A stretch of 64,000 nucleotides of DNA from an uncultured Chitinophagaceae bacterium (GTDB lineage Bacteria; Bacteroidota; Bacteroidia; Chitinophagales; Chitinophagaceae), in assembly GCA_903870685.1 (NCBI GenBank), contig CAIQDX010000102.1, positions 62,001-126,000 on the forward strand. Reading direction: 5' to 3'. Below, piece after piece: positions 1 through 64,000 of the stretch (positions are counted from its first letter, which is position 1; each line of letters opens with the position of its first letter). The notes below the pieces were generated by a model that saw only the letters and a list, made by a program, of their open reading frames with translations, had not been told where the DNA came from and did not search any database. The translations under genes were made by a program, and so were the position numbers.

Positions 1-45
1 TTATAAGTTATAAATCATTCTTCCTTTATAACTTATAATTCAAAA
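1..45. other. AT-rich spacer downstream of pyrB
   Basis: The spacer after the pyrB stop is nearly pure A/T and contains repeated words of the type ACTTATAA and TTATAAGT. Similar words recur at 25804-25850. No gene or clear terminator is visible before the window edge. Confidence 0.4.
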
Positions 46-972
46 TTAGTTATCTCTATTCGCAAGTAAATATAACACAGCCATTCTAACTGCAACACCA
101 TTTTCTACTTGATTTAAAATGATGGAAAATGGCCCATCGGCAACATCACTGTCTAATTCAACGCCACGATTAATCGGGCCGGGATGCATGATGGTGATTT
201 CCTTTCCTAAACTTTCTAATAATTTTCTGTTGATGCCATATGCTAAACTGTATTCTCTCAATGAAGAAAACAAAGGTTGATTCTGACGTTCTAACTGAAT
301 GCGTAAAACATTTGCAACATCGCACCACTGCAACGCTTTCTTCACATTATATTCAACACGAACATTCAATGCTTCGGTAATATATTTTGGAATAAGTGTT
401 GGCGGACCTGCTACAACAATTTCAGCTCCCATTTTTTTCAATAAATAAATATCACTTAATGCAACACGACTGTGCATGATATCGCCGATGATGGCAACTT
501 TTAATCCTTCCAAATGTCCGAACTTTTCTTGCATGGAAAACGCATCAAGTAAAGCCTGCGTAGGATGTTCATTGATACCGTCACCGGCATTTACAATGGC
601 AGCAGGAATATGCTTTGCAAGAAAATGTGGTGCACCACTGGCACTATGCCGCATCACCACCATATCCACTTTCATGCTAAGAATATTATTTACAGTATCC
701 AATAAAGTTTCTCCTTTTGCTGCAGATGAGCTGCTTAAAGTAAAATTAAGTGTGTCTGCACTCAATCTTCTTTCAGCCAATTCAAAACTCATTCTGGTAC
801 GCGTTGAATTTTCATAAAAAAGATTTACGATGGTTACATCACGCAATGAAGGAACTTTTTTTACAGGCCGTTGTAAAACGTCTTTGAAATTAGATGCAGT
901 TGATAAAATTAATTGTATATCCTCTTTGTTGAGGTGTTTGATACCAAGAAGATGTTTGGTAGATAGTCTCAT
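46..972 (-). CDS. pyrB: aspartate carbamoyltransferase catalytic subunit
   Basis: Condenses carbamoyl phosphate and L-aspartate, the committed step of de novo pyrimidine synthesis, in the cytosol. The 308-aa length is normal for a catalytic chain. Visible motifs are STRTR at residues 56-60 (phosphate binding), lysine 86 in SSAAKGE (the loop completing the neighbouring active site), HPTQ at 136-139 and HPGPINRG at 263-270. No regulatory chain gene (pyrI) is adjacent, so it is probably not a CTP-regulated PyrBI enzyme. It lies 28 nt downstream of pyrR on the same strand, so the two are probably cotranscribed. Confidence 0.97.
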   Translation of the reverse strand: MRLSTKHLLGIKHLNKEDIQLILSTASNFKDVLQRPVKKVPSLRDVTIVNLFYENSTRTRMSFELAERRLSADTLNFTLSSSSAAKGETLLDTVNNILSMKVDMVVMRHSASGAPHFLAKHIPAAIVNAGDGINEHPTQALLDAFSMQEKFGHLEGLKVAIIGDIMHSRVALSDIYLLKKMGAEIVVAGPPTLIPKYITEALNVRVEYNVKKALQWCDVANVLRIQLERQNQPLFSSLREYSLAYGINRKLLESLGKEITIMHPGPINRGVELDSDVADGPFSIILNQVENGVAVRMAVLYLLANRDN

Positions 973-1000
973 TAAAAAGCGAAGATAAAGTATTCAATAA

Positions 1001-1528
1001 TTAATTGTCTAATAATTCTACACATTCCCGAGAATCTTTTTCTTTCCAGCAAACTTTTACTTTTTGCGAGAAGATGGTATCGATGGATTGACCAACATAA
1101 TCGCCCTGAATCGGAAACTCACGACTAAACCTTCTGTCAATCAAAACACATAACTCAACTTTTGCCGGACGACCGAAATCAAGTAACGCATCCAATGCAG
1201 CACGAATGGTTCTTCCTTTGTATAACACATCATCAATAATGATCACATTTTTGTTTTCTATGCTGAAAGGAATGTCGGTCTTATTTGCAACATGCAATTC
1301 GTTCCGAACATCATCTCTATAAAAAGTAATATCGAGTTTGCCGTATTTAATGGAGTCAGGTGCCGACAAGAGTTTCAACTCATTCACAATTCTGTTGCTT
1401 AAATTAACACCGCGTGGCTGAATACCGATGATCACGGTATCTTTTAAATGCAAATGATTTTCGTGTATCTGATGAGATAAACGTTTTACCACTAATGCAA
1501 GTTGCTTTTCGGAAAGAATTGTTTTCAC
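1001..1528 (-). CDS. pyrR: PyrR bifunctional regulator / uracil phosphoribosyltransferase
   Basis: Member of the type I phosphoribosyltransferase family; PyrR senses UMP and binds pyr mRNA leaders in Firmicutes, and can have UPRT activity. The PRPP loop VIIIDDVLYKGRTIR is at about residues 95-109. No ATG is available: the frame begins TTG-GTG, and I chose the GTG at 1528, which gives the usual MKTIL-type N-terminus. First gene of a pyrR-pyrB unit, divergent from recF. I saw no obvious PyrR-binding attenuator in the 84-nt leader, so its regulatory mode here is open. Confidence 0.92.
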   Translation of the reverse strand: MKTILSEKQLALVVKRLSHQIHENHLHLKDTVIIGIQPRGVNLSNRIVNELKLLSAPDSIKYGKLDITFYRDDVRNELHVANKTDIPFSIENKNVIIIDDVLYKGRTIRAALDALLDFGRPAKVELCVLIDRRFSREFPIQGDYVGQSIDTIFSQKVKVCWKEKDSRECVELLDN

Positions 1529-1615
1529 CAATTATTTTTTGCTAAAATACACCTAAAAACAATTCCATAAGATTATCTCTTTTCAATTTAAAGAAGGTTT
1601 TACTTTGCAGCATTC

Positions 1616-2698
1616 ATGTTATCACTAAAAAAAATATCAGTAGTTCAGTTTAAGAATTACGAACAAAAGCAATGGCTGTTCAATCAGCGCATTACAGCCA
1701 TATGCGGACCAAACGGCAGCGGTAAAACAAATTTGCTCGATGCCATTTATTATTTGTGTTTTACCAAGAGTTATTTTTCGCGACAAGATGCACAAATTGT
1801 TCAACAAGGAAAATCGGGTTTAAGAGTTGATGCTATTTTTGATAAAGATGAAAAAGAACATGAATTGGTATGTATTATTCGAGAAAATAATAGAAAGGAA
1901 TTTTGGGCTGATGGCGAAGAGTATAAAAAATTCTCAGAACATATTGGCAAATTTACATGTGTGATGATCGCTCCGGATGATGTTGAATTAATTACCGGCA
2001 ACAGCGAAGAAAGAAGAAAATTTATCGACACTATTTTATCGCAATGCAATGCAGATTATTTGCATTGGTTAATTGATTACAACAAAATTCTACAACAACG
2101 AAACAGTTTATTAAAAGCTTCTGCAGAAAATAACCGATTAGATGAATCTTTATTAGATACCATGGATGAACAATTATCCGAAAAAGGTCAATTGATTTTT
2201 ACTGCCAGAAAACAATTTACCGAAGAATTAATTCCTGCTGCAATTCAATCGTACCAAAGTATTGCTCAGAAAGATGATGGCATAAATATTAATTACGATA
2301 GCCAGCTTTTAAAAAATAATTTGCTTGAATTATTACAAATCAACCGGCAACGTGATCTGTATTTGCAACGTACAGGTTTCGGCATTCATAAAGATGATAT
2401 TGAAATTTTAATGAATCAACAATCATTTAAAACCATTGCTTCACAAGGGCAAAGAAAAAGTTTATTGTTTGCATTGAAACTGGCAGAGTTCGAAATATTA
2501 AAAAAACAAAAAGGCTTCACTCCTATTTTATTATTGGATGATGTATTTGAAAAATTAGATGCAGAAAGAATGCATAATTTGTTACACAAAGTTTGCATGG
2601 AAGAAAGTGGACAGGTTTTTATTACCGACACACATGCCGAAAGAATGGAAAAACAACTAAAAGCCATCGGGGCGGAATTTCAGTTGATTGAATTGTGA
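1616..2698 (+). CDS. recF: DNA replication/repair protein RecF
   Basis: SMC-like ATPase that loads RecA at single-strand gaps with RecO and RecR. At 360 aa it has the family length. It shows the Walker A motif GPNGSGKT (31-38), the ABC signature region SQGQRKSL (about 276-283) and Walker B ILLLDDVFEKLD (304-315). The ATG at 1616 is only 9 nt after a TTACTTTG box (1600-1607, 7 of 8 matches to TAnnTTTG), so the leader is probably very short. A DUF721/DciA-like gene follows 95 nt downstream, a common recF neighbour. Confidence 0.97.
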   Translation: MLSLKKISVVQFKNYEQKQWLFNQRITAICGPNGSGKTNLLDAIYYLCFTKSYFSRQDAQIVQQGKSGLRVDAIFDKDEKEHELVCIIRENNRKEFWADGEEYKKFSEHIGKFTCVMIAPDDVELITGNSEERRKFIDTILSQCNADYLHWLIDYNKILQQRNSLLKASAENNRLDESLLDTMDEQLSEKGQLIFTARKQFTEELIPAAIQSYQSIAQKDDGININYDSQLLKNNLLELLQINRQRDLYLQRTGFGIHKDDIEILMNQQSFKTIASQGQRKSLLFALKLAEFEILKKQKGFTPILLLDDVFEKLDAERMHNLLHKVCMEESGQVFITDTHAERMEKQLKAIGAEFQLIEL

Positions 2699-2704
2699 TA
2701 ACCA

Positions 2705-2760
2705 GTTGAAGTGTGCAATGCTCCGAAAGGAGAAATACAAAAGCTCGTAACAAAAAATAA
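2705..2760 (+). repeat. dispersed intergenic repeat, copy A (degenerate core)
   Basis: A diverged copy of the repeat family described in the findings. It keeps the GTTGAAGTGTGC start, the ACAAAAGCTCGTAACAAAAAA end and the overall length, but the GACGCAAC core is replaced. It lies between recF and the DUF721 gene. Confidence 0.6.
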
Positions 2761-2793
2761 AATATTCTTAGATTCAAAATTTATCTTTACAAT

Positions 2794-3075
2794 ATGGGTG
2801 AATATAGTATTGGCGATGCATTAAAAGGCTTTGTAAATAAAAGCAAACTGCGCAAAGGAATTCGTGCTGTACAAATAGAAGAAATCTGGGGAAAACTGAT
2901 GGGAAAAACCATTGCTAAATACACCGATAAAATAGAAATTGTTAACCACACTTTATTTATACGAACTGCTGTTGGTCCGCTTAAGAACGAGCTGCAATAC
3001 CAAAAACCACAAATCATTCAAAGAGTAAATGAGGCTTTCGGCGAAAGTATAATTACACAGGTTGTTATTCAGTAA
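2794..3075 (+). CDS. DUF721 domain (DciA-like) protein
   Basis: A 93-aa basic protein matching the DUF721 pattern, with GDALKGFVNKSKLRKGI near the start and VQIEEIWGKLMGKTIAKYT in the middle. The family includes DciA, a loader of the replicative helicase DnaB. Position just after recF is typical. The C-terminal half resembles the KH-like fold that binds nucleic acid (family knowledge; not testable by eye). Its stop codon touches the stop of the convergent CBS gene with no spacer. Confidence 0.85.
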   Translation: MGEYSIGDALKGFVNKSKLRKGIRAVQIEEIWGKLMGKTIAKYTDKIEIVNHTLFIRTAVGPLKNELQYQKPQIIQRVNEAFGESIITQVVIQ

Positions 3076-3540
3076 CTAATTTTCGTAATGACCGATACTG
3101 TTTGAAGTACTTGACGAATCTTTTAAATAATTTTCGTCTTTTTCAGGAGTTTTTTTTTCCTCAAGAGTTGCTTCTAACAAATCGTTAATAGTAATTACAC
3201 CTTTAAAAATATATCCATCAAACATAGGCAGGTAGCGAACTTTAAACGTATTCATTATTTCCATGCACTTGTCAAAACTATCTTCACTGGTAACAACCGG
3301 CAAATCATTTGTCATGATTTCTTTCACTAAAGTTTCAGAAGAATTTTTATTTTGCAGGATTACTTTTTGTGTATAATCCTTTTCGGAAAAGATGCCTAAA
3401 TAATTTTGACCTTGCATTACAATCACATAACTGATGTTTTCAATCTTCATCAACTTAATGGCATCAATAACTTTTGTATCGGGAGCAACGAAATTAAAAT
3501 GCAGTGTTTTTTTGTCGATGATCTGTTTTAAAGTTTTCAT
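3076..3540 (-). CDS. tandem CBS-domain protein
   Basis: A 154-aa protein made almost entirely of two CBS motifs, roughly residues 12-65 and 75-130. Each carries the characteristic VIDAIKLMKIENISYVIVM-like and FDKCMEIMNTFKVRYLPM-like blocks. Stand-alone CBS pairs bind adenosine nucleotides and act as energy sensors, but the partner is unknown here. I start it at the ATG at 3540 (MKTLKQ) rather than 90 nt upstream, because the upstream residues do not look like CBS sequence. It is probably the last gene after DUF1599 and BT_3928. Confidence 0.85.
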   Translation of the reverse strand: MKTLKQIIDKKTLHFNFVAPDTKVIDAIKLMKIENISYVIVMQGQNYLGIFSEKDYTQKVILQNKNSSETLVKEIMTNDLPVVTSEDSFDKCMEIMNTFKVRYLPMFDGYIFKGVITINDLLEATLEEKKTPEKDENYLKDSSSTSNSIGHYEN

Positions 3541-3633
3541 GCCGGATAATTTATTTTTGGAAAATATTTTGCGATTTCTGTAAGTTGTCCTTAAAATTAG
3601 AAAAAAATTATGACGAAAATCAGTAAGCAAAAT

Positions 3634-4737
3634 TTATTTTAATTTATTAATATCAACATTAACAGATCTAATTTCTGCAAAACCCAGTTTATCTAAGATT
3701 GTAGCCCCTTCCATTACAAAATAAGTAGGATTAACTCTGGCAGCGGTTTTAATGACAGTTGCATCACATTTTAGAATGGGAACATTTTTAAATAATTCGA
3801 TGGCTTTATCAGCGTCTGAGGTAATCAAATAAACAGGAATATTTTTTTTACTGGCAGAAATGACCATGGCATCAAAACCCTTTTTCCAATCTTTCGCATT
3901 CGAAAAATCTCTAACAAATAATAAAATATATTTTTTATCCTGATGCAAAATAAAATTGGTGGTATCAACACCATCTATGGTTCTCAATGAAAAATCGGCG
4001 ATGGCAGGTGTTGCATTTCCCTTGCGAATTAATTTATCGAAACGGTCAACATATTCATAAGTTGAATCAAAATTATTTGGAAAATGATCTTTATCAAATT
4101 CAACTATCTGATTATTTTTTTTGTATTTGAAAGTAATGGAAAAACTGTCGGAAACTGCACCAGCAGGCACTTTCATCTCATTTAAAATATTATTTCCTTT
4201 TTTGTAAGGCAAACAATCTAAGAAAGGCAAATATTCTAAAACATAAAACTGAATACAAGTTGCGGCTGTAAAAGTTATAAATAAAATACTCAAAGATATC
4301 TTTGAAGAAAACAGTGATGCTATTTTTTGTGTATTGAAAAAAATTAGTAGAATCAATAAAAGCAAAGCCACATCTTTTACAAAAGTATTTTTCGCCGATA
4401 AAGGCACACAATCACCAAAACAACCACACTCTTTTATTTTCCCACTGAATAAAACATATGCAGTTAAAAATGTAAAAAAAGTAATCAACACTAATAAAAA
4501 CGGACTGAAAAACTTTATTTGCCAACCAATAATAATGGCAATACCCGCTAAAACTTCACATACATTCATGAATAAAGAAAATGCCAAAGTATAATTATCC
4601 AGAAAATGAAAACCCCAGGCTTCAAAAAATTCGAGCATCTTGTAACTCAATCCCAGCGGGTCATTAGCCTTTATCAATCCCGAAAAAATAAACAGTAAAC
4701 CAACGATCCACTTTATGATTGTTAATACTGTTTTCAT
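3634..4737 (-). CDS. BT_3928 family membrane protein (DoxX/MauE-like domain plus thioredoxin-like domain)
   Basis: A 367-aa protein with an N-terminal bundle of about five membrane helices (residues 5-170) holding a CGCFGDC motif at 104-110, as in DoxX/MauE-type redox membrane proteins. A soluble C-terminal domain (about 245-367) has the spacing of a thioredoxin-like fold but no CxxC in the visible region. The function of the Bacteroidota BT_3928 family is not established. Start at ATG 4737; a second ATG lies at 4743. It follows the DUF1599 gene on the same strand. Confidence 0.85.
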   Translation of the reverse strand: MKTVLTIIKWIVGLLFIFSGLIKANDPLGLSYKMLEFFEAWGFHFLDNYTLAFSLFMNVCEVLAGIAIIIGWQIKFFSPFLLVLITFFTFLTAYVLFSGKIKECGCFGDCVPLSAKNTFVKDVALLLLILLIFFNTQKIASLFSSKISLSILFITFTAATCIQFYVLEYLPFLDCLPYKKGNNILNEMKVPAGAVSDSFSITFKYKKNNQIVEFDKDHFPNNFDSTYEYVDRFDKLIRKGNATPAIADFSLRTIDGVDTTNFILHQDKKYILLFVRDFSNAKDWKKGFDAMVISASKKNIPVYLITSDADKAIELFKNVPILKCDATVIKTAARVNPTYFVMEGATILDKLGFAEIRSVNVDINKLK

Positions 4738-4773
4738 AATCATTCAACATTTAAAATTTAACATCAAACATTA

Positions 4774-5319
4774 TTAATGTTTCCCTTCGCTCATTAATAT
4801 CAACGCAAAAACCGAATAATTTAAAATATCAACATAGTTGGCATCAATGCCTTCGCTCATTATCGTCACACCATCGTTTGATAAAATTTGTTTAATGCGC
4901 ATTAACTTCATCAATATTAAATCTGCAAAACTTTCCTGACTCATATCACGCCAGGCTTCACCATAATCATGATTTTTATCCAGCATTGTATTTTTCGAGA
5001 ACAAAATATATTTATCGTACAAATTATTTATTTGTTCAACCGGCAGATCTTCTACCTGCGGATTTTTTAATTCCAATTGAATCAAACCAATCACAGCATA
5101 ATTTATAATTCCTTTAAATTCCGATTCAATATCATCTCCAATTTTTTGTGTTTTTAAATCCTGAATAGTTCTTATGCGCAGGGCTTTAATAAAAATCTGA
5201 TCCACCACCGAAATCGTTCGCAACACACGCCACGCTGTTCCGTAATCTTTTGTTTTTTTTATAAACACATCTTTGCAGGTTTTTACTGCAACATCATACT
5301 GTTCATTTGTATTGGCCAT
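4774..5319 (-). CDS. DUF1599 domain protein with internal duplication
   Basis: A 181-aa soluble protein with two copies of one unit. KTKDYGTAWRVLR occurs near residue 22 and KNHDYGEAWRDMS near residue 115, each followed by a helix containing K(A/M)LRI. The family is uncharacterised; it is commonly found beside folP and the BT_3928 gene in Bacteroidota, which is the arrangement here. The A-rich end of repeat copy B reaches to within a few bases of its ATG, so the repeat forms its leader. Confidence 0.85.
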   Translation of the reverse strand: MANTNEQYDVAVKTCKDVFIKKTKDYGTAWRVLRTISVVDQIFIKALRIRTIQDLKTQKIGDDIESEFKGIINYAVIGLIQLELKNPQVEDLPVEQINNLYDKYILFSKNTMLDKNHDYGEAWRDMSQESFADLILMKLMRIKQILSNDGVTIMSEGIDANYVDILNYSVFALILMSEGKH

Positions 5320-5320
5320 A

Positions 5321-5382
5321 TTTTTTTTGTTACCTGCTTTTGTATTTTAATTAAACTTCGTTGCGTCGCACTCTTCAACGTT
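5321..5382 (-). repeat. dispersed intergenic repeat, copy B
   Basis: A canonical copy on the minus strand: ACGTTGAAGAGTGCGACGCAAC (core at 5360-5373), a variable middle, then GCAGGTAACAAAAAAAA directly before the DUF1599 start at 5319. It occupies most of the divergent spacer with folP. Confidence 0.85.
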
Positions 5383-5406
5383 CTGAAATTAATTCAGCAA
5401 TCTGAT

Positions 5407-5414
5407 TACCTTTG
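5407..5414 (+). promoter_or_regulatory. -7 promoter box of folP
   Basis: TACCTTTG fits the Bacteroidota primary sigma -7 consensus TAnnTTTG exactly and lies 30 nt before the ATG at 5445. It overlaps an in-frame TTG at 5412, which argues against that TTG being the start. No good -33 TTTG is visible at the right distance. Confidence 0.6.
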
Positions 5415-5444
5415 ACCGCATCGCAAGATAATTCAAACCGCACA

Positions 5445-6272
5445 ATGTTTACACTCAACTGCAAAGGAAGATTATTAATAATTGATTCGCCCATTGTGAT
5501 GGGAATCATTAATACAACACCTGATTCGTTTTATGCCGAAAGCCGTAAATCAACTGTTGATGCGGCTTTGCAAACAGCCGAACAAATGCTGAACGCCGGT
5601 GCAACCATTTTGGATATTGGCGGACAAAGCACTCGTCCCGGCAGCGAACAAATTTCTGCAGATGAAGAATTAAAAAGAGTTATTCCTATAATTGAAGCTA
5701 TTAATAAAAAATTCCCTGAATCATTTATATCGATTGATACATTTAATTCAACTGTTGCAAAACATGCCGTAGATGCAGGAGCAACTATTGTAAATGATAT
5801 CAGCGGTGGATTAATGGATGATAAAATGTTATCAATTGTTGCAAATTTAAAAGTCCCGTTTGTTTGTATGCACATGAAAGGAACGCCGCAAAACATGCAA
5901 CAAAATTCCTTTTACGAAAATGTTACAAAAGAAGTTCTTGACTTTTTTATTGAACGAATAGAGGCTTGCAAATTAGCCGGAATAAAAGATATAATTATCG
6001 ATCCAGGTTTTGGTTTTGGCAAAACCATCCAACATAATTTTATGTTATTAAAAGAATTAGACCTTTTCAAATCGCTTGAAAAACCTTTACTATTGGGCAT
6101 TTCGAGAAAATCGATGATCTACAAAACATTAAACATTTCTTCAGAAGATGCATTAAACGGAACAACTGTTTTAAACACGATCGGTTTATTCAATGGTGCA
6201 AATATTTTACGTGTTCACGATGTTAAAGAAGCAGTTGAAACCATTAATATTATTAGCGCTTATCAGAAATAA
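5445..6272 (+). CDS. folP: dihydropteroate synthase
   Basis: Joins 6-hydroxymethyl-7,8-dihydropterin diphosphate and p-aminobenzoate in folate synthesis; target of sulfonamides. At 275 aa from ATG 5445 it has the family length. It shows MGIINTTPDSFY (pterin/PABA site), GGQSTRPGS, VNDISGG, DPGFGFGKT and GISRKSMI. The ATG at 5445 is chosen because the only upstream start lies inside the promoter. It is a single-gene unit closed by a hairpin terminator. Confidence 0.96.
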   Translation: MFTLNCKGRLLIIDSPIVMGIINTTPDSFYAESRKSTVDAALQTAEQMLNAGATILDIGGQSTRPGSEQISADEELKRVIPIIEAINKKFPESFISIDTFNSTVAKHAVDAGATIVNDISGGLMDDKMLSIVANLKVPFVCMHMKGTPQNMQQNSFYENVTKEVLDFFIERIEACKLAGIKDIIIDPGFGFGKTIQHNFMLLKELDLFKSLEKPLLLGISRKSMIYKTLNISSEDALNGTTVLNTIGLFNGANILRVHDVKEAVETINIISAYQK

Positions 6273-6301
6273 AAAAGTCCTGCTTAATCAGCAGAACTTT
6301 T
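6273..6301. terminator. bidirectional terminator between folP and the FKBP gene
   Basis: The stem AAAAGTCCTGC / GCAGAACTTTT with a seven-base loop has A- and T-runs on both sides, so it can serve both convergent genes. Confidence 0.75.
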
Positions 6302-6325
6302 CTATAATCATTATTTTTTAATTCT

Positions 6326-7234
6326 TTATGGATGTTGCGGAGCTGTCATTTGAGGTGCAACCGGTGCCGGTGCATTTGTAATATCAACAATTTCAACTTC
6401 AAAAATCAAATTTGAAAAAGCCGGGATCACTGGAGGATTGCCTTGCGGACCATAAGCCATCATTGAAGGCACATATAATTTACCTTTTCCACCTTTACCA
6501 AAAAATTTCAACCCTTCTTCCCAACCTTGTATCACACTATGTCTTCCTAAAACAACAGGATATGCATCTTTATGCTGAGCATCTTTACCTATATTAGTAT
6601 CAAACACTTTACCATCCATTGTATATCCTTTATAATAAACCGAAACTTGTTTTCCGGTATCAGCTTTAGGTTCTGTACCCGGATTTTCAATTTCAATCAA
6701 TACACCATTTTCACTTTTTTGAGTTTTAATATTTTTGTCTTTGATGTATTTTTCTAAATCAGCAATTTCTCTTGCTTTTTCTTTATCATTCTCTTTTTTA
6801 TAATCTTCATTTGTTTCTTTATCGTTTGCAAAAACTTGAAGAATTTCAAGCTTTCCTTTTATCATACCTTTTTTTACAAACACATTGTTATAATCAGGTA
6901 TCATTCCCATCTTTTTCAAAGTGTCTATACTAAGCGTAAAATCGATCTTATCGCCTTTAGCACAAAGAGGAAGTAATTCAAGAAAACTGTATTTATTAGA
7001 TCTTGATGAATCGATCATTAAGTAAGCAGGAATATGTTCGAAAGTTGAGTTTAAAACAGAATCTTTAGATCCAACTGTAAACTTAATATTCATTTTTACA
7101 AACTGACCTTGCTTTAATTTTTCTTTATTACCTGCACTGGTAATTTTATATGCAAGTCCTGATTTTGTTTTCTGATACTGGTTGCAGCTAACCAATAATA
7201 TTGAAGCTGCAAGAATTGATGTGATGATTTTCAT
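6326..7234 (-). CDS. FKBP-type peptidyl-prolyl isomerase lipoprotein
   Basis: A 302-aa lipoprotein: the signal sequence ends in a lipobox LVSC with cysteine 17. The C-terminal FKBP domain (about residues 180-285) shows VSVYYKGYTMDGKVFDTN, VIQGWEEGLKFFGKGGKG, YGPQGNPPVIPAFSNLIFEVEI and related family blocks. The segment at 35-135 resembles a diverged first FKBP domain. It probably folds envelope proteins. It follows the DHH phosphoesterase gene by 7 nt, so the two form an operon. Confidence 0.92.
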   Translation of the reverse strand: MKIITSILAASILLVSCNQYQKTKSGLAYKITSAGNKEKLKQGQFVKMNIKFTVGSKDSVLNSTFEHIPAYLMIDSSRSNKYSFLELLPLCAKGDKIDFTLSIDTLKKMGMIPDYNNVFVKKGMIKGKLEILQVFANDKETNEDYKKENDKEKAREIADLEKYIKDKNIKTQKSENGVLIEIENPGTEPKADTGKQVSVYYKGYTMDGKVFDTNIGKDAQHKDAYPVVLGRHSVIQGWEEGLKFFGKGGKGKLYVPSMMAYGPQGNPPVIPAFSNLIFEVEIVDITNAPAPVAPQMTAPQHP

Positions 7235-7241
7235 TTTTTAA

Positions 7242-8249
7242 TTATTGTAGTTGATTTTCGTATTGTTTTATTATTTGATAAAATTTCTTAACAGTTTGAT
7301 CCAGACTATCGCTGCTACGGCCACCGGCTGCATTGAAATGTCCGCCACCTTCAAAATGAAGACGTGCAAATGTATTAACATCGAAGTTACCTTTGCTACG
7401 AAAACTCCACTTTCTTTCCTCATCCCTGTCAATAACTATTGCGCCAAATTTAATTCCCTGAATGGTTAGCAGATAATTTACCAGTCCTTCAGTATCGCCT
7501 GTTCTAATATCATATTTTAGAATATCGGACTTTGGAATAAACATAACCGCTGTATTATATTCATATAAAACATCCATTCTGTTCAATAATGCGTTACCAA
7601 TAAACCGCAGTCTGTTCTCTAAAAAATTATCGTAAATATTTTCATGAATAATGGTATGATCGAATCCGATTTCTTTTAAATGCGCCACCATTCTGTGAAC
7701 AGAAGCTTTAGTAGATGGAAATCTAAAAGAACCTGTGTCTGTCATTACACCAGTGTATAAACAAGTGGCAATATCAGTATTTAATTTATCAGAATGACCT
7801 GACTGAACAATGAAATCATAGATCATTTCACAAGTTGAACTTTTATTTGAATCGCTGATTCCATAATTAAAAGCTTCTTCTTGTGGTTGTTGATGATGAT
7901 CGATTAATATTTTTATACATTTTGCATCTTCTATTGGTCGTTCCATATTTTTTGTGCGATGCAGAATATTAAAGTCCAAACAAAAAATCAATTCGGCTTC
8001 TTTAATAATATTCTTTGCTTTTTCTCTGTTCATTTCAAAATCAAGAACAGTTTTTGTTCCAGGCATCCAATCTAAAAAATCTGCCCAGTTTGTTGGGGAA
8101 ATTACAGTAACATCGTGACCCAATGAGTGTAAAAAATGGTATAACCCTAATGCAGAGCCCATTGCATCACCATCAGGCTTTTGATGTGTGGTGATCACAA
8201 CTTTCTTTAATTCGGTCAAATGAGGAAAAAATTCAATGATATTTTTCAT
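7242..8249 (-). CDS. DHH/DHHA1 phosphoesterase (NrnA-like oligoribonuclease / pAp phosphatase)
   Basis: A 335-aa protein of the NrnA/RecJ superfamily, whose members degrade nanoRNA and cyclic dinucleotide products or dephosphorylate pAp. Visible motifs are HQKPDGDAMGSALGL (20s-30s), CLDFN near 95, the DHH motif in ILIDHHQQP near 118 and the DHHA1 signature GGGHFNAAGGRSS near 310. Bacteroidota lack Orn, so this is a plausible oligoribonuclease (inference). First gene of the pair with the FKBP lipoprotein; a clean -7 box lies 11 nt upstream. Confidence 0.9.
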   Translation of the reverse strand: MKNIIEFFPHLTELKKVVITTHQKPDGDAMGSALGLYHFLHSLGHDVTVISPTNWADFLDWMPGTKTVLDFEMNREKAKNIIKEAELIFCLDFNILHRTKNMERPIEDAKCIKILIDHHQQPQEEAFNYGISDSNKSSTCEMIYDFIVQSGHSDKLNTDIATCLYTGVMTDTGSFRFPSTKASVHRMVAHLKEIGFDHTIIHENIYDNFLENRLRFIGNALLNRMDVLYEYNTAVMFIPKSDILKYDIRTGDTEGLVNYLLTIQGIKFGAIVIDRDEERKWSFRSKGNFDVNTFARLHFEGGGHFNAAGGRSSDSLDQTVKKFYQIIKQYENQLQ

Positions 8250-8259
8250 ATAACGGCGG

Positions 8260-8267
8260 CAAAAATA
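8260..8267 (-). promoter_or_regulatory. -7 promoter box of the DHH phosphoesterase operon
   Basis: Read on the minus strand this is TATTTTTG, an exact TAnnTTTG match, ending 11 nt before the ATG at 8249. Confidence 0.55.
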
Positions 8268-8364
8268 GAGGAATTATATTTTAGAATTTATGCTTTTTAT
8301 TTTTTATAAAAATTAGTGTAGTAAATGTGTTTGATTCAAATGCAGGAACAAATAATAAATACAT

Positions 8365-8372
8365 TATTTTTG
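8365..8372 (+). promoter_or_regulatory. -7 promoter box of ndk
   Basis: TATTTTTG matches TAnnTTTG exactly, 23 nt before the ndk ATG. A TTTG at 8330-8333 is too far away to be its -33 partner. Confidence 0.55.
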
Positions 8373-8395
8373 CGGCGAAATTGAAAAATTAAATT

Positions 8396-8812
8396 ATGAG
8401 TAACAGAACATTTACAATGATTAAACCTGATGCCACTTCGAAAGGTTATACAGGTGCTATTTTAGATCAGATCATTAAGTCGGGTTTCAGTATTAAAGCT
8501 TTAAAATGGACTAAACTTACACCTTCACAGGCAGGTGAATTTTATGCTGTGCATAGTGAAAGGGCTTTTTATGGTGAGTTAGTAGAATACATGTGCAGTG
8601 GGCCTATCATTGCTGCAATTCTTGAAAAAGAAAATGCAGTATCAGATTTTAGAAAATTGATCGGGGCAACTAATCCGGCAAATGCAGAGGAAGGAACTAT
8701 TCGTAAAAAATTTGCAACTTCAATAGCTGAAAACGCGGTACATGGAAGTGATAGCGACGAAAATGCAACAATTGAGGGAGATTTTTTCTTTTCTAAATTA
8801 GAACGCTTTTAA
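8396..8812 (+). CDS. ndk: nucleoside-diphosphate kinase
   Basis: Transfers the gamma phosphate of ATP to nucleoside diphosphates through a phosphohistidine. It is 138 aa, the family length. It shows [10 protein letters not shown] at the start, [16 protein letters not shown] in the middle and the active-site histidine in [12 protein letters not shown] (about residue 116). A single-gene unit with its own promoter and a terminator shared with the convergent downstream gene. Confidence 0.98.
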
Positions 8813-8833
8813 AAAAAATTAACGACTTAAAAT

Positions 8834-8868
8834 AAAAAGAGGACGCAGTTTTTCTGCATCCTCTTTTT
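8834..8868. terminator. bidirectional terminator between ndk and the barrel protein gene
   Basis: The stem AAAAAGAGGACGCAG / CTGCATCCTCTTTTT has one mismatch and a five-base loop, flanked by A- and T-runs. It serves both convergent genes. Confidence 0.85.
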
Positions 8869-8889
8869 ATGTAAATACTATTTTAAATA

Positions 8890-9780
8890 TCAATAAGTAT
8901 AATGCCTGCTTCCATTATATCCACCTCCACCAAATGGACTGCCTCCAAATGAAATACCATCTAATTTAAATGTAGCCGTAATTTGAATGGAATAAAAGGC
9001 GTCTTTTCTACCTGGATTACCTCTTGGTAAGTTCATAGTATACTTAGAATCAGAACTTCTATATCCTAAACGTTCAGCTAAATTTAAATAATAATTATTA
9101 TTAGCTGTATAATAAGCTGTAGGCGTTACTTTAGTCCAATCAACATATTTTGAACTAACATCGTCTAAATAATCCGTAAATAAAATTCTGTAATTAAACT
9201 CAACTCCTAAAGTCATCGCATCAGAAACCTCATACCTAATTCCAAATCCTAAAGGAATGTTGATTTGTGTTAGGTTATAAGGTTTAGGATAGCCAGCCAA
9301 TCCTAAATATTGTCCCTCTGCACCAACAGTTTTTAAAAATACTTTCCCAGCAATTGTATCGTAAGTGTATGGATTAAAATGATATACACCAACACCACCA
9401 AATACATATGGAACAATATTATAAACAGTTCTGTCAGCCAAATCATATTCACCCATCAAAGCAACTTCCCAAACCGAACTTTTGAAGTTTAAATTACGTG
9501 CACGACGATAATAATCGCTTGATTTTGCATCGTCACCTTTTACACCCAACAAAGAAACATTTAATCTTGCTCTAAACTGAGGGATTGAAGGAACATCATA
9601 AGTAGCTCCAATGCTAAAATCGGATGAAACTTGTTTAAGAATAGGAACTCTATCAGTCATTAAATCGCCAAGATAAGCGCTAACACCCGTACCTAAAGTA
9701 AGTCTTATATCCTGAGCAAATATATTAATGCTCAAGAAGCTTAAAACAATTACTAAATAAGGTTTACAAGTAAATTTCAT
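8890..9780 (-). CDS. DUF6089-type outer-membrane beta-barrel protein
   Basis: A 296-aa exported protein. The signal peptide is residues 1-22, ending NIFAQ. The mature start has the GTGVSAYLGDLM segment typical of DUF6089 barrels, with alternating hydrophobic strands throughout, for example SVWEVALMGEYDL and VPYVFGGVGVYHF. A C-terminal glycine-rich tail (FGGSPFGGGGYNG) follows the last strand. The role is unknown; the family is widespread in Bacteroidota outer membranes. Confidence 0.8.
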   Translation of the reverse strand: MKFTCKPYLVIVLSFLSINIFAQDIRLTLGTGVSAYLGDLMTDRVPILKQVSSDFSIGATYDVPSIPQFRARLNVSLLGVKGDDAKSSDYYRRARNLNFKSSVWEVALMGEYDLADRTVYNIVPYVFGGVGVYHFNPYTYDTIAGKVFLKTVGAEGQYLGLAGYPKPYNLTQINIPLGFGIRYEVSDAMTLGVEFNYRILFTDYLDDVSSKYVDWTKVTPTAYYTANNNYYLNLAERLGYRSSDSKYTMNLPRGNPGRKDAFYSIQITATFKLDGISFGGSPFGGGGYNGSRHYTY

Positions 9781-9922
9781 TCGATAAAGTTGTCGTAAAA
9801 ATAAGGAAATATATCAATTACACGCATGTTATTAAAAATAGAGATAAATTATAGCGTCAAAATGCTGCTTTTTAATCGAATTTTTTAGTCACATTTCTCT
9901 TTTTTTAAACTAAGGTTTTAAG

Positions 9923-9996
9923 TCGGGTGGACTGGATTCGAACCAGCGACCCCTTGCACCCCATGCAAGTGCGCTACCGGGCTGCGCCACCACCCG
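9923..9996 (-). tRNA. tRNA-Pro (anticodon GGG)
   Basis: Acceptor arms CGGGTGG and CCACCCG pair over 7 bp (9990-9996 with 9924-9930), with discriminator A at 9923. The anticodon arm CTTGC-ATGGGGT-GCAAG places GGG after U33. The T-arm loop reads TTCGAATC. CCA is not encoded. Confidence 0.95.
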
Positions 9997-10068
9997 AAAT
10001 CAAAGGGCTGCAAATATAAGAGCTTATCGAAATTTTCGGATTATATTGCGCAAAATTTTCAATCGCTC

Positions 10069-11328
10069 ATGAAGATTCTTTTAAAGAAGGTTTTAGTAGC
10101 CGATACCAACTCATCTTTCGATAATTCCATCAAGGATATTTTAATTGATAACGGAAAAATAATTTCCATAAAAGATAATATCACTGATAACGCTGATAAA
10201 ATTATTGAAACTGAATTAACAGTTTCGCCGGGATGGATCGACAGCTTTTCACATTTTTGTGATCCCGGATTTGAATTTAAAGAAACAATCGAAACCGGTG
10301 CAGCAGCAGCAATTGCGGGTGGATTCACACAAGTATTTGTTTTACCAAATACACAACCAATTGTTCAAAGTAAATCCCAAGTTGAATACATTGTTCAAAA
10401 ATCAAAATCACTTGGCGTAACCATTCATCCATTAGGTGCGGTTACAAAAAATATTGAAGGAAAAGATCTAGCCGAAATGTATGACATGCATGCCAGTGGT
10501 GCCATTGCTTTCAGCGATGGTTTACTTCCAGTTCAGATACCCGGATTATTTTTAAAGGCACTACAATATGTAAAAGCATTTGATGGAGTTTTAATTCAAA
10601 TGCCGATTGATAATTCTATTGGTACACACGGATTAATTAATGAAGGAATTATTTCTACTCAATTGGGATTGCCCGGTATTCCTGCAATTGCTGAAGAGAT
10701 AATGATCAAGAGAGATATTGAATTAGTAAGATATACAAAAAGCAAACTTCATCTAACCGGAATAAGCACTGAAAAAAGTATTGAATTAATAACAGCAGCT
10801 AAAGCTGAAGGTTTACAAATTTCTTGTAGTGTTACGCCATATCATCTTTTTTATTGTGATGAAGATTTGCAGGATTATGACACTAATTTAAAAGTTAATC
10901 CACCATTACGTTCTAAAGCCGATATGCTTGCTTTAAGAAAAGCAGTGATGTCTGGAACTATTGACTGTATTGCATCTCATCACATTCCACAAAACTGGGA
11001 TAATAAAACCTGTGAGTTTGAATATGCAAAAAATGGGATGATTGGTTTAGAAACTTCATTCGCAGTTGTGAATCATATTTTACCTGATTTATCAACCAAT
11101 CAATTAATAAAATTATTCAGTACCAACGCAAGAAATGTTTTTCAAATCAAATCTGCAACAATCGAAGAAGGTGCAAATGCAGAACTCACTTTATTCAATC
11201 GAAATAAAAACACTTTACTATCAAAAGAAAACATAAAAAGCAAATCATTTAATTCAGCTTTCATTAATAAAGAATTGAAAGGAAAAGTAATTGGCATCAT
11301 TAATAAAGGACAATTATTTTTGAATTAA
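10069..11328 (+). CDS. dihydroorotase-like protein, probably catalytically inactive
   Basis: A 419-aa amidohydrolase aligning along its length with class I dihydroorotases: PGWIDSF-H-DPG near 54, PNTQP at 93, NEGIISTQLGLPGIP near 191, KVNPPLRSK at 275. By recall of the Aquifex enzyme, the metal ligands are mostly lost. The first His of HxH is Phe60, the TPHH-type motif is TPYH, the His of the HCED loop is about Met178, the HVS His is Gly231 and the Asp of SDHAP is His304. Only His62 and Asp150 remain. It may be a structural partner of PyrB, like the inactive PyrC' of pseudomonads (inference). DUF4199 follows 15 nt downstream. Confidence 0.85.
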   Translation: MKILLKKVLVADTNSSFDNSIKDILIDNGKIISIKDNITDNADKIIETELTVSPGWIDSFSHFCDPGFEFKETIETGAAAAIAGGFTQVFVLPNTQPIVQSKSQVEYIVQKSKSLGVTIHPLGAVTKNIEGKDLAEMYDMHASGAIAFSDGLLPVQIPGLFLKALQYVKAFDGVLIQMPIDNSIGTHGLINEGIISTQLGLPGIPAIAEEIMIKRDIELVRYTKSKLHLTGISTEKSIELITAAKAEGLQISCSVTPYHLFYCDEDLQDYDTNLKVNPPLRSKADMLALRKAVMSGTIDCIASHHIPQNWDNKTCEFEYAKNGMIGLETSFAVVNHILPDLSTNQLIKLFSTNARNVFQIKSATIEEGANAELTLFNRNKNTLLSKENIKSKSFNSAFINKELKGKVIGIINKGQLFLN

Positions 11329-11343
11329 TTTTTCAACAAATTC

Positions 11344-11856
11344 ATGGAACAAAAAATTACTTCACATATTGTAAAAGGATTAATTATTGCAGCAATTTTA
11401 ATTGTTATAAATATTATTGGTCAGTTGACTTCCTATATTTTCGAAGATTGGTTTCGTTGGATAGGCACAGTTATTTATGTTGCATCAATAATTGGCTCAA
11501 CTATTTATTTCGGCAAACAAAATGATAACAATATAAATTTTGGTATCGCTTTCACACATAGTTTTAGAACCGCAACTGTCATAACTTCAATTATGTTTTT
11601 ATACACTTTATTATCAGTGTATTTTATATTCCCGGGTCAAATAGATCATTTTGTAAGCATAGGAATTGATGAAGCAAAAAAACAAGGTAAGACAGCCGCT
11701 GAAATTCAGGAAGGAATTGTGATGGCAAGAAAAGTGTTGATTATTTCTTTTCTGGCTGGTGGCTTAATGATTAATTTAATTACTGGCGCATTGGGCTCTT
11801 TTTTAGGAGCCGCTGTTGCCAAAAAGAATCCTAACTTTCAACCTACACAAAAATAA
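11344..11856 (+). CDS. DUF4199 membrane protein
   Basis: A 170-aa protein with four membrane helices (about residues 9-30, 36-56, 75-97 and 128-155) and a soluble loop of about 30 residues between helices 3 and 4, containing DEAKKQGKTAAEIQEG. This matches the Bacteroidota-specific DUF4199 family, of unknown function. It lies 15 nt after the dihydroorotase-like gene and 2 nt before the glycosyltransferase, so it is part of that operon. Confidence 0.85.
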   Translation: MEQKITSHIVKGLIIAAILIVINIIGQLTSYIFEDWFRWIGTVIYVASIIGSTIYFGKQNDNNINFGIAFTHSFRTATVITSIMFLYTLLSVYFIFPGQIDHFVSIGIDEAKKQGKTAAEIQEGIVMARKVLIISFLAGGLMINLITGALGSFLGAAVAKKNPNFQPTQK

Positions 11857-11858
11857 AA

Positions 11859-12803
11859 ATGGATCTATCTGTCATTATACCATTATTGAATGAGGAAGAA
11901 TCTTTGCCCGAATTAAGTGCATGGATCGAAAGAGTTGTGACTGAAAATAATTTATCGTACGAAGTTATTTTTATTGATGATGGCAGTACCGATAACAGTT
12001 GGAATGTGATTGAAGAAATCTCGCAAAAAAATAATTGTTTCAAAGGAATAAAATTTCAGCGCAATTATGGAAAAAGTGCAGCTTTGAATGAAGGTTTTAA
12101 AGCCGCAAAAGGCGATGTTGTTTTTACCATGGATGCTGATCTGCAAGACTCGCCTGATGAAATTCCATTGCTACGACAAATGATCGTTGAAGATGGCTTT
12201 GATATTGTTAGCGGATGGAAAAAGAAACGCTACGATAATACATTGACGAAAAACATTCCTTCAAAAATATTCAATGCTGCTGCGCGTTTCAGCAGTGGCA
12301 TTAAATTGCATGATTTTAATTGCGGACTAAAAGTTTATCGCAAAAAAGTAGTAAAAAGCATTGAAGTATTTGGCGAAATGCATCGTTATATTCCTGTAAT
12401 AGCCAAAGCCGCAGGCTTTAATAAAATTGGTGAAAAAGTTGTTGAACATCGTGCCAGAAAATATGGTGTTACAAAATTTGGTTGGGAACGTTTTGTAAAT
12501 GGATTTTTAGATCTTTTTACTATCCGGTTCATTAATCGTTTTGGAAAAAGACCTATGCATTTTTTTGGTTTTTGGGGAACAGTGTTTTTTTTAATCGGAC
12601 TTGCCAGCACAGTTTATTTAATCGTTGCAAAATTCATTTATACAGATTTTACATTAACCAATAAACCTGCATTTTATATTGCTTTAACAGCAATTCTTGG
12701 CGGACTGCAATTATTTCTTTCAGGTTTCGTTGCAGAACTTGTAACAAGAAACGCTGCCGAAAGAAATGTGTATTTGATCGAAGAAAAAATTGGTCTTTCT
12801 TAA
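11859..12803 (+). CDS. GT2 family polyprenyl-phosphate glycosyltransferase
   Basis: A 314-aa protein with a GT-A catalytic domain (1-225): SVIIPLLNEEESLPEL near the N-terminus, FIDDGSTDNSW at about 38-48 and the metal-binding DAD in FTMDADLQDSPDE. Two C-terminal membrane helices follow (about 231-257 and 267-291). This is the DPM1/GtrB/ArnC architecture, which transfers a sugar to undecaprenyl phosphate at the inner membrane. Donor sugar not determinable. Tightly packed between DUF4199 (2 nt) and a GT4 (9 nt). Confidence 0.92.
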   Translation: MDLSVIIPLLNEEESLPELSAWIERVVTENNLSYEVIFIDDGSTDNSWNVIEEISQKNNCFKGIKFQRNYGKSAALNEGFKAAKGDVVFTMDADLQDSPDEIPLLRQMIVEDGFDIVSGWKKKRYDNTLTKNIPSKIFNAAARFSSGIKLHDFNCGLKVYRKKVVKSIEVFGEMHRYIPVIAKAAGFNKIGEKVVEHRARKYGVTKFGWERFVNGFLDLFTIRFINRFGKRPMHFFGFWGTVFFLIGLASTVYLIVAKFIYTDFTLTNKPAFYIALTAILGGLQLFLSGFVAELVTRNAAERNVYLIEEKIGLS

Positions 12804-12812
12804 TTTTACTGA

Positions 12813-13931
12813 ATGAATCAGAAAGTAATCATCATTGGTCCTGCACATCCTTTGCGTGGAGGATTGGCTTCGTTTGATGAAAGATTGGCCAAACAATTTC
12901 AGCAACAAAATTTCGACACAACTATTTATACTTTCTCTTTACAGTACCCTGATTTTTTATTTCCGGGAACAACACAATATTCAACAGAACCTGCACCAAC
13001 TGATATAAAAATTAAAGTGTGCATTAATTCTGTAAATCCTTTAAACTGGATAAAGGTTGGCAACGAATTAAGAAAAATAAAACCGAACATTATTGTTGTT
13101 CGTTACTGGATTCCTTTGATGGGACCATGTTTGGGAACTATTTTACGAATCGCCAAACGAAATAAATTTACCAAAGTTGTTTGCATTGCTGATAATGTTA
13201 TTCCTCATGAAAAACGTTTTGGCGATAAACCTTTCACACAATATTTTATAAAATCAATTGATGCTTTTGTAACGATGAGTGCAAAAGTTTTGAATGATCT
13301 GAAAAGCTTTAGCAATAAGCCTTCCAAACAAATCGTTCACCCTTTGTACGATAATTTTGGTGAGGCATTGCCCAAAAATATTGCAAGAGAAAAATTAGGA
13401 TTAAGTGTTGACGATAAGATTATTTTGTTCTTTGGTTTCATTAGAAAATATAAAGGATTGGATATTTTATTGGAAGTGATGAATGATGAAAGGATTCGCA
13501 ATTCAAAAATAAAATTATTAATTGCGGGAGAATTTTATGAAGACAGAAAATTATATGATGATTTAATCATTGAATTAAATATTTCATCACAATTAATTTT
13601 ACGAACAGAATTTATTTCAGATAGTGAAGTGGCTTATTATTTAAGTGCCGCCGATTTTGTGATTCAACCTTACCGTAATGCAACACAAAGTGGTGTTACG
13701 CCACTCGCCTATCATTTCGAAAAGCCAATGCTGGTAACGAATGTAGGTGGTTTGCCCGATTTGGTTCCGGATGGAAAAGTTGGATTGGTTGCCGAGCCAA
13801 ATGCAAATTCAATTGCACAAAAAATTATTGAATTATATCAATTAGGCGAAGAATATTTTTTACCTCAACTTCGTGAAGAAAAAAAGAAATACAGCTGGAA
13901 GATTTTAGTTGACACGATAATTGAATTATAA
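12813..13931 (+). CDS. GT4 family glycosyltransferase
   Basis: A 372-aa GT-B enzyme. The N-terminal domain opens with VIIIGPAHPLRGGLASF, the glycine-rich turn of this class. The C-terminal donor-binding domain shows LFFGFIRKYKGLDIL, FVIQPYRNATQSGVTPLAY and MLVTNVGGLPDLV. Acceptor and donor are unknown. Position upstream of the heptose cassette suggests a role in surface glycan assembly (inference). Same operon as the GT2 gene. Confidence 0.88.
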   Translation: MNQKVIIIGPAHPLRGGLASFDERLAKQFQQQNFDTTIYTFSLQYPDFLFPGTTQYSTEPAPTDIKIKVCINSVNPLNWIKVGNELRKIKPNIIVVRYWIPLMGPCLGTILRIAKRNKFTKVVCIADNVIPHEKRFGDKPFTQYFIKSIDAFVTMSAKVLNDLKSFSNKPSKQIVHPLYDNFGEALPKNIAREKLGLSVDDKIILFFGFIRKYKGLDILLEVMNDERIRNSKIKLLIAGEFYEDRKLYDDLIIELNISSQLILRTEFISDSEVAYYLSAADFVIQPYRNATQSGVTPLAYHFEKPMLVTNVGGLPDLVPDGKVGLVAEPNANSIAQKIIELYQLGEEYFLPQLREEKKKYSWKILVDTIIEL

Positions 13932-13957
13932 GTTTTGAATGATGAGTGATGATTTGC

Positions 13958-14020
13958 AGTTGAAGTGTGCGACGCAACGAAGATGCCATAAAAAACAAAA
14001 GCTGGTAACAAAAAAATAAA
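13958..14020 (+). repeat. dispersed intergenic repeat, copy C
   Basis: AGTTGAAG then GTGTGCGACGCAAC (13965-13978), GATGCCATAAAAAACAAAA and GCTGGTAACAAAAAAATAAA, ending directly against the hddA ATG at 14021. It fills the spacer between the GT4 gene and the heptose cassette. Confidence 0.85.
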
Positions 14021-15046
14021 ATGATCTACAGAAGCAAAGCTCCATTACGATTAGGTTTGGCCGGTGGCGGTACAGATGTTAGTCCGTACAGCGACGAGTT
14101 TGGCGGTGCTATTTTAAATGCAACGATTTCGTTGTATGCTGCTGCATCGATTGAACCCATGGATGAAAATAAAATTATTATTGAAGCATTGGACAGAAAA
14201 GAAAAACAAGAATTTGATTTTATTAATTCGTTGCCGATTGATGGAAAATTAGATTTAGTAAAAGGTGTTTATAATCGCATTCAAAAAGATTATGCTGCAA
14301 TAAAAAATGGTTTTCGTTTATCAACTTTTGTTGATGCTCCGGCAGGCAGTGGCTTGGGAACTTCATCAACATTAGTGGTTGCAATCATCGGTGCTTTTGT
14401 TGAAATGCTGAATCTTCCTTTGGGCGATTATGACATTGCGCATTATGCCTATGATATTGAAAGAAATGATCTGGGATTAGCCGGTGGCAAACAGGATCAA
14501 TACGCTGCAACCTTTGGTGGCGTTAACTTTATGGAGTTTTATGGTGGCGATAAAGTAATTGTAAATCCATTGCGTATTCGCCAGGAATATTTGAATGAGC
14601 TGGAACATAATTTGGTTTTATATTATACTTCAACAAGCAGAGAAAGTGCAACGATCATTAAAGAGCAGCAAAAAAATGTGTCGCAGAAAAATGAAAAAAG
14701 TATTGAAGCGATGCATCAATTAAAAGAACAATCGAGGATGATGAAAGAAGCTTTATTGAAAGGAAGATTAAATGAAATAGGTGAAATATTGAATTATGGT
14801 TTTGAACAGAAAAGAAAAATGGCGCACAATATTTCTAATAATTTAATTGAAGAAATGTACAGCGCAGCAAAAGCTGCGGGTGCAACCGGTGGAAAAATAA
14901 GCGGTGCAGGTGGTGGTGGTTTTATGACTTTTTATTGTCCGAATAATACACGTTATAAAGTAATTGATGAATTGAATACTTTTGGCGGCGAAGTAAGACC
15001 GTATCTATTTACACAACATGGTTTAACGACGTGGACAACAATTTAA
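14021..15046 (+). CDS. hddA: D-glycero-D-manno-heptose 7-phosphate 1-kinase (GHMP family)
   Basis: A 341-aa GHMP kinase. It shows RLGLAGGGTDVSPY near the start, the ATP loop APAGSGLGTSSTLVVA (about 106-121), GGKQDQYAATFGG near 160 and KISGAGGGGFM near 290. HddA phosphorylates heptose 7-phosphate at C1 on the way to GDP-heptose. The assignment rests on the family plus the next three genes, which supply the other steps. The repeat copy C forms its immediate leader. Confidence 0.88.
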   Translation: MIYRSKAPLRLGLAGGGTDVSPYSDEFGGAILNATISLYAAASIEPMDENKIIIEALDRKEKQEFDFINSLPIDGKLDLVKGVYNRIQKDYAAIKNGFRLSTFVDAPAGSGLGTSSTLVVAIIGAFVEMLNLPLGDYDIAHYAYDIERNDLGLAGGKQDQYAATFGGVNFMEFYGGDKVIVNPLRIRQEYLNELEHNLVLYYTSTSRESATIIKEQQKNVSQKNEKSIEAMHQLKEQSRMMKEALLKGRLNEIGEILNYGFEQKRKMAHNISNNLIEEMYSAAKAAGATGGKISGAGGGGFMTFYCPNNTRYKVIDELNTFGGEVRPYLFTQHGLTTWTTI

Positions 15047-15076
15047 TTTGAAATTTTTAATTTGATATTTAAAATT

Positions 15077-15652
15077 ATGAGCGAGCAGATCAAACAAATT
15101 ATTGCAGCATCGATTGAAACAAAGCAACAATTATTGAATGATGAATCAGTTCATCAAAAATTAATTGAAGTAATTAATGTTATAAGCAAAGCATTTCAAA
15201 ATGGAAATAAAGTTTTGTTTTGCGGTAATGGCGGCAGCGCTGCCGATGCACAACATTTAGCTGCTGAGTTTAGTGGCAGATTTTATAAAGACCGGAAAGC
15301 CTTACCGGCAGAGGCTTTGCACTGCAACACATCTTATTTAACAGCAGTTGCAAACGATTACAGTTACGATGTTATTTATGCTAGACTGGTTGATGGCATT
15401 GGTGTAAAAGGTGATGTTGTTGTTGGATTAAGTACTTCAGGCAATTCAAAAAATATTATTAAAGCATTTGAAGTTGCAAAAGAAAAAGAAATAATAACTG
15501 TTGGCTTTACCGGAGCAAATGGCGGTAAAATGAAAGAGATCAGCGATTATCTTTTCAACGTTCCTTCTAACGATACACCAAGAATTCAGGAAAGTCATAT
15601 TATGTTAGGTCATATTATTTGCCAATTAGTGGAAGAAAAAGTTTTCGGATAA
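15077..15652 (+). CDS. gmhA: sedoheptulose 7-phosphate isomerase
   Basis: A 191-aa SIS-domain protein that converts sedoheptulose 7-phosphate to D-glycero-D-manno-heptose 7-phosphate. It shows FCGNGGSAADAQHLAAEFSG (48-67), VGLSTSGNSKNI and RIQESHIMLGHIIC, as in GmhA. The ATG at 15077 (MSEQ) is preferred over an upstream TTG. Its stop overlaps the next start (TAATG), indicating coupled translation. Confidence 0.93.
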   Translation: MSEQIKQIIAASIETKQQLLNDESVHQKLIEVINVISKAFQNGNKVLFCGNGGSAADAQHLAAEFSGRFYKDRKALPAEALHCNTSYLTAVANDYSYDVIYARLVDGIGVKGDVVVGLSTSGNSKNIIKAFEVAKEKEIITVGFTGANGGKMKEISDYLFNVPSNDTPRIQESHIMLGHIICQLVEEKVFG

Positions 15653-16347
15653 TGATTATCAAAGAAGCGATAATTCTTGCTGGCGGACTTGGAACAAGAT
15701 TACGTTCTGCAGTTCCTGATTTGCCGAAATGTATGGCGCCAATTAATGGAAAACCTTTTATTGCATTTGTGATTGATCATTTACAAAAACAAGGAATCGA
15801 AAAGTTTATATTGTCGCTGGGATATAAAAGTGAAGCTATAATTGAATTTATTATCAAAGAATATTCTTACAAAAATTTTCAATTCGTTATCGAAGATGAA
15901 CCGCTTGGAACTGGTGGTGCAATCAAATTGGCTTGCAGCAAAACAACAACTGAAAATGTGATTGCTACTAATGGCGACACTTTGTTTAAAGTTAAGCTGG
16001 ATAAACTTTTCAGCTTACATCAACAACAAAATGCGGAATGTACTCTTTCATTAAAACCCATGCTAAATTTTGAAAGATATGGTGTGGTTGAATTGAAAGA
16101 AAACAATTCTATTTTATCATTCAAAGAAAAACAATTTTACGAACAGGGTTTAATTAATGGCGGTTTGTATGCATTAAATGTGCAATCATTTTTGCAAAAA
16201 GATTTTTCCGAAAAATTTTCATTCGAAAAAGATTATTTAGAAAAATATTTTACCGAAGGAAAAATGTTTGGCTCTGTGCAGGATGAATATTTTATTGATA
16301 TTGGTATTCCGGAAGACTATAATCGGGCACAAATAGAATTACAATGA
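15652..16347 (+). CDS. hddC: D-glycero-D-manno-heptose 1-phosphate guanylyltransferase-like nucleotidyltransferase
   Basis: A 231-aa sugar-1-phosphate nucleotidyltransferase with AIILAGGLGTRLRSAVPDLP (6-25), the Rossmann-like GxGTRL loop, and TNGDTLFKV near 105. HddC makes GDP-heptose for surface glycans. The specificity (GDP rather than ADP) is inferred from hddA and gmhA beside it and from the absence of an HldE-type fusion. The start at ATG 15652 shares one base with the gmhA stop. It overlaps gmhB by 4 nt. Confidence 0.87.
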   Translation: MIIKEAIILAGGLGTRLRSAVPDLPKCMAPINGKPFIAFVIDHLQKQGIEKFILSLGYKSEAIIEFIIKEYSYKNFQFVIEDEPLGTGGAIKLACSKTTTENVIATNGDTLFKVKLDKLFSLHQQQNAECTLSLKPMLNFERYGVVELKENNSILSFKEKQFYEQGLINGGLYALNVQSFLQKDFSEKFSFEKDYLEKYFTEGKMFGSVQDEYFIDIGIPEDYNRAQIELQ

Positions 16348-16901
16348 TTGATTTAAAAGAAATAAATAAAAGCTGGACATTGTTCTTAGATCGTGATGGT
16401 GTTATCAATTACGAAAAAAAGAATGAGTATGTTTTGCATTGGGATGAATTTGTTTTTATGCCCGGTGTAAAAGATGCATTAAAAATTTTGAATGAATTTT
16501 TTGATGTGATTGTAATTGTCACCAATCAAAAATGTATTGGCAGAGGTTTATTAACTGTTGATGGTTTAAATAATATTCATCAACAAATGTTGAATGAAAT
16601 TTATGCTGCCAATGGCAGAGTTGATAAAATTTATTTTTGCCCCGATCTTGAAGATGATTCTCTCAACCGCAAACCAAATCATGGAATGGCATTACAAGCA
16701 AAAAATGATTTTCCACAAATAGATTTTTCTAAAAGTTTGATGGTTGGCAATAAATTAAGCGATATGCAATTTGCCCGAAATGCAGGTATAGCAAGTGTTT
16801 TCGCTGCAACAACGAATCCTAATACAGAATTTCCTCATCCCTTAATTGATCTTCGTGTAAATGATCTACTTGATTTTGCAACAGCTTTAAGAAAAGCCTA
16901 A
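16344..16901 (+). CDS. gmhB: heptose 1,7-bisphosphate phosphatase-like HAD protein
   Basis: A 185-aa HAD-IIIA phosphatase. Motif I is FLDRDGVIN (nucleophile D16, acid D18), motif II is the VTNQ segment and motif IV is VGNKLSDMQFA, where the usual Asp of VGD is Asn. The zinc loop that in most GmhB proteins carries three cysteines and a histidine here holds only one Cys (FCPDLEDDSLNRKP). It removes the C7 phosphate in the heptose pathway; the position as fourth gene of the cassette supports this. Starts in ATGA overlap with hddC. Confidence 0.85.
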   Translation: MIDLKEINKSWTLFLDRDGVINYEKKNEYVLHWDEFVFMPGVKDALKILNEFFDVIVIVTNQKCIGRGLLTVDGLNNIHQQMLNEIYAANGRVDKIYFCPDLEDDSLNRKPNHGMALQAKNDFPQIDFSKSLMVGNKLSDMQFARNAGIASVFAATTNPNTEFPHPLIDLRVNDLLDFATALRKA

Positions 16902-16971
16902 AATCATTTATAATTTTCTTAATCGTGCTTTTTCAATCATCTGCATTGTAACTTAGATGCAATAAATTTTT

Positions 16972-17943
16972 ATGAAAAAAATTTCTTTCCTGATTATTCT
17001 GTTTGCAAGTTTATCTGCTAAGTCGCAAACAATAACTCAAACTAATTTAAAGCGGTTACAACATATTGAAGATTCCATCAAACCTTTTGCAAATGATATT
17101 GTAAATGCCGAAGAATGGATCGATCGTTTTCGTGCCGATAGTTTTTTTACACGTGGCTTTGTGCGTGCATTGGTAATACCAAATTCATTTTACTATAATT
17201 TTGATTCTTTGCAAATTTCAAAAGTTATTGCACCCGACAGCAGCTTTAAAATCTTTACCTGGCAAGTGATGAAAGATTTTTCTTATTACCGTCAACGCGG
17301 TGCCATTCAAATGCACACTGATGATGGTTCTCTGAAACTTTTCCCTTTATTTGATTATTCTGAATTTGCTGTTAATCCTACCGATTCTGTTCGTGATGCT
17401 CATCATTGGATCGGCGCTATTTATTATAAAATAATTTTAAAAACTTTCAATAATAAAAAATATTACACATTAATTGGCAGCGATGAGAACGATGCACGCA
17501 GTAATAAAAAATGGATCGAAGTATTAACTTTTGATGCCGCAGGCAATCCACAATTTGGTGGCAAATTTTTCAGTTATCCAATTACTGATGAAACAAAACC
17601 CAAACAACCTGCTTATCGTTTTTGTCTGGAATATAAAAGAGACGGTGGTGTTAGAATGAATTACGACGAAAGATATGATGCCATTATTTTCGATCATTTA
17701 ACTGCCGAAGGCGATGATGCAAAAAACAAATACAGTTTAATTCCCTACGGTGATTATGAAGGTTTCCGTTGGATAAATGGTGTTTGGAAATTTCTCAGCA
17801 ATCCCTTTGCCAACGTGATCTTCGACGATAAGCAATCTACTTTCCCTGCAAAATTAATTGATGAAAAAGGAAAAGTAAACGAGAAGAAATTAATTGAACA
17901 ATCGAAAAAGAATATGAAAAAAGCTGATCAAAATAATCAGTAA
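16972..17943 (+). CDS. secreted protein of unknown function
   Basis: Not recognised. A 323-aa protein with a signal peptide (MKKISFLIILFASLSAKSQ, 1-19) and a mostly soluble mature part rich in aromatic residues, for example YYKIILKTFNNKKYYTLIG and YGDYEGFRWINGVWKF. A lysine-rich C-terminus ends the protein. No lipobox, membrane segment or catalytic motif seen. It is a single gene; 70 nt separate it from gmhB. Confidence 0.75.
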   Translation: MKKISFLIILFASLSAKSQTITQTNLKRLQHIEDSIKPFANDIVNAEEWIDRFRADSFFTRGFVRALVIPNSFYYNFDSLQISKVIAPDSSFKIFTWQVMKDFSYYRQRGAIQMHTDDGSLKLFPLFDYSEFAVNPTDSVRDAHHWIGAIYYKIILKTFNNKKYYTLIGSDENDARSNKKWIEVLTFDAAGNPQFGGKFFSYPITDETKPKQPAYRFCLEYKRDGGVRMNYDERYDAIIFDHLTAEGDDAKNKYSLIPYGDYEGFRWINGVWKFLSNPFANVIFDDKQSTFPAKLIDEKGKVNEKKLIEQSKKNMKKADQNNQ

Positions 17944-17950
17944 TAATTTT

Positions 17951-18012
17951 TATTTTTTGTTTCGAACTTTTGATTTTTATGGCATCACCTGTTGCCACGC
18001 TCGTTTCAAAGT
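17951..18012 (-). repeat. dispersed intergenic repeat, copy D (diverged)
   Basis: On the minus strand it keeps GATGCCATAAAAATCAAAAG and a GAAACAAAAAATA end that match copy C closely, while the core is altered to GAGCGTGGCAAC. Lies between the secreted protein gene and the GNAT gene. Confidence 0.6.
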
Positions 18013-18062
18013 TCCGTTTTCATGGCAGCAATTTTACATGCTCATATTTTAAATAAAATTTC

Positions 18063-18095
18063 TTTACTTTAATCATCAACTTCAATTAAAGTAAA
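18063..18095. promoter_or_regulatory. inverted repeat directly upstream of the GNAT start
   Basis: Perfect 11-bp arms TTTACTTTAAT (18063-18073) and ATTAAAGTAAA (18085-18095) flank an 11-base loop and end 7 nt before the ATG at 18103. It could be a hairpin covering the ribosome entry region or a dyad operator; it lacks the T-run of a terminator. Confidence 0.45.
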
Positions 18096-18102
18096 AACGA
18101 AA

Positions 18103-18555
18103 ATGATTCAACTAATCAGAACCGATTCGGAAAATAAAGATTTTATAGAACTCGTTAAACATCTTGATATTTATTTAGCCGAAAAAGATGGTGATGATCA
18201 TGCATTCTATAATCAGTTCAATAAAATTGATAAAATAAAATTTGTTGTAATTGCTTACGAAAATGAAAAGCCAATGGGCTGCGGTGCTATTAAAGAATAC
18301 GATCCAACAACAATGGAAATAAAACGGATGTTTGTTACTCCTGAAAGCAGAGGAAAAGGAATTGCTTCAAAAATTTTAAAAGAATTAGAAAATTGGACAA
18401 AAGAATTATCCTTTACGAAATGTATTTTAGAAACAGGGAAAAGACAAAAAGAAGCCATCGAACTTTACAAAAAGGCCGGATATAAATTGATTTCTAAGTA
18501 CGGACAATATATTGGTGTTGAGAATAGTTTTTGCTTCGCAAAAGAACTAAAATAA
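18103..18555 (+). CDS. GNAT family N-acetyltransferase
   Basis: A 150-aa acetyltransferase. The acetyl-CoA loop is MFVTPESRGKGIASKILKEL (about 76-95, RGKGIA as the pyrophosphate loop) and GKRQKEAIELYKKAGY marks the last helix and strand of the fold. The substrate is unknown. Preceded closely by an 11-bp inverted repeat. Confidence 0.88.
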   Translation: MIQLIRTDSENKDFIELVKHLDIYLAEKDGDDHAFYNQFNKIDKIKFVVIAYENEKPMGCGAIKEYDPTTMEIKRMFVTPESRGKGIASKILKELENWTKELSFTKCILETGKRQKEAIELYKKAGYKLISKYGQYIGVENSFCFAKELK

Positions 18556-18577
18556 AAAAGCTGCACAAAGAACAAAG

Positions 18578-18639
18578 CGTACAAGAGTGCGACGCAACAA
18601 GCGATGCCATGAAATTCTGATGCTGGTAACAAAATAAAA
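18578..18639 (+). repeat. dispersed intergenic repeat, copy E
   Basis: GCGTACAAGAGTGCGACGCA (core GAGTGCGACGCAAC at 18585-18598), CGATGCCATGAAATTC and GCTGGTAACAAAATAAA. Fills the spacer between the convergent GNAT and acyltransferase genes, reaching the stop of the latter. Confidence 0.85.
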
Positions 18640-19764
18640 CTATTGCCATTTGCGATTAATAAATCTTCGGCAAGGCTTTTCAATAAAATAATAAGTAACG
18701 GAAGAAACTGCGATTAACAACAACAAATAAATAGTGCAATACATTAGTCCGCTGGAGAAATCTATATTTTGTTTACCACGTCCAAACCCAATGGTATCGG
18801 GCAATCGCAAGCCTTTTGAAAAAGGTTCCTGAAAAAATATTTGCATTAAATAAATGGAATAAGAAATATCACCGAGATACTGCAACACTCTATTGTTACA
18901 GATTTTATGCAAATAATTTTCATTGCTTGCAAAAGAAATTACAATGGCTGCAAATAAAATAACAACCCATGCATCGCTGACTGCAAAGTGCATGGAAACA
19001 ATAAGAGCTATGCAAATTAAAAATGCAACAATATCTTTCGAAAATATATTTCTGAATTGCGGCAGCTGATAAACAAGATACATTAACATGCCGGCTATAA
19101 AACCAGCCACACCTCGCAAAGAGCCATAATCGTAAGTAGTATTAATATTATGCGGTACAGGAATTTCGGGATACAAAGGATTTTTTCGCGGCAACAAATA
19201 CATGATTGAATAATATGCAGCAACAATAAAAATTATCAAGACAATTACTGACAATGCTTTTTTTCTGTTGATGAATATTGCAATAATTGGAAAGAAAATA
19301 TAAGCCACCATTTCGGCACTGATGCTCCACGAAGGAATATTCCATGTATAAATGTTATGAATATAAAAAGTATGTATCAATAAAAAATTAGTAAGTATTG
19401 CCGATGGATCTTCGATACGATTGGGATAAGTTCCTGCGGGAGAAAATACTAAAACTAAAATTACCAACAACGCTAAAGCAAAAAAATGCAAAGGATAAAT
19501 GCGTGCAAATCTTGCCACAAAGAATTTTCGTAGGGAAATTTTATTGATCGAGTTTGTAAACGTTTCGTCATAAACATGCATCATGATAAAACCGCTCATG
19601 ATAAAAAACAGATCAACCATTAAATAACATTTTTCGAAAAACATGGTTTGCGCAGCAGGAATAAATCTGGCGATAGCCATTTCGAAATGAAAAACTGCAA
19701 CAAGCAAAGCCGCTATACCCCGCAATGGTGTTAGATTTGACAGGTATTCTGTTTTATTTGGCAT
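18640..19764 (-). CDS. acyltransferase 3 family membrane protein
   Basis: A 374-aa integral membrane O-acyltransferase of the OafA/NodX type with about ten helices. The family N-terminal signature is present: LRGIAALLVAVFHFEMA with the conserved histidine near 21, and DLFFIMSGFIM near 51. The basic segment RKFFVARFARIYPLH near 84-98 carries the RxxRIxP motif. It ends FIEKPCRRFINRKW, typical of the family. It probably acetylates or acylates a surface glycan. Confidence 0.9.
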   Translation of the reverse strand: MPNKTEYLSNLTPLRGIAALLVAVFHFEMAIARFIPAAQTMFFEKCYLMVDLFFIMSGFIMMHVYDETFTNSINKISLRKFFVARFARIYPLHFFALALLVILVLVFSPAGTYPNRIEDPSAILTNFLLIHTFYIHNIYTWNIPSWSISAEMVAYIFFPIIAIFINRKKALSVIVLIIFIVAAYYSIMYLLPRKNPLYPEIPVPHNINTTYDYGSLRGVAGFIAGMLMYLVYQLPQFRNIFSKDIVAFLICIALIVSMHFAVSDAWVVILFAAIVISFASNENYLHKICNNRVLQYLGDISYSIYLMQIFFQEPFSKGLRLPDTIGFGRGKQNIDFSSGLMYCTIYLLLLIAVSSVTYYFIEKPCRRFINRKWQ

Positions 19765-19844
19765 AGATCGTTTTATGATTCAAAATACAACTTCTATCGA
19801 AATTGTTTTCGAGTATTTTTTTGTCTATCAATCAACACAAATTT

Positions 19845-20255
19845 TTAGAAATTATTTTCCGATGCTTTTAATTCAAGTTTGGGAAGAAATGTCATTACCT
19901 GAATAATGATTGCCAACACAACCAATAAATATAATGCGGGTTTTATTTCGGGACATTCGCCGGAACGGCACATTGAAAAAAGAATATAATTTTTGATTGA
20001 CCAACCCAAGTGCAAAACAGCAAAAAAAATGTTTGTTCGCTTTGCCCAAACAGTTGGAATTAAAAAAAGTAACATCATCAACACACAAAAAAAACTGTGG
20101 GCTTTCCATTGTTGCCCAAATGTTAGTTCGTTGTTTACTTTTCCGTTGATGCCATTTAAAACTAAATGCAGTGATGGCACATCTACCCATGGTAAAAAGC
20201 AACTGCCAATAACCAATAAACATGCAATAATTCCTATGTGTTGCGAATACTTCAT
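19845..20255 (-). CDS. small membrane protein of unknown function
   Basis: Not recognised. A 136-aa protein with four hydrophobic segments (about residues 5-25, 55-72, 76-95 and 108-126), the first followed by WVDVPSLHLVLNGING. No motif seen. The three adjacent genes and tRNA-Cys give no functional clue. Confidence 0.65.
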   Translation of the reverse strand: MKYSQHIGIIACLLVIGSCFLPWVDVPSLHLVLNGINGKVNNELTFGQQWKAHSFFCVLMMLLFLIPTVWAKRTNIFFAVLHLGWSIKNYILFSMCRSGECPEIKPALYLLVVLAIIIQVMTFLPKLELKASENNF

Positions 20256-20292
20256 AAATAATAAAAGGATTACAATTGTAATCCTTAATTAG

Positions 20293-20363
20293 AGGTCTAG
20301 AGCGGATTCGAACCGCTGTGGGAGCTTTTGCAGAGCTCTGCCTAGCCACTCGGCCACCAGACC
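20293..20363 (-). tRNA. tRNA-Cys (anticodon GCA)
   Basis: Acceptor arms GGTCTGG and CTAGACC pair over 7 bp with one G-U pair. The discriminator is U73, as expected for cysteine. The anticodon arm GAGCT-CTGCAAA-AGCTC places GCA after U33. The T-loop reads TTCGAATC. CCA is not encoded. Confidence 0.95.
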
Positions 20364-20518
20364 ATCATTTGAGGCTGCGAAAATAACGCAATTAACTTAA
20401 TGAACAAATTTGATAATTTTTAGTTTAAAATAAATCAAATTCAAAATGCCTATTGCATCTCAATTTTACAAATTTTTATGTAAACATTTGCCTATTTTCA
20501 CTATTCTAAATTTTTATT

Positions 20519-21391
20519 ATGAGCAGAATTGCGGAGTCGGAATTAATTATAAATGACAGAGGTGCAGTGTACCATCTAAACTTGCGCCCAGATGAATTGG
20601 CGCAAACAATTATTACTGTTGGTGATCCCGACAGAGTTAAAGAAATAAGCAAACATTTCGATTCGGTAGAAGTGCAACAACAACATCGTGAATTTATTTC
20701 GCATACCGGATTTATTGGCAAGAAAAGAATTACTGTTTTATCTACAGGTATTGGTCCAGATAATATCGATATTGTATTGAACGAATTAGATGCCTTAGTA
20801 AATATTGATTTCGAAACAAGAACAATTAAGAACGAATTAAAACAACTAACTATTCTTCGTATCGGAACATCAGGTTCTTTGCAGGCTGATATTCCGGTTG
20901 ATAGTTTTGTTGCGGGAACACATGGATTGGGATTGGATAATTTACTGCATTACTATCGTTTTGAAAGCAATGAAGAAGAGCAACAAATTCTGCAACAATT
21001 TATTCAGCATACACAACTAAGTGGTAAGATAGAGCCTTATGTTGTTACAGCCAGCGGTGCAATAATTAAACATTTTGTTGATGGATTTCATCAGGGAATT
21101 ACAACAACTTGTCCGGGTTTTTATGGACCGCAAGGAAGAATATTAAGATTAGGTTTGGCAAATCCCATGTTGATTGAACGCTTGTCCAGCTTCCGTTTTG
21201 GCAATCATCGTATCAGTAATTTTGAAATGGAAACAAGTGCCATTTATGGTTTAGGAAAATTATTAGGACATCATTGTTTAAGTTTAAATGCAATTGTTGC
21301 AAATCGCGTAAGAAAAGAATTCAGTAAAGATGGAAAAGCAACTGTTGAAAAATTAATTGAAAAAAGTCTTGGAATAATTGAATCAATTTAA
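20519..21391 (+). CDS. nucleoside phosphorylase (uridine phosphorylase-like)
   Basis: A 290-aa phosphorylase of the PNP/UDP family, cleaving nucleosides with phosphate. It shows VGDPDRVKEISKHFD (phosphate loop near 38), LSTGIGPDNIDIVLNEL, RIGTSGSLQ near 117 and the ribose-binding FEMETSAIYGL near 240. The substrate may be uridine. dapF starts 1 nt after the stop, so the two are cotranscribed. Confidence 0.9.
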   Translation: MSRIAESELIINDRGAVYHLNLRPDELAQTIITVGDPDRVKEISKHFDSVEVQQQHREFISHTGFIGKKRITVLSTGIGPDNIDIVLNELDALVNIDFETRTIKNELKQLTILRIGTSGSLQADIPVDSFVAGTHGLGLDNLLHYYRFESNEEEQQILQQFIQHTQLSGKIEPYVVTASGAIIKHFVDGFHQGITTTCPGFYGPQGRILRLGLANPMLIERLSSFRFGNHRISNFEMETSAIYGLGKLLGHHCLSLNAIVANRVRKEFSKDGKATVEKLIEKSLGIIESI

Positions 21392-21392
21392 A

Positions 21393-22172
21393 ATGAAAAT
21401 AACTTTCTATAAATATCAAGGTACCGGCAACGATTTTATTATAGTTGATAATCGCAAGGGTGATATTCGTTTGTCAACGAAACAAATTAATTTTTTGTGC
21501 GACAGAAAATTTGGAATTGGTGCTGATGGATTAATGTTATTGAATTTAAAAAAAGGTTTTGATTTTGAAATGAAATATTATAATGCTGATGGAAATGAAA
21601 GTAGCATGTGTGGTAACGGTGGCAGATGTTTAACACAATTTGCTTTTGATAGAGGAATTAAAAAACAAAAATATTTGTTCATTGCAATTGATGGAAAACA
21701 TGAATCGGAATTTGATGGCAAAGGTTGGATCAATTTAAAAATGCTGGATGTAAAAGAAATAAAAAAACATAAGGGTAATTATATTTTAAATACCGGATCG
21801 CCGCATTATGTAAAATCTGTATTGGAAGTAAATGAATATAATGTTTTTAAAGAAGGCCAGAAGATCCGCTACAGTAAAGACTTTGAGACCAAAGGCATCA
21901 ATGTAAATTTTGTTCAACAACCGGAAAATAATAAGTTAATTGTTCGCACATACGAACGTGGTGTAGAAAATGAAACATTAAGTTGCGGTACCGGTGTTAC
22001 AGCTTGTGCATTGGTATTTAGTGATGAAAATGCTCATCAAAGAATTAATATCGAAACTTTAGGCGGAAAGCTTGCAGTTGAATTTGATAAAATATCTGAT
22101 CACTCTTTTAAAAACATTTGGCTTTGCGGTCCTGCAACATTTGTGTTTAAAGGAGAGATTAATCTAAAATAA
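21393..22172 (+). CDS. dapF: diaminopimelate epimerase
   Basis: Interconverts LL- and meso-diaminopimelate for lysine and peptidoglycan. It is 259 aa with both catalytic cysteines visible: ESSMCGNGGR near 75 and LSCGTGVTAC near 202. YQGTGNDFIIVDNR opens the enzyme. The start at ATG 21393 (MKITF) is used; an earlier ATG lies inside the previous gene. Confidence 0.96.
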   Translation: MKITFYKYQGTGNDFIIVDNRKGDIRLSTKQINFLCDRKFGIGADGLMLLNLKKGFDFEMKYYNADGNESSMCGNGGRCLTQFAFDRGIKKQKYLFIAIDGKHESEFDGKGWINLKMLDVKEIKKHKGNYILNTGSPHYVKSVLEVNEYNVFKEGQKIRYSKDFETKGINVNFVQQPENNKLIVRTYERGVENETLSCGTGVTACALVFSDENAHQRINIETLGGKLAVEFDKISDHSFKNIWLCGPATFVFKGEINLK

Positions 22173-22189
22173 AAACCTAAACAAAAAAC

Positions 22190-22576
22190 ATGTCAACCAA
22201 AACAACTAAGATCATTTATTGGTCAACTACCGGATTGTTAACACTATTCCTTTTGATGGGAATAATTTTCTTAAACAAACAAGAATCAATTGATGGAATG
22301 AAACAATTGGGTGTTCCCATGTGGCTTTACTGGGAAATAAGTTATGGAAAAATTTTAGGGGCTCTACTTTTAATTCTTCCATTTGTTTCAAAGCGAATTA
22401 AAGAATGGGTATATGTCGCTTTAGGAATTGATTTTATTTCTGCGGTAGTTGCTTTAAATGCTTCAACAGGAATCAGTGCAAAAAATTTTAGTCCATTAAT
22501 TTTTTTGGTTGTCCTTGCTGTTTCTTATTACTGCTTTCACAAATTAAATTGTACTGATTGCAAAAAAGAAAAATAA
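22190..22576 (+). CDS. DoxX-like membrane protein
   Basis: A 128-aa protein with four membrane helices (about 10-27, 45-64, 72-92 and 96-115). The loop with MKQLGVPMWLYWEISYGKIL and VSKRIKEWVYVALGIDF follow the DoxX-like family. A cysteine pair CTDC lies near the C-terminus. It leads three small genes spaced 6 nt apart; function unknown. Confidence 0.8.
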   Translation: MSTKTTKIIYWSTTGLLTLFLLMGIIFLNKQESIDGMKQLGVPMWLYWEISYGKILGALLLILPFVSKRIKEWVYVALGIDFISAVVALNASTGISAKNFSPLIFLVVLAVSYYCFHKLNCTDCKKEK

Positions 22577-22582
22577 TTTTTT

Positions 22583-22957
22583 ATGCTTACCAACATTAAA
22601 GATGTTGATCATTATATCTCCATCCAAAACGAAGAGATACAGGAACGACTTGAAAAGTTGCGACAAACAATAAAAGCCGCAGCTCCATTGGCTTTGGAAG
22701 TAATCAGCTACAGCATGCCGGCATATAAATTAAATGGTATGTTGTTGTATTTTGCTGCACATAAGAATCATATTGGATTGTACCCAATGGCATCAGGAAT
22801 AGAAAATTTCAAAACGGAATTATCAAAATATGAAACTTCAAAAGGTACAGTTCAATTTCCTTTTGATAAACCAATACCTTTTGGTTTGATAAAAAAGATA
22901 GTAAAATTTAGAGTGCAAGAAAATTTGGATAAAGCAAAATCTAAAAAGAAAAAATAA
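22583..22957 (+). CDS. DUF1801 (YdhG/YdeI-like) protein
   Basis: A 124-aa protein with LEVISYSMPAYKLNGMLLYF and HIGLYPMASGIENFKTEL, the hallmarks of the DUF1801 fold (iron chaperone Fra-like/YdhG family in B. subtilis). It ends in a lysine run. Middle gene of three small genes probably transcribed together. Confidence 0.85.
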   Translation: MLTNIKDVDHYISIQNEEIQERLEKLRQTIKAAAPLALEVISYSMPAYKLNGMLLYFAAHKNHIGLYPMASGIENFKTELSKYETSKGTVQFPFDKPIPFGLIKKIVKFRVQENLDKAKSKKKK

Positions 22958-22962
22958 TCATC

Positions 22963-23436
22963 ATGCAAAAGATAACACCCTTTTTATGGTTTAATAATAA
23001 TGCCGAGGAAGCAATTAATTTTTATACTTCTGTTTTTAAAAATTCAAAAATATTAAGTGTGATGCGATATAGTGATGCCGGCCCGGGTCCTAAAGGTTCA
23101 ATAATGGGAGGTGCTATTGAAATAGATGGGAATGAATTTAAATTTTTGAATGGCGGCCCGCAATTTACCTTCACTCCTGCCATATCATTTTTTGTTCATT
23201 CCGAAACACAAGAAGATATAGATCATCTCTGGGAAAGACTTTCAGAAGATGGCGAAAAAATTAATTGTGGTTGGTTGAAAGATAAGTTTGGTATTTCCTG
23301 GCAGATCATTCCATCAATCTTAGGAAAATATTTAAGCGATCACGATCCAATAAAATCAAAAAATGTAATGATGGCAATGATGCAAATGAAAAAGATCATC
23401 ATCAAAGATCTGCAGGATGCCTATTATAAAGAATAA
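22963..23436 (+). CDS. VOC/PhnB-like glyoxalase superfamily protein
   Basis: A 157-aa protein of the PhnB-like 3-demethylubiquinone methyltransferase/VOC fold. It starts ITPFLWFNNNAEEAINFYTS and continues IDGNEFKFLNGGPQF and CGWLKDKFGISWQI. It is not expected to be a methyltransferase despite the family label. Last of the three small genes; function unknown. Confidence 0.85.
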   Translation: MQKITPFLWFNNNAEEAINFYTSVFKNSKILSVMRYSDAGPGPKGSIMGGAIEIDGNEFKFLNGGPQFTFTPAISFFVHSETQEDIDHLWERLSEDGEKINCGWLKDKFGISWQIIPSILGKYLSDHDPIKSKNVMMAMMQMKKIIIKDLQDAYYKE

Positions 23437-23558
23437 GTTGATACAATAATTCTTTCTTTCATATTTACACGATTGTTTCGTTCGTTTATTACAAGATAAA
23501 TTAACATGAGATTCTCTTGTGCTAATTCGAAATTGTATAAATTCACTTTTATTATCTC

Positions 23559-25799
23559 ATGAAGAAAAATTTCATCACCATATTTTTTATTTTTTGCAGC
23601 ATCATTTTGATTGCACAAAATAAAAATAGCAGACCAAAGATCGGTCTTACTTTAAGCGGTGGTGGTGCAAAGGGATTAGCGCATATTGGTATTTTAAAAG
23701 CCATTGATTCAGCCGGATTAAAAATAGATTATGTTACCGGAACCAGCATGGGCAGCATTATTGGGGCATTGTATGCTATTGGTTATTCGGCCGATACCAT
23801 TGAAAAAATGGGAAGACAAATGGATTGGGATTTACTGTTGTCAAACGAATCTTCTCTTCGTTCATTCGGTATGCAGGAAAAAGAAGATTATTCGAAATAT
23901 GCTGTTGAACTTCCTTGGGTAAATAAAAGTTTGCGTTTACCTAACGGTGTTTTAGAATCGGAAGAATTATGGTTAAAGTTTAGTGAGTTTTTTTTTCCTG
24001 TTCATCACATAAAAGATTTTTCTAAATTTCCAAGAAGTTTTAAATGTATTGCCACCGATGTTGCGAATGGCGAAATGGTGGTACTCGACAGTGGAGAAAT
24101 CATTCAAGCAGCAAGAGCCTCAATGGCCATCCCAACTATTTTTACTGCAGTAAATTATAAAAATAAAAAGTTAGTTGATGGTGGCATCGTTAGGAATTTT
24201 CCGGTACTCAATGCAAAACAAATGGGTGCTGATATTGTGATCGGCAGCAATGTTACTACCAGTTTATTACCTCAAGAAAAAATTAAAAATATATTTCAGG
24301 TTTTATTGCAGATAGCATTCTTCAGAGAAGATGAAGATGCAAAAAAAGAAGAAAAATTATGCGACATATTAGTCAACCATAAATTGGATGAATATAATAT
24401 GGGCAGCTTTGCTTCAGGCAATGAAATTGTTGATGAAGGAATTGAAAGAGGAAGAGAATTATATCCTCAACTAAAAAAATTAGCCGACTCTTTGAATTTA
24501 ATTTATGGTGAACAAAAATCAGTTGCTGTTACATTACCAAAACAAGATTCCGTAAAAGTTACAGCTTACGAAATAAAAGGATTACATAAAACAAATACCG
24601 ACTTCTTTTTATACAGACTTGATTTTAAACTAAACAAAATTTATAACCAAATAGAAATTGCCGAAAAAATAAGAAATGCTTTTGGTACTAATTATTATAA
24701 CAAAATTGTTTATTCGCTGAATCCTTTGCCCGACGGCAGTTACAAGATAATATTCGATGTTGAAGAGAACCCATTTACATTCATGAAATTGGGTATCAAT
24801 TATAATAAATTTACAGGTATCAGCCTTATTGGAAATATTACTTCGCGAAATTTTCTAACTCCTTTTTCAAGATCACAAATTACTTTTAACCTTGGCGAAA
24901 ATTTTCGTTTAAGAGGTGAACACATTCAATATTTTGGCAGAAAGAAATCGCTTTCATTAACTGCCACATCGCAAGTAGAATCTGTTACAAATAATTCTTA
25001 TTCTAATTTCAATAAACAAGGATTATATGATCAGGGATATTTTTTAAGCGATTTAAATTTTAGATATTCTCCAACAAGAAGTCTTTCATTTGGAACAGGT
25101 GCCCGATTCGAAAATTTGTATTATGCTCCTAAAGTAATTTCAAATCTTGCAATATCAGGCAACGTTAATTTTTGGAGCGGTTATGTTTTTATAAAAGCAA
25201 ATTCATTAAGCAATATTATCTATCCAAAAAGTGGAAGTAAAACTCATCTAGAATATGGTTTTGCTAATCACCAAATGCAGGAATTGCAATTTAGCTTGAA
25301 TAATAAACTCATTCAAAATATCGATTCGTTAGGTATTGATTATAATAGCTACACTTATCTGAAATTGAATTCCGAAAATTATTTTCCTATAAGTAAGCGA
25401 TTTAACTTTTTTACGCAAATACAAGCCGGCATTGATTTCAATAGAAGACAAGGAAATATAATTAATGCTTTTAGCATTGGTGGATTAACCAATGTGTATC
25501 GAAATCAAATAACATTTGCCGGTTTAGATGAAGGCACCATTTTAACCAATAGTGTTTCATCTTTACAAGTTGGTTTACGTTGTCAGTTGTATAACAATAT
25601 TTACGTTACCGGAAAATCTAATTTTGCTTTTTATGATTTCATAGATAAAAATTTTACGCCAACAAATTCAAAATTCTTATCGGGTTATGCAGTTTCGTTT
25701 GGGTATAATTTTATTCTCGGTCCTTTGGAAATAAGTGCCATGTACTGCGATCAGTCTAAATCTGTTTTACCATATATTAATTTGGGAATTTCTTTCTAA
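23559..25799 (+). CDS. patatin-like phospholipase with POTRA and BamA-like outer-membrane barrel
   Basis: A 746-aa exported protein. After a signal peptide (1-20) comes a patatin domain: SGGGAKGLAHIGIL (oxyanion hole), GTSMG with nucleophile S63, and DGG with D207, a Ser-Asp dyad. A POTRA-like segment around 325-385 and a C-terminal beta-barrel (about 400-746) follow, resembling PlpD-type autosecreted lipases (type Vd). It probably presents a lipase at the outer membrane. Single-gene unit. Confidence 0.9.
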   Translation: MKKNFITIFFIFCSIILIAQNKNSRPKIGLTLSGGGAKGLAHIGILKAIDSAGLKIDYVTGTSMGSIIGALYAIGYSADTIEKMGRQMDWDLLLSNESSLRSFGMQEKEDYSKYAVELPWVNKSLRLPNGVLESEELWLKFSEFFFPVHHIKDFSKFPRSFKCIATDVANGEMVVLDSGEIIQAARASMAIPTIFTAVNYKNKKLVDGGIVRNFPVLNAKQMGADIVIGSNVTTSLLPQEKIKNIFQVLLQIAFFREDEDAKKEEKLCDILVNHKLDEYNMGSFASGNEIVDEGIERGRELYPQLKKLADSLNLIYGEQKSVAVTLPKQDSVKVTAYEIKGLHKTNTDFFLYRLDFKLNKIYNQIEIAEKIRNAFGTNYYNKIVYSLNPLPDGSYKIIFDVEENPFTFMKLGINYNKFTGISLIGNITSRNFLTPFSRSQITFNLGENFRLRGEHIQYFGRKKSLSLTATSQVESVTNNSYSNFNKQGLYDQGYFLSDLNFRYSPTRSLSFGTGARFENLYYAPKVISNLAISGNVNFWSGYVFIKANSLSNIIYPKSGSKTHLEYGFANHQMQELQFSLNNKLIQNIDSLGIDYNSYTYLKLNSENYFPISKRFNFFTQIQAGIDFNRRQGNIINAFSIGGLTNVYRNQITFAGLDEGTILTNSVSSLQVGLRCQLYNNIYVTGKSNFAFYDFIDKNFTPTNSKFLSGYAVSFGYNFILGPLEISAMYCDQSKSVLPYINLGISF

Positions 25800-25821
25800 C
25801 CCTTCTTCAACTTATAACTTA

Positions 25822-26301
25822 TTACTTACTACTTATAACTTCCAACTCTTTTTCATAATCATGTTGCAGATCTTCGTGCAATAAAATGATAGATGCATTT
25901 ATTTTTTTTATTTGCTGATTATATAAATTAGTCAGTGCCGTACTTTTATTAATTGGAATTTTTGCAGAGTTGATATTCTTACAAAAATGAAGCAGCAACT
26001 CAGTCTCAACTAATTTAGAACCGGTATAACGGATCCATTTATTTGTTGCTCTTAATATTTTACGCAAACTTTTTTTGGTTAAGTATAAATTAATTTGTGA
26101 GAGTTGTGCAAACTGTTCGTCCATATCATCTTTTACCGATTGAATGTATGAAGCTTCATCATGTGCCTCAAACAATAAATAAGTCAGCAATTCTTTATTT
26201 TCTTTTTTAAATCTTGCCAAACGCAAACAGAGTTCCAATAATTTTTTTGGAGAAGCTGCCATCAATTCCTGTTTCAGTTCGTTGCTTGTTGCCGATTTCA
26301 T
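25822..26301 (-). CDS. helical protein of unknown function
   Basis: Not recognised. A 159-aa soluble, largely alpha-helical protein rich in Lys, Leu and Glu, with segments such as LLELCLRLARFKKENKELL and KSLRKILRATNKWIRYTG. No signal peptide or membrane segment. Adjacent spacer holds AT-rich ACTTATAA repeats. No functional clue from neighbours. Confidence 0.7.
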   Translation of the reverse strand: MKSATSNELKQELMAASPKKLLELCLRLARFKKENKELLTYLLFEAHDEASYIQSVKDDMDEQFAQLSQINLYLTKKSLRKILRATNKWIRYTGSKLVETELLLHFCKNINSAKIPINKSTALTNLYNQQIKKINASIILLHEDLQHDYEKELEVISSK

Positions 26302-26361
26302 TTAATAAAGTTAAGTGCCAATTTAACAGCACTCAATAATTACTCATTCAAAAAACAACAT

Positions 26362-26369
26362 TATATTTG
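26362..26369 (+). promoter_or_regulatory. -7 promoter box of the 52-aa gene
   Basis: TATATTTG matches TAnnTTTG exactly, 20 nt before the ATG at 26390. It supports the small gene being real. Confidence 0.5.
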
Positions 26370-26389
26370 AGGCATTAAAACAAATAATT

Positions 26390-26548
26390 ATGGCGTTTCA
26401 TATCAACGATAAAAAAGGTGGAAAACCCGGAAGCAATAATGCTAAAAATTTAAATGCTGCCGGTGGTTCTAAATTTATTGCCAAGCCCGGCAAAGCGGCA
26501 ACCATTACAAAGAAGCCTATTAAAACAGGTGGTTCTAGAGGAAGTTGA
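26390..26548 (+). CDS. small basic glycine-rich protein, 52 aa
   Basis: ATG to TGA encodes 52 residues, MAFHINDKKGGKPGSNN at the start and KKPIKTGGSRGS at the end. It is strongly basic, rich in Gly, Lys, Ala and Asn, has no cysteine or membrane segment, and looks disordered. A promoter box at 26362 and clean codon use support it. Function unknown; a nucleic-acid or ribosome contact is possible from its charge (inference). Confidence 0.6.
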   Translation: MAFHINDKKGGKPGSNNAKNLNAAGGSKFIAKPGKAATITKKPIKTGGSRGS

Positions 26549-26571
26549 GTTTGTTTGCTGCCATAATACTG

Positions 26572-26634
26572 AACGTTGAAGTGTGCGACGCAACAGGCGA
26601 TACATTATTGTATAAAAGCCGGGCAACAAAAAAA
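26572..26634 (+). repeat. dispersed intergenic repeat, copy F
   Basis: AACGTTGAA then GTGTGCGACGCAAC (26581-26594), GGCGATACATT and GCCGGGCAACAAAAAAA. It follows the 52-aa gene and precedes the pdhA promoter. Confidence 0.85.
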
Positions 26635-26714
26635 GAATTCCATCTGTCAAACAATAGCTAAGCCACAACGGCTAACTTAATTCTGCCTGTAAAATTAATT
26701 TGCGGTATAACCCC

Positions 26715-26722
26715 TATATTTG
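26715..26722 (+). promoter_or_regulatory. -7 promoter box of pdhA
   Basis: TATATTTG is an exact TAnnTTTG match 18 nt before the GTG start at 26741. It overlaps an in-frame TTG (26720), which is therefore unlikely to be the start. Confidence 0.55.
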
Positions 26723-26740
26723 CCCCTCAAAATTTTAGCA

Positions 26741-27736
26741 GTGGCAACTAAATTTTCTAAAGAAACCTATCTCTACTGGTACGAGTTAATGCAACTCATT
26801 CGTCAATTCGAATTAAAGGCCGAAGAAATGTATAAAATGGCTGGAAAAATTCGCGGATTTTTTCATGCCTACATTGGTCAGGAAGCAATTGCTGCGGGCT
26901 GTATGACGGCTACCACACACGAAGATCCTTTTATAACCGGCTATCGCGATCATGGATTGGGATTAGCCAAAGGAATGAGTGCCAACGAATGTATGGCCGA
27001 ATTATATGGCAAAGCAACCGGATGCTCTAAAGGCAAAGGTGGCAGCATGCACTTCTTTAGTAAAGAAAAATATTTTTTTGGCGGTCATGGCATTGTGGGT
27101 GCACAAATAGGAACCGGTGCAGGTTTAGCTTTTGCCGAACAATACAGAGGATCGAATAATGTTGTTCTTGCTTTTTTTGGCGATGGTGCTGCACGTCAGG
27201 GTATTTTACACGAGTCGTTCAACTTAGCCATGTTGTGGAAATTGCCCGTAGTTTTTATTTGCGAAAATAATAATTACGCAATGGGTACTTCTATCGAAAG
27301 AACATCGAACGTTATTGATATTTATAAATTAGCGGATGCTTACGAAATGCCTGCTGATAAAGTGGATGGGATGACTCCGGAAGCTGTTCACGAATCTGTT
27401 AGCCGTGCTGTAAAACGTGCAAGAGAAGGTGGTGGTCCAACTTTATTGGAATTAAAAACATATCGTTATAAAGGCCATTCAATTTCGGATCCGCAAAAAT
27501 ATCGCAGTAAAGAAGAAGTGGATGAGTATAAAGATCAGGATCCTATCAGCAAAGTATTAAAAACAATCTTAGAAAATAATTTCGCTTCACAAGAAGATAT
27601 CAATGCGATTGATGCAAAGATCAATGCTTTGGTTGAAGAAAGTGTAACCTTTGCTGAAGAAAGTCCTTGGCCTGATGACAGTGAAGTATTGAAGGATGTT
27701 TATGTCGATGCGAATTATCCTTTTGATGTTGATTAA
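26741..27736 (+). CDS. pdhA: pyruvate dehydrogenase E1 component, alpha subunit
   Basis: A 331-aa thiamine-diphosphate enzyme, the E1 alpha subunit that decarboxylates pyruvate. The TPP motif begins GDGAARQGILHESFNLAML and ends ENNNYAMGT. The phosphorylation-loop region YRYKGHSISDPQKYR is present. The start is the GTG at 26741: it gives the usual (M)ATKFSKETYLYWYELM N-terminus and follows the promoter by 18 nt. The beta subunit and E2/E3 genes are not in the window. Confidence 0.95.
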   Translation: MATKFSKETYLYWYELMQLIRQFELKAEEMYKMAGKIRGFFHAYIGQEAIAAGCMTATTHEDPFITGYRDHGLGLAKGMSANECMAELYGKATGCSKGKGGSMHFFSKEKYFFGGHGIVGAQIGTGAGLAFAEQYRGSNNVVLAFFGDGAARQGILHESFNLAMLWKLPVVFICENNNYAMGTSIERTSNVIDIYKLADAYEMPADKVDGMTPEAVHESVSRAVKRAREGGGPTLLELKTYRYKGHSISDPQKYRSKEEVDEYKDQDPISKVLKTILENNFASQEDINAIDAKINALVEESVTFAEESPWPDDSEVLKDVYVDANYPFDVD

Positions 27737-27766
27737 AAAAATTTATAAAAATTTCAAATATAAAAT

Positions 27767-28456
27767 ATGAGCGACAAGCAAGTTGAAGTTGTAGAAAAAG
27801 ATGCATTGTTACAGATGCAAAGTTTTTGGCAAAAAAATAATAAGATAATTACAAGTGTTTTAGTTGTTATAGTTCTGGCAGTTGGTGGTTGGTATGGTTA
27901 TACACAGTATATACAAAAACCAAATGAAGAAAAAGCTGCTGAATTAATTTACAAAGCACAACAATATTTTGCTGTTGATTCTTCGCATCAGGTATTAGAT
28001 GGCGATGGTTTTAATAAAGGAGTTTTGTTTGTAATAAAAAATTACGGCAGCACTAAATCGGCCAATCTTGCACATTTTTATGCAGGAGTTAGTTATTTAA
28101 AATTAGGTGACTTTAATAAAGCTGTTGAGCATTTAAAAGATTTTTCTACCGATGCAAAACAAATTCAAATGGTTGCTTACGGCGCTTTGGCCGATGCTTA
28201 TTCTGAATTAAATAAAAAAGATGATGCTGTATCTTATTATAAAAAAGCAGGAAGCACTTTCGAAAAAGATGAGTTCAGTTCTGCAGAATATTTATTTAAA
28301 GCTGCATTACTTTCCGAAACTTTAGGCAAAACAAAAGAAGCAGTAGAATTGTATAAAGAAGTTAAATCAAAATTTCCAACTACCGACAAAGGTTTTCAGG
28401 CAGATAAATATATTTATCGTTTGAGTGTTGAAAAAAATGATCTTGGCTCAAATTAA
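27767..28456 (+). CDS. membrane-anchored tetratricopeptide protein
   Basis: A 229-aa protein with an N-terminal cytoplasmic tail, one membrane helix at about 28-47 (IITSVLVVIVLAVGGWYGY) and an extracytoplasmic domain containing about three TPR-like repeats, for example ANLAHFYAGVSYLKLGDFNK and LLSETLGKTKEAVELYKEV. It resembles YfgM-type proteins, which assist secretion. It follows pdhA by 30 nt and is closed by a terminator. Confidence 0.8.
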   Translation: MSDKQVEVVEKDALLQMQSFWQKNNKIITSVLVVIVLAVGGWYGYTQYIQKPNEEKAAELIYKAQQYFAVDSSHQVLDGDGFNKGVLFVIKNYGSTKSANLAHFYAGVSYLKLGDFNKAVEHLKDFSTDAKQIQMVAYGALADAYSELNKKDDAVSYYKKAGSTFEKDEFSSAEYLFKAALLSETLGKTKEAVELYKEVKSKFPTTDKGFQADKYIYRLSVEKNDLGSN

Positions 28457-28485
28457 ATGAGATAAAAAATAAAGTCTTTCATATT

Positions 28486-28520
28486 AAAGCATCCTCTTAA
28501 AAAGGATGCTTTATTTTTTT
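28486..28520 (+). terminator. terminator after the TPR membrane protein
   Basis: Stem AAAGCATCC / GGATGCTTT with a nine-base loop is followed by a T-rich tail. It ends the pdhA-TPR unit. Confidence 0.8.
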
Positions 28521-28552
28521 AAACTAGAATAAAAATTTACTTTTAATATTAA

Positions 28553-29272
28553 ATGAACGTACAAATTTTCATACCGTGTTTTATAGATCAACTCTATCCG
28601 CAAGTTGCATTCAATATGATTAAAGTTTTGGAAAAAGTTGGTTGTACCATTGAATATAATACCAATCAAACTTGTTGCGGACAACCCGCATACAATGCTG
28701 GTTTTTGGGGTGAAGCAAAAGATGTGTGTACAAAATTTATAAAAGATTTTAAAGGGGCTGATTATGTTGTAGCACCCAGTGCAAGTTGTATTGGCTTTGT
28801 ACGAAATTATTACCCTAAACTATTTGATAATTCATCTTTGCATAATGATGTTAAAAATTTAAGTGACAGAACTTTTGAGTTAAGTGAGTTTATGATCAAA
28901 GTGTTGAATGTTGATGATGTTGGTGCCGAATTAAACGCCAAAGCAACTTATCACAATAGTTGTGCTGCGTTAAGAGAATGCCGGATCAAAGCAGAGCCGA
29001 AGCAATTACTAAGTAAAGTAAAAGGTTTGGAAATGATTGATATGGCTGATAATGAAACCTGCTGCGGGTTTGGTGGCACATTCGCTGTTAAGTTCGATCC
29101 TATCAGTGTTGCCATGGCAGATCAAAAAATTACTAACGCAACTGCAACCGAAGCCGAATATATTATCAGCACCGATATGAGTTGTTTGATGCATATTGAT
29201 GGCAGAATAAAAAATGTTGGCAGCAATCTTAAAGTGTTGCATTTAGCCGATGTGTTGGCAAGCGGATGGTAA
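28553..29272 (+). CDS. LutA/YkgE-type (Fe-S)-binding oxidoreductase subunit
   Basis: A 239-aa protein with the two cysteine-rich CCG domains of lactate-utilisation protein A: IPCFIDQLYP, CCGQPAYNAGF, PSASCIGFV in the first half and YHNSCAALRECRIK, CCGFGGTFAVKF in the second. Such proteins act in oxidation of lactate or glycolate with LutB and LutC, but those genes are not adjacent here. The ATG at 28553 is used. Confidence 0.9.
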   Translation: MNVQIFIPCFIDQLYPQVAFNMIKVLEKVGCTIEYNTNQTCCGQPAYNAGFWGEAKDVCTKFIKDFKGADYVVAPSASCIGFVRNYYPKLFDNSSLHNDVKNLSDRTFELSEFMIKVLNVDDVGAELNAKATYHNSCAALRECRIKAEPKQLLSKVKGLEMIDMADNETCCGFGGTFAVKFDPISVAMADQKITNATATEAEYIISTDMSCLMHIDGRIKNVGSNLKVLHLADVLASGW

Positions 29273-29349
29273 TAATAAATGTTGAATGATAGATTTTAAA
29301 TTATAAATGCAAGAATTCATTTAACACTTAACATTTAAAATTTAGCATT

Positions 29350-29763
29350 ATGAATTTTTGGTTAGTAAAATCAGAACCGTTTAAATACAGTTGGGAACAA
29401 CTTGAAAAAGACGGACAAACTTTTTGGGATGGTGTTAGAAATTATGCTGCTCGTAATAATTTAAGAGCCATGAAAAAAGGCGATCTGGTATTATGGTATC
29501 ACAGCAATGAAGGAATGGAAATTGTTGGCATTGCAAAAGTGGCTACAGAAGCTTATCAAGATCCAACAACAGAAGAAACCGCTTGGGTTGTCGTTGATCT
29601 GAAACCATATAAAAAATTAAAGAAACCGGTTGGTCTTACACAAGTTAAACTGGACAAGCGTTTGGCGAATATGGATTTAGTTCGTTTAGGAAGATTATCT
29701 GTTCAAACTGTCAAAGAATCCGAGTGGAAAATTATTATGGAACTGAGTGAAACAAAAGTATAA
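29350..29763 (+). CDS. EVE domain protein
   Basis: A 137-aa single-domain protein. NFWLVKSEPFKYSWEQL, FWDGVRNYAARNNLRAM and DLVLWYHSNEG are diagnostic of EVE/thymocyte nuclear protein 1-like folds, which read modified bases in nucleic acid. The family sometimes partners with restriction or defence genes, but nothing of that kind is near. Single gene. Confidence 0.92.
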   Translation: MNFWLVKSEPFKYSWEQLEKDGQTFWDGVRNYAARNNLRAMKKGDLVLWYHSNEGMEIVGIAKVATEAYQDPTTEETAWVVVDLKPYKKLKKPVGLTQVKLDKRLANMDLVRLGRLSVQTVKESEWKIIMELSETKV

Positions 29764-29850
29764 TTCGAATTTATTTTCTGCAAAATAAACTTGAAATTAA
29801 TATCCTACTAATTTAGTAGATTTATTATCTTCGCCACTTAAAATTTATAA

Positions 29851-30738
29851 ATGAATCAAAAGTTATTTTCTTTTTTTATTGCAGTATTATTTTCTTCATC
29901 AACATTATTTGCACAATCATCTTATCAAACAGAGATAGAAAATTGGAAACAAAAAAGAATTGAAGCGTTAAAAGCCGAGAATGGTTGGTTGAATTTAGTT
30001 GGTTTGTACTGGCTTCATCAAGGAAAAAATACTTTTGGTACAGGCAAGAATGTTGACATAAAATTTCCGGAAAATTCTATTACAGAAGATGCCGGTTATT
30101 TTGAATTGAATGGAACTACGGTCACCTTATTTGTAAATCAATCAACAGATATTAAAGTAAATAATAAAAGTGTAAAAAAAGCAATTGTTTTTTCTGATGA
30201 TTCAAATAAAACTATTGTCGAATCCTATGGTTCTTTAAAATGGAGTATCATTAAACGTGATGCAAAAATAGGGATTAGATTAAGAGACCTGAATAGCCCA
30301 CTGGCAAAGAGTTTCGATGGAGCAGAACGTTATACAACAGACAGCAATTGGAGAATAAAAGCCTATTTAAAAAAGCCACAAATTAATTCGAATGTTTTTA
30401 TTACAAATATTCTTGGACAAACAAAAAACGAACCTTCGCCCGGTAAACTTGTTTTTTCCTTTTCAGGAAAAGAATATGTGTTAGATGTTTTGGAAGAAGA
30501 CAGACAATTATTTATTTTGTTTGGTGATGCAACGAGTGGCAAAGAAACTTATCCAACCGGTAGATTTTTATATGCAGATATTCCCGGCGCAGATGGTTTA
30601 ACAATTATTGATTTTAATAAAGCGTTCAATCCACCCTGTGCTTTTACAAACTATGCAACTTGTCCTCTCCCACCCAAACAAAATATTTTACCCTTTGCAG
30701 TAACTGCAGGCGAAAAAGATTATGGTCATCATCACTAA
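29851..30738 (+). CDS. DUF1684 secreted protein
   Basis: A 295-aa exported protein with a signal peptide (1-21, ending TLFAQ). The DUF1684 signature WKQKRIEALKAENGWLNLVG is near residue 32 and the Gly-Asp rich FGDATSGKETYPTGRFLY near 225, followed by IIDFNKAFNPPCAFTNYATC near the C-terminus. Function unknown. It is followed after 12 nt by a second secreted gene, so they are probably cotranscribed. Confidence 0.88.
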   Translation: MNQKLFSFFIAVLFSSSTLFAQSSYQTEIENWKQKRIEALKAENGWLNLVGLYWLHQGKNTFGTGKNVDIKFPENSITEDAGYFELNGTTVTLFVNQSTDIKVNNKSVKKAIVFSDDSNKTIVESYGSLKWSIIKRDAKIGIRLRDLNSPLAKSFDGAERYTTDSNWRIKAYLKKPQINSNVFITNILGQTKNEPSPGKLVFSFSGKEYVLDVLEEDRQLFILFGDATSGKETYPTGRFLYADIPGADGLTIIDFNKAFNPPCAFTNYATCPLPPKQNILPFAVTAGEKDYGHHH

Positions 30739-30750
30739 AAATAAAACATC

Positions 30751-31179
30751 ATGAAAAAAGTTATTCTTCTTTTAATAGTTGTACTATCATTTACAACTAT
30801 TAATGCTCAAACAAAAAACAGCACAGAATATTTTACTGTTGAAAATTATTATAAAGTAAAATGGGGATTTGCAGATGAGTTCATTCATTTATGGTCAGTC
30901 AATCATTATCCTTTATTGAAGAAAGCAATTGAAAAAGGAGATATCATCAGCGTTACACCCGCTAAGTCCAAACTGCACAGCAGCGAAGATTCGCGTTGGG
31001 ATTTTCGTGTAACTATTGTGTTTAAAAATGCAGCATTGGCATTCGATGAAGACCTTACAGTACCATACAAAAAAGCATTGTATCCTGATTTAGAAAAATT
31101 GACAAAAGATGAACAACATCGTTTTGAATTATTGATCGCACATTGGGATATAGAAACAACAAATATTATTGTACCATAA
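30751..31179 (+). CDS. small secreted protein of unknown function
   Basis: Not recognised. A 142-aa protein with a signal peptide (1-19, ending INAQ). The mature part has the sense of a small alpha/beta domain, with ENYYKVKWGFADEFIHLW and RFELLIAHWDIETTNI. No catalytic motif visible. Downstream of the DUF1684 gene by 12 nt and followed by a strong terminator. Confidence 0.7.
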   Translation: MKKVILLLIVVLSFTTINAQTKNSTEYFTVENYYKVKWGFADEFIHLWSVNHYPLLKKAIEKGDIISVTPAKSKLHSSEDSRWDFRVTIVFKNAALAFDEDLTVPYKKALYPDLEKLTKDEQHRFELLIAHWDIETTNIIVP

Positions 31180-31207
31180 CCAATAATTCTGAATCTAATT
31201 CTCCCGG

Positions 31208-31240
31208 AAAAAAAGCTGCAACCCGCAGCTTTTTTTGTTT
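31208..31240. terminator. terminator after the small secreted protein gene
   Basis: Stem AAAAAAAGCTGC / GCAGCTTTTTTT with a five-base loop and T-run: a strong rho-independent terminator, symmetric enough to work both ways. Confidence 0.85.
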
Positions 31241-31269
31241 CTATATTCTTTAACAACTTTAAAGGTTAC

Positions 31270-31277
31270 TATTTTTG
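31270..31277 (+). promoter_or_regulatory. -7 promoter box of the 134-aa lipoprotein gene
   Basis: TATTTTTG matches TAnnTTTG exactly, 65 nt before the ATG at 31343. A palindrome GCAGGCCTGC lies in the leader at 31299-31308. Confidence 0.4.
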
Positions 31278-31342
31278 CTTTTAAAGTATTTATATATGCA
31301 GGCCTGCAACTTTAATTCATCACAATTAAATTTCCTGCAAAC

Positions 31343-31747
31343 ATGAAAAAGATTAATCCTGCTGCAATTATAATTGCAGCTACAATTATCACGTTCACAT
31401 CCTGCGAATGGTTTACTCATTCAAGTAAAAAAACATTCAGTATTGTTGGTAGTTGGAAAGTTGATACTGTTTATAAAGATGGATTTATCAATGACAGTAC
31501 TCAACAATTGATTGCAACAGTAAACATCAAAAGCAAAAACGGAGAAGTTTACAAATTCAATGGTGACAGCACTTTCAATCGTCTTTTATTAAAAGACAGT
31601 ACTGTAGAAAAATATTATCTAAAAGATTCTACTCTCTATTTTAAAGAGTTGAATAATTATGTTCCTTATAACTTTTCTATAAAAAATGATTCTACATTTT
31701 CATTTATTAATAAGGACAGTGTTGTTTTTGTTTTAAAGAAAAAATAA
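31343..31747 (+). CDS. lipocalin-like lipoprotein
   Basis: A 134-aa lipoprotein with signal peptide and lipobox ending TSC at about residue 21. The mature part begins SIVGSWKVDTVYKDG and is built of short beta segments (YKFNGDSTFNRLLLKDSTVEK), as in lipocalin-like families of Bacteroidota. Function unknown. Its own promoter and the upstream terminator make it a separate unit. Confidence 0.7.
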   Translation: MKKINPAAIIIAATIITFTSCEWFTHSSKKTFSIVGSWKVDTVYKDGFINDSTQQLIATVNIKSKNGEVYKFNGDSTFNRLLLKDSTVEKYYLKDSTLYFKELNNYVPYNFSIKNDSTFSFINKDSVVFVLKKK

Positions 31748-31814
31748 CATTTTTTACGATTGCTTGCTTATGTAATTTCTCCATTTCCGCATCTCATTAT
31801 TAAAATCAACTAAC

Positions 31815-32708
31815 ATGAAAACAAAAATATTTTTCATGGCATTTATAGCCATGCTGATAATCGCTTGCAATAACTCATCATCAAGCAAAAAAGCATTTAT
31901 GTTTAATGAAGTGCCACTTGATAAAAACAAATTGGCAGATCAAACTGCAATGTCTGTAGATACAGCCAGAGTTTCTGTTGATAATTTAGAAGAGAAAATT
32001 ACCAATGCTCCTTCTCCTACAAAAACAATTACCGATTGGGATAAAAAAATTATTAAAACCGCTGATATAAAATTAGAGTTGAAAGACTACAACAATTACA
32101 ATAGCAACATCCATAAAAGCCTTAGAACATTTGGTGCTTATATTGCTAAAGAAGAACAGTCGCAATACAACGATATGTTACAAAATAATGTAACAATAAA
32201 AGTTCCGGTTGACAAATTTGATGATCTCGTGAATTCCTTTAGTGGCGAGGGTATCAGCGTAATTGAAAAGAAAATAAATACCGAAGATGTAACCGGAGAA
32301 TTGGTTGATGGTAAAGCCAGAATGGAAGCAAAGAAACAAGTTCGTTTGCAATATTTAAGCTTGTTGAAGCAAGCAAAAAATATGAAAGATATTTTGGAAG
32401 TGCAAAAAGAAATTAATGATATTCAGGAAGAGATAGAATCGGTTAACGGAAGAATTGATTATTTGTCGCATCAGGCTGCATACAGCACTATCAACTTAAA
32501 TTATTATCAATTTTTAAGTGGTTATAATCCATTAAACGATCATCCTACTTTTATCAATAAAATAGCAGATGCTTTTAAAAATGGATTCAGCATCATCAGT
32601 AACTTGAGTATATTTATTATTTCTATCTGGCCAATTATTTTATTGATCATTGCAGTGATTATTTTTTATAAAAGAAGAAGATGGCAAACAAAGAAAACGA
32701 TACAATAA
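31815..32708 (+). CDS. DUF4349 lipoprotein with C-terminal membrane helix
   Basis: A 297-aa protein with a lipobox ending IIAC near residue 18 and a DUF4349 domain. KIIKTADIKLELKDYNNYN begins the conserved part and the helical region YLSLLKQAKNMKDILEVQKE is the predicted coiled coil. The last hydrophobic segment (about 262-285) is a membrane helix. DUF4349 proteins are uncharacterised. The stop lies 28 nt inside the next gene in another frame. Confidence 0.85.
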   Translation: MKTKIFFMAFIAMLIIACNNSSSSKKAFMFNEVPLDKNKLADQTAMSVDTARVSVDNLEEKITNAPSPTKTITDWDKKIIKTADIKLELKDYNNYNSNIHKSLRTFGAYIAKEEQSQYNDMLQNNVTIKVPVDKFDDLVNSFSGEGISVIEKKINTEDVTGELVDGKARMEAKKQVRLQYLSLLKQAKNMKDILEVQKEINDIQEEIESVNGRIDYLSHQAAYSTINLNYYQFLSGYNPLNDHPTFINKIADAFKNGFSIISNLSIFIISIWPIILLIIAVIIFYKRRRWQTKKTIQ

Positions 32709-33400
32709 ACCATAAAAAGAAATTAGTTGTATTAACCGGTGCCGGTATGAGTGCTGAAAGCGGACTTAAAACTTTTCGAGATACCGATGGTTTATGGGAA
32801 GGCTATAATGTGTATGAAGTGGCTACGCCACGTGGCTTTGCGACGAATCCACAATTTGTTCTTGACTTTTATAACATGCGCCGAAAAGATGTTGCCAACG
32901 CAAAGCCTAATGCAGGTCATGTTGGTTTGGCTGCATTAGAAAATGATTTTGATGTGCAGATCATCACACAAAATATTGATGATCTGCACGAACGTGCCGG
33001 CAGTAAAAATGTGTTGCACCTGCATGGTGAGATATTTAAAATGCGAAGTGTTAAAAATATTTTCAAAACTTTTGATATTCGAGGTGATATTAATTTAGGA
33101 GATGTGGCAGAAGATGGATCACAGTTACGTCCGTTTATTGTTTGGTTTGAAGAACCTGTACCAATGATAGTAGAAGCGGCTAAAATTGTTTCAACTGCTG
33201 ATATATTTGTTGTTATCGGTACATCTTTACAAGTTTATCCTGCAGCGGGTTTAGTGAATTATGCCAATAGAAAAATACCAAAATTTATTATTGATAAAAA
33301 TATTCCATACACTTCATCAATTCAAAATTTGACAGTGATTGAAAAAGGTGCTGGTGAAGGTCTATACTATCTAAAAAATTACCTGAAAAATCTGTTATAA
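32681..33400 (+). CDS. sirtuin-type NAD-dependent deacylase lacking the zinc cysteines
   Basis: A 239-aa Sir2 protein with LTGAGMSAESGLKTFRD (18-34), Tyr64 and Arg67 (the YxxR of class III deacylases that accept succinyl or malonyl groups), QNIDDLHERAG (97-107) and catalytic His115. There is no cysteine at all in the protein; the ribbon segment KMRSVKNIFKTFDIRGDIN replaces the usual CxxC pairs. Activity is likely but unproven. It overlaps DUF4349 by 28 nt. Confidence 0.9.
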   Translation: MANKENDTINHKKKLVVLTGAGMSAESGLKTFRDTDGLWEGYNVYEVATPRGFATNPQFVLDFYNMRRKDVANAKPNAGHVGLAALENDFDVQIITQNIDDLHERAGSKNVLHLHGEIFKMRSVKNIFKTFDIRGDINLGDVAEDGSQLRPFIVWFEEPVPMIVEAAKIVSTADIFVVIGTSLQVYPAAGLVNYANRKIPKFIIDKNIPYTSSIQNLTVIEKGAGEGLYYLKNYLKNLL

Positions 33401-33420
33401 CAAATAACTGCCTTTACCCT

Positions 33421-33428
33421 TACTTTTG
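33421..33428 (+). promoter_or_regulatory. -7 promoter box of ychF
   Basis: TACTTTTG matches TAnnTTTG exactly but is 124 nt before the ychF ATG, so the predicted leader contains repeat copy G. No closer exact box is seen. Confidence 0.4.
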
Positions 33429-33460
33429 CGGCTCGAAATTATTGTTGAATAAAGTACAGA

Positions 33461-33512
33461 ACGTACAAGAGTGCGACGCAACAGAAGCTTGATAGTAGCA
33501 ATACAGTTGGTC
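33461..33512 (+). repeat. dispersed intergenic repeat, copy G
   Basis: ACGTACAAGAGTGCGACGCA with core GAGTGCGACGCAAC (33469-33482), preceded by GTTGAATAAAGTACAG as in copy H and I. The 3' half is diverged and lacks the GGTAACAAAA end. Lies in the probable ychF leader. Confidence 0.75.
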
Positions 33513-33551
33513 AAATAATTATACTTCTTACTTCTAAAATCGTACTTAAAC

Positions 33552-34655
33552 ATGGCATTACAAGCTGGAATTGTGGGATTACCCAATGTTGGAAAATCAA
33601 CTCTATTTAATGCTGTTAGCAATAGCGCAAAAGCTCAGGCAAGTAATTATCGTTTTTGTACGATAGAGCCAAACATAGGCCTGGTAGACGTTCCAGACGA
33701 ACGTATGGATAAGTTGGCTGAATTGGTTAAACCAAACAGAACTGTACCAACGCAATTAGAGATTGTTGATATTGCCGGCTTAGTTCGTGGTGCAAGCAAA
33801 GGCGAAGGATTGGGAAATAAATTTTTAGGGAATATTCGTCAGGTGGATGCCATCATTCATGTAGTGCGTTGTTTTGAAGATGAGAATGTGTTGCGTGAAG
33901 AAGGTGAAATTAATCCGGTGAGTGATAAAGAAATCATCGATACCGAATTGCAGTTGAAAGATTTAGACAGTGTTGAGAAGAAAGCAAGTAAGGTTGAGAA
34001 AATGGCAAAAGTTGGCGCAGATACTAAATCGCAGTCCGAATATAAAATTTTATTGCGCTGCATGGAGCATTTGCAAAAAGGAAAAAGTATTCATTCGTTA
34101 GGTTTGGATAAAGAAGAACAAAATGCAATTGCTGATCTATTTTTATTAACTGATAAACCGGTTTTATATGTTGCCAATGTTGATGAGGCAAGCATGCATA
34201 CCGGCAATAAATATTCGGCCGCATTAATTGAAGCAGTGAAAGATGAAGGTGCACAAGTGATCATTATGAATAATGATATTGAAGCACAAATTTCGGCAAT
34301 GGAAAATCCTGATGACAAGCAAATGTTCATGGAAGAATATCACATGAAAGAACCTGCGTTGAACAGATTAATTCAAAGTGCTTATAAATTATTGAATTTA
34401 GAAACTTATTTTACTGCAGGTGTGCAAGAAGTAAGAGCATGGACAATTCATAAAGGATGGAAAGCGCCGCAGGCTGCAAGTGTTATCCACACTGACTTTG
34501 AGAAAGGTTTCATTAAAGCAGAAGTAATTGCCTACGATGATTTTATTAAATACGGAAGTGAAGCTGCATGCAGAGAAAATGGCCGATTAAGAATTGAAGG
34601 AAAAGAATATTTAGTACAAGATGGCGATGTGATGCATTTTAGATTTAACGTATAA
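33552..34655 (+). CDS. ychF: redox-regulated ATPase YchF
   Basis: A 367-aa Obg-family P-loop ATPase that binds ribosomes and affects the oxidative stress response. It shows GLPNVGKSTLFNAV (P-loop at about 8-21), DIAGLVRGASKGEG (switch II) and NVDEASM in place of NKxD, the YchF feature that lowers GTP preference. A TGS domain fills the C-terminus (EVRAWTIHKGWKAPQAA). Followed by a terminator. Confidence 0.97.
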   Translation: MALQAGIVGLPNVGKSTLFNAVSNSAKAQASNYRFCTIEPNIGLVDVPDERMDKLAELVKPNRTVPTQLEIVDIAGLVRGASKGEGLGNKFLGNIRQVDAIIHVVRCFEDENVLREEGEINPVSDKEIIDTELQLKDLDSVEKKASKVEKMAKVGADTKSQSEYKILLRCMEHLQKGKSIHSLGLDKEEQNAIADLFLLTDKPVLYVANVDEASMHTGNKYSAALIEAVKDEGAQVIIMNNDIEAQISAMENPDDKQMFMEEYHMKEPALNRLIQSAYKLLNLETYFTAGVQEVRAWTIHKGWKAPQAASVIHTDFEKGFIKAEVIAYDDFIKYGSEAACRENGRLRIEGKEYLVQDGDVMHFRFNV

Positions 34656-34672
34656 TTATTATCGTATAAAAT

Positions 34673-34705
34673 AAAACCTTCTGATTTGTTTGTCGGAAGG
34701 TTTTT
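34673..34705. terminator. terminator after ychF
   Basis: Stem AAAACCTTC / GAAGGTTTT with a long loop and T-run. It overlaps the -7 box of the next gene at 34705-34712. Confidence 0.65.
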
Positions 34706-34712
34706 ATATTTG
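34705..34712 (+). promoter_or_regulatory. -7 promoter box of the glutaminyl cyclotransferase gene
   Basis: TATATTTG is an exact TAnnTTTG match, 14 nt before the ATG at 34727, and immediately follows the ychF terminator. Confidence 0.45.
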
Positions 34713-34726
34713 ACTAATATCATTTT

Positions 34727-35521
34727 ATGAAAAGAATCGTATTTTTTCTAATTATTGTTTTTGCAGTTAGTTCTTGTCAGAATAACGATAATTCTTCAGA
34801 AGTTTTAAGTAATGGCATTAAACCGCCGGCTGCACTGAATTATACAGTATTGAATGTTTATCCGCACGACAGCAGTTCATTTACAGAAGGATTGGAATGG
34901 CAGGATACAACTTTATATGAAAGTACCGGACAATATGGAAATAGTAAATTGTCACGAGTAAATTTAAAAACAGGAAAAGAAATAAAGCGAATTGATCTTA
35001 CTAAAGAATATTTTGGCGAAGGCATTACGGTGTTGAATGGAAAAATATTTCAGTTAACCTATGAAGAACAGAAATGTTTTGTGTACGATTTTAAAACATT
35101 AAATAAACTTGGTGAGTTTGATTATGAAGGCCAAGGTTGGGGAATGACCAATGATGGTAAGCACTTGATCATGAACAATGGAAATAATAATTTGTATTTC
35201 AGAGATCCGGAAACATTTAAAATAGTGAATACTATTGGCGTGATTGATAATAATGGTCCAGTTGCCAAGATTAATGAATTAGAATATGTTGATGGATTTA
35301 TTTATTCGAATATTTGGATGACCAATTATATTATTAAGATTGATCCAACAAGCGGAAGAGTAATTGCAAAAGCAGATCTAACCAATTTGATAAATCAATA
35401 TGTCCCAGAAACTGTTGCAGCGGAAGCGGTATTAAATGGCATTGCTTACGATAGCATTGGAAAGAGATTTTTTATTACGGGAAAAAATTGGCCAAAGCTT
35501 TTCGAAGTAAAATTTAATTAA
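34727..35521 (+). CDS. glutaminyl-peptide cyclotransferase lipoprotein
   Basis: A 264-aa lipoprotein (lipobox ending SSC near residue 17) of the bacterial-type glutamine cyclotransferase family, which converts N-terminal Gln to pyroglutamate. It has a five-bladed propeller pattern: FTEGLEWQDTTLYESTG, GEGITVLNGKIFQLTYEE, GQGWGMTNDGKHLIMN and VDGFIYSNIWMTNYIIKID. The exported location suggests action on envelope proteins. Confidence 0.9.
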   Translation: MKRIVFFLIIVFAVSSCQNNDNSSEVLSNGIKPPAALNYTVLNVYPHDSSSFTEGLEWQDTTLYESTGQYGNSKLSRVNLKTGKEIKRIDLTKEYFGEGITVLNGKIFQLTYEEQKCFVYDFKTLNKLGEFDYEGQGWGMTNDGKHLIMNNGNNNLYFRDPETFKIVNTIGVIDNNGPVAKINELEYVDGFIYSNIWMTNYIIKIDPTSGRVIAKADLTNLINQYVPETVAAEAVLNGIAYDSIGKRFFITGKNWPKLFEVKFN

Positions 35522-35543
35522 TTTGTTGTTGAATAAAGTATAA

Positions 35544-35607
35544 AACGTACAAGTGTGCGACGCAACGGAAGCAATATTTTTATTCTGTCGCCGGCTAACA
35601 AAAAATA
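35544..35607 (+). repeat. dispersed intergenic repeat, copy H
   Basis: AACGTACAAG with core GTGTGCGACGCAAC (35553-35566), GGAAGCAATATTT and CCGGCTAACAAAAAATA, ending against the stop codon of the methyltransferase gene. GTTGAATAAAGTATAAA precedes it. Confidence 0.85.
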
Positions 35608-36507
35608 TTAATTCTTCGCTAAGACATAAATAACCGAACTGCATTTTTTGTGATCGCTGGATGTTTTCATGTTTGAAAGTAATCCAACTTTTAATGCTTT
35701 CACTAAATTTCCTTTTCCGTTTTTATATTGTTCGCTTAACATACTTACATAAAAACTATCGAACCACATTGGCTTGTAATCCTTTACTATAAAGCCTTTC
35801 GCCTTTGCGAGTATTTGAATACTATTTGGAGAGAAATGGTATAAATGTCTTGGCACATCATAAGCCGCCCAATTTTCCTTATGCGTTTCTGCATCGAAAC
35901 TCGTGTAGTTAGGAACAGCAATCAATAGTTTTCCATCAGGTTTTAAAATGCTGTGAAATTTTTCAAGGTACGCATGCAGATCATGCACATGTTCCAACAC
36001 ATGCCATAAAGTAATGGCATCGAACTGTTCATTATTTAATCGAAATAAATTTTCAGTTGATTGCAAATGCAGTGAGTATTTATTTAATGCAATTTGCCGA
36101 GCAGTTTCATCGGGTTCCAATCCAGTTACTTTCCATCCTGCTCTTTGCATGGCATTTGCGAATGCACCGGTGCCTGCGCCAACATCTAATAAAGTTGCTT
36201 TTTTTAATCCAGTTACTTCCTCAACTAATTTTCGTTTTGTTTGCAAAGTATAATTGCGAACCAAATGATACAAACGATTGATGAATCCTTTTTTTGTATC
36301 GGAATGAGAAACGTAAGCAGTGGATTTATAATATGCTCCAATATTTTCTGCATCGGGTACATCTTGCGTAAACTGCAAAGTGCAATCGTCGCAATACCAA
36401 ACTTCGAAAAATTCTTTACTTACTGTATGATCCTTTGCTGTGAAGGATTTGCGAATATAATTGCTTCCGCAACAAGGGCACTGTAGGTATGTGATATTTT
36501 GTCCCAT
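35608..36507 (-). CDS. class I SAM-dependent methyltransferase with N-terminal zinc ribbon
   Basis: A 299-aa protein. An N-terminal CPCC..CDDC cysteine set (about residues 10-47) forms a zinc ribbon, followed by a Rossmann methyltransferase domain with LLDVGAGTGAFANAM, VTGLEPDE, DAITLWHVLEHVHD and LKPDGKLLIAVPN. Such fusions are common in Bacteroidota for small-molecule or glycan targets. Start at ATG 36507 (MGQNITYLQC); upstream residues look like non-coding. It follows the HU-like gene by 26 nt. Confidence 0.85.
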   Translation of the reverse strand: MGQNITYLQCPCCGSNYIRKSFTAKDHTVSKEFFEVWYCDDCTLQFTQDVPDAENIGAYYKSTAYVSHSDTKKGFINRLYHLVRNYTLQTKRKLVEEVTGLKKATLLDVGAGTGAFANAMQRAGWKVTGLEPDETARQIALNKYSLHLQSTENLFRLNNEQFDAITLWHVLEHVHDLHAYLEKFHSILKPDGKLLIAVPNYTSFDAETHKENWAAYDVPRHLYHFSPNSIQILAKAKGFIVKDYKPMWFDSFYVSMLSEQYKNGKGNLVKALKVGLLSNMKTSSDHKKCSSVIYVLAKN

Positions 36508-36533
36508 CTGAATTAAATAACTATCTATGAACT

Positions 36534-37106
36534 CTAAATATAATAATACAATAAAGCGCCTAATCCCATTAATGCAAGAATGATCGCATACACCCACCAA
36601 TAATCTTCACTTTCACTCATTATAATTTTTTCTTCTTCAGGCGCAATAGCTTCTTGTGTAATTATTTTTGTTTCGCCCGAATCGTACACGCTAACAATAT
36701 TTGCATCAGCAGCAACAGAATTGTTTAACTGTATTTGTGGAAATAATGTATTGGTTTTTATTTCAGGATAAAAAATGAATTCTCCTGTTTCATTTTTTTT
36801 GAGTGTGCCGATACCCGGCAATGCCACAGCATTTTGAGCAGCAGTTTCCTGAATTCGTTTAGACAATTCATTGAACTGAGTTACCGCTTCAATACCATTT
36901 AATTTCATCTCTCTCGATAAATAATCATAAAATGCACGATCGTTAACAGGTGCATCAGCAGAAAAATTAATTGATTGAAATGGTGCGGTTAGTGTACGAT
37001 TAACAATGTCTAATCTTGCAGGAACAGATTCAACATAGAAATTACCCACGCCGGGCAATCCTGCTTTTTGATTCACAATAAGGTATTTGTAAAACAGTTC
37101 GTACAT
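36534..37106 (-). CDS. HU-CCDC81-like protein with C-terminal membrane anchor
   Basis: A 190-aa protein. The N-terminal 110 residues resemble the prokaryotic HU-CCDC81 domain pair, with LPGVGNFYVESVPA (17-30) and the repeat-like VALPGIGTLKKNETG near 94. A spacer and a final membrane helix (about 168-189, WWVYAIILALMGLGALLYYY) place the HU-like part in the cytosol. Homologues usually add a SPOR domain; none is present. The call rests on pattern recognition only. Third gene of an operon with TPR and barrel genes. Confidence 0.6.
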   Translation of the reverse strand: MYELFYKYLIVNQKAGLPGVGNFYVESVPARLDIVNRTLTAPFQSINFSADAPVNDRAFYDYLSREMKLNGIEAVTQFNELSKRIQETAAQNAVALPGIGTLKKNETGEFIFYPEIKTNTLFPQIQLNNSVAADANIVSVYDSGETKIITQEAIAPEEEKIIMSESEDYWWVYAIILALMGLGALLYYYI

Positions 37107-37118
37107 CCAAAAGTTCTT

Positions 37119-38870
37119 TTAGCGGAACGAATATACGATACCTCCGAGAACATTAAAACCTAATACTTTATATTGATCCCAACGTTGATATTTGCTATTC
37201 AATAAATTATTGAACTGTACCCAAATATTCAAATGTGGCAATACGCTAAACTCCGCTCCTGCATTGAGATCCATGGCAGCAGCTAATTTTTGTGTGAGCA
37301 TAGATTGATTGCGATATTGTGTTCCATCCCAGAAAAAAATATCTGATTTTAATTGTATTCCTTTCATCACTTTATAGCGAATTGAACCCGAAACTTCTAA
37401 AGGAAGTATTCCCCAGGGTTTATCGTATAATTGCTGATTTGTATATTGAGTATAATTTACAGCACTGCTGAAAGTTAGTTTTTCCTGTAATGTGTATCCT
37501 ATCTCACCATGTATGCGAATGGCCTGCAATTGTGGTTCGTATAAAACTATAAAGCTTTGTGTATTGTTTACTGTAACTACACCAGGATCATTTACAAATA
37601 AAGCCTGGTTATTTATTTTTAAGAAAGAAAGTCTTGCATTGAATGTAATATGCTTACCGGTACCACCTTTAAATCCTGCATATTGTTCCATGATCTTTGT
37701 GTTCATCAAAGAAGTTGGTTGTTGAATATATGGATTGAATGCAGCTAAAGATTGATAAGTATTTTTATTAAAATATCCTACCCATCCTGCTTGAAAAACA
37801 AAATGTTCATCTTTTAATTTTGCTTCAATAGTAACATTGGGTAACATAGAAAAAATGGTGTTATCCCATGATGGTCTGATACCTGCATTTAATTTAAAAT
37901 TGGGTGTATTGAATTGAACAGATGGATCGATATAAAATAAATTATTATTGATGGATGAAACTGTTGCAGTATGCAATGCAGTTACATCGGCAGTAAATTT
38001 TAGATCGAGTGCAAATATTTTCCCGATGGCTTTATTGATAGGTGCTTTTAAAATAAAATTTAATTCAGAGCCTGATTTATTATCGAAGAATGAATTCAGT
38101 TTTATTTGAGGATGATAAGTAATATCGAAATCCGTTGGTATCTTATTTTGCAATCCTAATTCAAATCCAACCTGATTAAATTGTTGCTGCAATTGTTCTT
38201 TCGATATTACCGGAAAAATAATCGATGGTGGATACCTGTATTGTGTGCTGTTATTAAAATAAATTCTTGATGTTAGTTCATTATTCACAGAATTAAAAAC
38301 ACCTAATCCTTCAACACCAGCTTTAGTAAATTCCTGAAAAGGGATATCACCTTTTGATGAAGTATAATTTCCGCGAAGATTAATGATTGATTTTTTTCCA
38401 TCACCAAAAGCCAGAGCAGCTTCTAAAAATGGTGTTGAATAATTACCAAAACCTGCTTTGATATATTGATCGTTCTCCCAATGAAATGCCGTGTCAATCG
38501 ACAGTTCAAGTGGTTTGATTGAAACTGGTTGATATGAAAAAAATAAATTTTGAGAAGGAATATTATAAGTTAAAGGAATTTTTGTTGAATCAATTATTGG
38601 CGTAGCAGCTGTAAAATTTATTTTAGCAGCATTACGTAACGACGGTTTAAAAACCGAAGTAACCATTACAACTTTTGTTGGAGTAGAATCGCTTGAAGGC
38701 ACAACTTCTGTTGCATGGATTGTTGTAACAGGATTAACTGCAGCGGCTTTTTTTGCAACAACTTTTTTGGTGGCAGTCTTTTTCTTTTTTGTTTTATGCT
38801 GTGCATGAACAGCATAAAAAGGAATAATAATTGCCAGCAAAAAAATCAATATTTTTTTATGATTGTTCAT
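37119..38870 (-). CDS. outer-membrane beta-barrel protein (TonB-receptor-like barrel without plug)
   Basis: A 583-aa exported protein with a signal peptide (1-24, ending VHAQ) and a basic, Ala/Lys-rich low-complexity stretch (KTKKKKTATKKVVAKK). The rest is a long series of alternating beta strands such as IHGEIGYTLQEKLTFSSAVN and KGIQLKSDIFFWDG, ending in an aromatic strand (GGIVYSFR). No plug domain visible. Gap to TPR gene is 13 nt, to HU gene 12 nt. Confidence 0.8.
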   Translation of the reverse strand: MNNHKKILIFLLAIIIPFYAVHAQHKTKKKKTATKKVVAKKAAAVNPVTTIHATEVVPSSDSTPTKVVMVTSVFKPSLRNAAKINFTAATPIIDSTKIPLTYNIPSQNLFFSYQPVSIKPLELSIDTAFHWENDQYIKAGFGNYSTPFLEAALAFGDGKKSIINLRGNYTSSKGDIPFQEFTKAGVEGLGVFNSVNNELTSRIYFNNSTQYRYPPSIIFPVISKEQLQQQFNQVGFELGLQNKIPTDFDITYHPQIKLNSFFDNKSGSELNFILKAPINKAIGKIFALDLKFTADVTALHTATVSSINNNLFYIDPSVQFNTPNFKLNAGIRPSWDNTIFSMLPNVTIEAKLKDEHFVFQAGWVGYFNKNTYQSLAAFNPYIQQPTSLMNTKIMEQYAGFKGGTGKHITFNARLSFLKINNQALFVNDPGVVTVNNTQSFIVLYEPQLQAIRIHGEIGYTLQEKLTFSSAVNYTQYTNQQLYDKPWGILPLEVSGSIRYKVMKGIQLKSDIFFWDGTQYRNQSMLTQKLAAAMDLNAGAEFSVLPHLNIWVQFNNLLNSKYQRWDQYKVLGFNVLGGIVYSFR

Positions 38871-38883
38871 GTACTTTTTCGCT

Positions 38884-41800
38884 TTACTGTTGATCTACTT
38901 TATTTGTCTTATTTTTTTCTGCAATCACCTTATCCAACTTTTGTTGGGCTTCATTTTTTAATTCAGCGATTGTCGCATTTTCAACAACACTTTTAAATGT
39001 TGCTTCAGCATTAAATAAATCATTCTGTTTAAAATAAACATCACCCAATAAAATATAACTTTTAGTCACCCAATTCTCGTAAGAACCATATTTCTTTATT
39101 ACTTCAAATCCTGCTTTCTCTGCTTCAGCTAATTTATTTTGTTGCAATAAAATAGAAGCAACATTATATTGTGCTTCTGCGCTGAATTCGGATTTACCCA
39201 AAACAATCACTTGTTTGTAAGCAATCGATGCTTCATCTAATTTATTTTCTGTTTGATATTTTTTAGCAACCATCATGTTTGCCATCATCCTATCGTCGGT
39301 TGCTGTTCCTTTTTCTGCTAACAGATCCTGCGCATTATCGAATGCTTCATTCCATTGTTGTAATTTGAATTGACAGCGCAATAATCCACGCATTGCTTCT
39401 AACTTATTTTCTTGTTGTGTAGCCAATGATTTTAATAAAGCAAAATATTTTTCAGCATTATTAAAATCTTTCAGATCGAAATAATATATCCGAGCCGATT
39501 GCAATGCACTTCTTTCAGCAAATTTATTTGGAGACCTTGCTGCTACAGCATTATAGAACGGTAATGCAGCATTGAAATCTTTATTAGTGATATTAATTTC
39601 TGCAGAAAAATAATTAGCTTCTACTGCGTATTTCCCATCAGAAAATTTAGAAAGATATTCAGCGTAGCCATGCTTTGCATTTGCAAAATCTTTTGCATCA
39701 TAACGTATTTGTGCTGCATGAAATGTAAGTGAATCTTCTTCGCTGTAAGTAACCGGTTTACCACTTTGTTTCATGAAAGCAATAAAGTCGGCAGGTTTTT
39801 GATTGGCTATAAAAATATTGCGGATATATTCAATTGCTTCATCACTTTCCTGCGAATCCGGATACTTGGCAACTAGCTCAGTAAAACTTTTCAGCGATTC
39901 GTCATTCTTATTCAAATTAAAATAGGCAACACCGGATTTTAAATAAGCCTGCGGCCAAAGCGCATTTGCATTTTTGTCTTTCAAAATAAAATTCAATGAA
40001 GGAATTGCTTCTTCATATTTTTCCTGGGCAAGAAAAGTATTGGCAATTTCTAAATTTGCTTCAGGTATTAATGTCGAATGCGGATAATGTTTTGATATAT
40101 TTTGAAGCAGAGATATCTTCTCATTATTTTTATTGGAAGCACCTGCAATAATTGCTTCCTGATACAAAGCATAATCGGATGCTTTGCCATTTTGACTGAT
40201 CACAATTTCATACATCATCAATGCCTGTTTGTAATTTTTATTCATAAAATAACAATCAGCCGACCTTACATAAGCATCTTGTTCCAATGCTGAAGATGTG
40301 TAATTAATTATTTTTGAAACTTGTTGAAAATAAGAAAGCGCAGTGTTGTAATCTTCTTTCTTTAATAAACAATAAGCCAAATTATATTTTGCATTACTAA
40401 TATTTACTTCACCATTAACCTGTGGATTTTTTAAGTAGTTGGCGAAATAATTTATGGCCTCATCAATATTTCCATTGCGATAAGAAATTTCTCCTTTCCA
40501 GAAATAAACCAATTGCAAAAAATTATTATTGAACGGAACTTTAAAAATTTTTGAAAACAATTCATCAGCCTGATCGATATGCTGATCATTAATTAACTCT
40601 ACTGCCCTTCCATATAAAATTCTGGGGTATATTTTTTTGATGACCTCACTCTGCGAATGTAAACTTTCGAACAATATCAATGCTTCTTTATAGTTGCTTG
40701 TATTGGCAAGAACACTAACTTCTAATTCCTTTGCATCCTGCATGTACAAAGAGTTTGAGTAAGTAGCGATAAAGCTTTGTAATTCACGCAATGCAATATC
40801 CAGATAACCTAATTCATAACTTAATTTGGCATAACTGAATTGTGATATCTCCTTTTGAGTTGGATTACTGTTATTAGATTCGCAAAACAAAAAAGCATTT
40901 CTTGCATTTACTTTTTGATCGGTTTTTAAATAGGCATTCGCCAACAAGTACATACTATTTTGTGCTAATGAATCTTCTTTACCACCAATTTGTTTAAAGC
41001 CTTCAATACTTTTATTCCAGTTGTTAGCTGCATAATAACAATAAGAAAGTTCGTACATATCTTCTCTTGTTATTTTGTCGGTTTTTTTTGAATATTCTTC
41101 CAAATAAGGCTGTGCATGTACGTAATCTTTTTTATCAAAATATAAATGACCGACCAATTGTTTTAATTGCAAATCATAATATTGATTTCCGCCTTTTAAA
41201 GATTTTTCAGCGAAGAATAATGCTTTATCATGTTCTCCCTGAAAATAATAAATCTCAGAAATGTAAAAAGGAACAATGTTTTTATAATCAGTACTAGTGA
41301 TTGCGATATTAAATGCTTTTAAAGCTTCGTTATAATTTTTTTCTGAGAAAGAAATAAATCCATAATAATAATTTGCATCAACATAATTTGAATCTCTTGG
41401 CATTTGTCGAACCACATCCAACAGAGGTTTTGCTTCTGAGAATTGTTGTAATGCAAAATGAGAATATCCCTTGTGGAACTTCATTTCAGCAATCTCGCTG
41501 TTATTCAAATTCTCAATTCCGGCTTTTGTGTAATAAATAATAGCATTGCCGAAATCGTTTTTTCTGAAATAATATTCAGCCAAATAATAACTTGCCATTT
41601 GCACATGCGGTGCATGATGTTCGAGATCGATGAATCGTTTAGCCAACGGTTCTGCAGTAGCATCATTCAATTTTAATCCGCAAATGATATAATAATATTT
41701 TGATTCGGTTTGAATGGTTACCGGCAAATTTGTATTTGTGTTTTCATTTGCATACAAATATTTAAATACAGGATAAGCCAAACTGTATTGTTCTTTCTGA

Positions 41801-41931
41801 AACAATTCTTTGGCCGATTTAAAAGTGGCATCAGGGTCATCATTCATTTTTGTGTACTGAGCAAAAGTTGAACTCATCAAACAACAAAAACTAATGGCGG
41901 CAAATATTTTAAGAGGATTATACATAGGCAT
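38884..41931 (-). CDS. large exported TPR-repeat protein
   Basis: A 1015-aa protein with a signal peptide (1-24, MSSTFAQ end) followed by more than a dozen TPR-like units, for example ELFQKEQYSLAYPVFKYLYA, YYGFISFSEKNYNEALKAFN and ALQSARIYYFDLKDFNNAEK. TPR arrays in this phylum serve as periplasmic scaffolds for outer-membrane assembly. It is first in the operon with the barrel (13 nt), HU-like (12 nt) and methyltransferase (26 nt) genes, so it is likely to act with the barrel protein (inference). Confidence 0.85.
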   Translation of the reverse strand: MPMYNPLKIFAAISFCCLMSSTFAQYTKMNDDPDATFKSAKELFQKEQYSLAYPVFKYLYANENTNTNLPVTIQTESKYYYIICGLKLNDATAEPLAKRFIDLEHHAPHVQMASYYLAEYYFRKNDFGNAIIYYTKAGIENLNNSEIAEMKFHKGYSHFALQQFSEAKPLLDVVRQMPRDSNYVDANYYYGFISFSEKNYNEALKAFNIAITSTDYKNIVPFYISEIYYFQGEHDKALFFAEKSLKGGNQYYDLQLKQLVGHLYFDKKDYVHAQPYLEEYSKKTDKITREDMYELSYCYYAANNWNKSIEGFKQIGGKEDSLAQNSMYLLANAYLKTDQKVNARNAFLFCESNNSNPTQKEISQFSYAKLSYELGYLDIALRELQSFIATYSNSLYMQDAKELEVSVLANTSNYKEALILFESLHSQSEVIKKIYPRILYGRAVELINDQHIDQADELFSKIFKVPFNNNFLQLVYFWKGEISYRNGNIDEAINYFANYLKNPQVNGEVNISNAKYNLAYCLLKKEDYNTALSYFQQVSKIINYTSSALEQDAYVRSADCYFMNKNYKQALMMYEIVISQNGKASDYALYQEAIIAGASNKNNEKISLLQNISKHYPHSTLIPEANLEIANTFLAQEKYEEAIPSLNFILKDKNANALWPQAYLKSGVAYFNLNKNDESLKSFTELVAKYPDSQESDEAIEYIRNIFIANQKPADFIAFMKQSGKPVTYSEEDSLTFHAAQIRYDAKDFANAKHGYAEYLSKFSDGKYAVEANYFSAEINITNKDFNAALPFYNAVAARSPNKFAERSALQSARIYYFDLKDFNNAEKYFALLKSLATQQENKLEAMRGLLRCQFKLQQWNEAFDNAQDLLAEKGTATDDRMMANMMVAKKYQTENKLDEASIAYKQVIVLGKSEFSAEAQYNVASILLQQNKLAEAEKAGFEVIKKYGSYENWVTKSYILLGDVYFKQNDLFNAEATFKSVVENATIAELKNEAQQKLDKVIAEKNKTNKVDQQ

Positions 41932-42080
41932 GAGAAATACTTATAACAAAGATTTACTTTTTAATCTTAATAAAAAGTAAAATCACTTAAAGTTAACACG
42001 AAGCTTTATTTTATAAACTCAGTTTCATTGTTTGTGGATAAAGAATAAACATCAATAACTTTACAAACAAATTTTAATTA

Positions 42081-42491
42081 ATGTTCGAGAGTTCCACAAA
42101 TGTTAGAGTAAGATATGCCGAAACCGATCAAATGGATGTAGTGTATCATGGTAACTATGCACAATTTTGTGAAGTAGGCAGAGCCGAAAGTATACGCAGC
42201 TTGGGTTTTACTTATAAAGACATGGAAAAGATGGGCGTGATAATGCCGATTGTTGAATTGCATTTAAAATTCTTGCGACCTGCGCATTACGACGATCTAC
42301 TAACGGTAAAAACAATTTTAAAAGAACTACCTAACGATCATCGAATAGAATTTCATCACGAAGTTTATAATGAAGTTGGCAAATTATTAACGGTGGGCAG
42401 AGTTGTTTTGTATTTCATCAATGCTAAAACAAAAGAGAAGACATTAATGCCTTCTCAATTATTTAATAGTTTACAAGCTTATTTTAATTAA
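42081..42491 (+). CDS. acyl-CoA thioesterase of the YbgC/4HBT family
   Basis: A 136-aa hot-dog-fold protein with VRYAETDQMDVVYHGNYAQF at 8-27 (the TDxMxxVYHxNY family motif, with catalytic Asp) and EVGRAESIRSLG. Likely hydrolyses acyl-CoA thioesters. Its stop shares TTAA with the convergent stop of the DUF6526 gene. Confidence 0.88.
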   Translation: MFESSTNVRVRYAETDQMDVVYHGNYAQFCEVGRAESIRSLGFTYKDMEKMGVIMPIVELHLKFLRPAHYDDLLTVKTILKELPNDHRIEFHHEVYNEVGKLLTVGRVVLYFINAKTKEKTLMPSQLFNSLQAYFN

Positions 42492-42916
42492 GCTCGATGA
42501 TAATCGCCGCGCCAATTTTTGATTTCTTTTTTAATTGCACTGTTCGATAAATTTTCATTTACTGCACGTTGCGATAATGCAACAAATTCATCATCACTTG
42601 CAAATCGCAATGCAATGATCTGGCTCATCCTCAATTTGCTATCATGAGGTTTTCCGGTTAAAATAAAATGACGAAAATTTTCTTCAGCCCTAATAGCACG
42701 ATCCTGAGCTTTTAAAGCAAATACTCTGAGAAATGCCCAATTAAGAGCAGCAACAATTGTTAATGCAGTGATGAGTGACGCAGAATAAATTGTTGCTTCG
42801 GTGCTGTGATATAAATTAACTAACGAACCAACTAATATGGCCAAAATAAGTGTTGATGCCACATAGTGATACAACGGCACAAAACGTGGATGATTTTTAA
42901 AATTTTGTTCTTTCAT
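42488..42916 (-). CDS. DUF6526-type membrane protein
   Basis: A 142-aa protein with a membrane hairpin: about residues 15-40 (LYHYVASTLILAILVGSLVNL) and 45-65, then a soluble helical C-terminus containing KAQDRAIRAEENFRHFILTG and a run of positive charge. Matches the DUF6526 family of Bacteroidota, unknown function. Start at ATG 42916; a 16-residue upstream extension is not convincing. Convergent with the thioesterase, sharing the TTAA stop region. Confidence 0.75.
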   Translation of the reverse strand: MKEQNFKNHPRFVPLYHYVASTLILAILVGSLVNLYHSTEATIYSASLITALTIVAALNWAFLRVFALKAQDRAIRAEENFRHFILTGKPHDSKLRMSQIIALRFASDDEFVALSQRAVNENLSNSAIKKEIKNWRGDYHRA

Positions 42917-42979
42917 GATAGGTTTATTTTTTTGTAAGATATTTATTTTACACCAACTGCACAATCAAGATTTTATTAA

Positions 42980-44296
42980 TTAAAGTTCTATAACATGATT
43001 GGGATAACGTTCTGCATAATTTCTTATCATGGAACGAAGCACTTCGTTTTCGGGGTAGGCAGTCAAAATAGATTTAAGTTGTTCAACATCATAAGAAATA
43101 TTTTCTTCATTAAGAGTTCCCATGCCGAAAAATTTTCCTTCTTCTACTAAAATAAAATTTGATGACCCATTTTTTATTAAATAAGTTTTTTGTTCTGATT
43201 TAAAACTTGCAACAGCCTTTTGCAAACGTTGATTGTATTCTGTTACATCGGGCAAATCCTTTATTATTTTTTCTGATTTATCTAAAAAACATAATGCCGG
43301 ATGCAATTCAAACTCATTTACTAATTTCCACATAGATCGATGCGCATCAGCCATTACATGAAATGTTGCCAGTGGTTTTAAACTGCGATGTTTATTATCA
43401 ATTCCCAATCGAAGAAACCCTTTTGCATCTTCAAACATGTAAATACCAAATGAACGTTCGAAATGTTTTTGACTTTTATTATAAACCGGCCATAATCTTT
43501 TTATTTCAATGCTTTCAAAAATAGCGGCCATTAATTCACTCCCACAGATCTCAAATTTGATGTCATATATTTCTCGCAGAAATTCCTGCTTTTGTTTGGA
43601 AGGTTTATTATTTGAAAAATGACTTGTTACGCGTTTCTTTAAATTTTTTGCCTTGCCAACATAAATTACTTTTTCTTTTTTATTGAGAAAATAATAAACG
43701 CCCGGTGAATAAGGAAGATGTTTAATTTTTGTTTCGTCAAGATTGGGTGGAATATATTGCTCAATTGTTCTTTTCTTCATCATTTTTCTTAACTCACCAC
43801 TCTTATCATTCTCCATCAACAATTCAAATAATTTTGAAGTAGCCAATGCATCTCCGGCCGCCCGATGCCGATCATTAATTTTAATATTTAATTCTCTGCA
43901 AACTGTTGCCAGACCATATTTAGGAAGTCCCGGAAATATTTTTCTTGCCAACCTTATGGTACAAAGCTTTGCAATATTCAATTCAAATCCTTCTTGTTGC
44001 AATTGATGCTTTACAAATGAATAATCGAAATTTACGTTGTGTGCGACAAAAACTCGATCCTTTAATAGATTATATATCTGAGGGGCTACAGTAGAGAACA
44101 AAGGCGCTTTAGATACCATCTCGTCGGTGATTCCCGTCAACGACTGTACATATTTCTGAATAGGCATCAAAGGATTTACCAGTGTTTGATACTTCCCTTC
44201 AATTTCTTTTCCATTGTGCAAAACAATGGCAATCTCGGTAATTCCATTGGCTGAAGCGTGCCCGCCTGTAGTTTCTATATCAACAATTGCAAACAT
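42980..44296 (-). CDS. DEDDh exonuclease fused to GIY-YIG nuclease
   Basis: A 438-aa protein with a DnaQ-like 3'-5' exonuclease (1-165; AIVDIETTGGHA, VAHNVNFDYSF and RHRAAGDALATS supplying the acidic and His residues) fused to a UvrC-type GIY-YIG domain (about 195-280; SPGVYYFLNKKEKVIYVGKA). The C-terminal 150 residues hold a third, alpha/beta region of unclear type. This fusion is known in Bacteroidota and likely acts in repair, somewhat like Cho (family knowledge). Single gene. Confidence 0.92.
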   Translation of the reverse strand: MFAIVDIETTGGHASANGITEIAIVLHNGKEIEGKYQTLVNPLMPIQKYVQSLTGITDEMVSKAPLFSTVAPQIYNLLKDRVFVAHNVNFDYSFVKHQLQQEGFELNIAKLCTIRLARKIFPGLPKYGLATVCRELNIKINDRHRAAGDALATSKLFELLMENDKSGELRKMMKKRTIEQYIPPNLDETKIKHLPYSPGVYYFLNKKEKVIYVGKAKNLKKRVTSHFSNNKPSKQKQEFLREIYDIKFEICGSELMAAIFESIEIKRLWPVYNKSQKHFERSFGIYMFEDAKGFLRLGIDNKHRSLKPLATFHVMADAHRSMWKLVNEFELHPALCFLDKSEKIIKDLPDVTEYNQRLQKAVASFKSEQKTYLIKNGSSNFILVEEGKFFGMGTLNEENISYDVEQLKSILTAYPENEVLRSMIRNYAERYPNHVIEL

Positions 44297-44505
44297 GAAC
44301 CGCCAAGTTAAATCACTATACCCAATTATTAAAAAAACCTTAAAATTTTCATAAAATATTAAAAAATCATTTGTAACTTGTGGCTACTAAAACAAGGCTA
44401 GCAGATAGGAAAAGACTCGCAGGAAAAATTTATTAATTGAATTACTGACCCCATCATCCTTCTAAAACCACAAAACCATATTCTTTACCTGTAAACTTTT
44501 GCCTA

Positions 44506-44622
44506 ATGGAAAAAACACATTTACACGAAAACGAAAATCGGCTTGGTGCAACAATTATTGTTGTTGTATTATTCGGTTTGATTGTTCTGATCTCTTATTT
44601 ACAATGGAGCGGTAAATTATAA
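44506..44622 (+). CDS. 38-aa single-pass membrane protein
   Basis: ATG to TAA encodes MEKTHLHENENRLGAT followed by a hydrophobic helix (IIVVVLFGLIVLISYLQW, residues 17-34) and a GKL tail. A weak AACTTTTG box at 44494-44501 sits only 4-12 nt upstream. Small bitopic proteins often stabilise oxidase or transport complexes, but no partner is visible here. Real gene by codon character; moderate confidence. Confidence 0.5.
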   Translation: MEKTHLHENENRLGATIIVVVLFGLIVLISYLQWSGKL

Positions 44623-44759
44623 AGTTTCGCTTCAGATATTGCACTGGTTTAACTTCCCTTTTCAGGTAAGAAATTATTTTTATCCCTGATTGTAAATTTT
44701 TATTTTATTTTTTATTGAATCTATTCTTTATTTATCTCTGCAAAGGAGTACCATTTCCT

Positions 44760-44767
44760 TACTTTTG
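44760..44767 (+). promoter_or_regulatory. -7 promoter box of valS
   Basis: TACTTTTG matches TAnnTTTG exactly, 26 nt before the ATG at 44794. Confidence 0.55.
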
Positions 44768-44793
44768 CGAACTTTAATTATTGATGCAAACGT

Positions 44794-47445
44794 ATGGAGC
44801 TTAGCAAGAATTATATCCCAAATGAAGTTGAAACCAAGTGGTATGAACATTGGTTGCAAAAAGGTTATTTCAACAGTATTCCTGATGAACGCGAACCTTA
44901 CACTGTTGTTATTCCACCACCAAATGTTACTGGTGTGTTGCACATGGGTCATTGTTTAAATAATTCTATTCAGGATATTTTAATTCGAAGTGCAAGAATG
45001 CAGGGAAAAAATGCATGCTGGGTTCCTGGAACCGATCATGCATCTATTGCTACTGAAGCAAAAGTTGTTGCTATGTTGCGTGAAAGAGGTATTGCAAAAT
45101 CTTCTTTAAGTCGTGAAGAATTTTTAAATTATGCATGGGAATGGAAAGAAAAATATGGCGGCATCATTTTACAGCAATTAAAAAAATTAGGATGTAGCGT
45201 TGATTGGAACAGAACATCGTTCACCATGGATGATGATTATTACAAATCTGTTATTCAGGTATTTATTGAACTCTATAAAAAAGGTCATATTTATCGTGGT
45301 AAAAGAATGATCAACTGGGATGTAAAAGCATTAACAGCTTTGAGTGATGAAGAAGTAATTAGAAAAGAAACTCAACAAAAATTATATTATTTAAAATATT
45401 CGATTGAAGGAAATTCAAACGAACATGTAATCATCGCAACAGTTCGTCCCGAAACAATCATGGGCGATACTGCCATTTGCGTGCATCCTGATGATGAACG
45501 CTACAAACATCTGCATGGAAAATTTGCAATCGTTCCTTTAATTAATCGTCGCATTCCAATCATCACCGACGATTATGTTACAATGGATTTTGGAACCGGT
45601 GCATTAAAAGTTACACCGGCACATGACATGAACGATTATCAACTCGGACAAAAACATAATCTTGAAGTTGTTGATATTTTTAATGATGATGGAACACTCA
45701 GTAACGATGCGCAAATTTTTATTGGTACCGAAAGATTTGATGCCAGAAAAAAAATAGTTACAGAGTTAGAAGCAAAAGGATTTTTAGTTAAAACAGAAGA
45801 TTATAAAAGTGAAGTTGGTTACAGCGAAAGAACAGATGTTGTTGTAGAACCACGTTTAAGTTTGCAATGGTGGGTTAGCATGAAAGACTTGTCCACACCG
45901 GCTTTGAAGGCAGTAATGGATGAAGAAATTAATTTCTATCCTCCAAAATTCAAGAATCTTTATAACCATTGGATGAGTAATATCAGAGATTGGTGTATCA
46001 GTCGGCAATTGTGGTGGGGACATCGTATTCCTGCATGGTATGATGAAAATGGAAATTATGTTGTTGCAGCAAATGAAGAAGAAGCAAAAGAAATATTCAA
46101 TCAAAAATATTCAATCAAAGATCCTCAATTAAAACAGGATAATGATTGTTTGGATACGTGGTTTTCTTCATGGCTTTGGCCATTCGAAGTTTTTAAAGGA
46201 TTAAGTAATCCGGGTAATGCAGAAGTAAAATATTATTATCCAACAAACACCTTGGTTACTGCTCCTGAAATTATTTTTTTCTGGGTCGCAAGAATGATCA
46301 TGGCAGGTTTTGAATTCATGAAAGATACTTTTCCTGATGAACCGAAAAAGTGGAAGCCCTTTCGTGATGTTTATTTTACAGGAATTGTTCGCGATAAGTT
46401 AGGAAGAAAAATGAGCAAGAGCCTTGGCAACTCACCCGATCTTTTAGAATTGATTGATAAGTATGGCGCAGATGCAGTTCGCTTTGGAATTATGTTCTCC
46501 TCTCCTGCCGGAAACGATTTAATGTTTGACGAAAGTGCATTGGAACAAGGAAGAAACTTTAATAATAAATTATGGAATGCATTGAAGTTGTTGAAAATGT
46601 GGGAAGGAAGACAGTCGGAATTAGTGACTCGTGAGTCTGGATGTGAAGAAAATTTTGCAATTGAATGGTTTGATAATAGATTGAATGAAGTGAAACTTGA
46701 AGTTGATGGATTGATGAAACAATTTAGATTAAGTGAAGCGCTGAAAGTATTGTATTCATTGGTGTGGGACGATTTCTGCAGTTGGTATTTAGAATGGATC
46801 AAACCGGGATTTGAACAACCAATCGATGCAGAAGTTTATAATAAAACAGTAGAATTTTTTGATGAGCTGATGCAATTGCTGCATCCTTTCATGCCATTTA
46901 TTACAGAAGAAATTTATCATCAGCTTGAAAATCGTGAAGATGATATTTGCATTAAACAACAATCAATAATTTCAAATCCGAAATCAGAAATTCTTAATCA
47001 GGGAAAATTATTGAAAGAAGTAATCACAGCCATCCGTGATGCAAGAAATAAAAATCAGTTCAAACCAAAAGATGAAATTGTTTTGCATTTGCAAACTGAA
47101 GATGCAAAAATGTATCAAAGTATCAACAGCATATTAGCAAAACAGATCAATGCAAAACAAATCAATATTGTTAATGATTCTGTGGCAAACACAATTGTTG
47201 TTGCTGTTGAAAAAGATAAATTTTATATTGAGTCGGAAAAACAATTAGATACATCAACTTTAAAAACAGACTTGCTGAAAGATTTAGAACATCAGAAAAA
47301 CTTTCTTCAATCAGTTCTTAAAAAATTATCGAACGAACGTTTTGTTCAAAATGCAAAACCCGAAGTAATTGCAATGGAACAAAAGAAACAAGCTGATGCT
47401 GAAGCAAGAATAAAAACCATTGAAGAATCATTATCAAATTTGTAG
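44794..47445 (+). CDS. valS: valine--tRNA ligase
   Basis: Class I aminoacyl-tRNA synthetase, 883 aa. The HIGH motif reads HMGH at 50-53 within PPNVTGVLHMGH and KMSKS at 539-543. The editing domain lies around 200-330 (FGTGALKVTPAHDMND), and the C-terminus ends with the ValRS coiled coil (SNERFVQNAKPEVIAMEQ). The stop is followed by a one-base gap to the PAP2 ATG. Confidence 0.98.
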   Translation: MELSKNYIPNEVETKWYEHWLQKGYFNSIPDEREPYTVVIPPPNVTGVLHMGHCLNNSIQDILIRSARMQGKNACWVPGTDHASIATEAKVVAMLRERGIAKSSLSREEFLNYAWEWKEKYGGIILQQLKKLGCSVDWNRTSFTMDDDYYKSVIQVFIELYKKGHIYRGKRMINWDVKALTALSDEEVIRKETQQKLYYLKYSIEGNSNEHVIIATVRPETIMGDTAICVHPDDERYKHLHGKFAIVPLINRRIPIITDDYVTMDFGTGALKVTPAHDMNDYQLGQKHNLEVVDIFNDDGTLSNDAQIFIGTERFDARKKIVTELEAKGFLVKTEDYKSEVGYSERTDVVVEPRLSLQWWVSMKDLSTPALKAVMDEEINFYPPKFKNLYNHWMSNIRDWCISRQLWWGHRIPAWYDENGNYVVAANEEEAKEIFNQKYSIKDPQLKQDNDCLDTWFSSWLWPFEVFKGLSNPGNAEVKYYYPTNTLVTAPEIIFFWVARMIMAGFEFMKDTFPDEPKKWKPFRDVYFTGIVRDKLGRKMSKSLGNSPDLLELIDKYGADAVRFGIMFSSPAGNDLMFDESALEQGRNFNNKLWNALKLLKMWEGRQSELVTRESGCEENFAIEWFDNRLNEVKLEVDGLMKQFRLSEALKVLYSLVWDDFCSWYLEWIKPGFEQPIDAEVYNKTVEFFDELMQLLHPFMPFITEEIYHQLENREDDICIKQQSIISNPKSEILNQGKLLKEVITAIRDARNKNQFKPKDEIVLHLQTEDAKMYQSINSILAKQINAKQINIVNDSVANTIVVAVEKDKFYIESEKQLDTSTLKTDLLKDLEHQKNFLQSVLKKLSNERFVQNAKPEVIAMEQKKQADAEARIKTIEESLSNL

Positions 47446-47446
47446 C

Positions 47447-48052
47447 ATGCAAGCAAACAAAATAAAAATCAGAATTATTTTATTTTTTCTTGGCTCATTA
47501 TTTTTTCAATCGTTGCATGCGCAAAATTGGGATATTGATTTATTAAAACAATTCAATCCGCGCTACCCTGTTGATAATACATGGAGAACAATATCATCTA
47601 CCGCAGAACCTTTGGCAGCGGGTATTCCATTGGGTTTGATCGCTTATTCTTTGATCACGGATAATCATAAACTAGAAATGAAATCCTACGAAATTGCAGG
47701 AAGCTTAGTTCTTGCTGCTGCAATAACCGAAGGAATAAAAATTGTTGACAACCGACCAAGACCTTACGAAACTTATCCAAACATTATTCATCCCGATGTT
47801 TATGAAAATGGACATTCATTTCCATCTGCACATGTTTCATTAGCCATGTCAACAGCAACTTCATTGATGTTAACTACTAAAAAGTGGTATGTAGCAGTAC
47901 CTGCTTATGCATGGGCAACAGGTGTTGCATATTCGAGAATGTATTTAGGGCAACATTATCCAAGCGATGTAATTGCTGGTGCGATAGTTGGTGCAGGAGG
48001 TGCATGGCTATCGCATTGGCTCAACAGAAAATATTTTTCAAAGAAAAAATAA
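47447..48052 (+). CDS. PAP2 family phosphatase
   Basis: A 201-aa protein of the PAP2 superfamily (lipid phosphatase/undecaprenyl-PP phosphatase). It shows KIVDNRPRPYETYP (KxxxxxxRP), SFPSAHVSLAMS (PSGH-like, here PSAH with the catalytic His) and SRMYLGQHYPSDVIAG (second His). A signal-like N-terminus with LFFQSLHAQ and a final membrane portion are visible. The ATG at 47447 is 1 nt after the valS stop; its own stop overlaps the GNAT start (TAATG). Confidence 0.88.
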   Translation: MQANKIKIRIILFFLGSLFFQSLHAQNWDIDLLKQFNPRYPVDNTWRTISSTAEPLAAGIPLGLIAYSLITDNHKLEMKSYEIAGSLVLAAAITEGIKIVDNRPRPYETYPNIIHPDVYENGHSFPSAHVSLAMSTATSLMLTTKKWYVAVPAYAWATGVAYSRMYLGQHYPSDVIAGAIVGAGGAWLSHWLNRKYFSKKK

Positions 48053-48549
48053 TGGAAACAAATATTTCTATCCGAGTAGGAACAGTTGAAGATATTTCTT
48101 CCATACAACAAATTGCTTTCAGCACTTGGCCTGTAGCATACAGTGCAATCTTATCTCAGGAGCAATTGGATTATATGCTCAATTTATTTTACAGCGAAGA
48201 TTCACTACGTGATCAAATGAAAAATGGTCACACTTTTTTAATGGCCGAATTACATACTGAGATCATTGGCTTTGCTTCCTTTAATTTAATTCAGGAACAT
48301 ACATTCAAATTACAGAAATTATATGTACTGCCAGGTATTCAGGAAAAAGGTGCCGGTAAAGTTTTATTGAACGAAGTAGTTCATCAGGTTCAAAATCTTG
48401 GTGCTAAAAAATTACAGCTTAATGTGAACAGAAATAATAAAGCCATTTGGTTTTATGAAAAAATGGGATTTGTAATTATTAAAGAAGATGACATCAACAT
48501 TGGTCAGGATTTTTACATGAATGATTATGTGATGGAAAAAACTATTTAA
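48052..48549 (+). CDS. GNAT family N-acetyltransferase
   Basis: A 165-aa acetyltransferase. The acetyl-CoA site is LYVLPGIQEKGAGKVLLNEV (about 97-116, Q-x-x-G-x-G/A) and the last core element NRNNKAIWFYEKMGFVI. The first base of its ATG is the last base of the PAP2 stop, so the two are translationally coupled. Substrate unknown. Confidence 0.88.
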   Translation: METNISIRVGTVEDISSIQQIAFSTWPVAYSAILSQEQLDYMLNLFYSEDSLRDQMKNGHTFLMAELHTEIIGFASFNLIQEHTFKLQKLYVLPGIQEKGAGKVLLNEVVHQVQNLGAKKLQLNVNRNNKAIWFYEKMGFVIIKEDDINIGQDFYMNDYVMEKTI

Positions 48550-48550
48550 G

Positions 48551-48574
48551 AGAATGTCTGATATCAGACATTCT
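48551..48574. terminator. 24-bp perfect palindrome between the GNAT and Lrp genes
   Basis: AGAATGTCTGAT followed at once by its reverse complement, starting one base after the GNAT stop. There is no U-run, so it may stop both convergent transcripts weakly or be a binding site; the terminator label is tentative. Confidence 0.5.
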
Positions 48575-48582
48575 ACATCTTC

Positions 48583-49083
48583 CTAATGAACCAGCACGTG
48601 AGTTTGTTTAATAATTCCCATCACAAATACACTTTGTACGTGACCGATATTTTCGCTCTGACTTAATTTGTTTACATGAAAATCATAATAAGCATCCATG
48701 TTCTCTGCAACTACCTTCAACATAAAATCAAACTCACCGGAAATATTATAGCATTCAATTACTTCGTTTAGTTCATTGATGTGTTTGATGAATTTTGTTC
48801 CCGCACTTTTATTATGTTGTTTTAATGAAACATACACAATTACCATCAATCCTTTTTTAACTTTTGAATGATCTACCAAAGTGGCATATTGTTTAATAAT
48901 GCCCGATTTTTCCATGCGTTTAATTCTTTCATGCACAGGTGTTGTACTCAAGTGTACTTTATCAGATATTTCTTTCACTGTCATCTTCGCATCATGCTGT
49001 AATAATTTTAAGATTGCATGATCGATCGTATCAATTGAAATATTGATAGCAGTAGTTTGTTCTGTTTTAATTGCTTTTGTCAT
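48583..49083 (-). CDS. Lrp/AsnC family transcriptional regulator
   Basis: A 166-aa regulator. An N-terminal winged HTH (about 20-75, ILKLLQHDAKMTVKEISDKV and TPVHERIKRMEKSGII) is followed by a RAM ligand-binding domain (VIVYVSLKQHNKSAGTKFI, GEFDFMLKVVAENMDAY). It lies divergent from ahcY across 118 nt, so it could regulate ahcY or itself; the ligand is unknown. Confidence 0.93.
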   Translation of the reverse strand: MTKAIKTEQTTAINISIDTIDHAILKLLQHDAKMTVKEISDKVHLSTTPVHERIKRMEKSGIIKQYATLVDHSKVKKGLMVIVYVSLKQHNKSAGTKFIKHINELNEVIECYNISGEFDFMLKVVAENMDAYYDFHVNKLSQSENIGHVQSVFVMGIIKQTHVLVH

Positions 49084-49150
49084 AAGAAACTAATTGTTTA
49101 TTCTTTCAAAATTAATAATTATGTATTAATATTCTAAACTTTCTATTGTA

Positions 49151-49181
49151 TTTGGAATTTTATTCTGCATGTCTATCTTTG
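49151..49181 (+). promoter_or_regulatory. promoter of ahcY with both -33 and -7 boxes
   Basis: TTTG at 49151-49154, a 19-bp spacer and TATCTTTG at 49174-49181: the full Bacteroidota housekeeping promoter. The -7 box is 20 nt before ATG 49202 and overlaps the earlier in-frame start at 49169. Confidence 0.75.
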
Positions 49182-49201
49182 CCTTTCATAAAAAATTAAA
49201 T

Positions 49202-50527
49202 ATGTCTACACTTACAAAATCTATCGACTTCAGCCTTAAAAATAAAGTGGCTGATATTAGTTTAGCTGAATGGGGTCGCAAAGAAATTCGTTTAGCCGAA
49301 GCAGAAATGCCTGGCTTAATGTCAATTCGTGAAGAGTATGCTGCTTCTCAACCATTAAAAGGAGCAAGAATTGCGGGCTGTTTACACATGACCATTCAAA
49401 CTGCTGTTTTAATTGAAACATTAGTTGCTTTAGGTGCTGAAGTGAAATGGAGCTCTTGTAATATTTTTTCTACGCAAGATCAAGCTGCTGCTGCAATTGC
49501 TGCTGCTGGAATTGGTGTATTTGCTTGGAAAGGACAATCACAGGCTGATGCTGATTGGTGTATTGAACAAACATTATTCTTTGGTGGTGCCGATCGCCCA
49601 TTGAATATGATCTTGGATGATGGTGGTGATTTAACAAATATGGTTTTTGATACTTATCCTGAATTGATTGCAAACATTAAAGGTTTATCTGAAGAAACAA
49701 CAACCGGTGTTCATCGTTTATACGAAAGAATGGAAAAAGGAACATTACCTATTCCTGCTATAAATGTAAATGACTCAGTTACTAAATCAAAGTTTGATAA
49801 TAAATATGGTTGTAAAGAAAGTTTGGTTGATGCTATTCGTCGTGCAACAGATGTGATGATGGCTGGAAAGGTTGCTGTTGTTGGTTCTTATGGTGATGTT
49901 GGAAAAGGTTCTGCTGCTTCATTAAAAGGTGCAGGATGCAGAGTGATCGTTACTGAGATTGATCCTATTTGTGCATTACAAGCAGCAATGGACGGTTTTG
50001 AAGTAAAACCAATGATCAAAGCAGTTGCTGAAGCAGATATTATTGTTACTGCATCAGGTTGCCGCGATTTAATTACCGAAAAACATTTTCGTGCAATGAA
50101 AGATAAAGCGATCGTTTGTAATATCGGACACTTCGATATTGAAATTGATATTGCTTGGTTGAATAAAAATTATGGTCATACAAAAGATACCATCAAACCA
50201 CAAGTTGATATTTATAATATCGAAGGTAAAGATGTGATCATTTTGGCTGAAGGTCGTTTGGTTAATTTAGGTTGCGCAACAGGTCATCCAAGTTTTGTGA
50301 TGAGTAATTCATTCAGCAATCAAACCCTTGCACAAATTGAGTTGTGGACTAACCACACTGCTTACGAAAACAAAGTGTATGTGTTACCAAAAGTATTGGA
50401 TGAAAAAGTAGCACGCTTACATCTTGCAAAAATTGGTGTTGAATTAGATGTTTTATCTGATGACCAAGCTGCATATTTAGGCATTTCTAAAAATGGTCCA
50501 TTCAAGCCTGAATTTTATCGTTACTAA
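49202..50527 (+). CDS. ahcY: adenosylhomocysteinase
   Basis: Hydrolyses S-adenosylhomocysteine to adenosine and homocysteine, removing the inhibitor of methyltransferases. The 441-aa length fits the short bacterial form. Visible blocks are [40 protein letters not shown], the NAD-binding [20 protein letters not shown] and the C-terminal FKPEFYRY, with the last Lys-x-x-x-Tyr-Arg-Tyr of the NAD site. Start ATG 49202 is downstream of a full promoter. Confidence 0.97.
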
Positions 50528-50545
50528 TAAATCAGTTTTAAATAA

Positions 50546-50576
50546 AAAAGACCCGTTTCATTGAAGCGGGTCTTTT
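50546..50576. terminator. terminator after ahcY
   Basis: Stem AAAAGACCCG / CGGGTCTTTT with an 11-base loop that can pair further (TTCA/TGAA), A- and T-rich ends on both sides. Serves ahcY and the convergent gene. Confidence 0.85.
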
Positions 50577-50584
50577 ATTTTAAT

Positions 50585-51154
50585 TCATTCCATAATTTCT
50601 TCTTTAGCAGTTAAATTACCAGGTAGATCAATTGCAGTTGCAATTATTTTAGTTCCAGAAACTTTAGTATTGACTTTCGTAACAGTATATTTCCATAAAA
50701 GAATATTTAATGAATCTCTTACAGCATCACCTGATTCAATTATTATTTCATTTCTTTTTTTGATAATTAGTTTTACTTCATTTACTCGAAAATTATCTAT
50801 GGCCCTAACTCTAATAATATCACCAACCTTTCCATGATATTTTGAAGTATCAAGCATTTGTATTTCGGGTGCTACAAAATAATCTGACAAAGCCAAATTG
50901 TATGCAGTTTGTCCATCAGCAAGTACAGCTTCATAAGCTGCTTTTATTGATGGATTTGATATGACTGATTTTGCATACTCTACTCCTTTCTTAAATTTTG
51001 TTCGAACTTTTAATTGTTTGTCTGTTTTAATTAGTACAGAACTTGATTGAACTTTTCTTTGAATTGTTTTTTCAATTCTTTGATTGAAAATGTGGATGTC
51101 GTCTACCTTATTTCGGGTTCTTTTGGTCACGACATTGTTCTTTAACTTAGCCAT
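50585..51154 (-). CDS. protein of unknown function with Ig-like C-terminus
   Basis: Not recognised. A 189-aa soluble protein: a lysine-rich helical N-terminal half (NQRIEKTIQRKVQSSSVL) and a C-terminal part with strand-like VKLIIKKRNEIIIESGDAV and ATAIDLPGNLTAKEEI, which resembles an Ig-like fold. No signal peptide. Its flanks are unusually AT-rich. Neighbours (ahcY, holA) give no clue. Confidence 0.65.
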   Translation of the reverse strand: MAKLKNNVVTKRTRNKVDDIHIFNQRIEKTIQRKVQSSSVLIKTDKQLKVRTKFKKGVEYAKSVISNPSIKAAYEAVLADGQTAYNLALSDYFVAPEIQMLDTSKYHGKVGDIIRVRAIDNFRVNEVKLIIKKRNEIIIESGDAVRDSLNILLWKYTVTKVNTKVSGTKIIATAIDLPGNLTAKEEIME

Positions 51155-51437
51155 GAATTTAGATTTAAAAAATTATAAATAATTTTACAAGATAATATTA
51201 TAACAAATTAAATTATAATAACAAGGAGAAATCACGGTTTTTTTTAATCCGCTTAAAAAATAATTTTTAGAATGCTGTTATTTATTAGCAGCTGTATACC
51301 ATTGTTTAGCGATAATTACATACTAACTTATTGATATTTAATAAGTAAATACAAATTTGCTTATGCAAAATCTGAAGTCTTAAAAATGAATGTGGGTAAA
51401 AAAAAATTAGGTCAGTTTCAATTAATAGAAATATTAA
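51155..51437. other. 283-bp AT-rich spacer
   Basis: Between the start of the unknown gene and the holA stop. It contains long A/T tracts, a CGG-T8-AATCCG motif at 51233-51249 and no open reading frame with convincing composition. No promoter, tRNA or terminator is certain. Confidence 0.35.
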
Positions 51438-52433
51438 TCAATTCATCATTTTAACAACCATTTCTTTCATCAGACCGGCATCGCCGGTTCCTATATCATG
51501 TACACCAACACTGCGGAGATTGTATTCGTGAAGGAGTAATAAAATTTTTTCAACGCCATTATAACTGTAATTTCTGGCAGCTTGCATATAATCCTTCATA
51601 AAATAAGGGTTGATTCCTAATGCAGCAGCGATTGCTTTTTCATCGTTAGATCCGGCACCAAAAACCATAAATACTTTACTGAAAAAATTATATAAAGCCG
51701 GTAATATCATTTGGATAGGAGCCGCTTTGGGATTGGCTTCGAAGTATTGTATAATGCGAATGGCTTTACTGAAATTCTTTTTCGCAATTGCATCCTGCAT
51801 TTCAAAAACATTAAACTCTTTACTTACGCCAATATAATTTTCAATATCATCTTCAGTAATATTTTTTCTAGCCCCAAGATTAACTGCTAATTTTTCAATT
51901 TCGTTTTGTATGCGACTTAAATCATTGCCGATATGATCAACCAATATTAATAAAGCCCGTTGATTTATTGTCAGTTCATGTTGCTGGACCATTTGATTTG
52001 TCCATTCTGGCAACTGATTATCGTATATTTTTTTTGTTGTAAGAAGTTCTCCTTTTTGTTTGAGTGTTTTTGCCAATTTACTTCTGCCATCTACTTTTTT
52101 ATCTTTATAACTCACCACAAAAACGGTAGAAGATAAAGGATTATCAATATAACTTTCAATCTTATCTATGTCTTTCATTTGCTGTGCTTCTTTCAACAGC
52201 ACAACTTGTCTTTCAGCAAACATGGGATATCGTCTGCAAGCATTTACAACAGCAGCCCAATCAGCATCTTTACCATAGAAAACTGTAAGATTAAAACCTG
52301 TTTCGCTTTCTTTTAAAATTTTGTGTTCGGCATAATCCACTATCTGATCTATAAAGTAAGGCTCATCTCCTTCCAACCAATAAATAGGTTTGAAGTGACC
52401 TTTCTTCCAGTCGGATAATATTTTTTCGATCAT
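51438..52433 (-). CDS. holA: DNA polymerase III subunit delta
   Basis: A 331-aa clamp-loader subunit. It begins WKKGHFKPIYWLEGDEPYFI (GDE-like nucleotide region of the wrench subunit), continues VFVVSYKDKKVDGRSKLAKT near 105 and ends with DIGTGDAGLMKEMVVKM, the collar-like C-terminus of HolA. Family members share weak sequence, so the call rests on the whole pattern. Single gene on the minus strand. Confidence 0.9.
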   Translation of the reverse strand: MIEKILSDWKKGHFKPIYWLEGDEPYFIDQIVDYAEHKILKESETGFNLTVFYGKDADWAAVVNACRRYPMFAERQVVLLKEAQQMKDIDKIESYIDNPLSSTVFVVSYKDKKVDGRSKLAKTLKQKGELLTTKKIYDNQLPEWTNQMVQQHELTINQRALLILVDHIGNDLSRIQNEIEKLAVNLGARKNITEDDIENYIGVSKEFNVFEMQDAIAKKNFSKAIRIIQYFEANPKAAPIQMILPALYNFFSKVFMVFGAGSNDEKAIAAALGINPYFMKDYMQAARNYSYNGVEKILLLLHEYNLRSVGVHDIGTGDAGLMKEMVVKMMN

Positions 52434-52521
52434 GGGTGCAAAGATAGGTTTGTAGCCAATTGATATGATTCAGAAGAATCACTGTGGAAAACGAATTTTA
52501 TGAATTTGTATTGTATTAAGA

Positions 52522-53235
52522 TTATGTTACTAATATTATTTTTTCTTCGGTCAAAACAGGTAAGTTTTTAAAGCGAAGAATAATATTTGCAGTAACCACA
52601 ACATCTCGCTGACAATAATCAACAATTCGTTGCAAGTTTTTTTCTTTATAATAAACATCCTGAACCATGCTACCATCAATATCTGTTTTAGAAGTTGGAA
52701 TACCTAAAACAGAAGCTAATAAATGAAGGGATACATAATTTTTATTATCGCCAAACTTCCACCAGTTCATGGTATCAAGCATTTTTGTTTCCCATGGTTT
52801 TTTATCATTCAGTTGCAGATATTCGGGTAAAGGCAGTTGATGAATCATAAGTCTGCGGCAGATATACGGAATATCAAACTCTTTAATATTATGTCCGGCA
52901 AACTGAAAATTTTTATTGTATTTATACATCTTATCGCATAATGCAGTAAAAGATTTTAGTAGTTCAACTTCATCATCACCAGAAATACTTTTCATTTTTA
53001 AACAAATATTTTTCTCTTCATCTTCCTGAAAAAATGCAGTAGAAATACAAATTATTTTTCCAAACTCAGCCAAAATGCCACCACGCTTTTTATAGCTTTC
53101 GTCAGGGCTAATGCTTTCTGGCACGGTTTTGGAAATTTTATCAGAGAATAAAGTTTGCCATTCGGGCGATAACAAACTAAAGTCCTCGCATTGAGGAACA
53201 GTTTCAATATCTAAGAGTAATAAATCGGAAAGCAT
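52522..53235 (-). CDS. predicted PolB-like 3'-5' exonuclease
   Basis: A 237-aa RNase H-fold exonuclease with LLLDIETVP (D9, E11), QFAGHNIKEFDIPYICRRL and DYCQRDVVVTANI (second and third acidic centres), the DEDDy-type arrangement. Similar stand-alone proteins occur in Bacteroidota. The first ATG at 53235 is used. Neighbours: holA downstream and a divergent coiled-coil gene. Confidence 0.85.
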   Translation of the reverse strand: MLSDLLLLDIETVPQCEDFSLLSPEWQTLFSDKISKTVPESISPDESYKKRGGILAEFGKIICISTAFFQEDEEKNICLKMKSISGDDEVELLKSFTALCDKMYKYNKNFQFAGHNIKEFDIPYICRRLMIHQLPLPEYLQLNDKKPWETKMLDTMNWWKFGDNKNYVSLHLLASVLGIPTSKTDIDGSMVQDVYYKEKNLQRIVDYCQRDVVVTANIILRFKNLPVLTEEKIILVT

Positions 53236-53295
53236 AATTATGAATTGAAGGTTATTTATTTTATTTTATTCGTTTAACTATTTAAATACGATATC

Positions 53296-54270
53296 ATGAG
53301 TTACAATCAAACAACCGGAATAAATCCCGGTCAACAGTCACCTAACAAAGACAGCAAGAAATTATTATACAGTGTATTTTTTCTTACACTTATTCTTGCA
53401 CTTACTTGGGGTTATATGATTTACGACAAAAGTAAATCTACTGAAATTGTTCAGCAATTACAAACAAAAGTAATAAGTGTTGACAGTTCTAAAACTGCAT
53501 TGGAGCGTGAATTTGATCAGGCTTCAGCTAAAGCAGATTCATTAATGGGCAGTAATAAAAAATTAAACGGAACAATTACTGCAAAGAATAAAGATATTCA
53601 AAGGCTGAAAGCAAATATTGGCAGCATTTTAAAAAACAAAAATGCTACTGCTGCAGAATTAGCCAGTGCTAAAACAATGATCGATGAATTAAATGGCAAA
53701 GTGAATGAACTGTATGTTCAAATTGAACAACTGAAAACTGAAAAACAACAATTAGTAGTTGAAAAAGTACAATTAATAACAGAGAAAGCAAGTCTTCAGG
53801 ATACACTTCAAAAAACAACATTTGAAAAACAACATGTAGAAGATGTAGCTTCAACTTTGCACGCTTCCAATATTAATGTTGAAGCAATTGATGTAAAACA
53901 TAATGGAAAAGAAAAGGAAACAAGCAATGCAAAAAGAGCAAGCTTGATGAGAATTTCTTTCAAGCTTGATGAAAACAGAATTGCCCCTTCCGGCGAAAAA
54001 GAATTGTATGTATGTGTTTTAAATCCTGATGGCACTATAGTTTCAAAAGGAAACAGCGTTACAACAAGAGAAGACGGTGATAAAAAATATACTGATAAGT
54101 TAGTTGTTAGTTATGAACAGGGTAAATCATTACCCGTAAGTTTTGATTGGAAACAAAGCAACAGTAAGTTCCAAATAGGTATCTATAAAGTAGAAATCTA
54201 TCAGAATGGTTATAAGATTGGAGAAGGAAATGCCACACTTAAAAAAGGCGGTCTATTTGCTTCACTTTAA
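53296..54270 (+). CDS. coiled-coil membrane protein, paralogue 1
   Basis: A 324-aa protein of unknown function. The order is an N-terminal Gln/Asn-rich tail, one membrane helix (23-43), a long coiled coil (about 45-200, with REFDQASAKADSL and LKANIGSILKNKNATAAELA) and a C-terminal beta-rich domain (about 215-320, ISFKLDENRIAPSGEKELYV and LNPDGT). The C-terminal domain is presumably extracytoplasmic. It is tandem with a paralogue at 54380. Confidence 0.75.
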   Translation: MSYNQTTGINPGQQSPNKDSKKLLYSVFFLTLILALTWGYMIYDKSKSTEIVQQLQTKVISVDSSKTALEREFDQASAKADSLMGSNKKLNGTITAKNKDIQRLKANIGSILKNKNATAAELASAKTMIDELNGKVNELYVQIEQLKTEKQQLVVEKVQLITEKASLQDTLQKTTFEKQHVEDVASTLHASNINVEAIDVKHNGKEKETSNAKRASLMRISFKLDENRIAPSGEKELYVCVLNPDGTIVSKGNSVTTREDGDKKYTDKLVVSYEQGKSLPVSFDWKQSNSKFQIGIYKVEIYQNGYKIGEGNATLKKGGLFASL

Positions 54271-54290
54271 ATATTTAACTTTAAAATAAT

Positions 54291-54320
54291 AAAGACATCC
54301 AAAAGGGAATGTCTTTATTA
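54291..54320 (+). terminator. terminator after coiled-coil paralogue 1
   Basis: Stem AAAGACAT / ATGTCTTT with a bulged loop and an A/T-rich tail. Confidence 0.6.
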
Positions 54321-54357
54321 TTTTAATTATTTTCAATAACAAACCAACTGGTTGTTT

Positions 54358-54365
54358 TAACTTTG
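54358..54365 (+). promoter_or_regulatory. -7 promoter box of coiled-coil paralogue 2
   Basis: TAACTTTG matches TAnnTTTG exactly, 14 nt before the ATG at 54380. With the terminator in between, paralogue 2 is a separate unit. Confidence 0.55.
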
Positions 54366-54379
54366 CAAAAATCACAATT

Positions 54380-55351
54380 ATGAGTTATTCATCCGGCTCA
54401 ACTTCGCAGCCACCACAAAAAGACAATCGTAAAGTAATATATGCACTTTTAATTGGTGCACTAGTTCTCACTTGGGGGTATTTGATTTATGATAAAAGTC
54501 AAAACAAGCAAGAGATTATTTATAAGGATAGACTAATTTCAAATGTTAGTAACGCAAAAGATTCTTTGCAATCTTTATTTAATGATGCATCTGCAAGAGC
54601 CGATTCTTTAACAGGAAGCAATGTTCAATTAACAGGTGCATTGGCTGAAAAGAATGGTGAAATATTAAAATTAAAATCTAATATCGGTAGCATCTTAAAA
54701 AAGAAAAATGCAACTGATGCTGAATTGAAACAAGCAAAAGAAATGATCTCTGAATTGAATGGCAAAATTGATGGTTTGTTTGTTGAGATCACAAAATTAA
54801 AAGGCGAAAACAAAGAATTAACTTCTGCCAATCAACAATTGAATACTGAAAAAACGCAGTTAACAAACGAGAAAGGTCAATTGCAAACTAATCTTTCTAA
54901 AACACAAGCTGAGAAAGCAAATGTTGAAGATCTTGCTTCTACTTTACATGCATCAAACATTGCAGTTAGTGCTGTAAAAGTAAAAGGTGATGGCAGTCAG
55001 AAACAAACTTCTTCTGCAAAACGTGCAGATCTGTTTGTGATCAGTTGTTTACTCGATGAAAATCGTGTAACACCTAGCGGAAAGAAAACTTTGTATGTTA
55101 GTGTTTTAAATCCTGATGGAACTCCATCAGGTACTGAAGGCACATTTAAATCAAGAGATGCCCTTGATGTTGCTTATTCAAATAAGGTAGAAGTCGATTA
55201 TTTAACAGGCAAAGCATTACCCGTTTCTTTCAGTTGGAAGCCAGGTGCTAAATTTCAAGCAGGCGAATATAAAATCGTGATCTATCACAACGGATTTAAA
55301 ATTGGTGAAGGCAAAAAGGATTTGAAAAAAGGTGGATTTTTAGGTTTGTAA
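54380..55351 (+). CDS. coiled-coil membrane protein, paralogue 2
   Basis: A 323-aa protein with the same architecture as its neighbour: MSYSSGSTSQPPQKDNRK tail, membrane helix 19-37 ending LTWGYLIYDKS, coiled coil (about 40-195) and the C-terminal beta domain with CLLDENRVTPSGKKTLYVSV. Long blocks match paralogue 1, for example LKSNIGSILKKKNATDAELK and VEDLASTLHASNI. Function unknown. Confidence 0.75.
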   Translation: MSYSSGSTSQPPQKDNRKVIYALLIGALVLTWGYLIYDKSQNKQEIIYKDRLISNVSNAKDSLQSLFNDASARADSLTGSNVQLTGALAEKNGEILKLKSNIGSILKKKNATDAELKQAKEMISELNGKIDGLFVEITKLKGENKELTSANQQLNTEKTQLTNEKGQLQTNLSKTQAEKANVEDLASTLHASNIAVSAVKVKGDGSQKQTSSAKRADLFVISCLLDENRVTPSGKKTLYVSVLNPDGTPSGTEGTFKSRDALDVAYSNKVEVDYLTGKALPVSFSWKPGAKFQAGEYKIVIYHNGFKIGEGKKDLKKGGFLGL

Positions 55352-55378
55352 TTTATTCATATATTCAGATAAAGCCAC

Positions 55379-55411
55379 GAGGCAGTTATTCGTTAACTGC
55401 CTCATTTTTTT
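55379..55411 (+). terminator. strong terminator after paralogue 2
   Basis: Stem GAGGCAGTTA / TAACTGCCTC with a five-base loop followed by a seven-T run. Its T-run is shared with the A-rich end of repeat copy I on the opposite strand. Confidence 0.9.
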
Positions 55412-55481
55412 GTTACCAACGGTATAACTTAAATCGTCTTTACTGGCGTCGCACTCTTCAACGTTTAGTACTTTATTCAAC
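55407..55481 (-). repeat. dispersed intergenic repeat, copy I
   Basis: On the minus strand: GTTGAATAAAGTACTAAACG, TTGAAG, core GAGTGCGACGCCAG (one change from the consensus CAAC), a variable middle and CGTTGGTAACAAAAAAA. It fills the spacer between paralogue 2 and the histidine kinase. Confidence 0.8.
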
Positions 55482-55513
55482 AAGGTTTCACAATTAATCT
55501 TATTTTTAGAACC

Positions 55514-56665
55514 ATGATCCAACAATGGTTTAATTGGAGAACATCATTAGCTTTCATTGCCATCTGCATTGTTAGCGGCACAATTTTTTACTCACAATAT
55601 CTTGCAAAAAAAATTGCAAAAGAAGAACGCCAAAATGTTGAAGCTTGGGTTGAAGCACAAAAGACAATCTTGCATTCATCCGATAGTATCAGTTTGAATT
55701 TAGCTGTAAAAATTTCAAGCGATAATAATTCCATCCCAATCATCGAGACAAATGAGAAAGACAGCATCACTAGTAATTATGTAAACATCGACAGTATAGA
55801 AGTAAAAAATGATAAAACATATCTTTCCAAAAAAATAAATGAATTCAAACAACACAGAGCACCGATTATTTTAATAATTAAGCAATCGCCATATACCGCT
55901 AATAAATATTATTACGGCGAAAGTGTTTTATTAAAGGAAATAAAATACTATCCAATTGTTCAATTATTTATTGTTGCATTATTTATTATTGTTGTAATTA
56001 TTGCACAACGAATCAACCATCAAAGTACGCAGAATCAAGTGTGGGCGGGCATGGCAAAAGAAACGGCACATCAGCTGGGAACTCCTGTTACAAGTTTACA
56101 AGGGTGGATCGAAATGCTTAAAGAAATAAAAGGCAACGAAAAAATTACGCCCGAGATCGAAAAAGATATTAATCGATTATTATTAGTCTCCGATCGTTTT
56201 GGCAAAATAGGCAGCACTCCTCATCTCGAAGAAAAAAATATTGTTGTTCAGGTTCAATCCATGATTGATTATATAAAAAGAAGAGCAGGAAATAATATTG
56301 AGTTTGCTTTAAACACTAATTCAGAAAACATTTTTGCAAAAATTTCTCCGCCATTATTTGATTGGGTAATAGAAAACTTATTAAAGAATGCTTTGGATGC
56401 AATGGAAGGAAATGGAAATATTATTATTAACCTCGAAGAAAATAAATCTCAAATCTTAATAGATATAATTGATAACGGAAAAGGAATAAGTAAAAAAAAT
56501 GTGAGTAAAGTTTTCAAACCAGGTTTCACAACTAAGAAACGCGGATGGGGATTAGGGCTTACGCTCACTAAGCGGATTATTGAGCAATATCACAAAGGGA
56601 AAATCTTTGTGAAACATAGTGAACTAGGCAAAGGCACCACGTTCAGAATAATACTGAATAAATAA
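55514..56665 (+). CDS. sensor histidine kinase
   Basis: A 383-aa kinase. Two membrane helices (about 9-27 and 148-165) enclose a periplasmic domain of about 120 residues. The phospho-acceptor box is AKETAHQLGTPVTSLQGW with His186. The catalytic domain has ENLLKNALDAM (N box), DNGKGI (G1), FKPGFTTK (F) and GWGLGLTLTKRIIEQY (G2). No response regulator is adjacent, so it is an orphan in this window. The signal is unknown. Confidence 0.92.
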   Translation: MIQQWFNWRTSLAFIAICIVSGTIFYSQYLAKKIAKEERQNVEAWVEAQKTILHSSDSISLNLAVKISSDNNSIPIIETNEKDSITSNYVNIDSIEVKNDKTYLSKKINEFKQHRAPIILIIKQSPYTANKYYYGESVLLKEIKYYPIVQLFIVALFIIVVIIAQRINHQSTQNQVWAGMAKETAHQLGTPVTSLQGWIEMLKEIKGNEKITPEIEKDINRLLLVSDRFGKIGSTPHLEEKNIVVQVQSMIDYIKRRAGNNIEFALNTNSENIFAKISPPLFDWVIENLLKNALDAMEGNGNIIINLEENKSQILIDIIDNGKGISKKNVSKVFKPGFTTKKRGWGLGLTLTKRIIEQYHKGKIFVKHSELGKGTTFRIILNK

Positions 56666-56670
56666 ATAAT

Positions 56671-56973
56671 TTATTCAGCTTCTTCTTCACTTGGAATTCG
56701 ACCACCATTCAAACCAAAACAATTCATAACAGCATACCATTGTTGTAATGATTGTTGTGATGTTGTTTCGGTAAATAAATCTGCTTCGCTGCATAGATCA
56801 AGTAATTCATTCTGATGCTTTGTTCTGTCCAATAGCGAAGTTTTGTTGTCGGATAATCTTTTAAAGCTTTGTCTGATTCGATTTAATTTTTCATCCGACA
56901 AATGATCGAATGCATGGTCGTGCATTAATTGCCCTGCTGCATTTACTAATAATTGTTCCGATCGTGTTTTCAT
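56671..56973 (-). CDS. small acidic helical protein of unknown function
   Basis: Not recognised. A 100-aa helical protein (ATG 56973; an alternative ATG lies at 56994). Contains DEKLNRIRQSFKRLSDNK and ends NGGRIPSEEEAE. No signal peptide. Convergent with the histidine kinase, 5 nt between the stops. Confidence 0.6.
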   Translation of the reverse strand: MKTRSEQLLVNAAGQLMHDHAFDHLSDEKLNRIRQSFKRLSDNKTSLLDRTKHQNELLDLCSEADLFTETTSQQSLQQWYAVMNCFGLNGGRIPSEEEAE

Positions 56974-57151
56974 ACAATTTAATTTAGTCTGCAAATATTT
57001 AATAACTGCAAGTACTTAATTAGACAACAAAGTTCCGCTTTTAGTCTGTTAGCAAATTGTTACGACATAAAACATGTGCATAAAATGGGGATTACAATAA
57101 AAGTAATTGCTTTAAAATTAGCAATTCTCGGATGATGCTTCGTGTAAAAAT

Positions 57152-58180
57152 CTATTCAAGTGCCGATTGATATTCCTGCAATAATCGAATTTGATTTCTT
57201 GCTCTTACTAAATTGTGCGCTGGATATTTGCAACCATAATAAACATCGTTATTAATATAATCTGCAAGAAAACGAATGGCTTGCATGTAAATCAAAACTT
57301 CTCCAGACAAGAAAAAATTATCCTTTTCAAACGAACTCAACACTTCACCTATTCCTTTCAAATATCCGTCCTGTATAGATTTCATAAAGTCTTTGCGAAT
57401 AATAATCTTATTTAAATCTGCCTCTTCTTCCGAAACAGGACAAACATAAGTGCGCATCATATCACCAACATCACTTAAAAAATACCCTGGCATGATTGTA
57501 TCCAGATCAATCACACATAATCCCTTGTTATCAGCATCAAATAAAACGTTTGATATTTTTGTATCGTGATGGGTTACTCTTTGCTTGACATCCGGATGAT
57601 GAATAAAATTTTCGAATTTATCAACAATATTTTTTTTTGATTGAATGAATGAAATATCAATTTTCATTTCTTCAATTCTTTCCGGATTACCTGATTGAAT
57701 AGCATCTTCAAATTGATGATATCGCAAAGATAAATTATGAAAATCAGGCAGTGTTATTTTTAATTGCGAAGCATCTAATTCATTTAGTAAAGCTGTAAAT
57801 TTTCCAAATTGATGAGCAGCTTCAAAAGCCTGGTTGGCTGTTTGAACTACATCAATCGTAAAAGAATTCTTTATAAAACTAAAACTTCGATAATAACCAT
57901 CTTCAATACAGCAAAGCGTTTCAGCATTATTATTTGCTATAGGAGAAGTGAATAAATATTCGGGATGATTTATTTTAAAATAAGACGAAAGCAATTTTAA
58001 ATTGTCATCAATAAAATCCGGTCGTTTAAAAATTGAAGTATTTATTTTCTGCAAAATAAATACTTCATCGTCATTTATAACTTTCCAAGTATTGTTAATC
58101 AAACCGGAATGAATGCTTGAAAAGTTTGCATTCTTCCAGCCATAAAAATCGCAGATCGTTTTAAAAATGTTTTCATTCAT
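57152..58180 (-). CDS. APH-fold sugar kinase (N-acetylhexosamine kinase-like)
   Basis: A 342-aa aminoglycoside phosphotransferase-fold protein. The catalytic loop is VTHHDTKISNVLFD (Asp as base), then VIDLDT (metal Asp) and an N-terminal lobe starting SIHSGLINNTWKV. Family members of this size include N-acetylhexosamine 1-kinase (NahK) and related choline/homoserine kinases. It diverges from a glycosylasparaginase gene across 55 nt, which fits a GlcNAc-handling role (inference). ATG 58180 preferred. Confidence 0.8.
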   Translation of the reverse strand: MNENIFKTICDFYGWKNANFSSIHSGLINNTWKVINDDEVFILQKINTSIFKRPDFIDDNLKLLSSYFKINHPEYLFTSPIANNNAETLCCIEDGYYRSFSFIKNSFTIDVVQTANQAFEAAHQFGKFTALLNELDASQLKITLPDFHNLSLRYHQFEDAIQSGNPERIEEMKIDISFIQSKKNIVDKFENFIHHPDVKQRVTHHDTKISNVLFDADNKGLCVIDLDTIMPGYFLSDVGDMMRTYVCPVSEEEADLNKIIIRKDFMKSIQDGYLKGIGEVLSSFEKDNFFLSGEVLIYMQAIRFLADYINNDVYYGCKYPAHNLVRARNQIRLLQEYQSALE

Positions 58181-58235
58181 TTTACCAAAGTACAAACAAT
58201 TTCTTCTCCGTATCTTTCATCTACAATATTTTTAA

Positions 58236-59249
58236 ATGGAAAGAAGAAAATTTTTAGAATTTAGTTCCTTAGGATTATCGGCTATTACTTTCTCATCATT
58301 CAAATCATCATCACCAATTCGTAAACCAATTGTTATTTCAACATGGGATGCGGGCATTGAAGCAAACAAAACTGCATGGAAAATATTAAGCATCGGCGGT
58401 AGTGCATTGGATGCAGTTGAAAAAGGTGTAATGGTAACAGAATCTTCGCAAAACTGTTGTGTTGGATTGGGCGCAAACCCAGACCGAGATGGGTTTGTAA
58501 CATTGGATGCAAGTATCATGGACCATCAATTTAATTGTGGCTCTGTGGCTTTTTTAGAAAGAATAAAACATCCCATTTCTGTTGCAAGAAGAGTAATGGA
58601 AAAAACGCCGCATGTAATGTTAGTGGGCGAAGGTGCACAACAATTTGCAGTTGCTGAAGGCTTTCCACTTGAAAGCGATAAATTAAGCAATGATGCAAAA
58701 AAAGCTTATGAAAATTGGTTGAAAAAAAGTGAATACAACCCTATAATTAATATTGAAAGAACAAAAGGAAATAATGCATTTGCTCCACCAAAATTAGAGA
58801 CCGGCGAATGGAATCATGACACGATCGGGATGGTTGCTATGGATGCAAATGGGAACTTAAGCGGCAGCTGTACCACAAGCGGCATGGGTTTTAAAATGCG
58901 TGGACGTGTTGGTGATTCGCCAATTATTGGTGCCGGATTATTTGTTGATAATGAAGTTGGTGCAGCTACTGCAACAGGACAAGGTGAAGATGTGATAAGA
59001 ATATGCGGATCGCATTTGGTGGTTGAATTTATGCGACAAGGTTTGAACCCGGAAATGGCATGTAAAAAAGCTGTAGAAAGAATTATTAAAGCAAAAGGAG
59101 TTGAAAAAAGCAAACAGATACAAGTTGGATTTATCGCCATCAACAAGCAGGGTGATTATGGTGGTTACTGTATTCAGAAAGGATTCAACTTTGCTGTTTG
59201 TTATGCCGAAGAAAAAAATTTCTTAGTTGATGGAAAATTTATTTTATAA
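58236..59249 (+). CDS. N4-(beta-N-acetylglucosaminyl)-L-asparaginase (glycosylasparaginase)
   Basis: A 337-aa Ntn-hydrolase that cleaves the GlcNAc-Asn bond of glycoasparagines after self-cleavage. The catalytic Thr follows NHD: DTIGMVAMDANGNLSGSC with Thr196 as the new N-terminus. GRVGDSPIIGAGLFVDN and GQGEDVIRICGSH are conserved. A twin-arginine-like MERRKFLEFSSLGLSAI leader suggests export. The divergent kinase gene may take the released sugar. Confidence 0.9.
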   Translation: MERRKFLEFSSLGLSAITFSSFKSSSPIRKPIVISTWDAGIEANKTAWKILSIGGSALDAVEKGVMVTESSQNCCVGLGANPDRDGFVTLDASIMDHQFNCGSVAFLERIKHPISVARRVMEKTPHVMLVGEGAQQFAVAEGFPLESDKLSNDAKKAYENWLKKSEYNPIINIERTKGNNAFAPPKLETGEWNHDTIGMVAMDANGNLSGSCTTSGMGFKMRGRVGDSPIIGAGLFVDNEVGAATATGQGEDVIRICGSHLVVEFMRQGLNPEMACKKAVERIIKAKGVEKSKQIQVGFIAINKQGDYGGYCIQKGFNFAVCYAEEKNFLVDGKFIL

Positions 59250-59348
59250 GAATAAATTTTTGTAACATTACAAAGCTAAAAAGTTAATTATAAAACTTCG
59301 TAGACATATCATTTGAAGAATAAAGTATTTCATCTTTAAAAAATAATT

Positions 59349-60074
59349 ATGAGAAACACCTTAGAACTTGCTGTATTTAATATTGAATCAGCATTAACTG
59401 CTGCTAAAGGCGGCGCCGATAGACTTGAAATATGTGAGAATTATGCCAATGGTGGCACTACTCCATCTTATGGTATTTTAAAAATTTTACGAAACAAAGT
59501 ATCGATTCCTGTTTTTGTTATGCTTTGTCCTCGTGCAGGTGATTTTGTTTATACCGATGAAGAATTTGAAGTAATTAAAAAAGATATTTTGATTTGCAAG
59601 AAGCTAAATTTCGATGGTGTTGTGTGTGGCATTTTAAAAACTGATGGAAGTATTGATGTGCCAAGAACTTCTGAATTAGTTCAACTTGCATATCCCATGG
59701 AATTCACATTCCACAGGGCTTTTGACCGATGTAAAGACCCATTGAAAGCATTGGAAGATATCATTGATTGCGGTTGCAATCGCATTTTAACAAGTGGTCA
59801 GGTTCCAAATGCATTAGGTGGAAAAAAAACAATTAAACAATTAATTCAAAAGGCAAATAATAGAATTACTATTTTGGCTGGTGGCGGAATAAGAAGTAAT
59901 AATATCGCCGAAATAAAACAATTTACCGGCGCCACAGAATTTCATAGTTCAGCAAAAAAAATAGTGCCTTCAAAAATGCAATTCATCAATCCAAAAATGA
60001 AAGATGATTTGAATCAGGTAAGTGTAGATGTGGAAGAAATAAAAAAGATGAAAAAAATTATTTCAAAGAAATAA
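59349..60074 (+). CDS. cutC: copper homeostasis protein CutC
   Basis: A 241-aa TIM-barrel protein. AAKGGADRLEICENYANGGT near 17, VMLCPRAGDFVYTDEE, FDGVVCGILK, FHRAFDRCKDP and CNRILTSGQVPNALGG follow CutC. CutC binds copper in some species; the exact role is debated. Single gene. Confidence 0.92.
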   Translation: MRNTLELAVFNIESALTAAKGGADRLEICENYANGGTTPSYGILKILRNKVSIPVFVMLCPRAGDFVYTDEEFEVIKKDILICKKLNFDGVVCGILKTDGSIDVPRTSELVQLAYPMEFTFHRAFDRCKDPLKALEDIIDCGCNRILTSGQVPNALGGKKTIKQLIQKANNRITILAGGGIRSNNIAEIKQFTGATEFHSSAKKIVPSKMQFINPKMKDDLNQVSVDVEEIKKMKKIISKK

Positions 60075-60083
60075 TAAAATAAT

Positions 60084-60141
60084 TATTTTTTTACCTGCTT
60101 CAGTATTTCATAGCGTCGTTCCTTGCGTCGCACACTTGTAC
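60084..60141 (-). repeat. dispersed intergenic repeat, copy J
   Basis: On the minus strand: AGTACAAGTGTGCGACGCA, core GTGTGCGACGCAAG (60122-60135), CTATGAAATACTG and GCAGGTAAAAAAATAA. It lies between cutC and the HEAT-like gene. Confidence 0.8.
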
Positions 60142-60153
60142 TGCATAACTTTG
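60123..60153 (+). promoter_or_regulatory. promoter of the HEAT-like gene, overlapping repeat copy J
   Basis: TTG at 60123-60125, which lies in the repeat core, is followed by a 20-bp spacer and TAACTTTG (60146-60153), an exact -7 box. The ATG at 60173 is 19 nt downstream. The repeat may therefore supply the -33 box. Confidence 0.5.
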
Positions 60154-60172
60154 TGCAACTATTCTTTCCATC

Positions 60173-60736
60173 ATGATCATTCGCGATGAGATATTAAAAG
60201 AACATTCTCGAACAAATGCTTTGAAGATCGCATCTTATGCCTGTTCTTCTAAAAAGAATTTTAAAGAATTAATGCAGTGTTTTCTAGATAAAGAATATCG
60301 TGTTGCACAAAGAGCAGCTTGGAGTGTAAGTTGGGCGTCGCGACAAAAACCTGAAATGATCGAGCCTTACATTAAAACATTGGTTGAACAATTAAAAAGA
60401 AAAGATGTTCACCAGGCAGTGATAAGAAATACAGTAAGAATTTTTGAAGAACTCGAATTACCAAAAGCATTTCATGGCGAAGTAATGAACGCCTGTTTTT
60501 ATTTTATTGAAGAACCGTCTACACCAGTTGCGATAAAATCATTTTCATTAACTATTCTATTCAATCTTTCTAAACAATATCCCGAAATAAAAAATGAATT
60601 AAGATTGATCATTGAAGAAAGATGGGATACCGAAACAGCAGCATTTAAAGCAAGAGGAAAGAAAATATTAAAATCTTTCAAAACAAATAATCAACACGAA
60701 ACATTTTTTGGAAAACATAAATTTATATCAAACTAA
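60173..60736 (+). CDS. HEAT-repeat-like protein of unknown function
   Basis: A 187-aa soluble helical protein with repeated pairs of helices (KIASYACSSKKNFKELMQC, VAQRAAWSVSWASRQKPEM, DVHQAVIRNTVRIFEELEL), the pattern of HEAT/ARM-like scaffolds. No catalytic motif. The last codons and stop lie in a 40-bp palindrome. Upstream of rnpB (opposite strand). Confidence 0.75.
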   Translation: MIIRDEILKEHSRTNALKIASYACSSKKNFKELMQCFLDKEYRVAQRAAWSVSWASRQKPEMIEPYIKTLVEQLKRKDVHQAVIRNTVRIFEELELPKAFHGEVMNACFYFIEEPSTPVAIKSFSLTILFNLSKQYPEIKNELRLIIEERWDTETAAFKARGKKILKSFKTNNQHETFFGKHKFISN

Positions 60737-60760
60737 AATTAATTTTAGTTTGATATAAAT
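60721..60760. terminator. perfect 40-bp palindrome between the HEAT-like gene and rnpB
   Basis: Two 20-bp arms, perfectly complementary and without any loop, start within the last codons of the HEAT-like gene (stop at 60734-60736) and end 7 nt before the rnpB 3' end. It can fold in both transcripts and probably ends both. It is nearly pure A/T and no U-run follows in the plus direction, so terminator activity is uncertain. Confidence 0.65.
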
Positions 60761-60767
60761 AAAAAAA

Positions 60768-61109
60768 CTACAAACCTCATAAGCCGGATTCTGTTTCTAA
60801 ACTATCATTTATCTGCGATAAACATTACTGTTTACCTGTTGCTGCCTACCCTGAGCCTTGAACGAGCAGCTCTCAAAACGGCTCTATACGTGGCATTACA
60901 GCACCCAAGGTTTACCCGCTGTTACTGTTACCATTAACAGCTGTGAGCTCTTACCTCACATTTTCATCTTTACCATTTGCATGGCAGTTATTTTCTGCGG
61001 CACTTTCTCTTTCAAGAAAACTTGAAGCCGGTTATTCGCCGGTAGGTTGCTCTATGCTGTCCGGACTTTCCTTCCCGAATAAATTCGAGACGATAGTTCG
61101 GGTTTGTAG
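60768..61109 (-). ncRNA. rnpB: RNase P RNA, bacterial class A
   Basis: The minus strand begins CTACAAACCCGAAC, continues GGGAAGGAAAGTCCGGAC (the conserved CR-I segment) and ends ACAGAATCCGGCTTATGAGG then GGTTTGTAG, which pairs with the 5' CTACAAACC as helix P1. The length of 342 nt is normal. It is the catalytic RNA for tRNA 5' maturation. Confidence 0.96.
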
Positions 61110-61168
61110 AATTGTAAAGGTAATTGATTGTATGTTTTTATTTATTAATCGTATTTATTGAAATAAAA

Positions 61169-61198
61169 AAGTACCTCAACCAAATGCTGAGATACTTC
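61169..61198 (-). terminator. terminator of the 69-aa gene
   Basis: Stem TTGAGGTACTT-type with a nine-base loop: AAGTACCTCA / TGAGATACTT, T-run on the minus strand, 29 nt after the stop of the gene at 61227. Confidence 0.7.
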
Positions 61199-61226
61199 TT
61201 TCTTAATAACCTTTGAGGTATAAAAA

Positions 61227-61436
61227 TTACATTCCCCACCTGTTTGTTAATTTCAAACGTAAGGCAGGTTTCATTTGTCTTTGAATTTTCCAAAGATCAG
61301 CAACACAAAGATTTTGTGCTTGATCCTGATTCTTAACATCAACATTTGTAGCCACTGTTTCTTTTACCTCAGTTACTAATTGTTTCAATTCTTCTGCTTC
61401 CATTTTCACAATAGAATGCTTTACATTACTGTTCAT
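61227..61436 (-). CDS. small protein of unknown function, 69 aa
   Basis: Not recognised. MNSNVKHSIVKMEAEELKQL followed by a Val/Glu-rich segment and a basic C-terminus with CVADLWKIQRQMKPALRLKL, ending NRWGM. No membrane helix. It has its own terminator and long AT-rich upstream region, which supports a real gene. Function unknown. Confidence 0.65.
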   Translation of the reverse strand: MNSNVKHSIVKMEAEELKQLVTEVKETVATNVDVKNQDQAQNLCVADLWKIQRQMKPALRLKLTNRWGM

Positions 61437-61631
61437 AATTGTGTCTCTTTTTTTTGTTCTTCAATAAAATTTTTCGGGCAAGAATCGAACAAAGTATAAT
61501 TACTTTACTAACACAGAGGGCAAACTAACATCAAACTTTTGAAGTGTATCAGATACCTTAAATAGTGATGCAAATGTACATCATTTTTTTTAAAGCATAT
61601 TTATGAAACTGTTAATGATTGATATGATAAA

Positions 61632-61660
61632 CAAAAAGCCTTCGCATTTCTGCAAAGGAT
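61632..61660 (-). terminator. terminator of dnaK
   Basis: Minus-strand hairpin CCTTTGCA / TGCGAAGG with a four-base loop and a T-run after it, 24 nt after the dnaK stop. Confidence 0.75.
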
Positions 61661-61683
61661 TTTAGAAAATTTTATAAAAAAAA

Positions 61684-63594
61684 TTACTTCACTTCTTCAA
61701 ACTGCGCATCTTCAACAGTGTCATTTTTTTGACCACCATCCTGATGAGGAGAGCCATCTGCATGTGGCTGCTGTTGTGCATTTGCGCCATCTGCCTGTGC
61801 TTTATAAATCTCTTCGCTAGCAGCAGTCCATGCAGTATTCATTTCAGTCATTGCAGTATCAATAGCTGCAATATCCTGAGCTTTATGCGCATCTTTTAAT
61901 TTGGTTAATGCAGTTTCGATAGGTGCCTTTTTATCTGCAGGAACTTTATCACCAAATTCTTTTAATTGTTTTTCTGTTTGGAAAATCAAACTATCAGCCT
62001 GATTTAATTTTTCGATTTTTTCTTTCGCAACTTTATCTTCGGCTTCATGAGCTTTTGCTTCAGCTTTCATTTTTTCAACTTCTTCTTTACTCAATCCACT
62101 ACCCGCTTCGATACGAATTTTTTGTTCTTTACCGGTGCCTTTATCTTTTGCACTCACATGCAATAAACCGTTGGCATCAATATCGAATGTTACTTCAATT
62201 TGAGGAACGCCGCGTGGTGATGGTGGAATTCCATCAAGATTAAACATTCCTAAACTTTTATTTTGATTTGCAAGTGGTCTTTCGCCCTGTAACACATGAA
62301 TCTGCACACCGGGTTGATTATCGCTTGCTGTAGAAAATATTTCTGTCTTCTTTGTTGGAATAGTTGTGTTTGATGGGATCATCGGTGTTAATACGCCGCC
62401 CATTGTTTCAATTCCTAATGTCAATGGAGTTACATCTAACAACAACACATCTTTTATTTCGCCGCTTAATACTGCACCTTGAATGCCTGCACCAATTGCA
62501 ACAACTTCATCAGGATTAACACTACGGTTTGGTTTTTTACCAAATAATTTTTCGACTATTTCCTGAACTTTTGGAATACGTGTAGATCCACCAACCAAAA
62601 TAACTTCATCAATTTGAGAAAAACTATAACCTGCATCTTTCATTGCAGCTTCACAAGGTTTGATGCAACGTTCAAATAATTTATCGCTTAATGCTTCAAA
62701 TTTTGCTCTTGATAATTTTTTCACCAAATGTTTTGGAACACCATCAACAGCTGTGATGTAAGGCAAATTAATTTCAGTTTCTGAAGAAGAACTTAATTCA
62801 ACTTTTGCTTTTTCTGCTGCTTCTTTTAAACGCTGTAATGCCATAGGATCTTTACGAAGATCAATTGCTTCATCTTTTTTAAATTCATCAGCCAACCAAT
62901 CCATGACAACTTTATCAAAATCATCACCACCTAAATGTGTATCACCATTGGTTGATTTTACTTCAAATACACCTTCGCCTAAATCCAAAACAGAAATGTC
63001 AAAAGTACCACCACCTAAATCGAATACGGCAATTTTTTGATCAGCATGCTTTTTATCCAATCCATAAGCCAAAGCAGCAGCTGTTGGCTCGTTTACAATT
63101 CTGCGAACATTTAAACCGGCAATTTCGCCAGCTTCTTTTGTAGCCTGACGTTGTGCGTCATTAAAATATGCAGGCACTGTAATTACGGCATCTGTAACTT
63201 CCTGACCCAAATAATCTTCGGCAGTCTTCTTCATTTTTTGAAGGATCATTGCAGAAATTTCCTGCGGTGTATATTGACGACCGTCAATGTCAACACGAAC
63301 GGTATTATTGTCACCTTTCACCACTTTATAACCCCAATGACTGATTTCTTCTGTCACTTCATCATAACGACGACCCATAAAACGCTTTACACTCGAAATA
63401 GTATTATGTGGATTAGTGATGGCCTGACGTTTTGCAGGATCGCCAACTTTACGTTCGCCATTCTTCAAAAAGCCGATAACAGATGGCGTTGTACGACGAC
63501 CTTCATCGTTTGCAATTACTACCGGTTCGTTGCCTTCCATAACAGAAACGCAACTGTTTGTTGTTCCTAAATCAATGCCTATAATCTTTCCCAT
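61684..63594 (-). CDS. dnaK: molecular chaperone DnaK (Hsp70)
   Basis: A 636-aa Hsp70. [12 protein letters not shown] (4-15, nucleotide loop), [16 protein letters not shown] near 195, [20 protein letters not shown] near 335 and the substrate domain [15 protein letters not shown] near 390 are conserved. The C-terminal lid ends in the EEVK tail, with [10 protein letters not shown] as the final motif. No grpE or dnaJ adjacent and no CIRCE element seen upstream. Confidence 0.98.
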
Positions 63595-63702
63595 AAAATA
63601 AATTTTTAATTTTCAGATCCGATTCTATAATCAAATCAGCTATGATCGTCAACGATTATGCCATGAGTGATTAGAATGCAAAAATGTCAGACAATAAATA
63701 TC

Positions 63703-64000
63703 CTAATTCAATTCCCCAGTCTTGAAAGAGTAATGTTTCTGGGAGAAATAACTAAATACAATCAATAAACCAGTTGTGACAATCTTTGAAGGAGTTGGAT
63801 ACCATTGAAGTTTGTGTGCAAATAAAATTAATAACCAATAATTCAAAATCATATTTGCTATTACCACAACTAAATATCTAAATAACTGTACGTGTTTTTT
63901 TAAATCAGATTCTGTAAATACAACATAACGATTCAAATAAAATCCTATTGCAAAATTTATCCATATTGCAAATAAGTAATCGGCAGCAATAAAAGGCTTC
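63703..64000 (-). CDS. GtrA-like family membrane protein (5' end outside window)
   Basis: The frame is open from 64000 to the stop at 63703 and encodes at least 98 residues: FAIGFYLNRYVVFTESD, RYLVVVIANMILNYWLLILF and SKIVTTGLLIVFSYFSQKHY. This is the GtrA pattern of flippase-like proteins for surface polysaccharide or teichoic acid. An in-frame TTG at 63936 is internal. N-terminal part lies beyond the window edge. Confidence 0.8.
   Translation of the reverse strand, partial: KPFIAADYLFAIWINFAIGFYLNRYVVFTESDLKKHVQLFRYLVVVIANMILNYWLLILFAHKLQWYPTPSKIVTTGLLIVFSYFSQKHYSFKTGELN

Follow-up and report, generated by a model that had tools for sequence, protein, structure and literature searches.

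A TPR Protein, a Plug-Less Barrel and a Tandem-HU Protein: A Tentative Candidate for the Missing Tol-Pal System of Bacteroidota

Introduction

The Tol-Pal system of Escherichia coli is encoded in the order ybgC-tolQ-tolR-tolA-tolB-pal-cpoB. Parts of this system exist in the phylum Bacteroidota, since the TolB_N family (PF04052) matches Bacteroides ihuae, included here as a control genome, and a Pal homologue is reported in Cytophaga hutchinsonii (PMC5891637). As a filler for the phylum's missing Tol-Pal, a PorE-based OM-PG tether was proposed for Bacteroidetes (PMC12204202); it consists of one fused lipoprotein, PorE, that is linked to the type IX secretion system (T9SS). Here we discuss a locus that is offered for the same vacancy, but that is a multi-gene set with its own motor in some lineages. 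It resembles the E. coli system in the type of this motor, in a YbgC-type thioesterase neighbor and perhaps in the CpoB/YbgF-like repeats of its TPR protein. In contrast to E. coli, the genome that holds the locus gave no match to TolB and has its TolQ-TolR-TolA-type motor in trans (in relatives it is found in cis), and the set includes a plug-less barrel and a membrane protein with HU domains, with or without SPOR.

The individual products have described relatives as well. TonB-dependent transporters (BtuB, FhuA) share the barrel fold, with a Z near 22 across some 400 residues, whereas the barrel of the window (the whole 64,000-nt stretch of DNA that was analyzed) has no plug and carries a conserved, mostly disordered N-terminal tail instead. 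The CCDC81-like prokaryotic HU families HU-CCDC81_bac_1 and HU-CCDC81_bac_2 (PF18174 and PF18175) have a tandem N-terminal HU pair in common with the third protein, which differs in being tail-anchored and in having no SPOR. Because both of its scores fall below the curated cut-offs, we treat it as a divergent relative and not as a member of these families. A search of published papers gave no hit for HU-CCDC81 or for the combination of HU domain, SPOR domain and Bacteroidetes, and among the matches listed no title or beginning of an abstract describes a TPR-barrel-HU locus.

The Locus and Its Products

An earlier note on the window described three close-set genes with gaps of 13 and 12 nt, an arrangement that the ORF coordinates bear out (Table 1). 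The methyltransferase gene is probably the fourth of the same-strand run; among 34 fetched Chitinophagaceae loci with the short HU form, its homologue lies immediately 3' of the HU gene in 21, and a homologue of the thioesterase is found inside the fetched region in 20.

Table 1. Coordinates of the locus and its parts within the window.
Feature	Position	Strand	Basis or remark
Methyltransf_23-family methyltransferase	35608-36507	-	directly downstream of HU gene
Three-gene run, TPR to barrel to HU protein	36534-41931	-	three ORFs, gaps 13 and 12 nt
Tandem-HU tail-anchored protein, 190 aa, third gene	36534-37106	-	profile matches, model
C-terminal membrane helix, residues 170-190	36537-36599	-	no periplasmic tail, no SPOR
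Acidic linker, residues 121-169, largely disordered	36600-36746	-	pLDDT <50 for 131-163; pI 4.05
HU domain 2, residues 57-120, HU-CCDC81_bac_2 type, without long DNA-binding arm	36747-36938	-	E 4.2e-5, 23.8 bits, below cut-off 35
HU domain 1, residues 1-56, HU-CCDC81_bac_1 type	36939-37106	-	E 2e-4, 21.6 bits, below cut-off 26
Outer-membrane barrel, 583 aa, second gene	37119-38870	-	modelled fold, structure comparison
Barrel residues 135-583, TonB-dependent-transporter-type barrel	37122-38468	-	Z 22.3 to BtuB 3m8b, 396 aligned, rmsd 3.6
Barrel residues 24-134, N-terminal periplasmic tail	38469-38801	-	at transporter plug's place; mostly low confidence
Periplasmic TPR protein, 1015 aa, first gene	38884-41931	-	TPR families down to E 8.3e-30
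YbgC/FadM-family thioesterase	42081-42491	+	divergent from TPR gene; TIGR00051 93.2 bits, cut-off 68.7

The 1015-aa ORF is confirmed and encodes a TPR protein, as had been claimed, with TPR along its whole length. Its signal peptide ends ahead of a nearly invariant Q, and an alignment of 32 sequences has a mean column identity of 52%. The tol_pal_ybgF model (TIGR02795) matches the protein with 142.7 bits (cut-off 90.1), a score summed over eight stretches of the 1015 aa, and E. coli CpoB is 27.9% identical to it over 104 aligned positions.

The second product models as the outer-membrane β-barrel that was expected, with BtuB as its best structural match. A plug domain is absent from the model: residues 24-134 are without secondary structure and mostly of low confidence, with pLDDT of 29-60 per block of ten in residues 21-130. 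Two segments in this tail are conserved, with the consensus FKPxLxxAxKI and LxYxIP. No Pfam family matches the barrel at E ≤ 1, and the NCBIfam search gave only a sub-threshold chance match. Matches to the barrel itself occur in 143 of 149 Bacteroidia genomes, usually as one strong match per genome; 135 are at E < 1e-30 and the other eight are weaker, four of which (family f77) are backed by an adjacent HU gene.

For the third product, the earlier note had described one HU-like domain and proposed a fold prediction of residues 1-115. The model does give the HU fold for residues 1-110 (pLDDT 85-94 per block of ten), but what was taken for a single domain is two tandem HU domains. The second of these aligns with 1huu_C at Z 6.7 over residues 54-121, and the profile of the protein matches IHF and HU chains down to E 5.8e-8. 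Of its short homologues in the family, 26 of 35 match HU-CCDC81_bac_1 and 34 of 35 match HU-CCDC81_bac_2 (E ≤ 0.05), and some relatives exceed one of the two cut-offs (e.g., 43.2 for L065 and 34.1 for L068). NCBIfam provides no name for the protein, and a search of plasmids for it returned zero matches. Over model residues 1-120 or 1-123, the HU pair also resembles 8snb_1K, a doublet-microtubule protein from sea urchin sperm, and 9io5_T, which belongs to the G1-ATPase of Mycoplasma mobile; neither assembly is DNA-based. The Z values of 7.0 and 6.9 are modest and tied with those of ordinary HU, the Foldseek E for 8snb_1K is only 6.4e-3, and the likeness is one of fold.

Anchoring by the last helix is supported by a hydrophobic 19-residue core (residues 172-190) that runs up to the stop codon. 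In the 19 family proteins with at least 12 residues behind the helix, K+R number 42 before it and 16 after it; over all 35 proteins, many of them ending at the helix or soon after it, the counts are 74 and 21. This bias supports a membrane-anchored topology with the HU pair in the cytosol. The remark that related proteins usually end in SPOR also holds, as SPOR is present in 26 of 29 third-gene proteins of other families and classes (E ≤ 0.05), while the protein of the window stops after the helix and the families listed at the same threshold for the 35 short forms from Chitinophagaceae do not include SPOR.

Gene Order and Motor Genes Among Relatives

Near-relative loci were the best 80 of 552, mostly from Chitinophagaceae, Sediminibacterium or unclassified Bacteroidota. 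A broader set of 86 regions, chosen around barrel matches and not at random, comprises 34 regions from 198 phylum genomes and 52, about one per family, from the 149 class genomes; in one of them (L199) the longest-ORF rule gave no barrel ORF, and it was counted as a miss. The linkage of the three genes proposed in the earlier note is strong within the family, with the trio together in 29 of the 34 short-HU loci and two of the five misses cut by contig ends. Across the class it is more restricted: an HU gene lies directly behind the barrel in at least 28 of 149 genomes, a lower bound that includes the window's own genome and was read by eye from match coordinates. Of the 138 HU matches, eight have E values above 1e-8, and these weak ones may come from ordinary HU proteins. 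In 59 of 85 barrel loci, neither the HU nor the HU-SPOR profile matches the gene after the barrel, and for three of the 26 third genes that do match (L088, L089 and L101) the match is confined to the TM-SPOR part. TPR and barrel are the constant core, and the rest of the locus varies. In the f22 loci, the barrel is preceded by a gene that does not match TPR.

Gene order is conserved across classes, and in other families and classes it can read TPR, barrel, HU-TM-SPOR, TolQ/ExbB, TolR/ExbD and TolA/TonB-like. The families behind the barrel and third gene are MotA_ExbB, ExbD and TonB_C, the last of which scores below its cut-off in L076 but above it in L093. According to the operon profiles, which derive from a few of the very loci they annotate, 20 of 85 barrel loci have ExbB at most four genes downstream, 18 have the full set of three motor genes, and 17 combine an HU- or SPOR-type third gene with ExbB. 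The motor-linked loci span ten families and at least two classes. The window's own genome has a motor of the same type, unlinked to the trio. Its C39 ExbB clusters within the operon-type ExbB from genomes of the same class (100/97), and the operon ExbB profile gives it 275 bits versus 110 for the other ExbB of the genome. A TolA/TonB-like protein of operon type is found at C143 (E 2.9e-20; 105 bits). ExbB, ExbD and TonB also serve nutrient uptake, and therefore the adjacency of a motor alone does not say Tol; the operon ExbB is not clearly nearer to E. coli TolQ than to ExbB.

Possible Roles of the Locus

Since the same genes can share an operon with a proton-driven motor in relatives, the trio and the motor may be the counterpart of Tol-Pal in Bacteroidota, coupling the two membranes during division. 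Our preferred reading, held at somewhat less than even confidence, is that the trio belongs to a proton-driven, Tol-Pal-like trans-envelope machine which would join outer membrane, wall and inner membrane, with the HU pair as a protein-binding cytosolic head. Consistent with this are the motor genes, the FtsE-like neighbor, SPOR, the YbgF/CpoB-like TPR, the YbgC thioesterase, the OmpA-domain neighbors, the breadth of the barrel and the rarity of TolB_N, which is over its cut-off in only two of 149 class genomes, the window's own not among them. Against it stand the unlinked motor of the window's own genome, the parts of Tol-Pal that exist elsewhere in the phylum and the many loci in which the gene after the barrel matches neither third-gene profile.

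A more specific version, which as a whole we regard as rather doubtful, is a proton-driven machine for outer-membrane constriction that would take the place of the phylum's missing Tol-Pal, built on the plug-less barrel and the giant TPR protein and positioned by an inner-membrane protein whose tandem-HU head has turned from DNA to protein binding. In its fullest operon form, the machine of the preferred reading would have six parts, namely the TPR scaffold, the barrel, the HU-TM protein (usually with SPOR) and the three proteins of the TolQ/ExbB-TolR/ExbD-TolA/TonB-type motor. The motor might pull or release the unit of barrel and TPR protein through the periplasm, while the HU-TM(-SPOR) protein would mark the site through binding of septal peptidoglycan by SPOR, and the HU pair would bind a cytosolic protein of the division ring or cytoskeleton and not DNA. 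The likely result would be constriction of the outer membrane and integrity of the envelope at division. In Chitinophagaceae such a machine would operate with the short, SPOR-less HU protein and, in the window's own genome, with motor genes encoded elsewhere. What the analysis shows is the gene order and its conservation, the modelled folds, the acidity and missing arm of the HU pair and a motor of this type in the window's own genome; the physical contacts, the transmission of force, the septal location and the partner of the HU pair are inferred. The near-universal pair of TPR protein and barrel, which in several families recurs alongside a Tol/Ton motor and a SPOR protein, makes a concrete and testable candidate. 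If the reading is true, it would provide a bacterial example of an HU fold that acts in an envelope machine as the head for protein binding.

The earlier note had offered either a link between chromosome and envelope or a co-opted HU fold, and it is the latter that finds support. DNA-binding HU and IHF are basic proteins with a long DNA-binding β-arm. The HU pair of the window is acidic (pI 5.4, net charge -1.5) and lacks the arm between its last strands, whereas the two ordinary HU proteins of the same genome have the arm and pI values of 9.9 and 10.5. A chromosomal link is therefore unlikely, and the locus cannot have DNA binding as its constant function because the lineages of L088, L089 and L101 keep TM-SPOR without a detectable HU. 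A tether in which the pair binds DNA and the helix keeps the chromosome near the envelope machine would agree with the true HU fold and its profile match to IHF and HU chains, with the cytosolic, membrane-anchored topology and with the mention of chromosome partitioning in the title of a paper on the HU/IHF clade (Burroughs et al., 2017, title). The pair is indeed basic in three of 35 family members (pI 8.8-9.5), but with pI below 7 in the other 32 we consider this tether very unlikely. A role as an accessory of type IX secretion or gliding, in which the large TPR protein would serve as the link in the periplasm, seems about as improbable. The TPR protein has a weak resemblance to PorW/SprE (NCBIfam NF052312, 63.7 bits, under the cut-off of 250), and SprA equals the barrel in its spread (143 of 149 genomes each), a co-occurrence which alone cannot separate a T9SS role because the numbers are the same. 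The exceptions argue against it, as five of six SprA-less class genomes keep barrel and HU matches (G061, G281, G305, G317 and G375), the sixth, of 0.5 Mb, has neither, and SprA is present in five of the six genomes without a barrel match.

More weight belongs to an outer-membrane biogenesis or transport complex, unlikely as we still hold it to be, in which the barrel would be a channel dedicated to lipid, polysaccharide or protein, served by a TPR chaperone and in some lineages by its own Ton motor. It would suit a plug-less transporter-type barrel that in relatives has a Ton/Tol-type motor encoded in cis, stretches of the TPR protein that are similar to BamD and LapB, and a constant TPR-barrel core around which the other genes vary, but it leaves SPOR and HU of the third gene unexplained, and the barrel has no plug for a TonB-driven gate. 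The missing plug also speaks against an ordinary nutrient-uptake TonB system that lies beside unrelated genes by chance. Although the fold is of the TonB-dependent-transporter type and some loci have ExbB-ExbD-TonB genes, a near-universal barrel with usually one strong match per genome, in an order kept across classes, makes this already disfavored explanation hardly credible.

Other Neighbors of the Core

Divergently upstream of the TPR gene, an FtsE-like ABC ATPase is encoded in 23 of the 86 regions, directly adjoining in 22. FtsE is the best NCBIfam model for all 11 of these 23 proteins that were scanned (222-250 bits, under the cut-off of 264.85). No region among the 86 has the ftsE-like gene together with the motor or with an HU-type third gene, and in 12 of 85 loci the barrel is followed by gyrB, a housekeeping gene; for these reasons ftsE is perhaps a chance neighbor kept by descent. 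The FtsE and GyrB profiles, too, derive from a few of the labelled loci. Genes for OmpA-domain proteins come after the barrel in two loci only, L085 and L106.

Conservation of the three-gene locus

The genome to which the window belongs amounts to 3.18 Mb in 147 contigs, and the named genomes nearest to it are Chitinophagaceae, Hydrotalea and Sediminibacterium among them (in the best 80 of 552 loci). An ORF check of the window placed the TPR, barrel and HU genes exactly where the earlier note had put them, and the linkage that it had proposed is kept in the family: among the 34 fetched loci with a short HU protein, the barrel gene lies directly 5' of the HU gene in 31, and in 29 there is a TPR gene before the barrel. 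The misses at loci L036 and L041 are contig ends interrupting the locus; at L043, L053 and L065 the HU gene has no adjoining barrel gene. A single-sequence search found an HU match in 45 of 60 genomes, and six longer HU proteins were fetched, three encoded at the same operon position and three at other sites.

A methyltransferase homologue follows the HU gene in 21 of the 34 short-HU loci of relatives, and in the window a YbgC-family thioesterase gene is divergently placed upstream of the TPR gene.

Folds of the three proteins

The TPR protein has a signal peptide whose likely cleavage point is at Q25, a residue almost invariant in the alignment, and TPR repeats in Pfam cover the whole length of the protein. 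Its top NCBIfam match is tol_pal_ybgF, and CpoB/YbgF is among its natural bacterial matches in solved structures, with the proviso that a long TPR protein will hit many models of this kind. The barrel model is good from about residue 135 onward and superposes on the barrels of BtuB and FhuA (Z about 22, about 400 residues, rmsd 3.1-3.7), while residues 24-134 form a tail, mostly of low confidence, with conserved segments (model and consensus). This fold is shared with TonB-dependent transporters, but no plug was seen in the model, and the set was therefore ruled out as such a transporter. The barrel family was found in 143 of 149 Bacteroidia genomes, at E<1e-30 in 135.

The window HU protein matches both HU-CCDC81_bac_1 and HU-CCDC81_bac_2 in Pfam, each under its cut-off; at E<=0.05, 26 and 34 of the 35 family members match them, respectively. 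The HU fold suggested earlier was borne out by a confident model of residues 1-110 (pLDDT 85-94 per block of ten), by a class-wide HU profile that reaches IHF and HU chains (to E 5.8e-8), and by structural alignment of the second HU domain (residues 54-121) with HU (Z up to 6.7). Foldseek with the HU model returned nothing at E<=0.001 (best 6.4e-3). The entire pair gives modest, tied values of Z 7.0 with a sperm doublet-microtubule protein and 6.9 with a Mycoplasma gliding ATPase subunit. Lysine and arginine are commoner on the N-side of the terminal helix than on its C-side (42 vs 16, counted over the 19 proteins in which the helix is followed by 12 or more residues), which is consistent with a cytosolic pair. 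The window pair has a pI of 5.4, and this genome's two canonical HU proteins have values of 9.9 and 10.5; in the family the pI is below 7 in 32 of 35 members and 8.8-9.5 in three. Because the pair is acidic and the alignment lacks the long DNA-binding arm, DNA binding is unlikely from its sequence, and the chromosomal link that the earlier note had raised was not upheld.

The locus beyond the family and the motor genes

In 86 regions from other families and classes, 85 of which yielded a barrel ORF, a TPR gene lies at most two genes 5' of the barrel in 73 of the 85. The third gene varies: in 26 of 85 it has a match to the HU or HU-SPOR profile, which in three of them comes through TM-SPOR only, and HU-TM-SPOR is the most frequent form, SPOR being present in 26 of 29 third-gene proteins. 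At L088, L089 and L101 it encodes TM-SPOR with no HU detected, and in the window's family HU-TM without SPOR. At least 28 of 149 class genomes have HU directly behind the barrel; otherwise HU is usually encoded at a separate site, as a protein of about 300-430 aa. ExbB occurs within four genes 3' of the barrel in 20 of 85, with ExbD and TonB in 18, and together with a matching third gene in 17. Pfam confirmed MotA_ExbB and ExbD in these motor genes; TonB_C was under its cut-off in L076 and over it in L093.

The window's own genome has two ExbB genes. The copy on contig C39, which adjoins an ExbD gene, scores 275 bits against the operon-type ExbB profile (the other, 110) and groups with operon proteins of families f3 and f9 (support 100/97) in a long-branched tree that does not separate TolQ from ExbB; on both counts it belongs with the class's operon-type ExbB. 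With an operon-type TolA/TonB-like protein on contig C143, motor parts therefore exist in this genome but are dispersed.

Proposed function

The set and the motor may join inner membrane, wall and outer membrane in an energised link, through contacts and forces that we infer, and the HU head and, where present, SPOR would choose its place of action. That the set is part of a proton-driven, Tol-Pal-like trans-envelope machine is a tentative reading, given somewhat below an even chance; that it is the Bacteroidota's missing Tol-Pal counterpart, with the tandem HU turned to protein binding, is doubtful. SPOR, the CpoB-type TPR, YbgC and the ftsE-like neighbour of other lineages point to a role in division. 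In 23 of 86 regions this neighbour stands divergently 5' of the TPR gene (immediately so in 22), and FtsE was the best NCBIfam model for the 11 of 23 proteins scanned (222-250 bits, cut-off 264.85). The Tol-Pal-like reading is held less firmly because no region contains this gene together with the motor (0 of 86, as also for this gene and an HU-type third gene), and because TolB_N also matches the control genome, Bacteroides ihuae. TolB_N was over its cut-off nowhere in the window's own genome and in 2 of 149 class genomes; with no TolB found in the own genome, Tol-Pal by membership was ruled out, and the two would be alike in working mode at most. Cytophaga hutchinsonii reportedly has a Pal homologue (PMC5891637). 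An accessory role in type IX secretion or gliding (T9SS) is improbable, as 5 of the 6 class genomes that lack SprA retain barrel and HU.

Other arrangements

In 12 of 85 regions, among them L195 and L228, the barrel is immediately followed by a GyrB-like gene; two of these genes proved to be DNA gyrase subunit B. At L192, the second of the two genes in the table looks by eye like repeated SPOR-like units. In f22, a family of another class (L093, L094, L098, L100, L102), genes of about 847, 235 and 342 aa precede the barrel and replace the TPR match. Unlinked HU-CCDC81-type proteins without barrel neighbours occur at L069, L070 and L072, with an adjoining Cupin_5 gene in L069. The carbamoyltransferase and phosphoribosyltransferase genes of the window, which we take to be pyrB/pyrR-like, lie 35-40 kb from the trio, unlike at L076-L078, where their homologues stand immediately 5' of a six-gene TPR-to-TonB operon.

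Features in the window and in loci of relatives (L-numbers)
Feature	Position	Strand	Remark
Aspartate/ornithine carbamoyltransferase-family and phosphoribosyltransferase genes	window 46-1531	(-)	
Methyltransf_23-family gene	window 35608-36507	(-)	same strand, after HU gene
OmpA-family-domain protein	L085:7213-8367		after barrel
OmpA-family-domain protein	L106:2694-3908		after barrel
Two successive genes matching HU-SPOR profile	L192:7873-10277		after barrel
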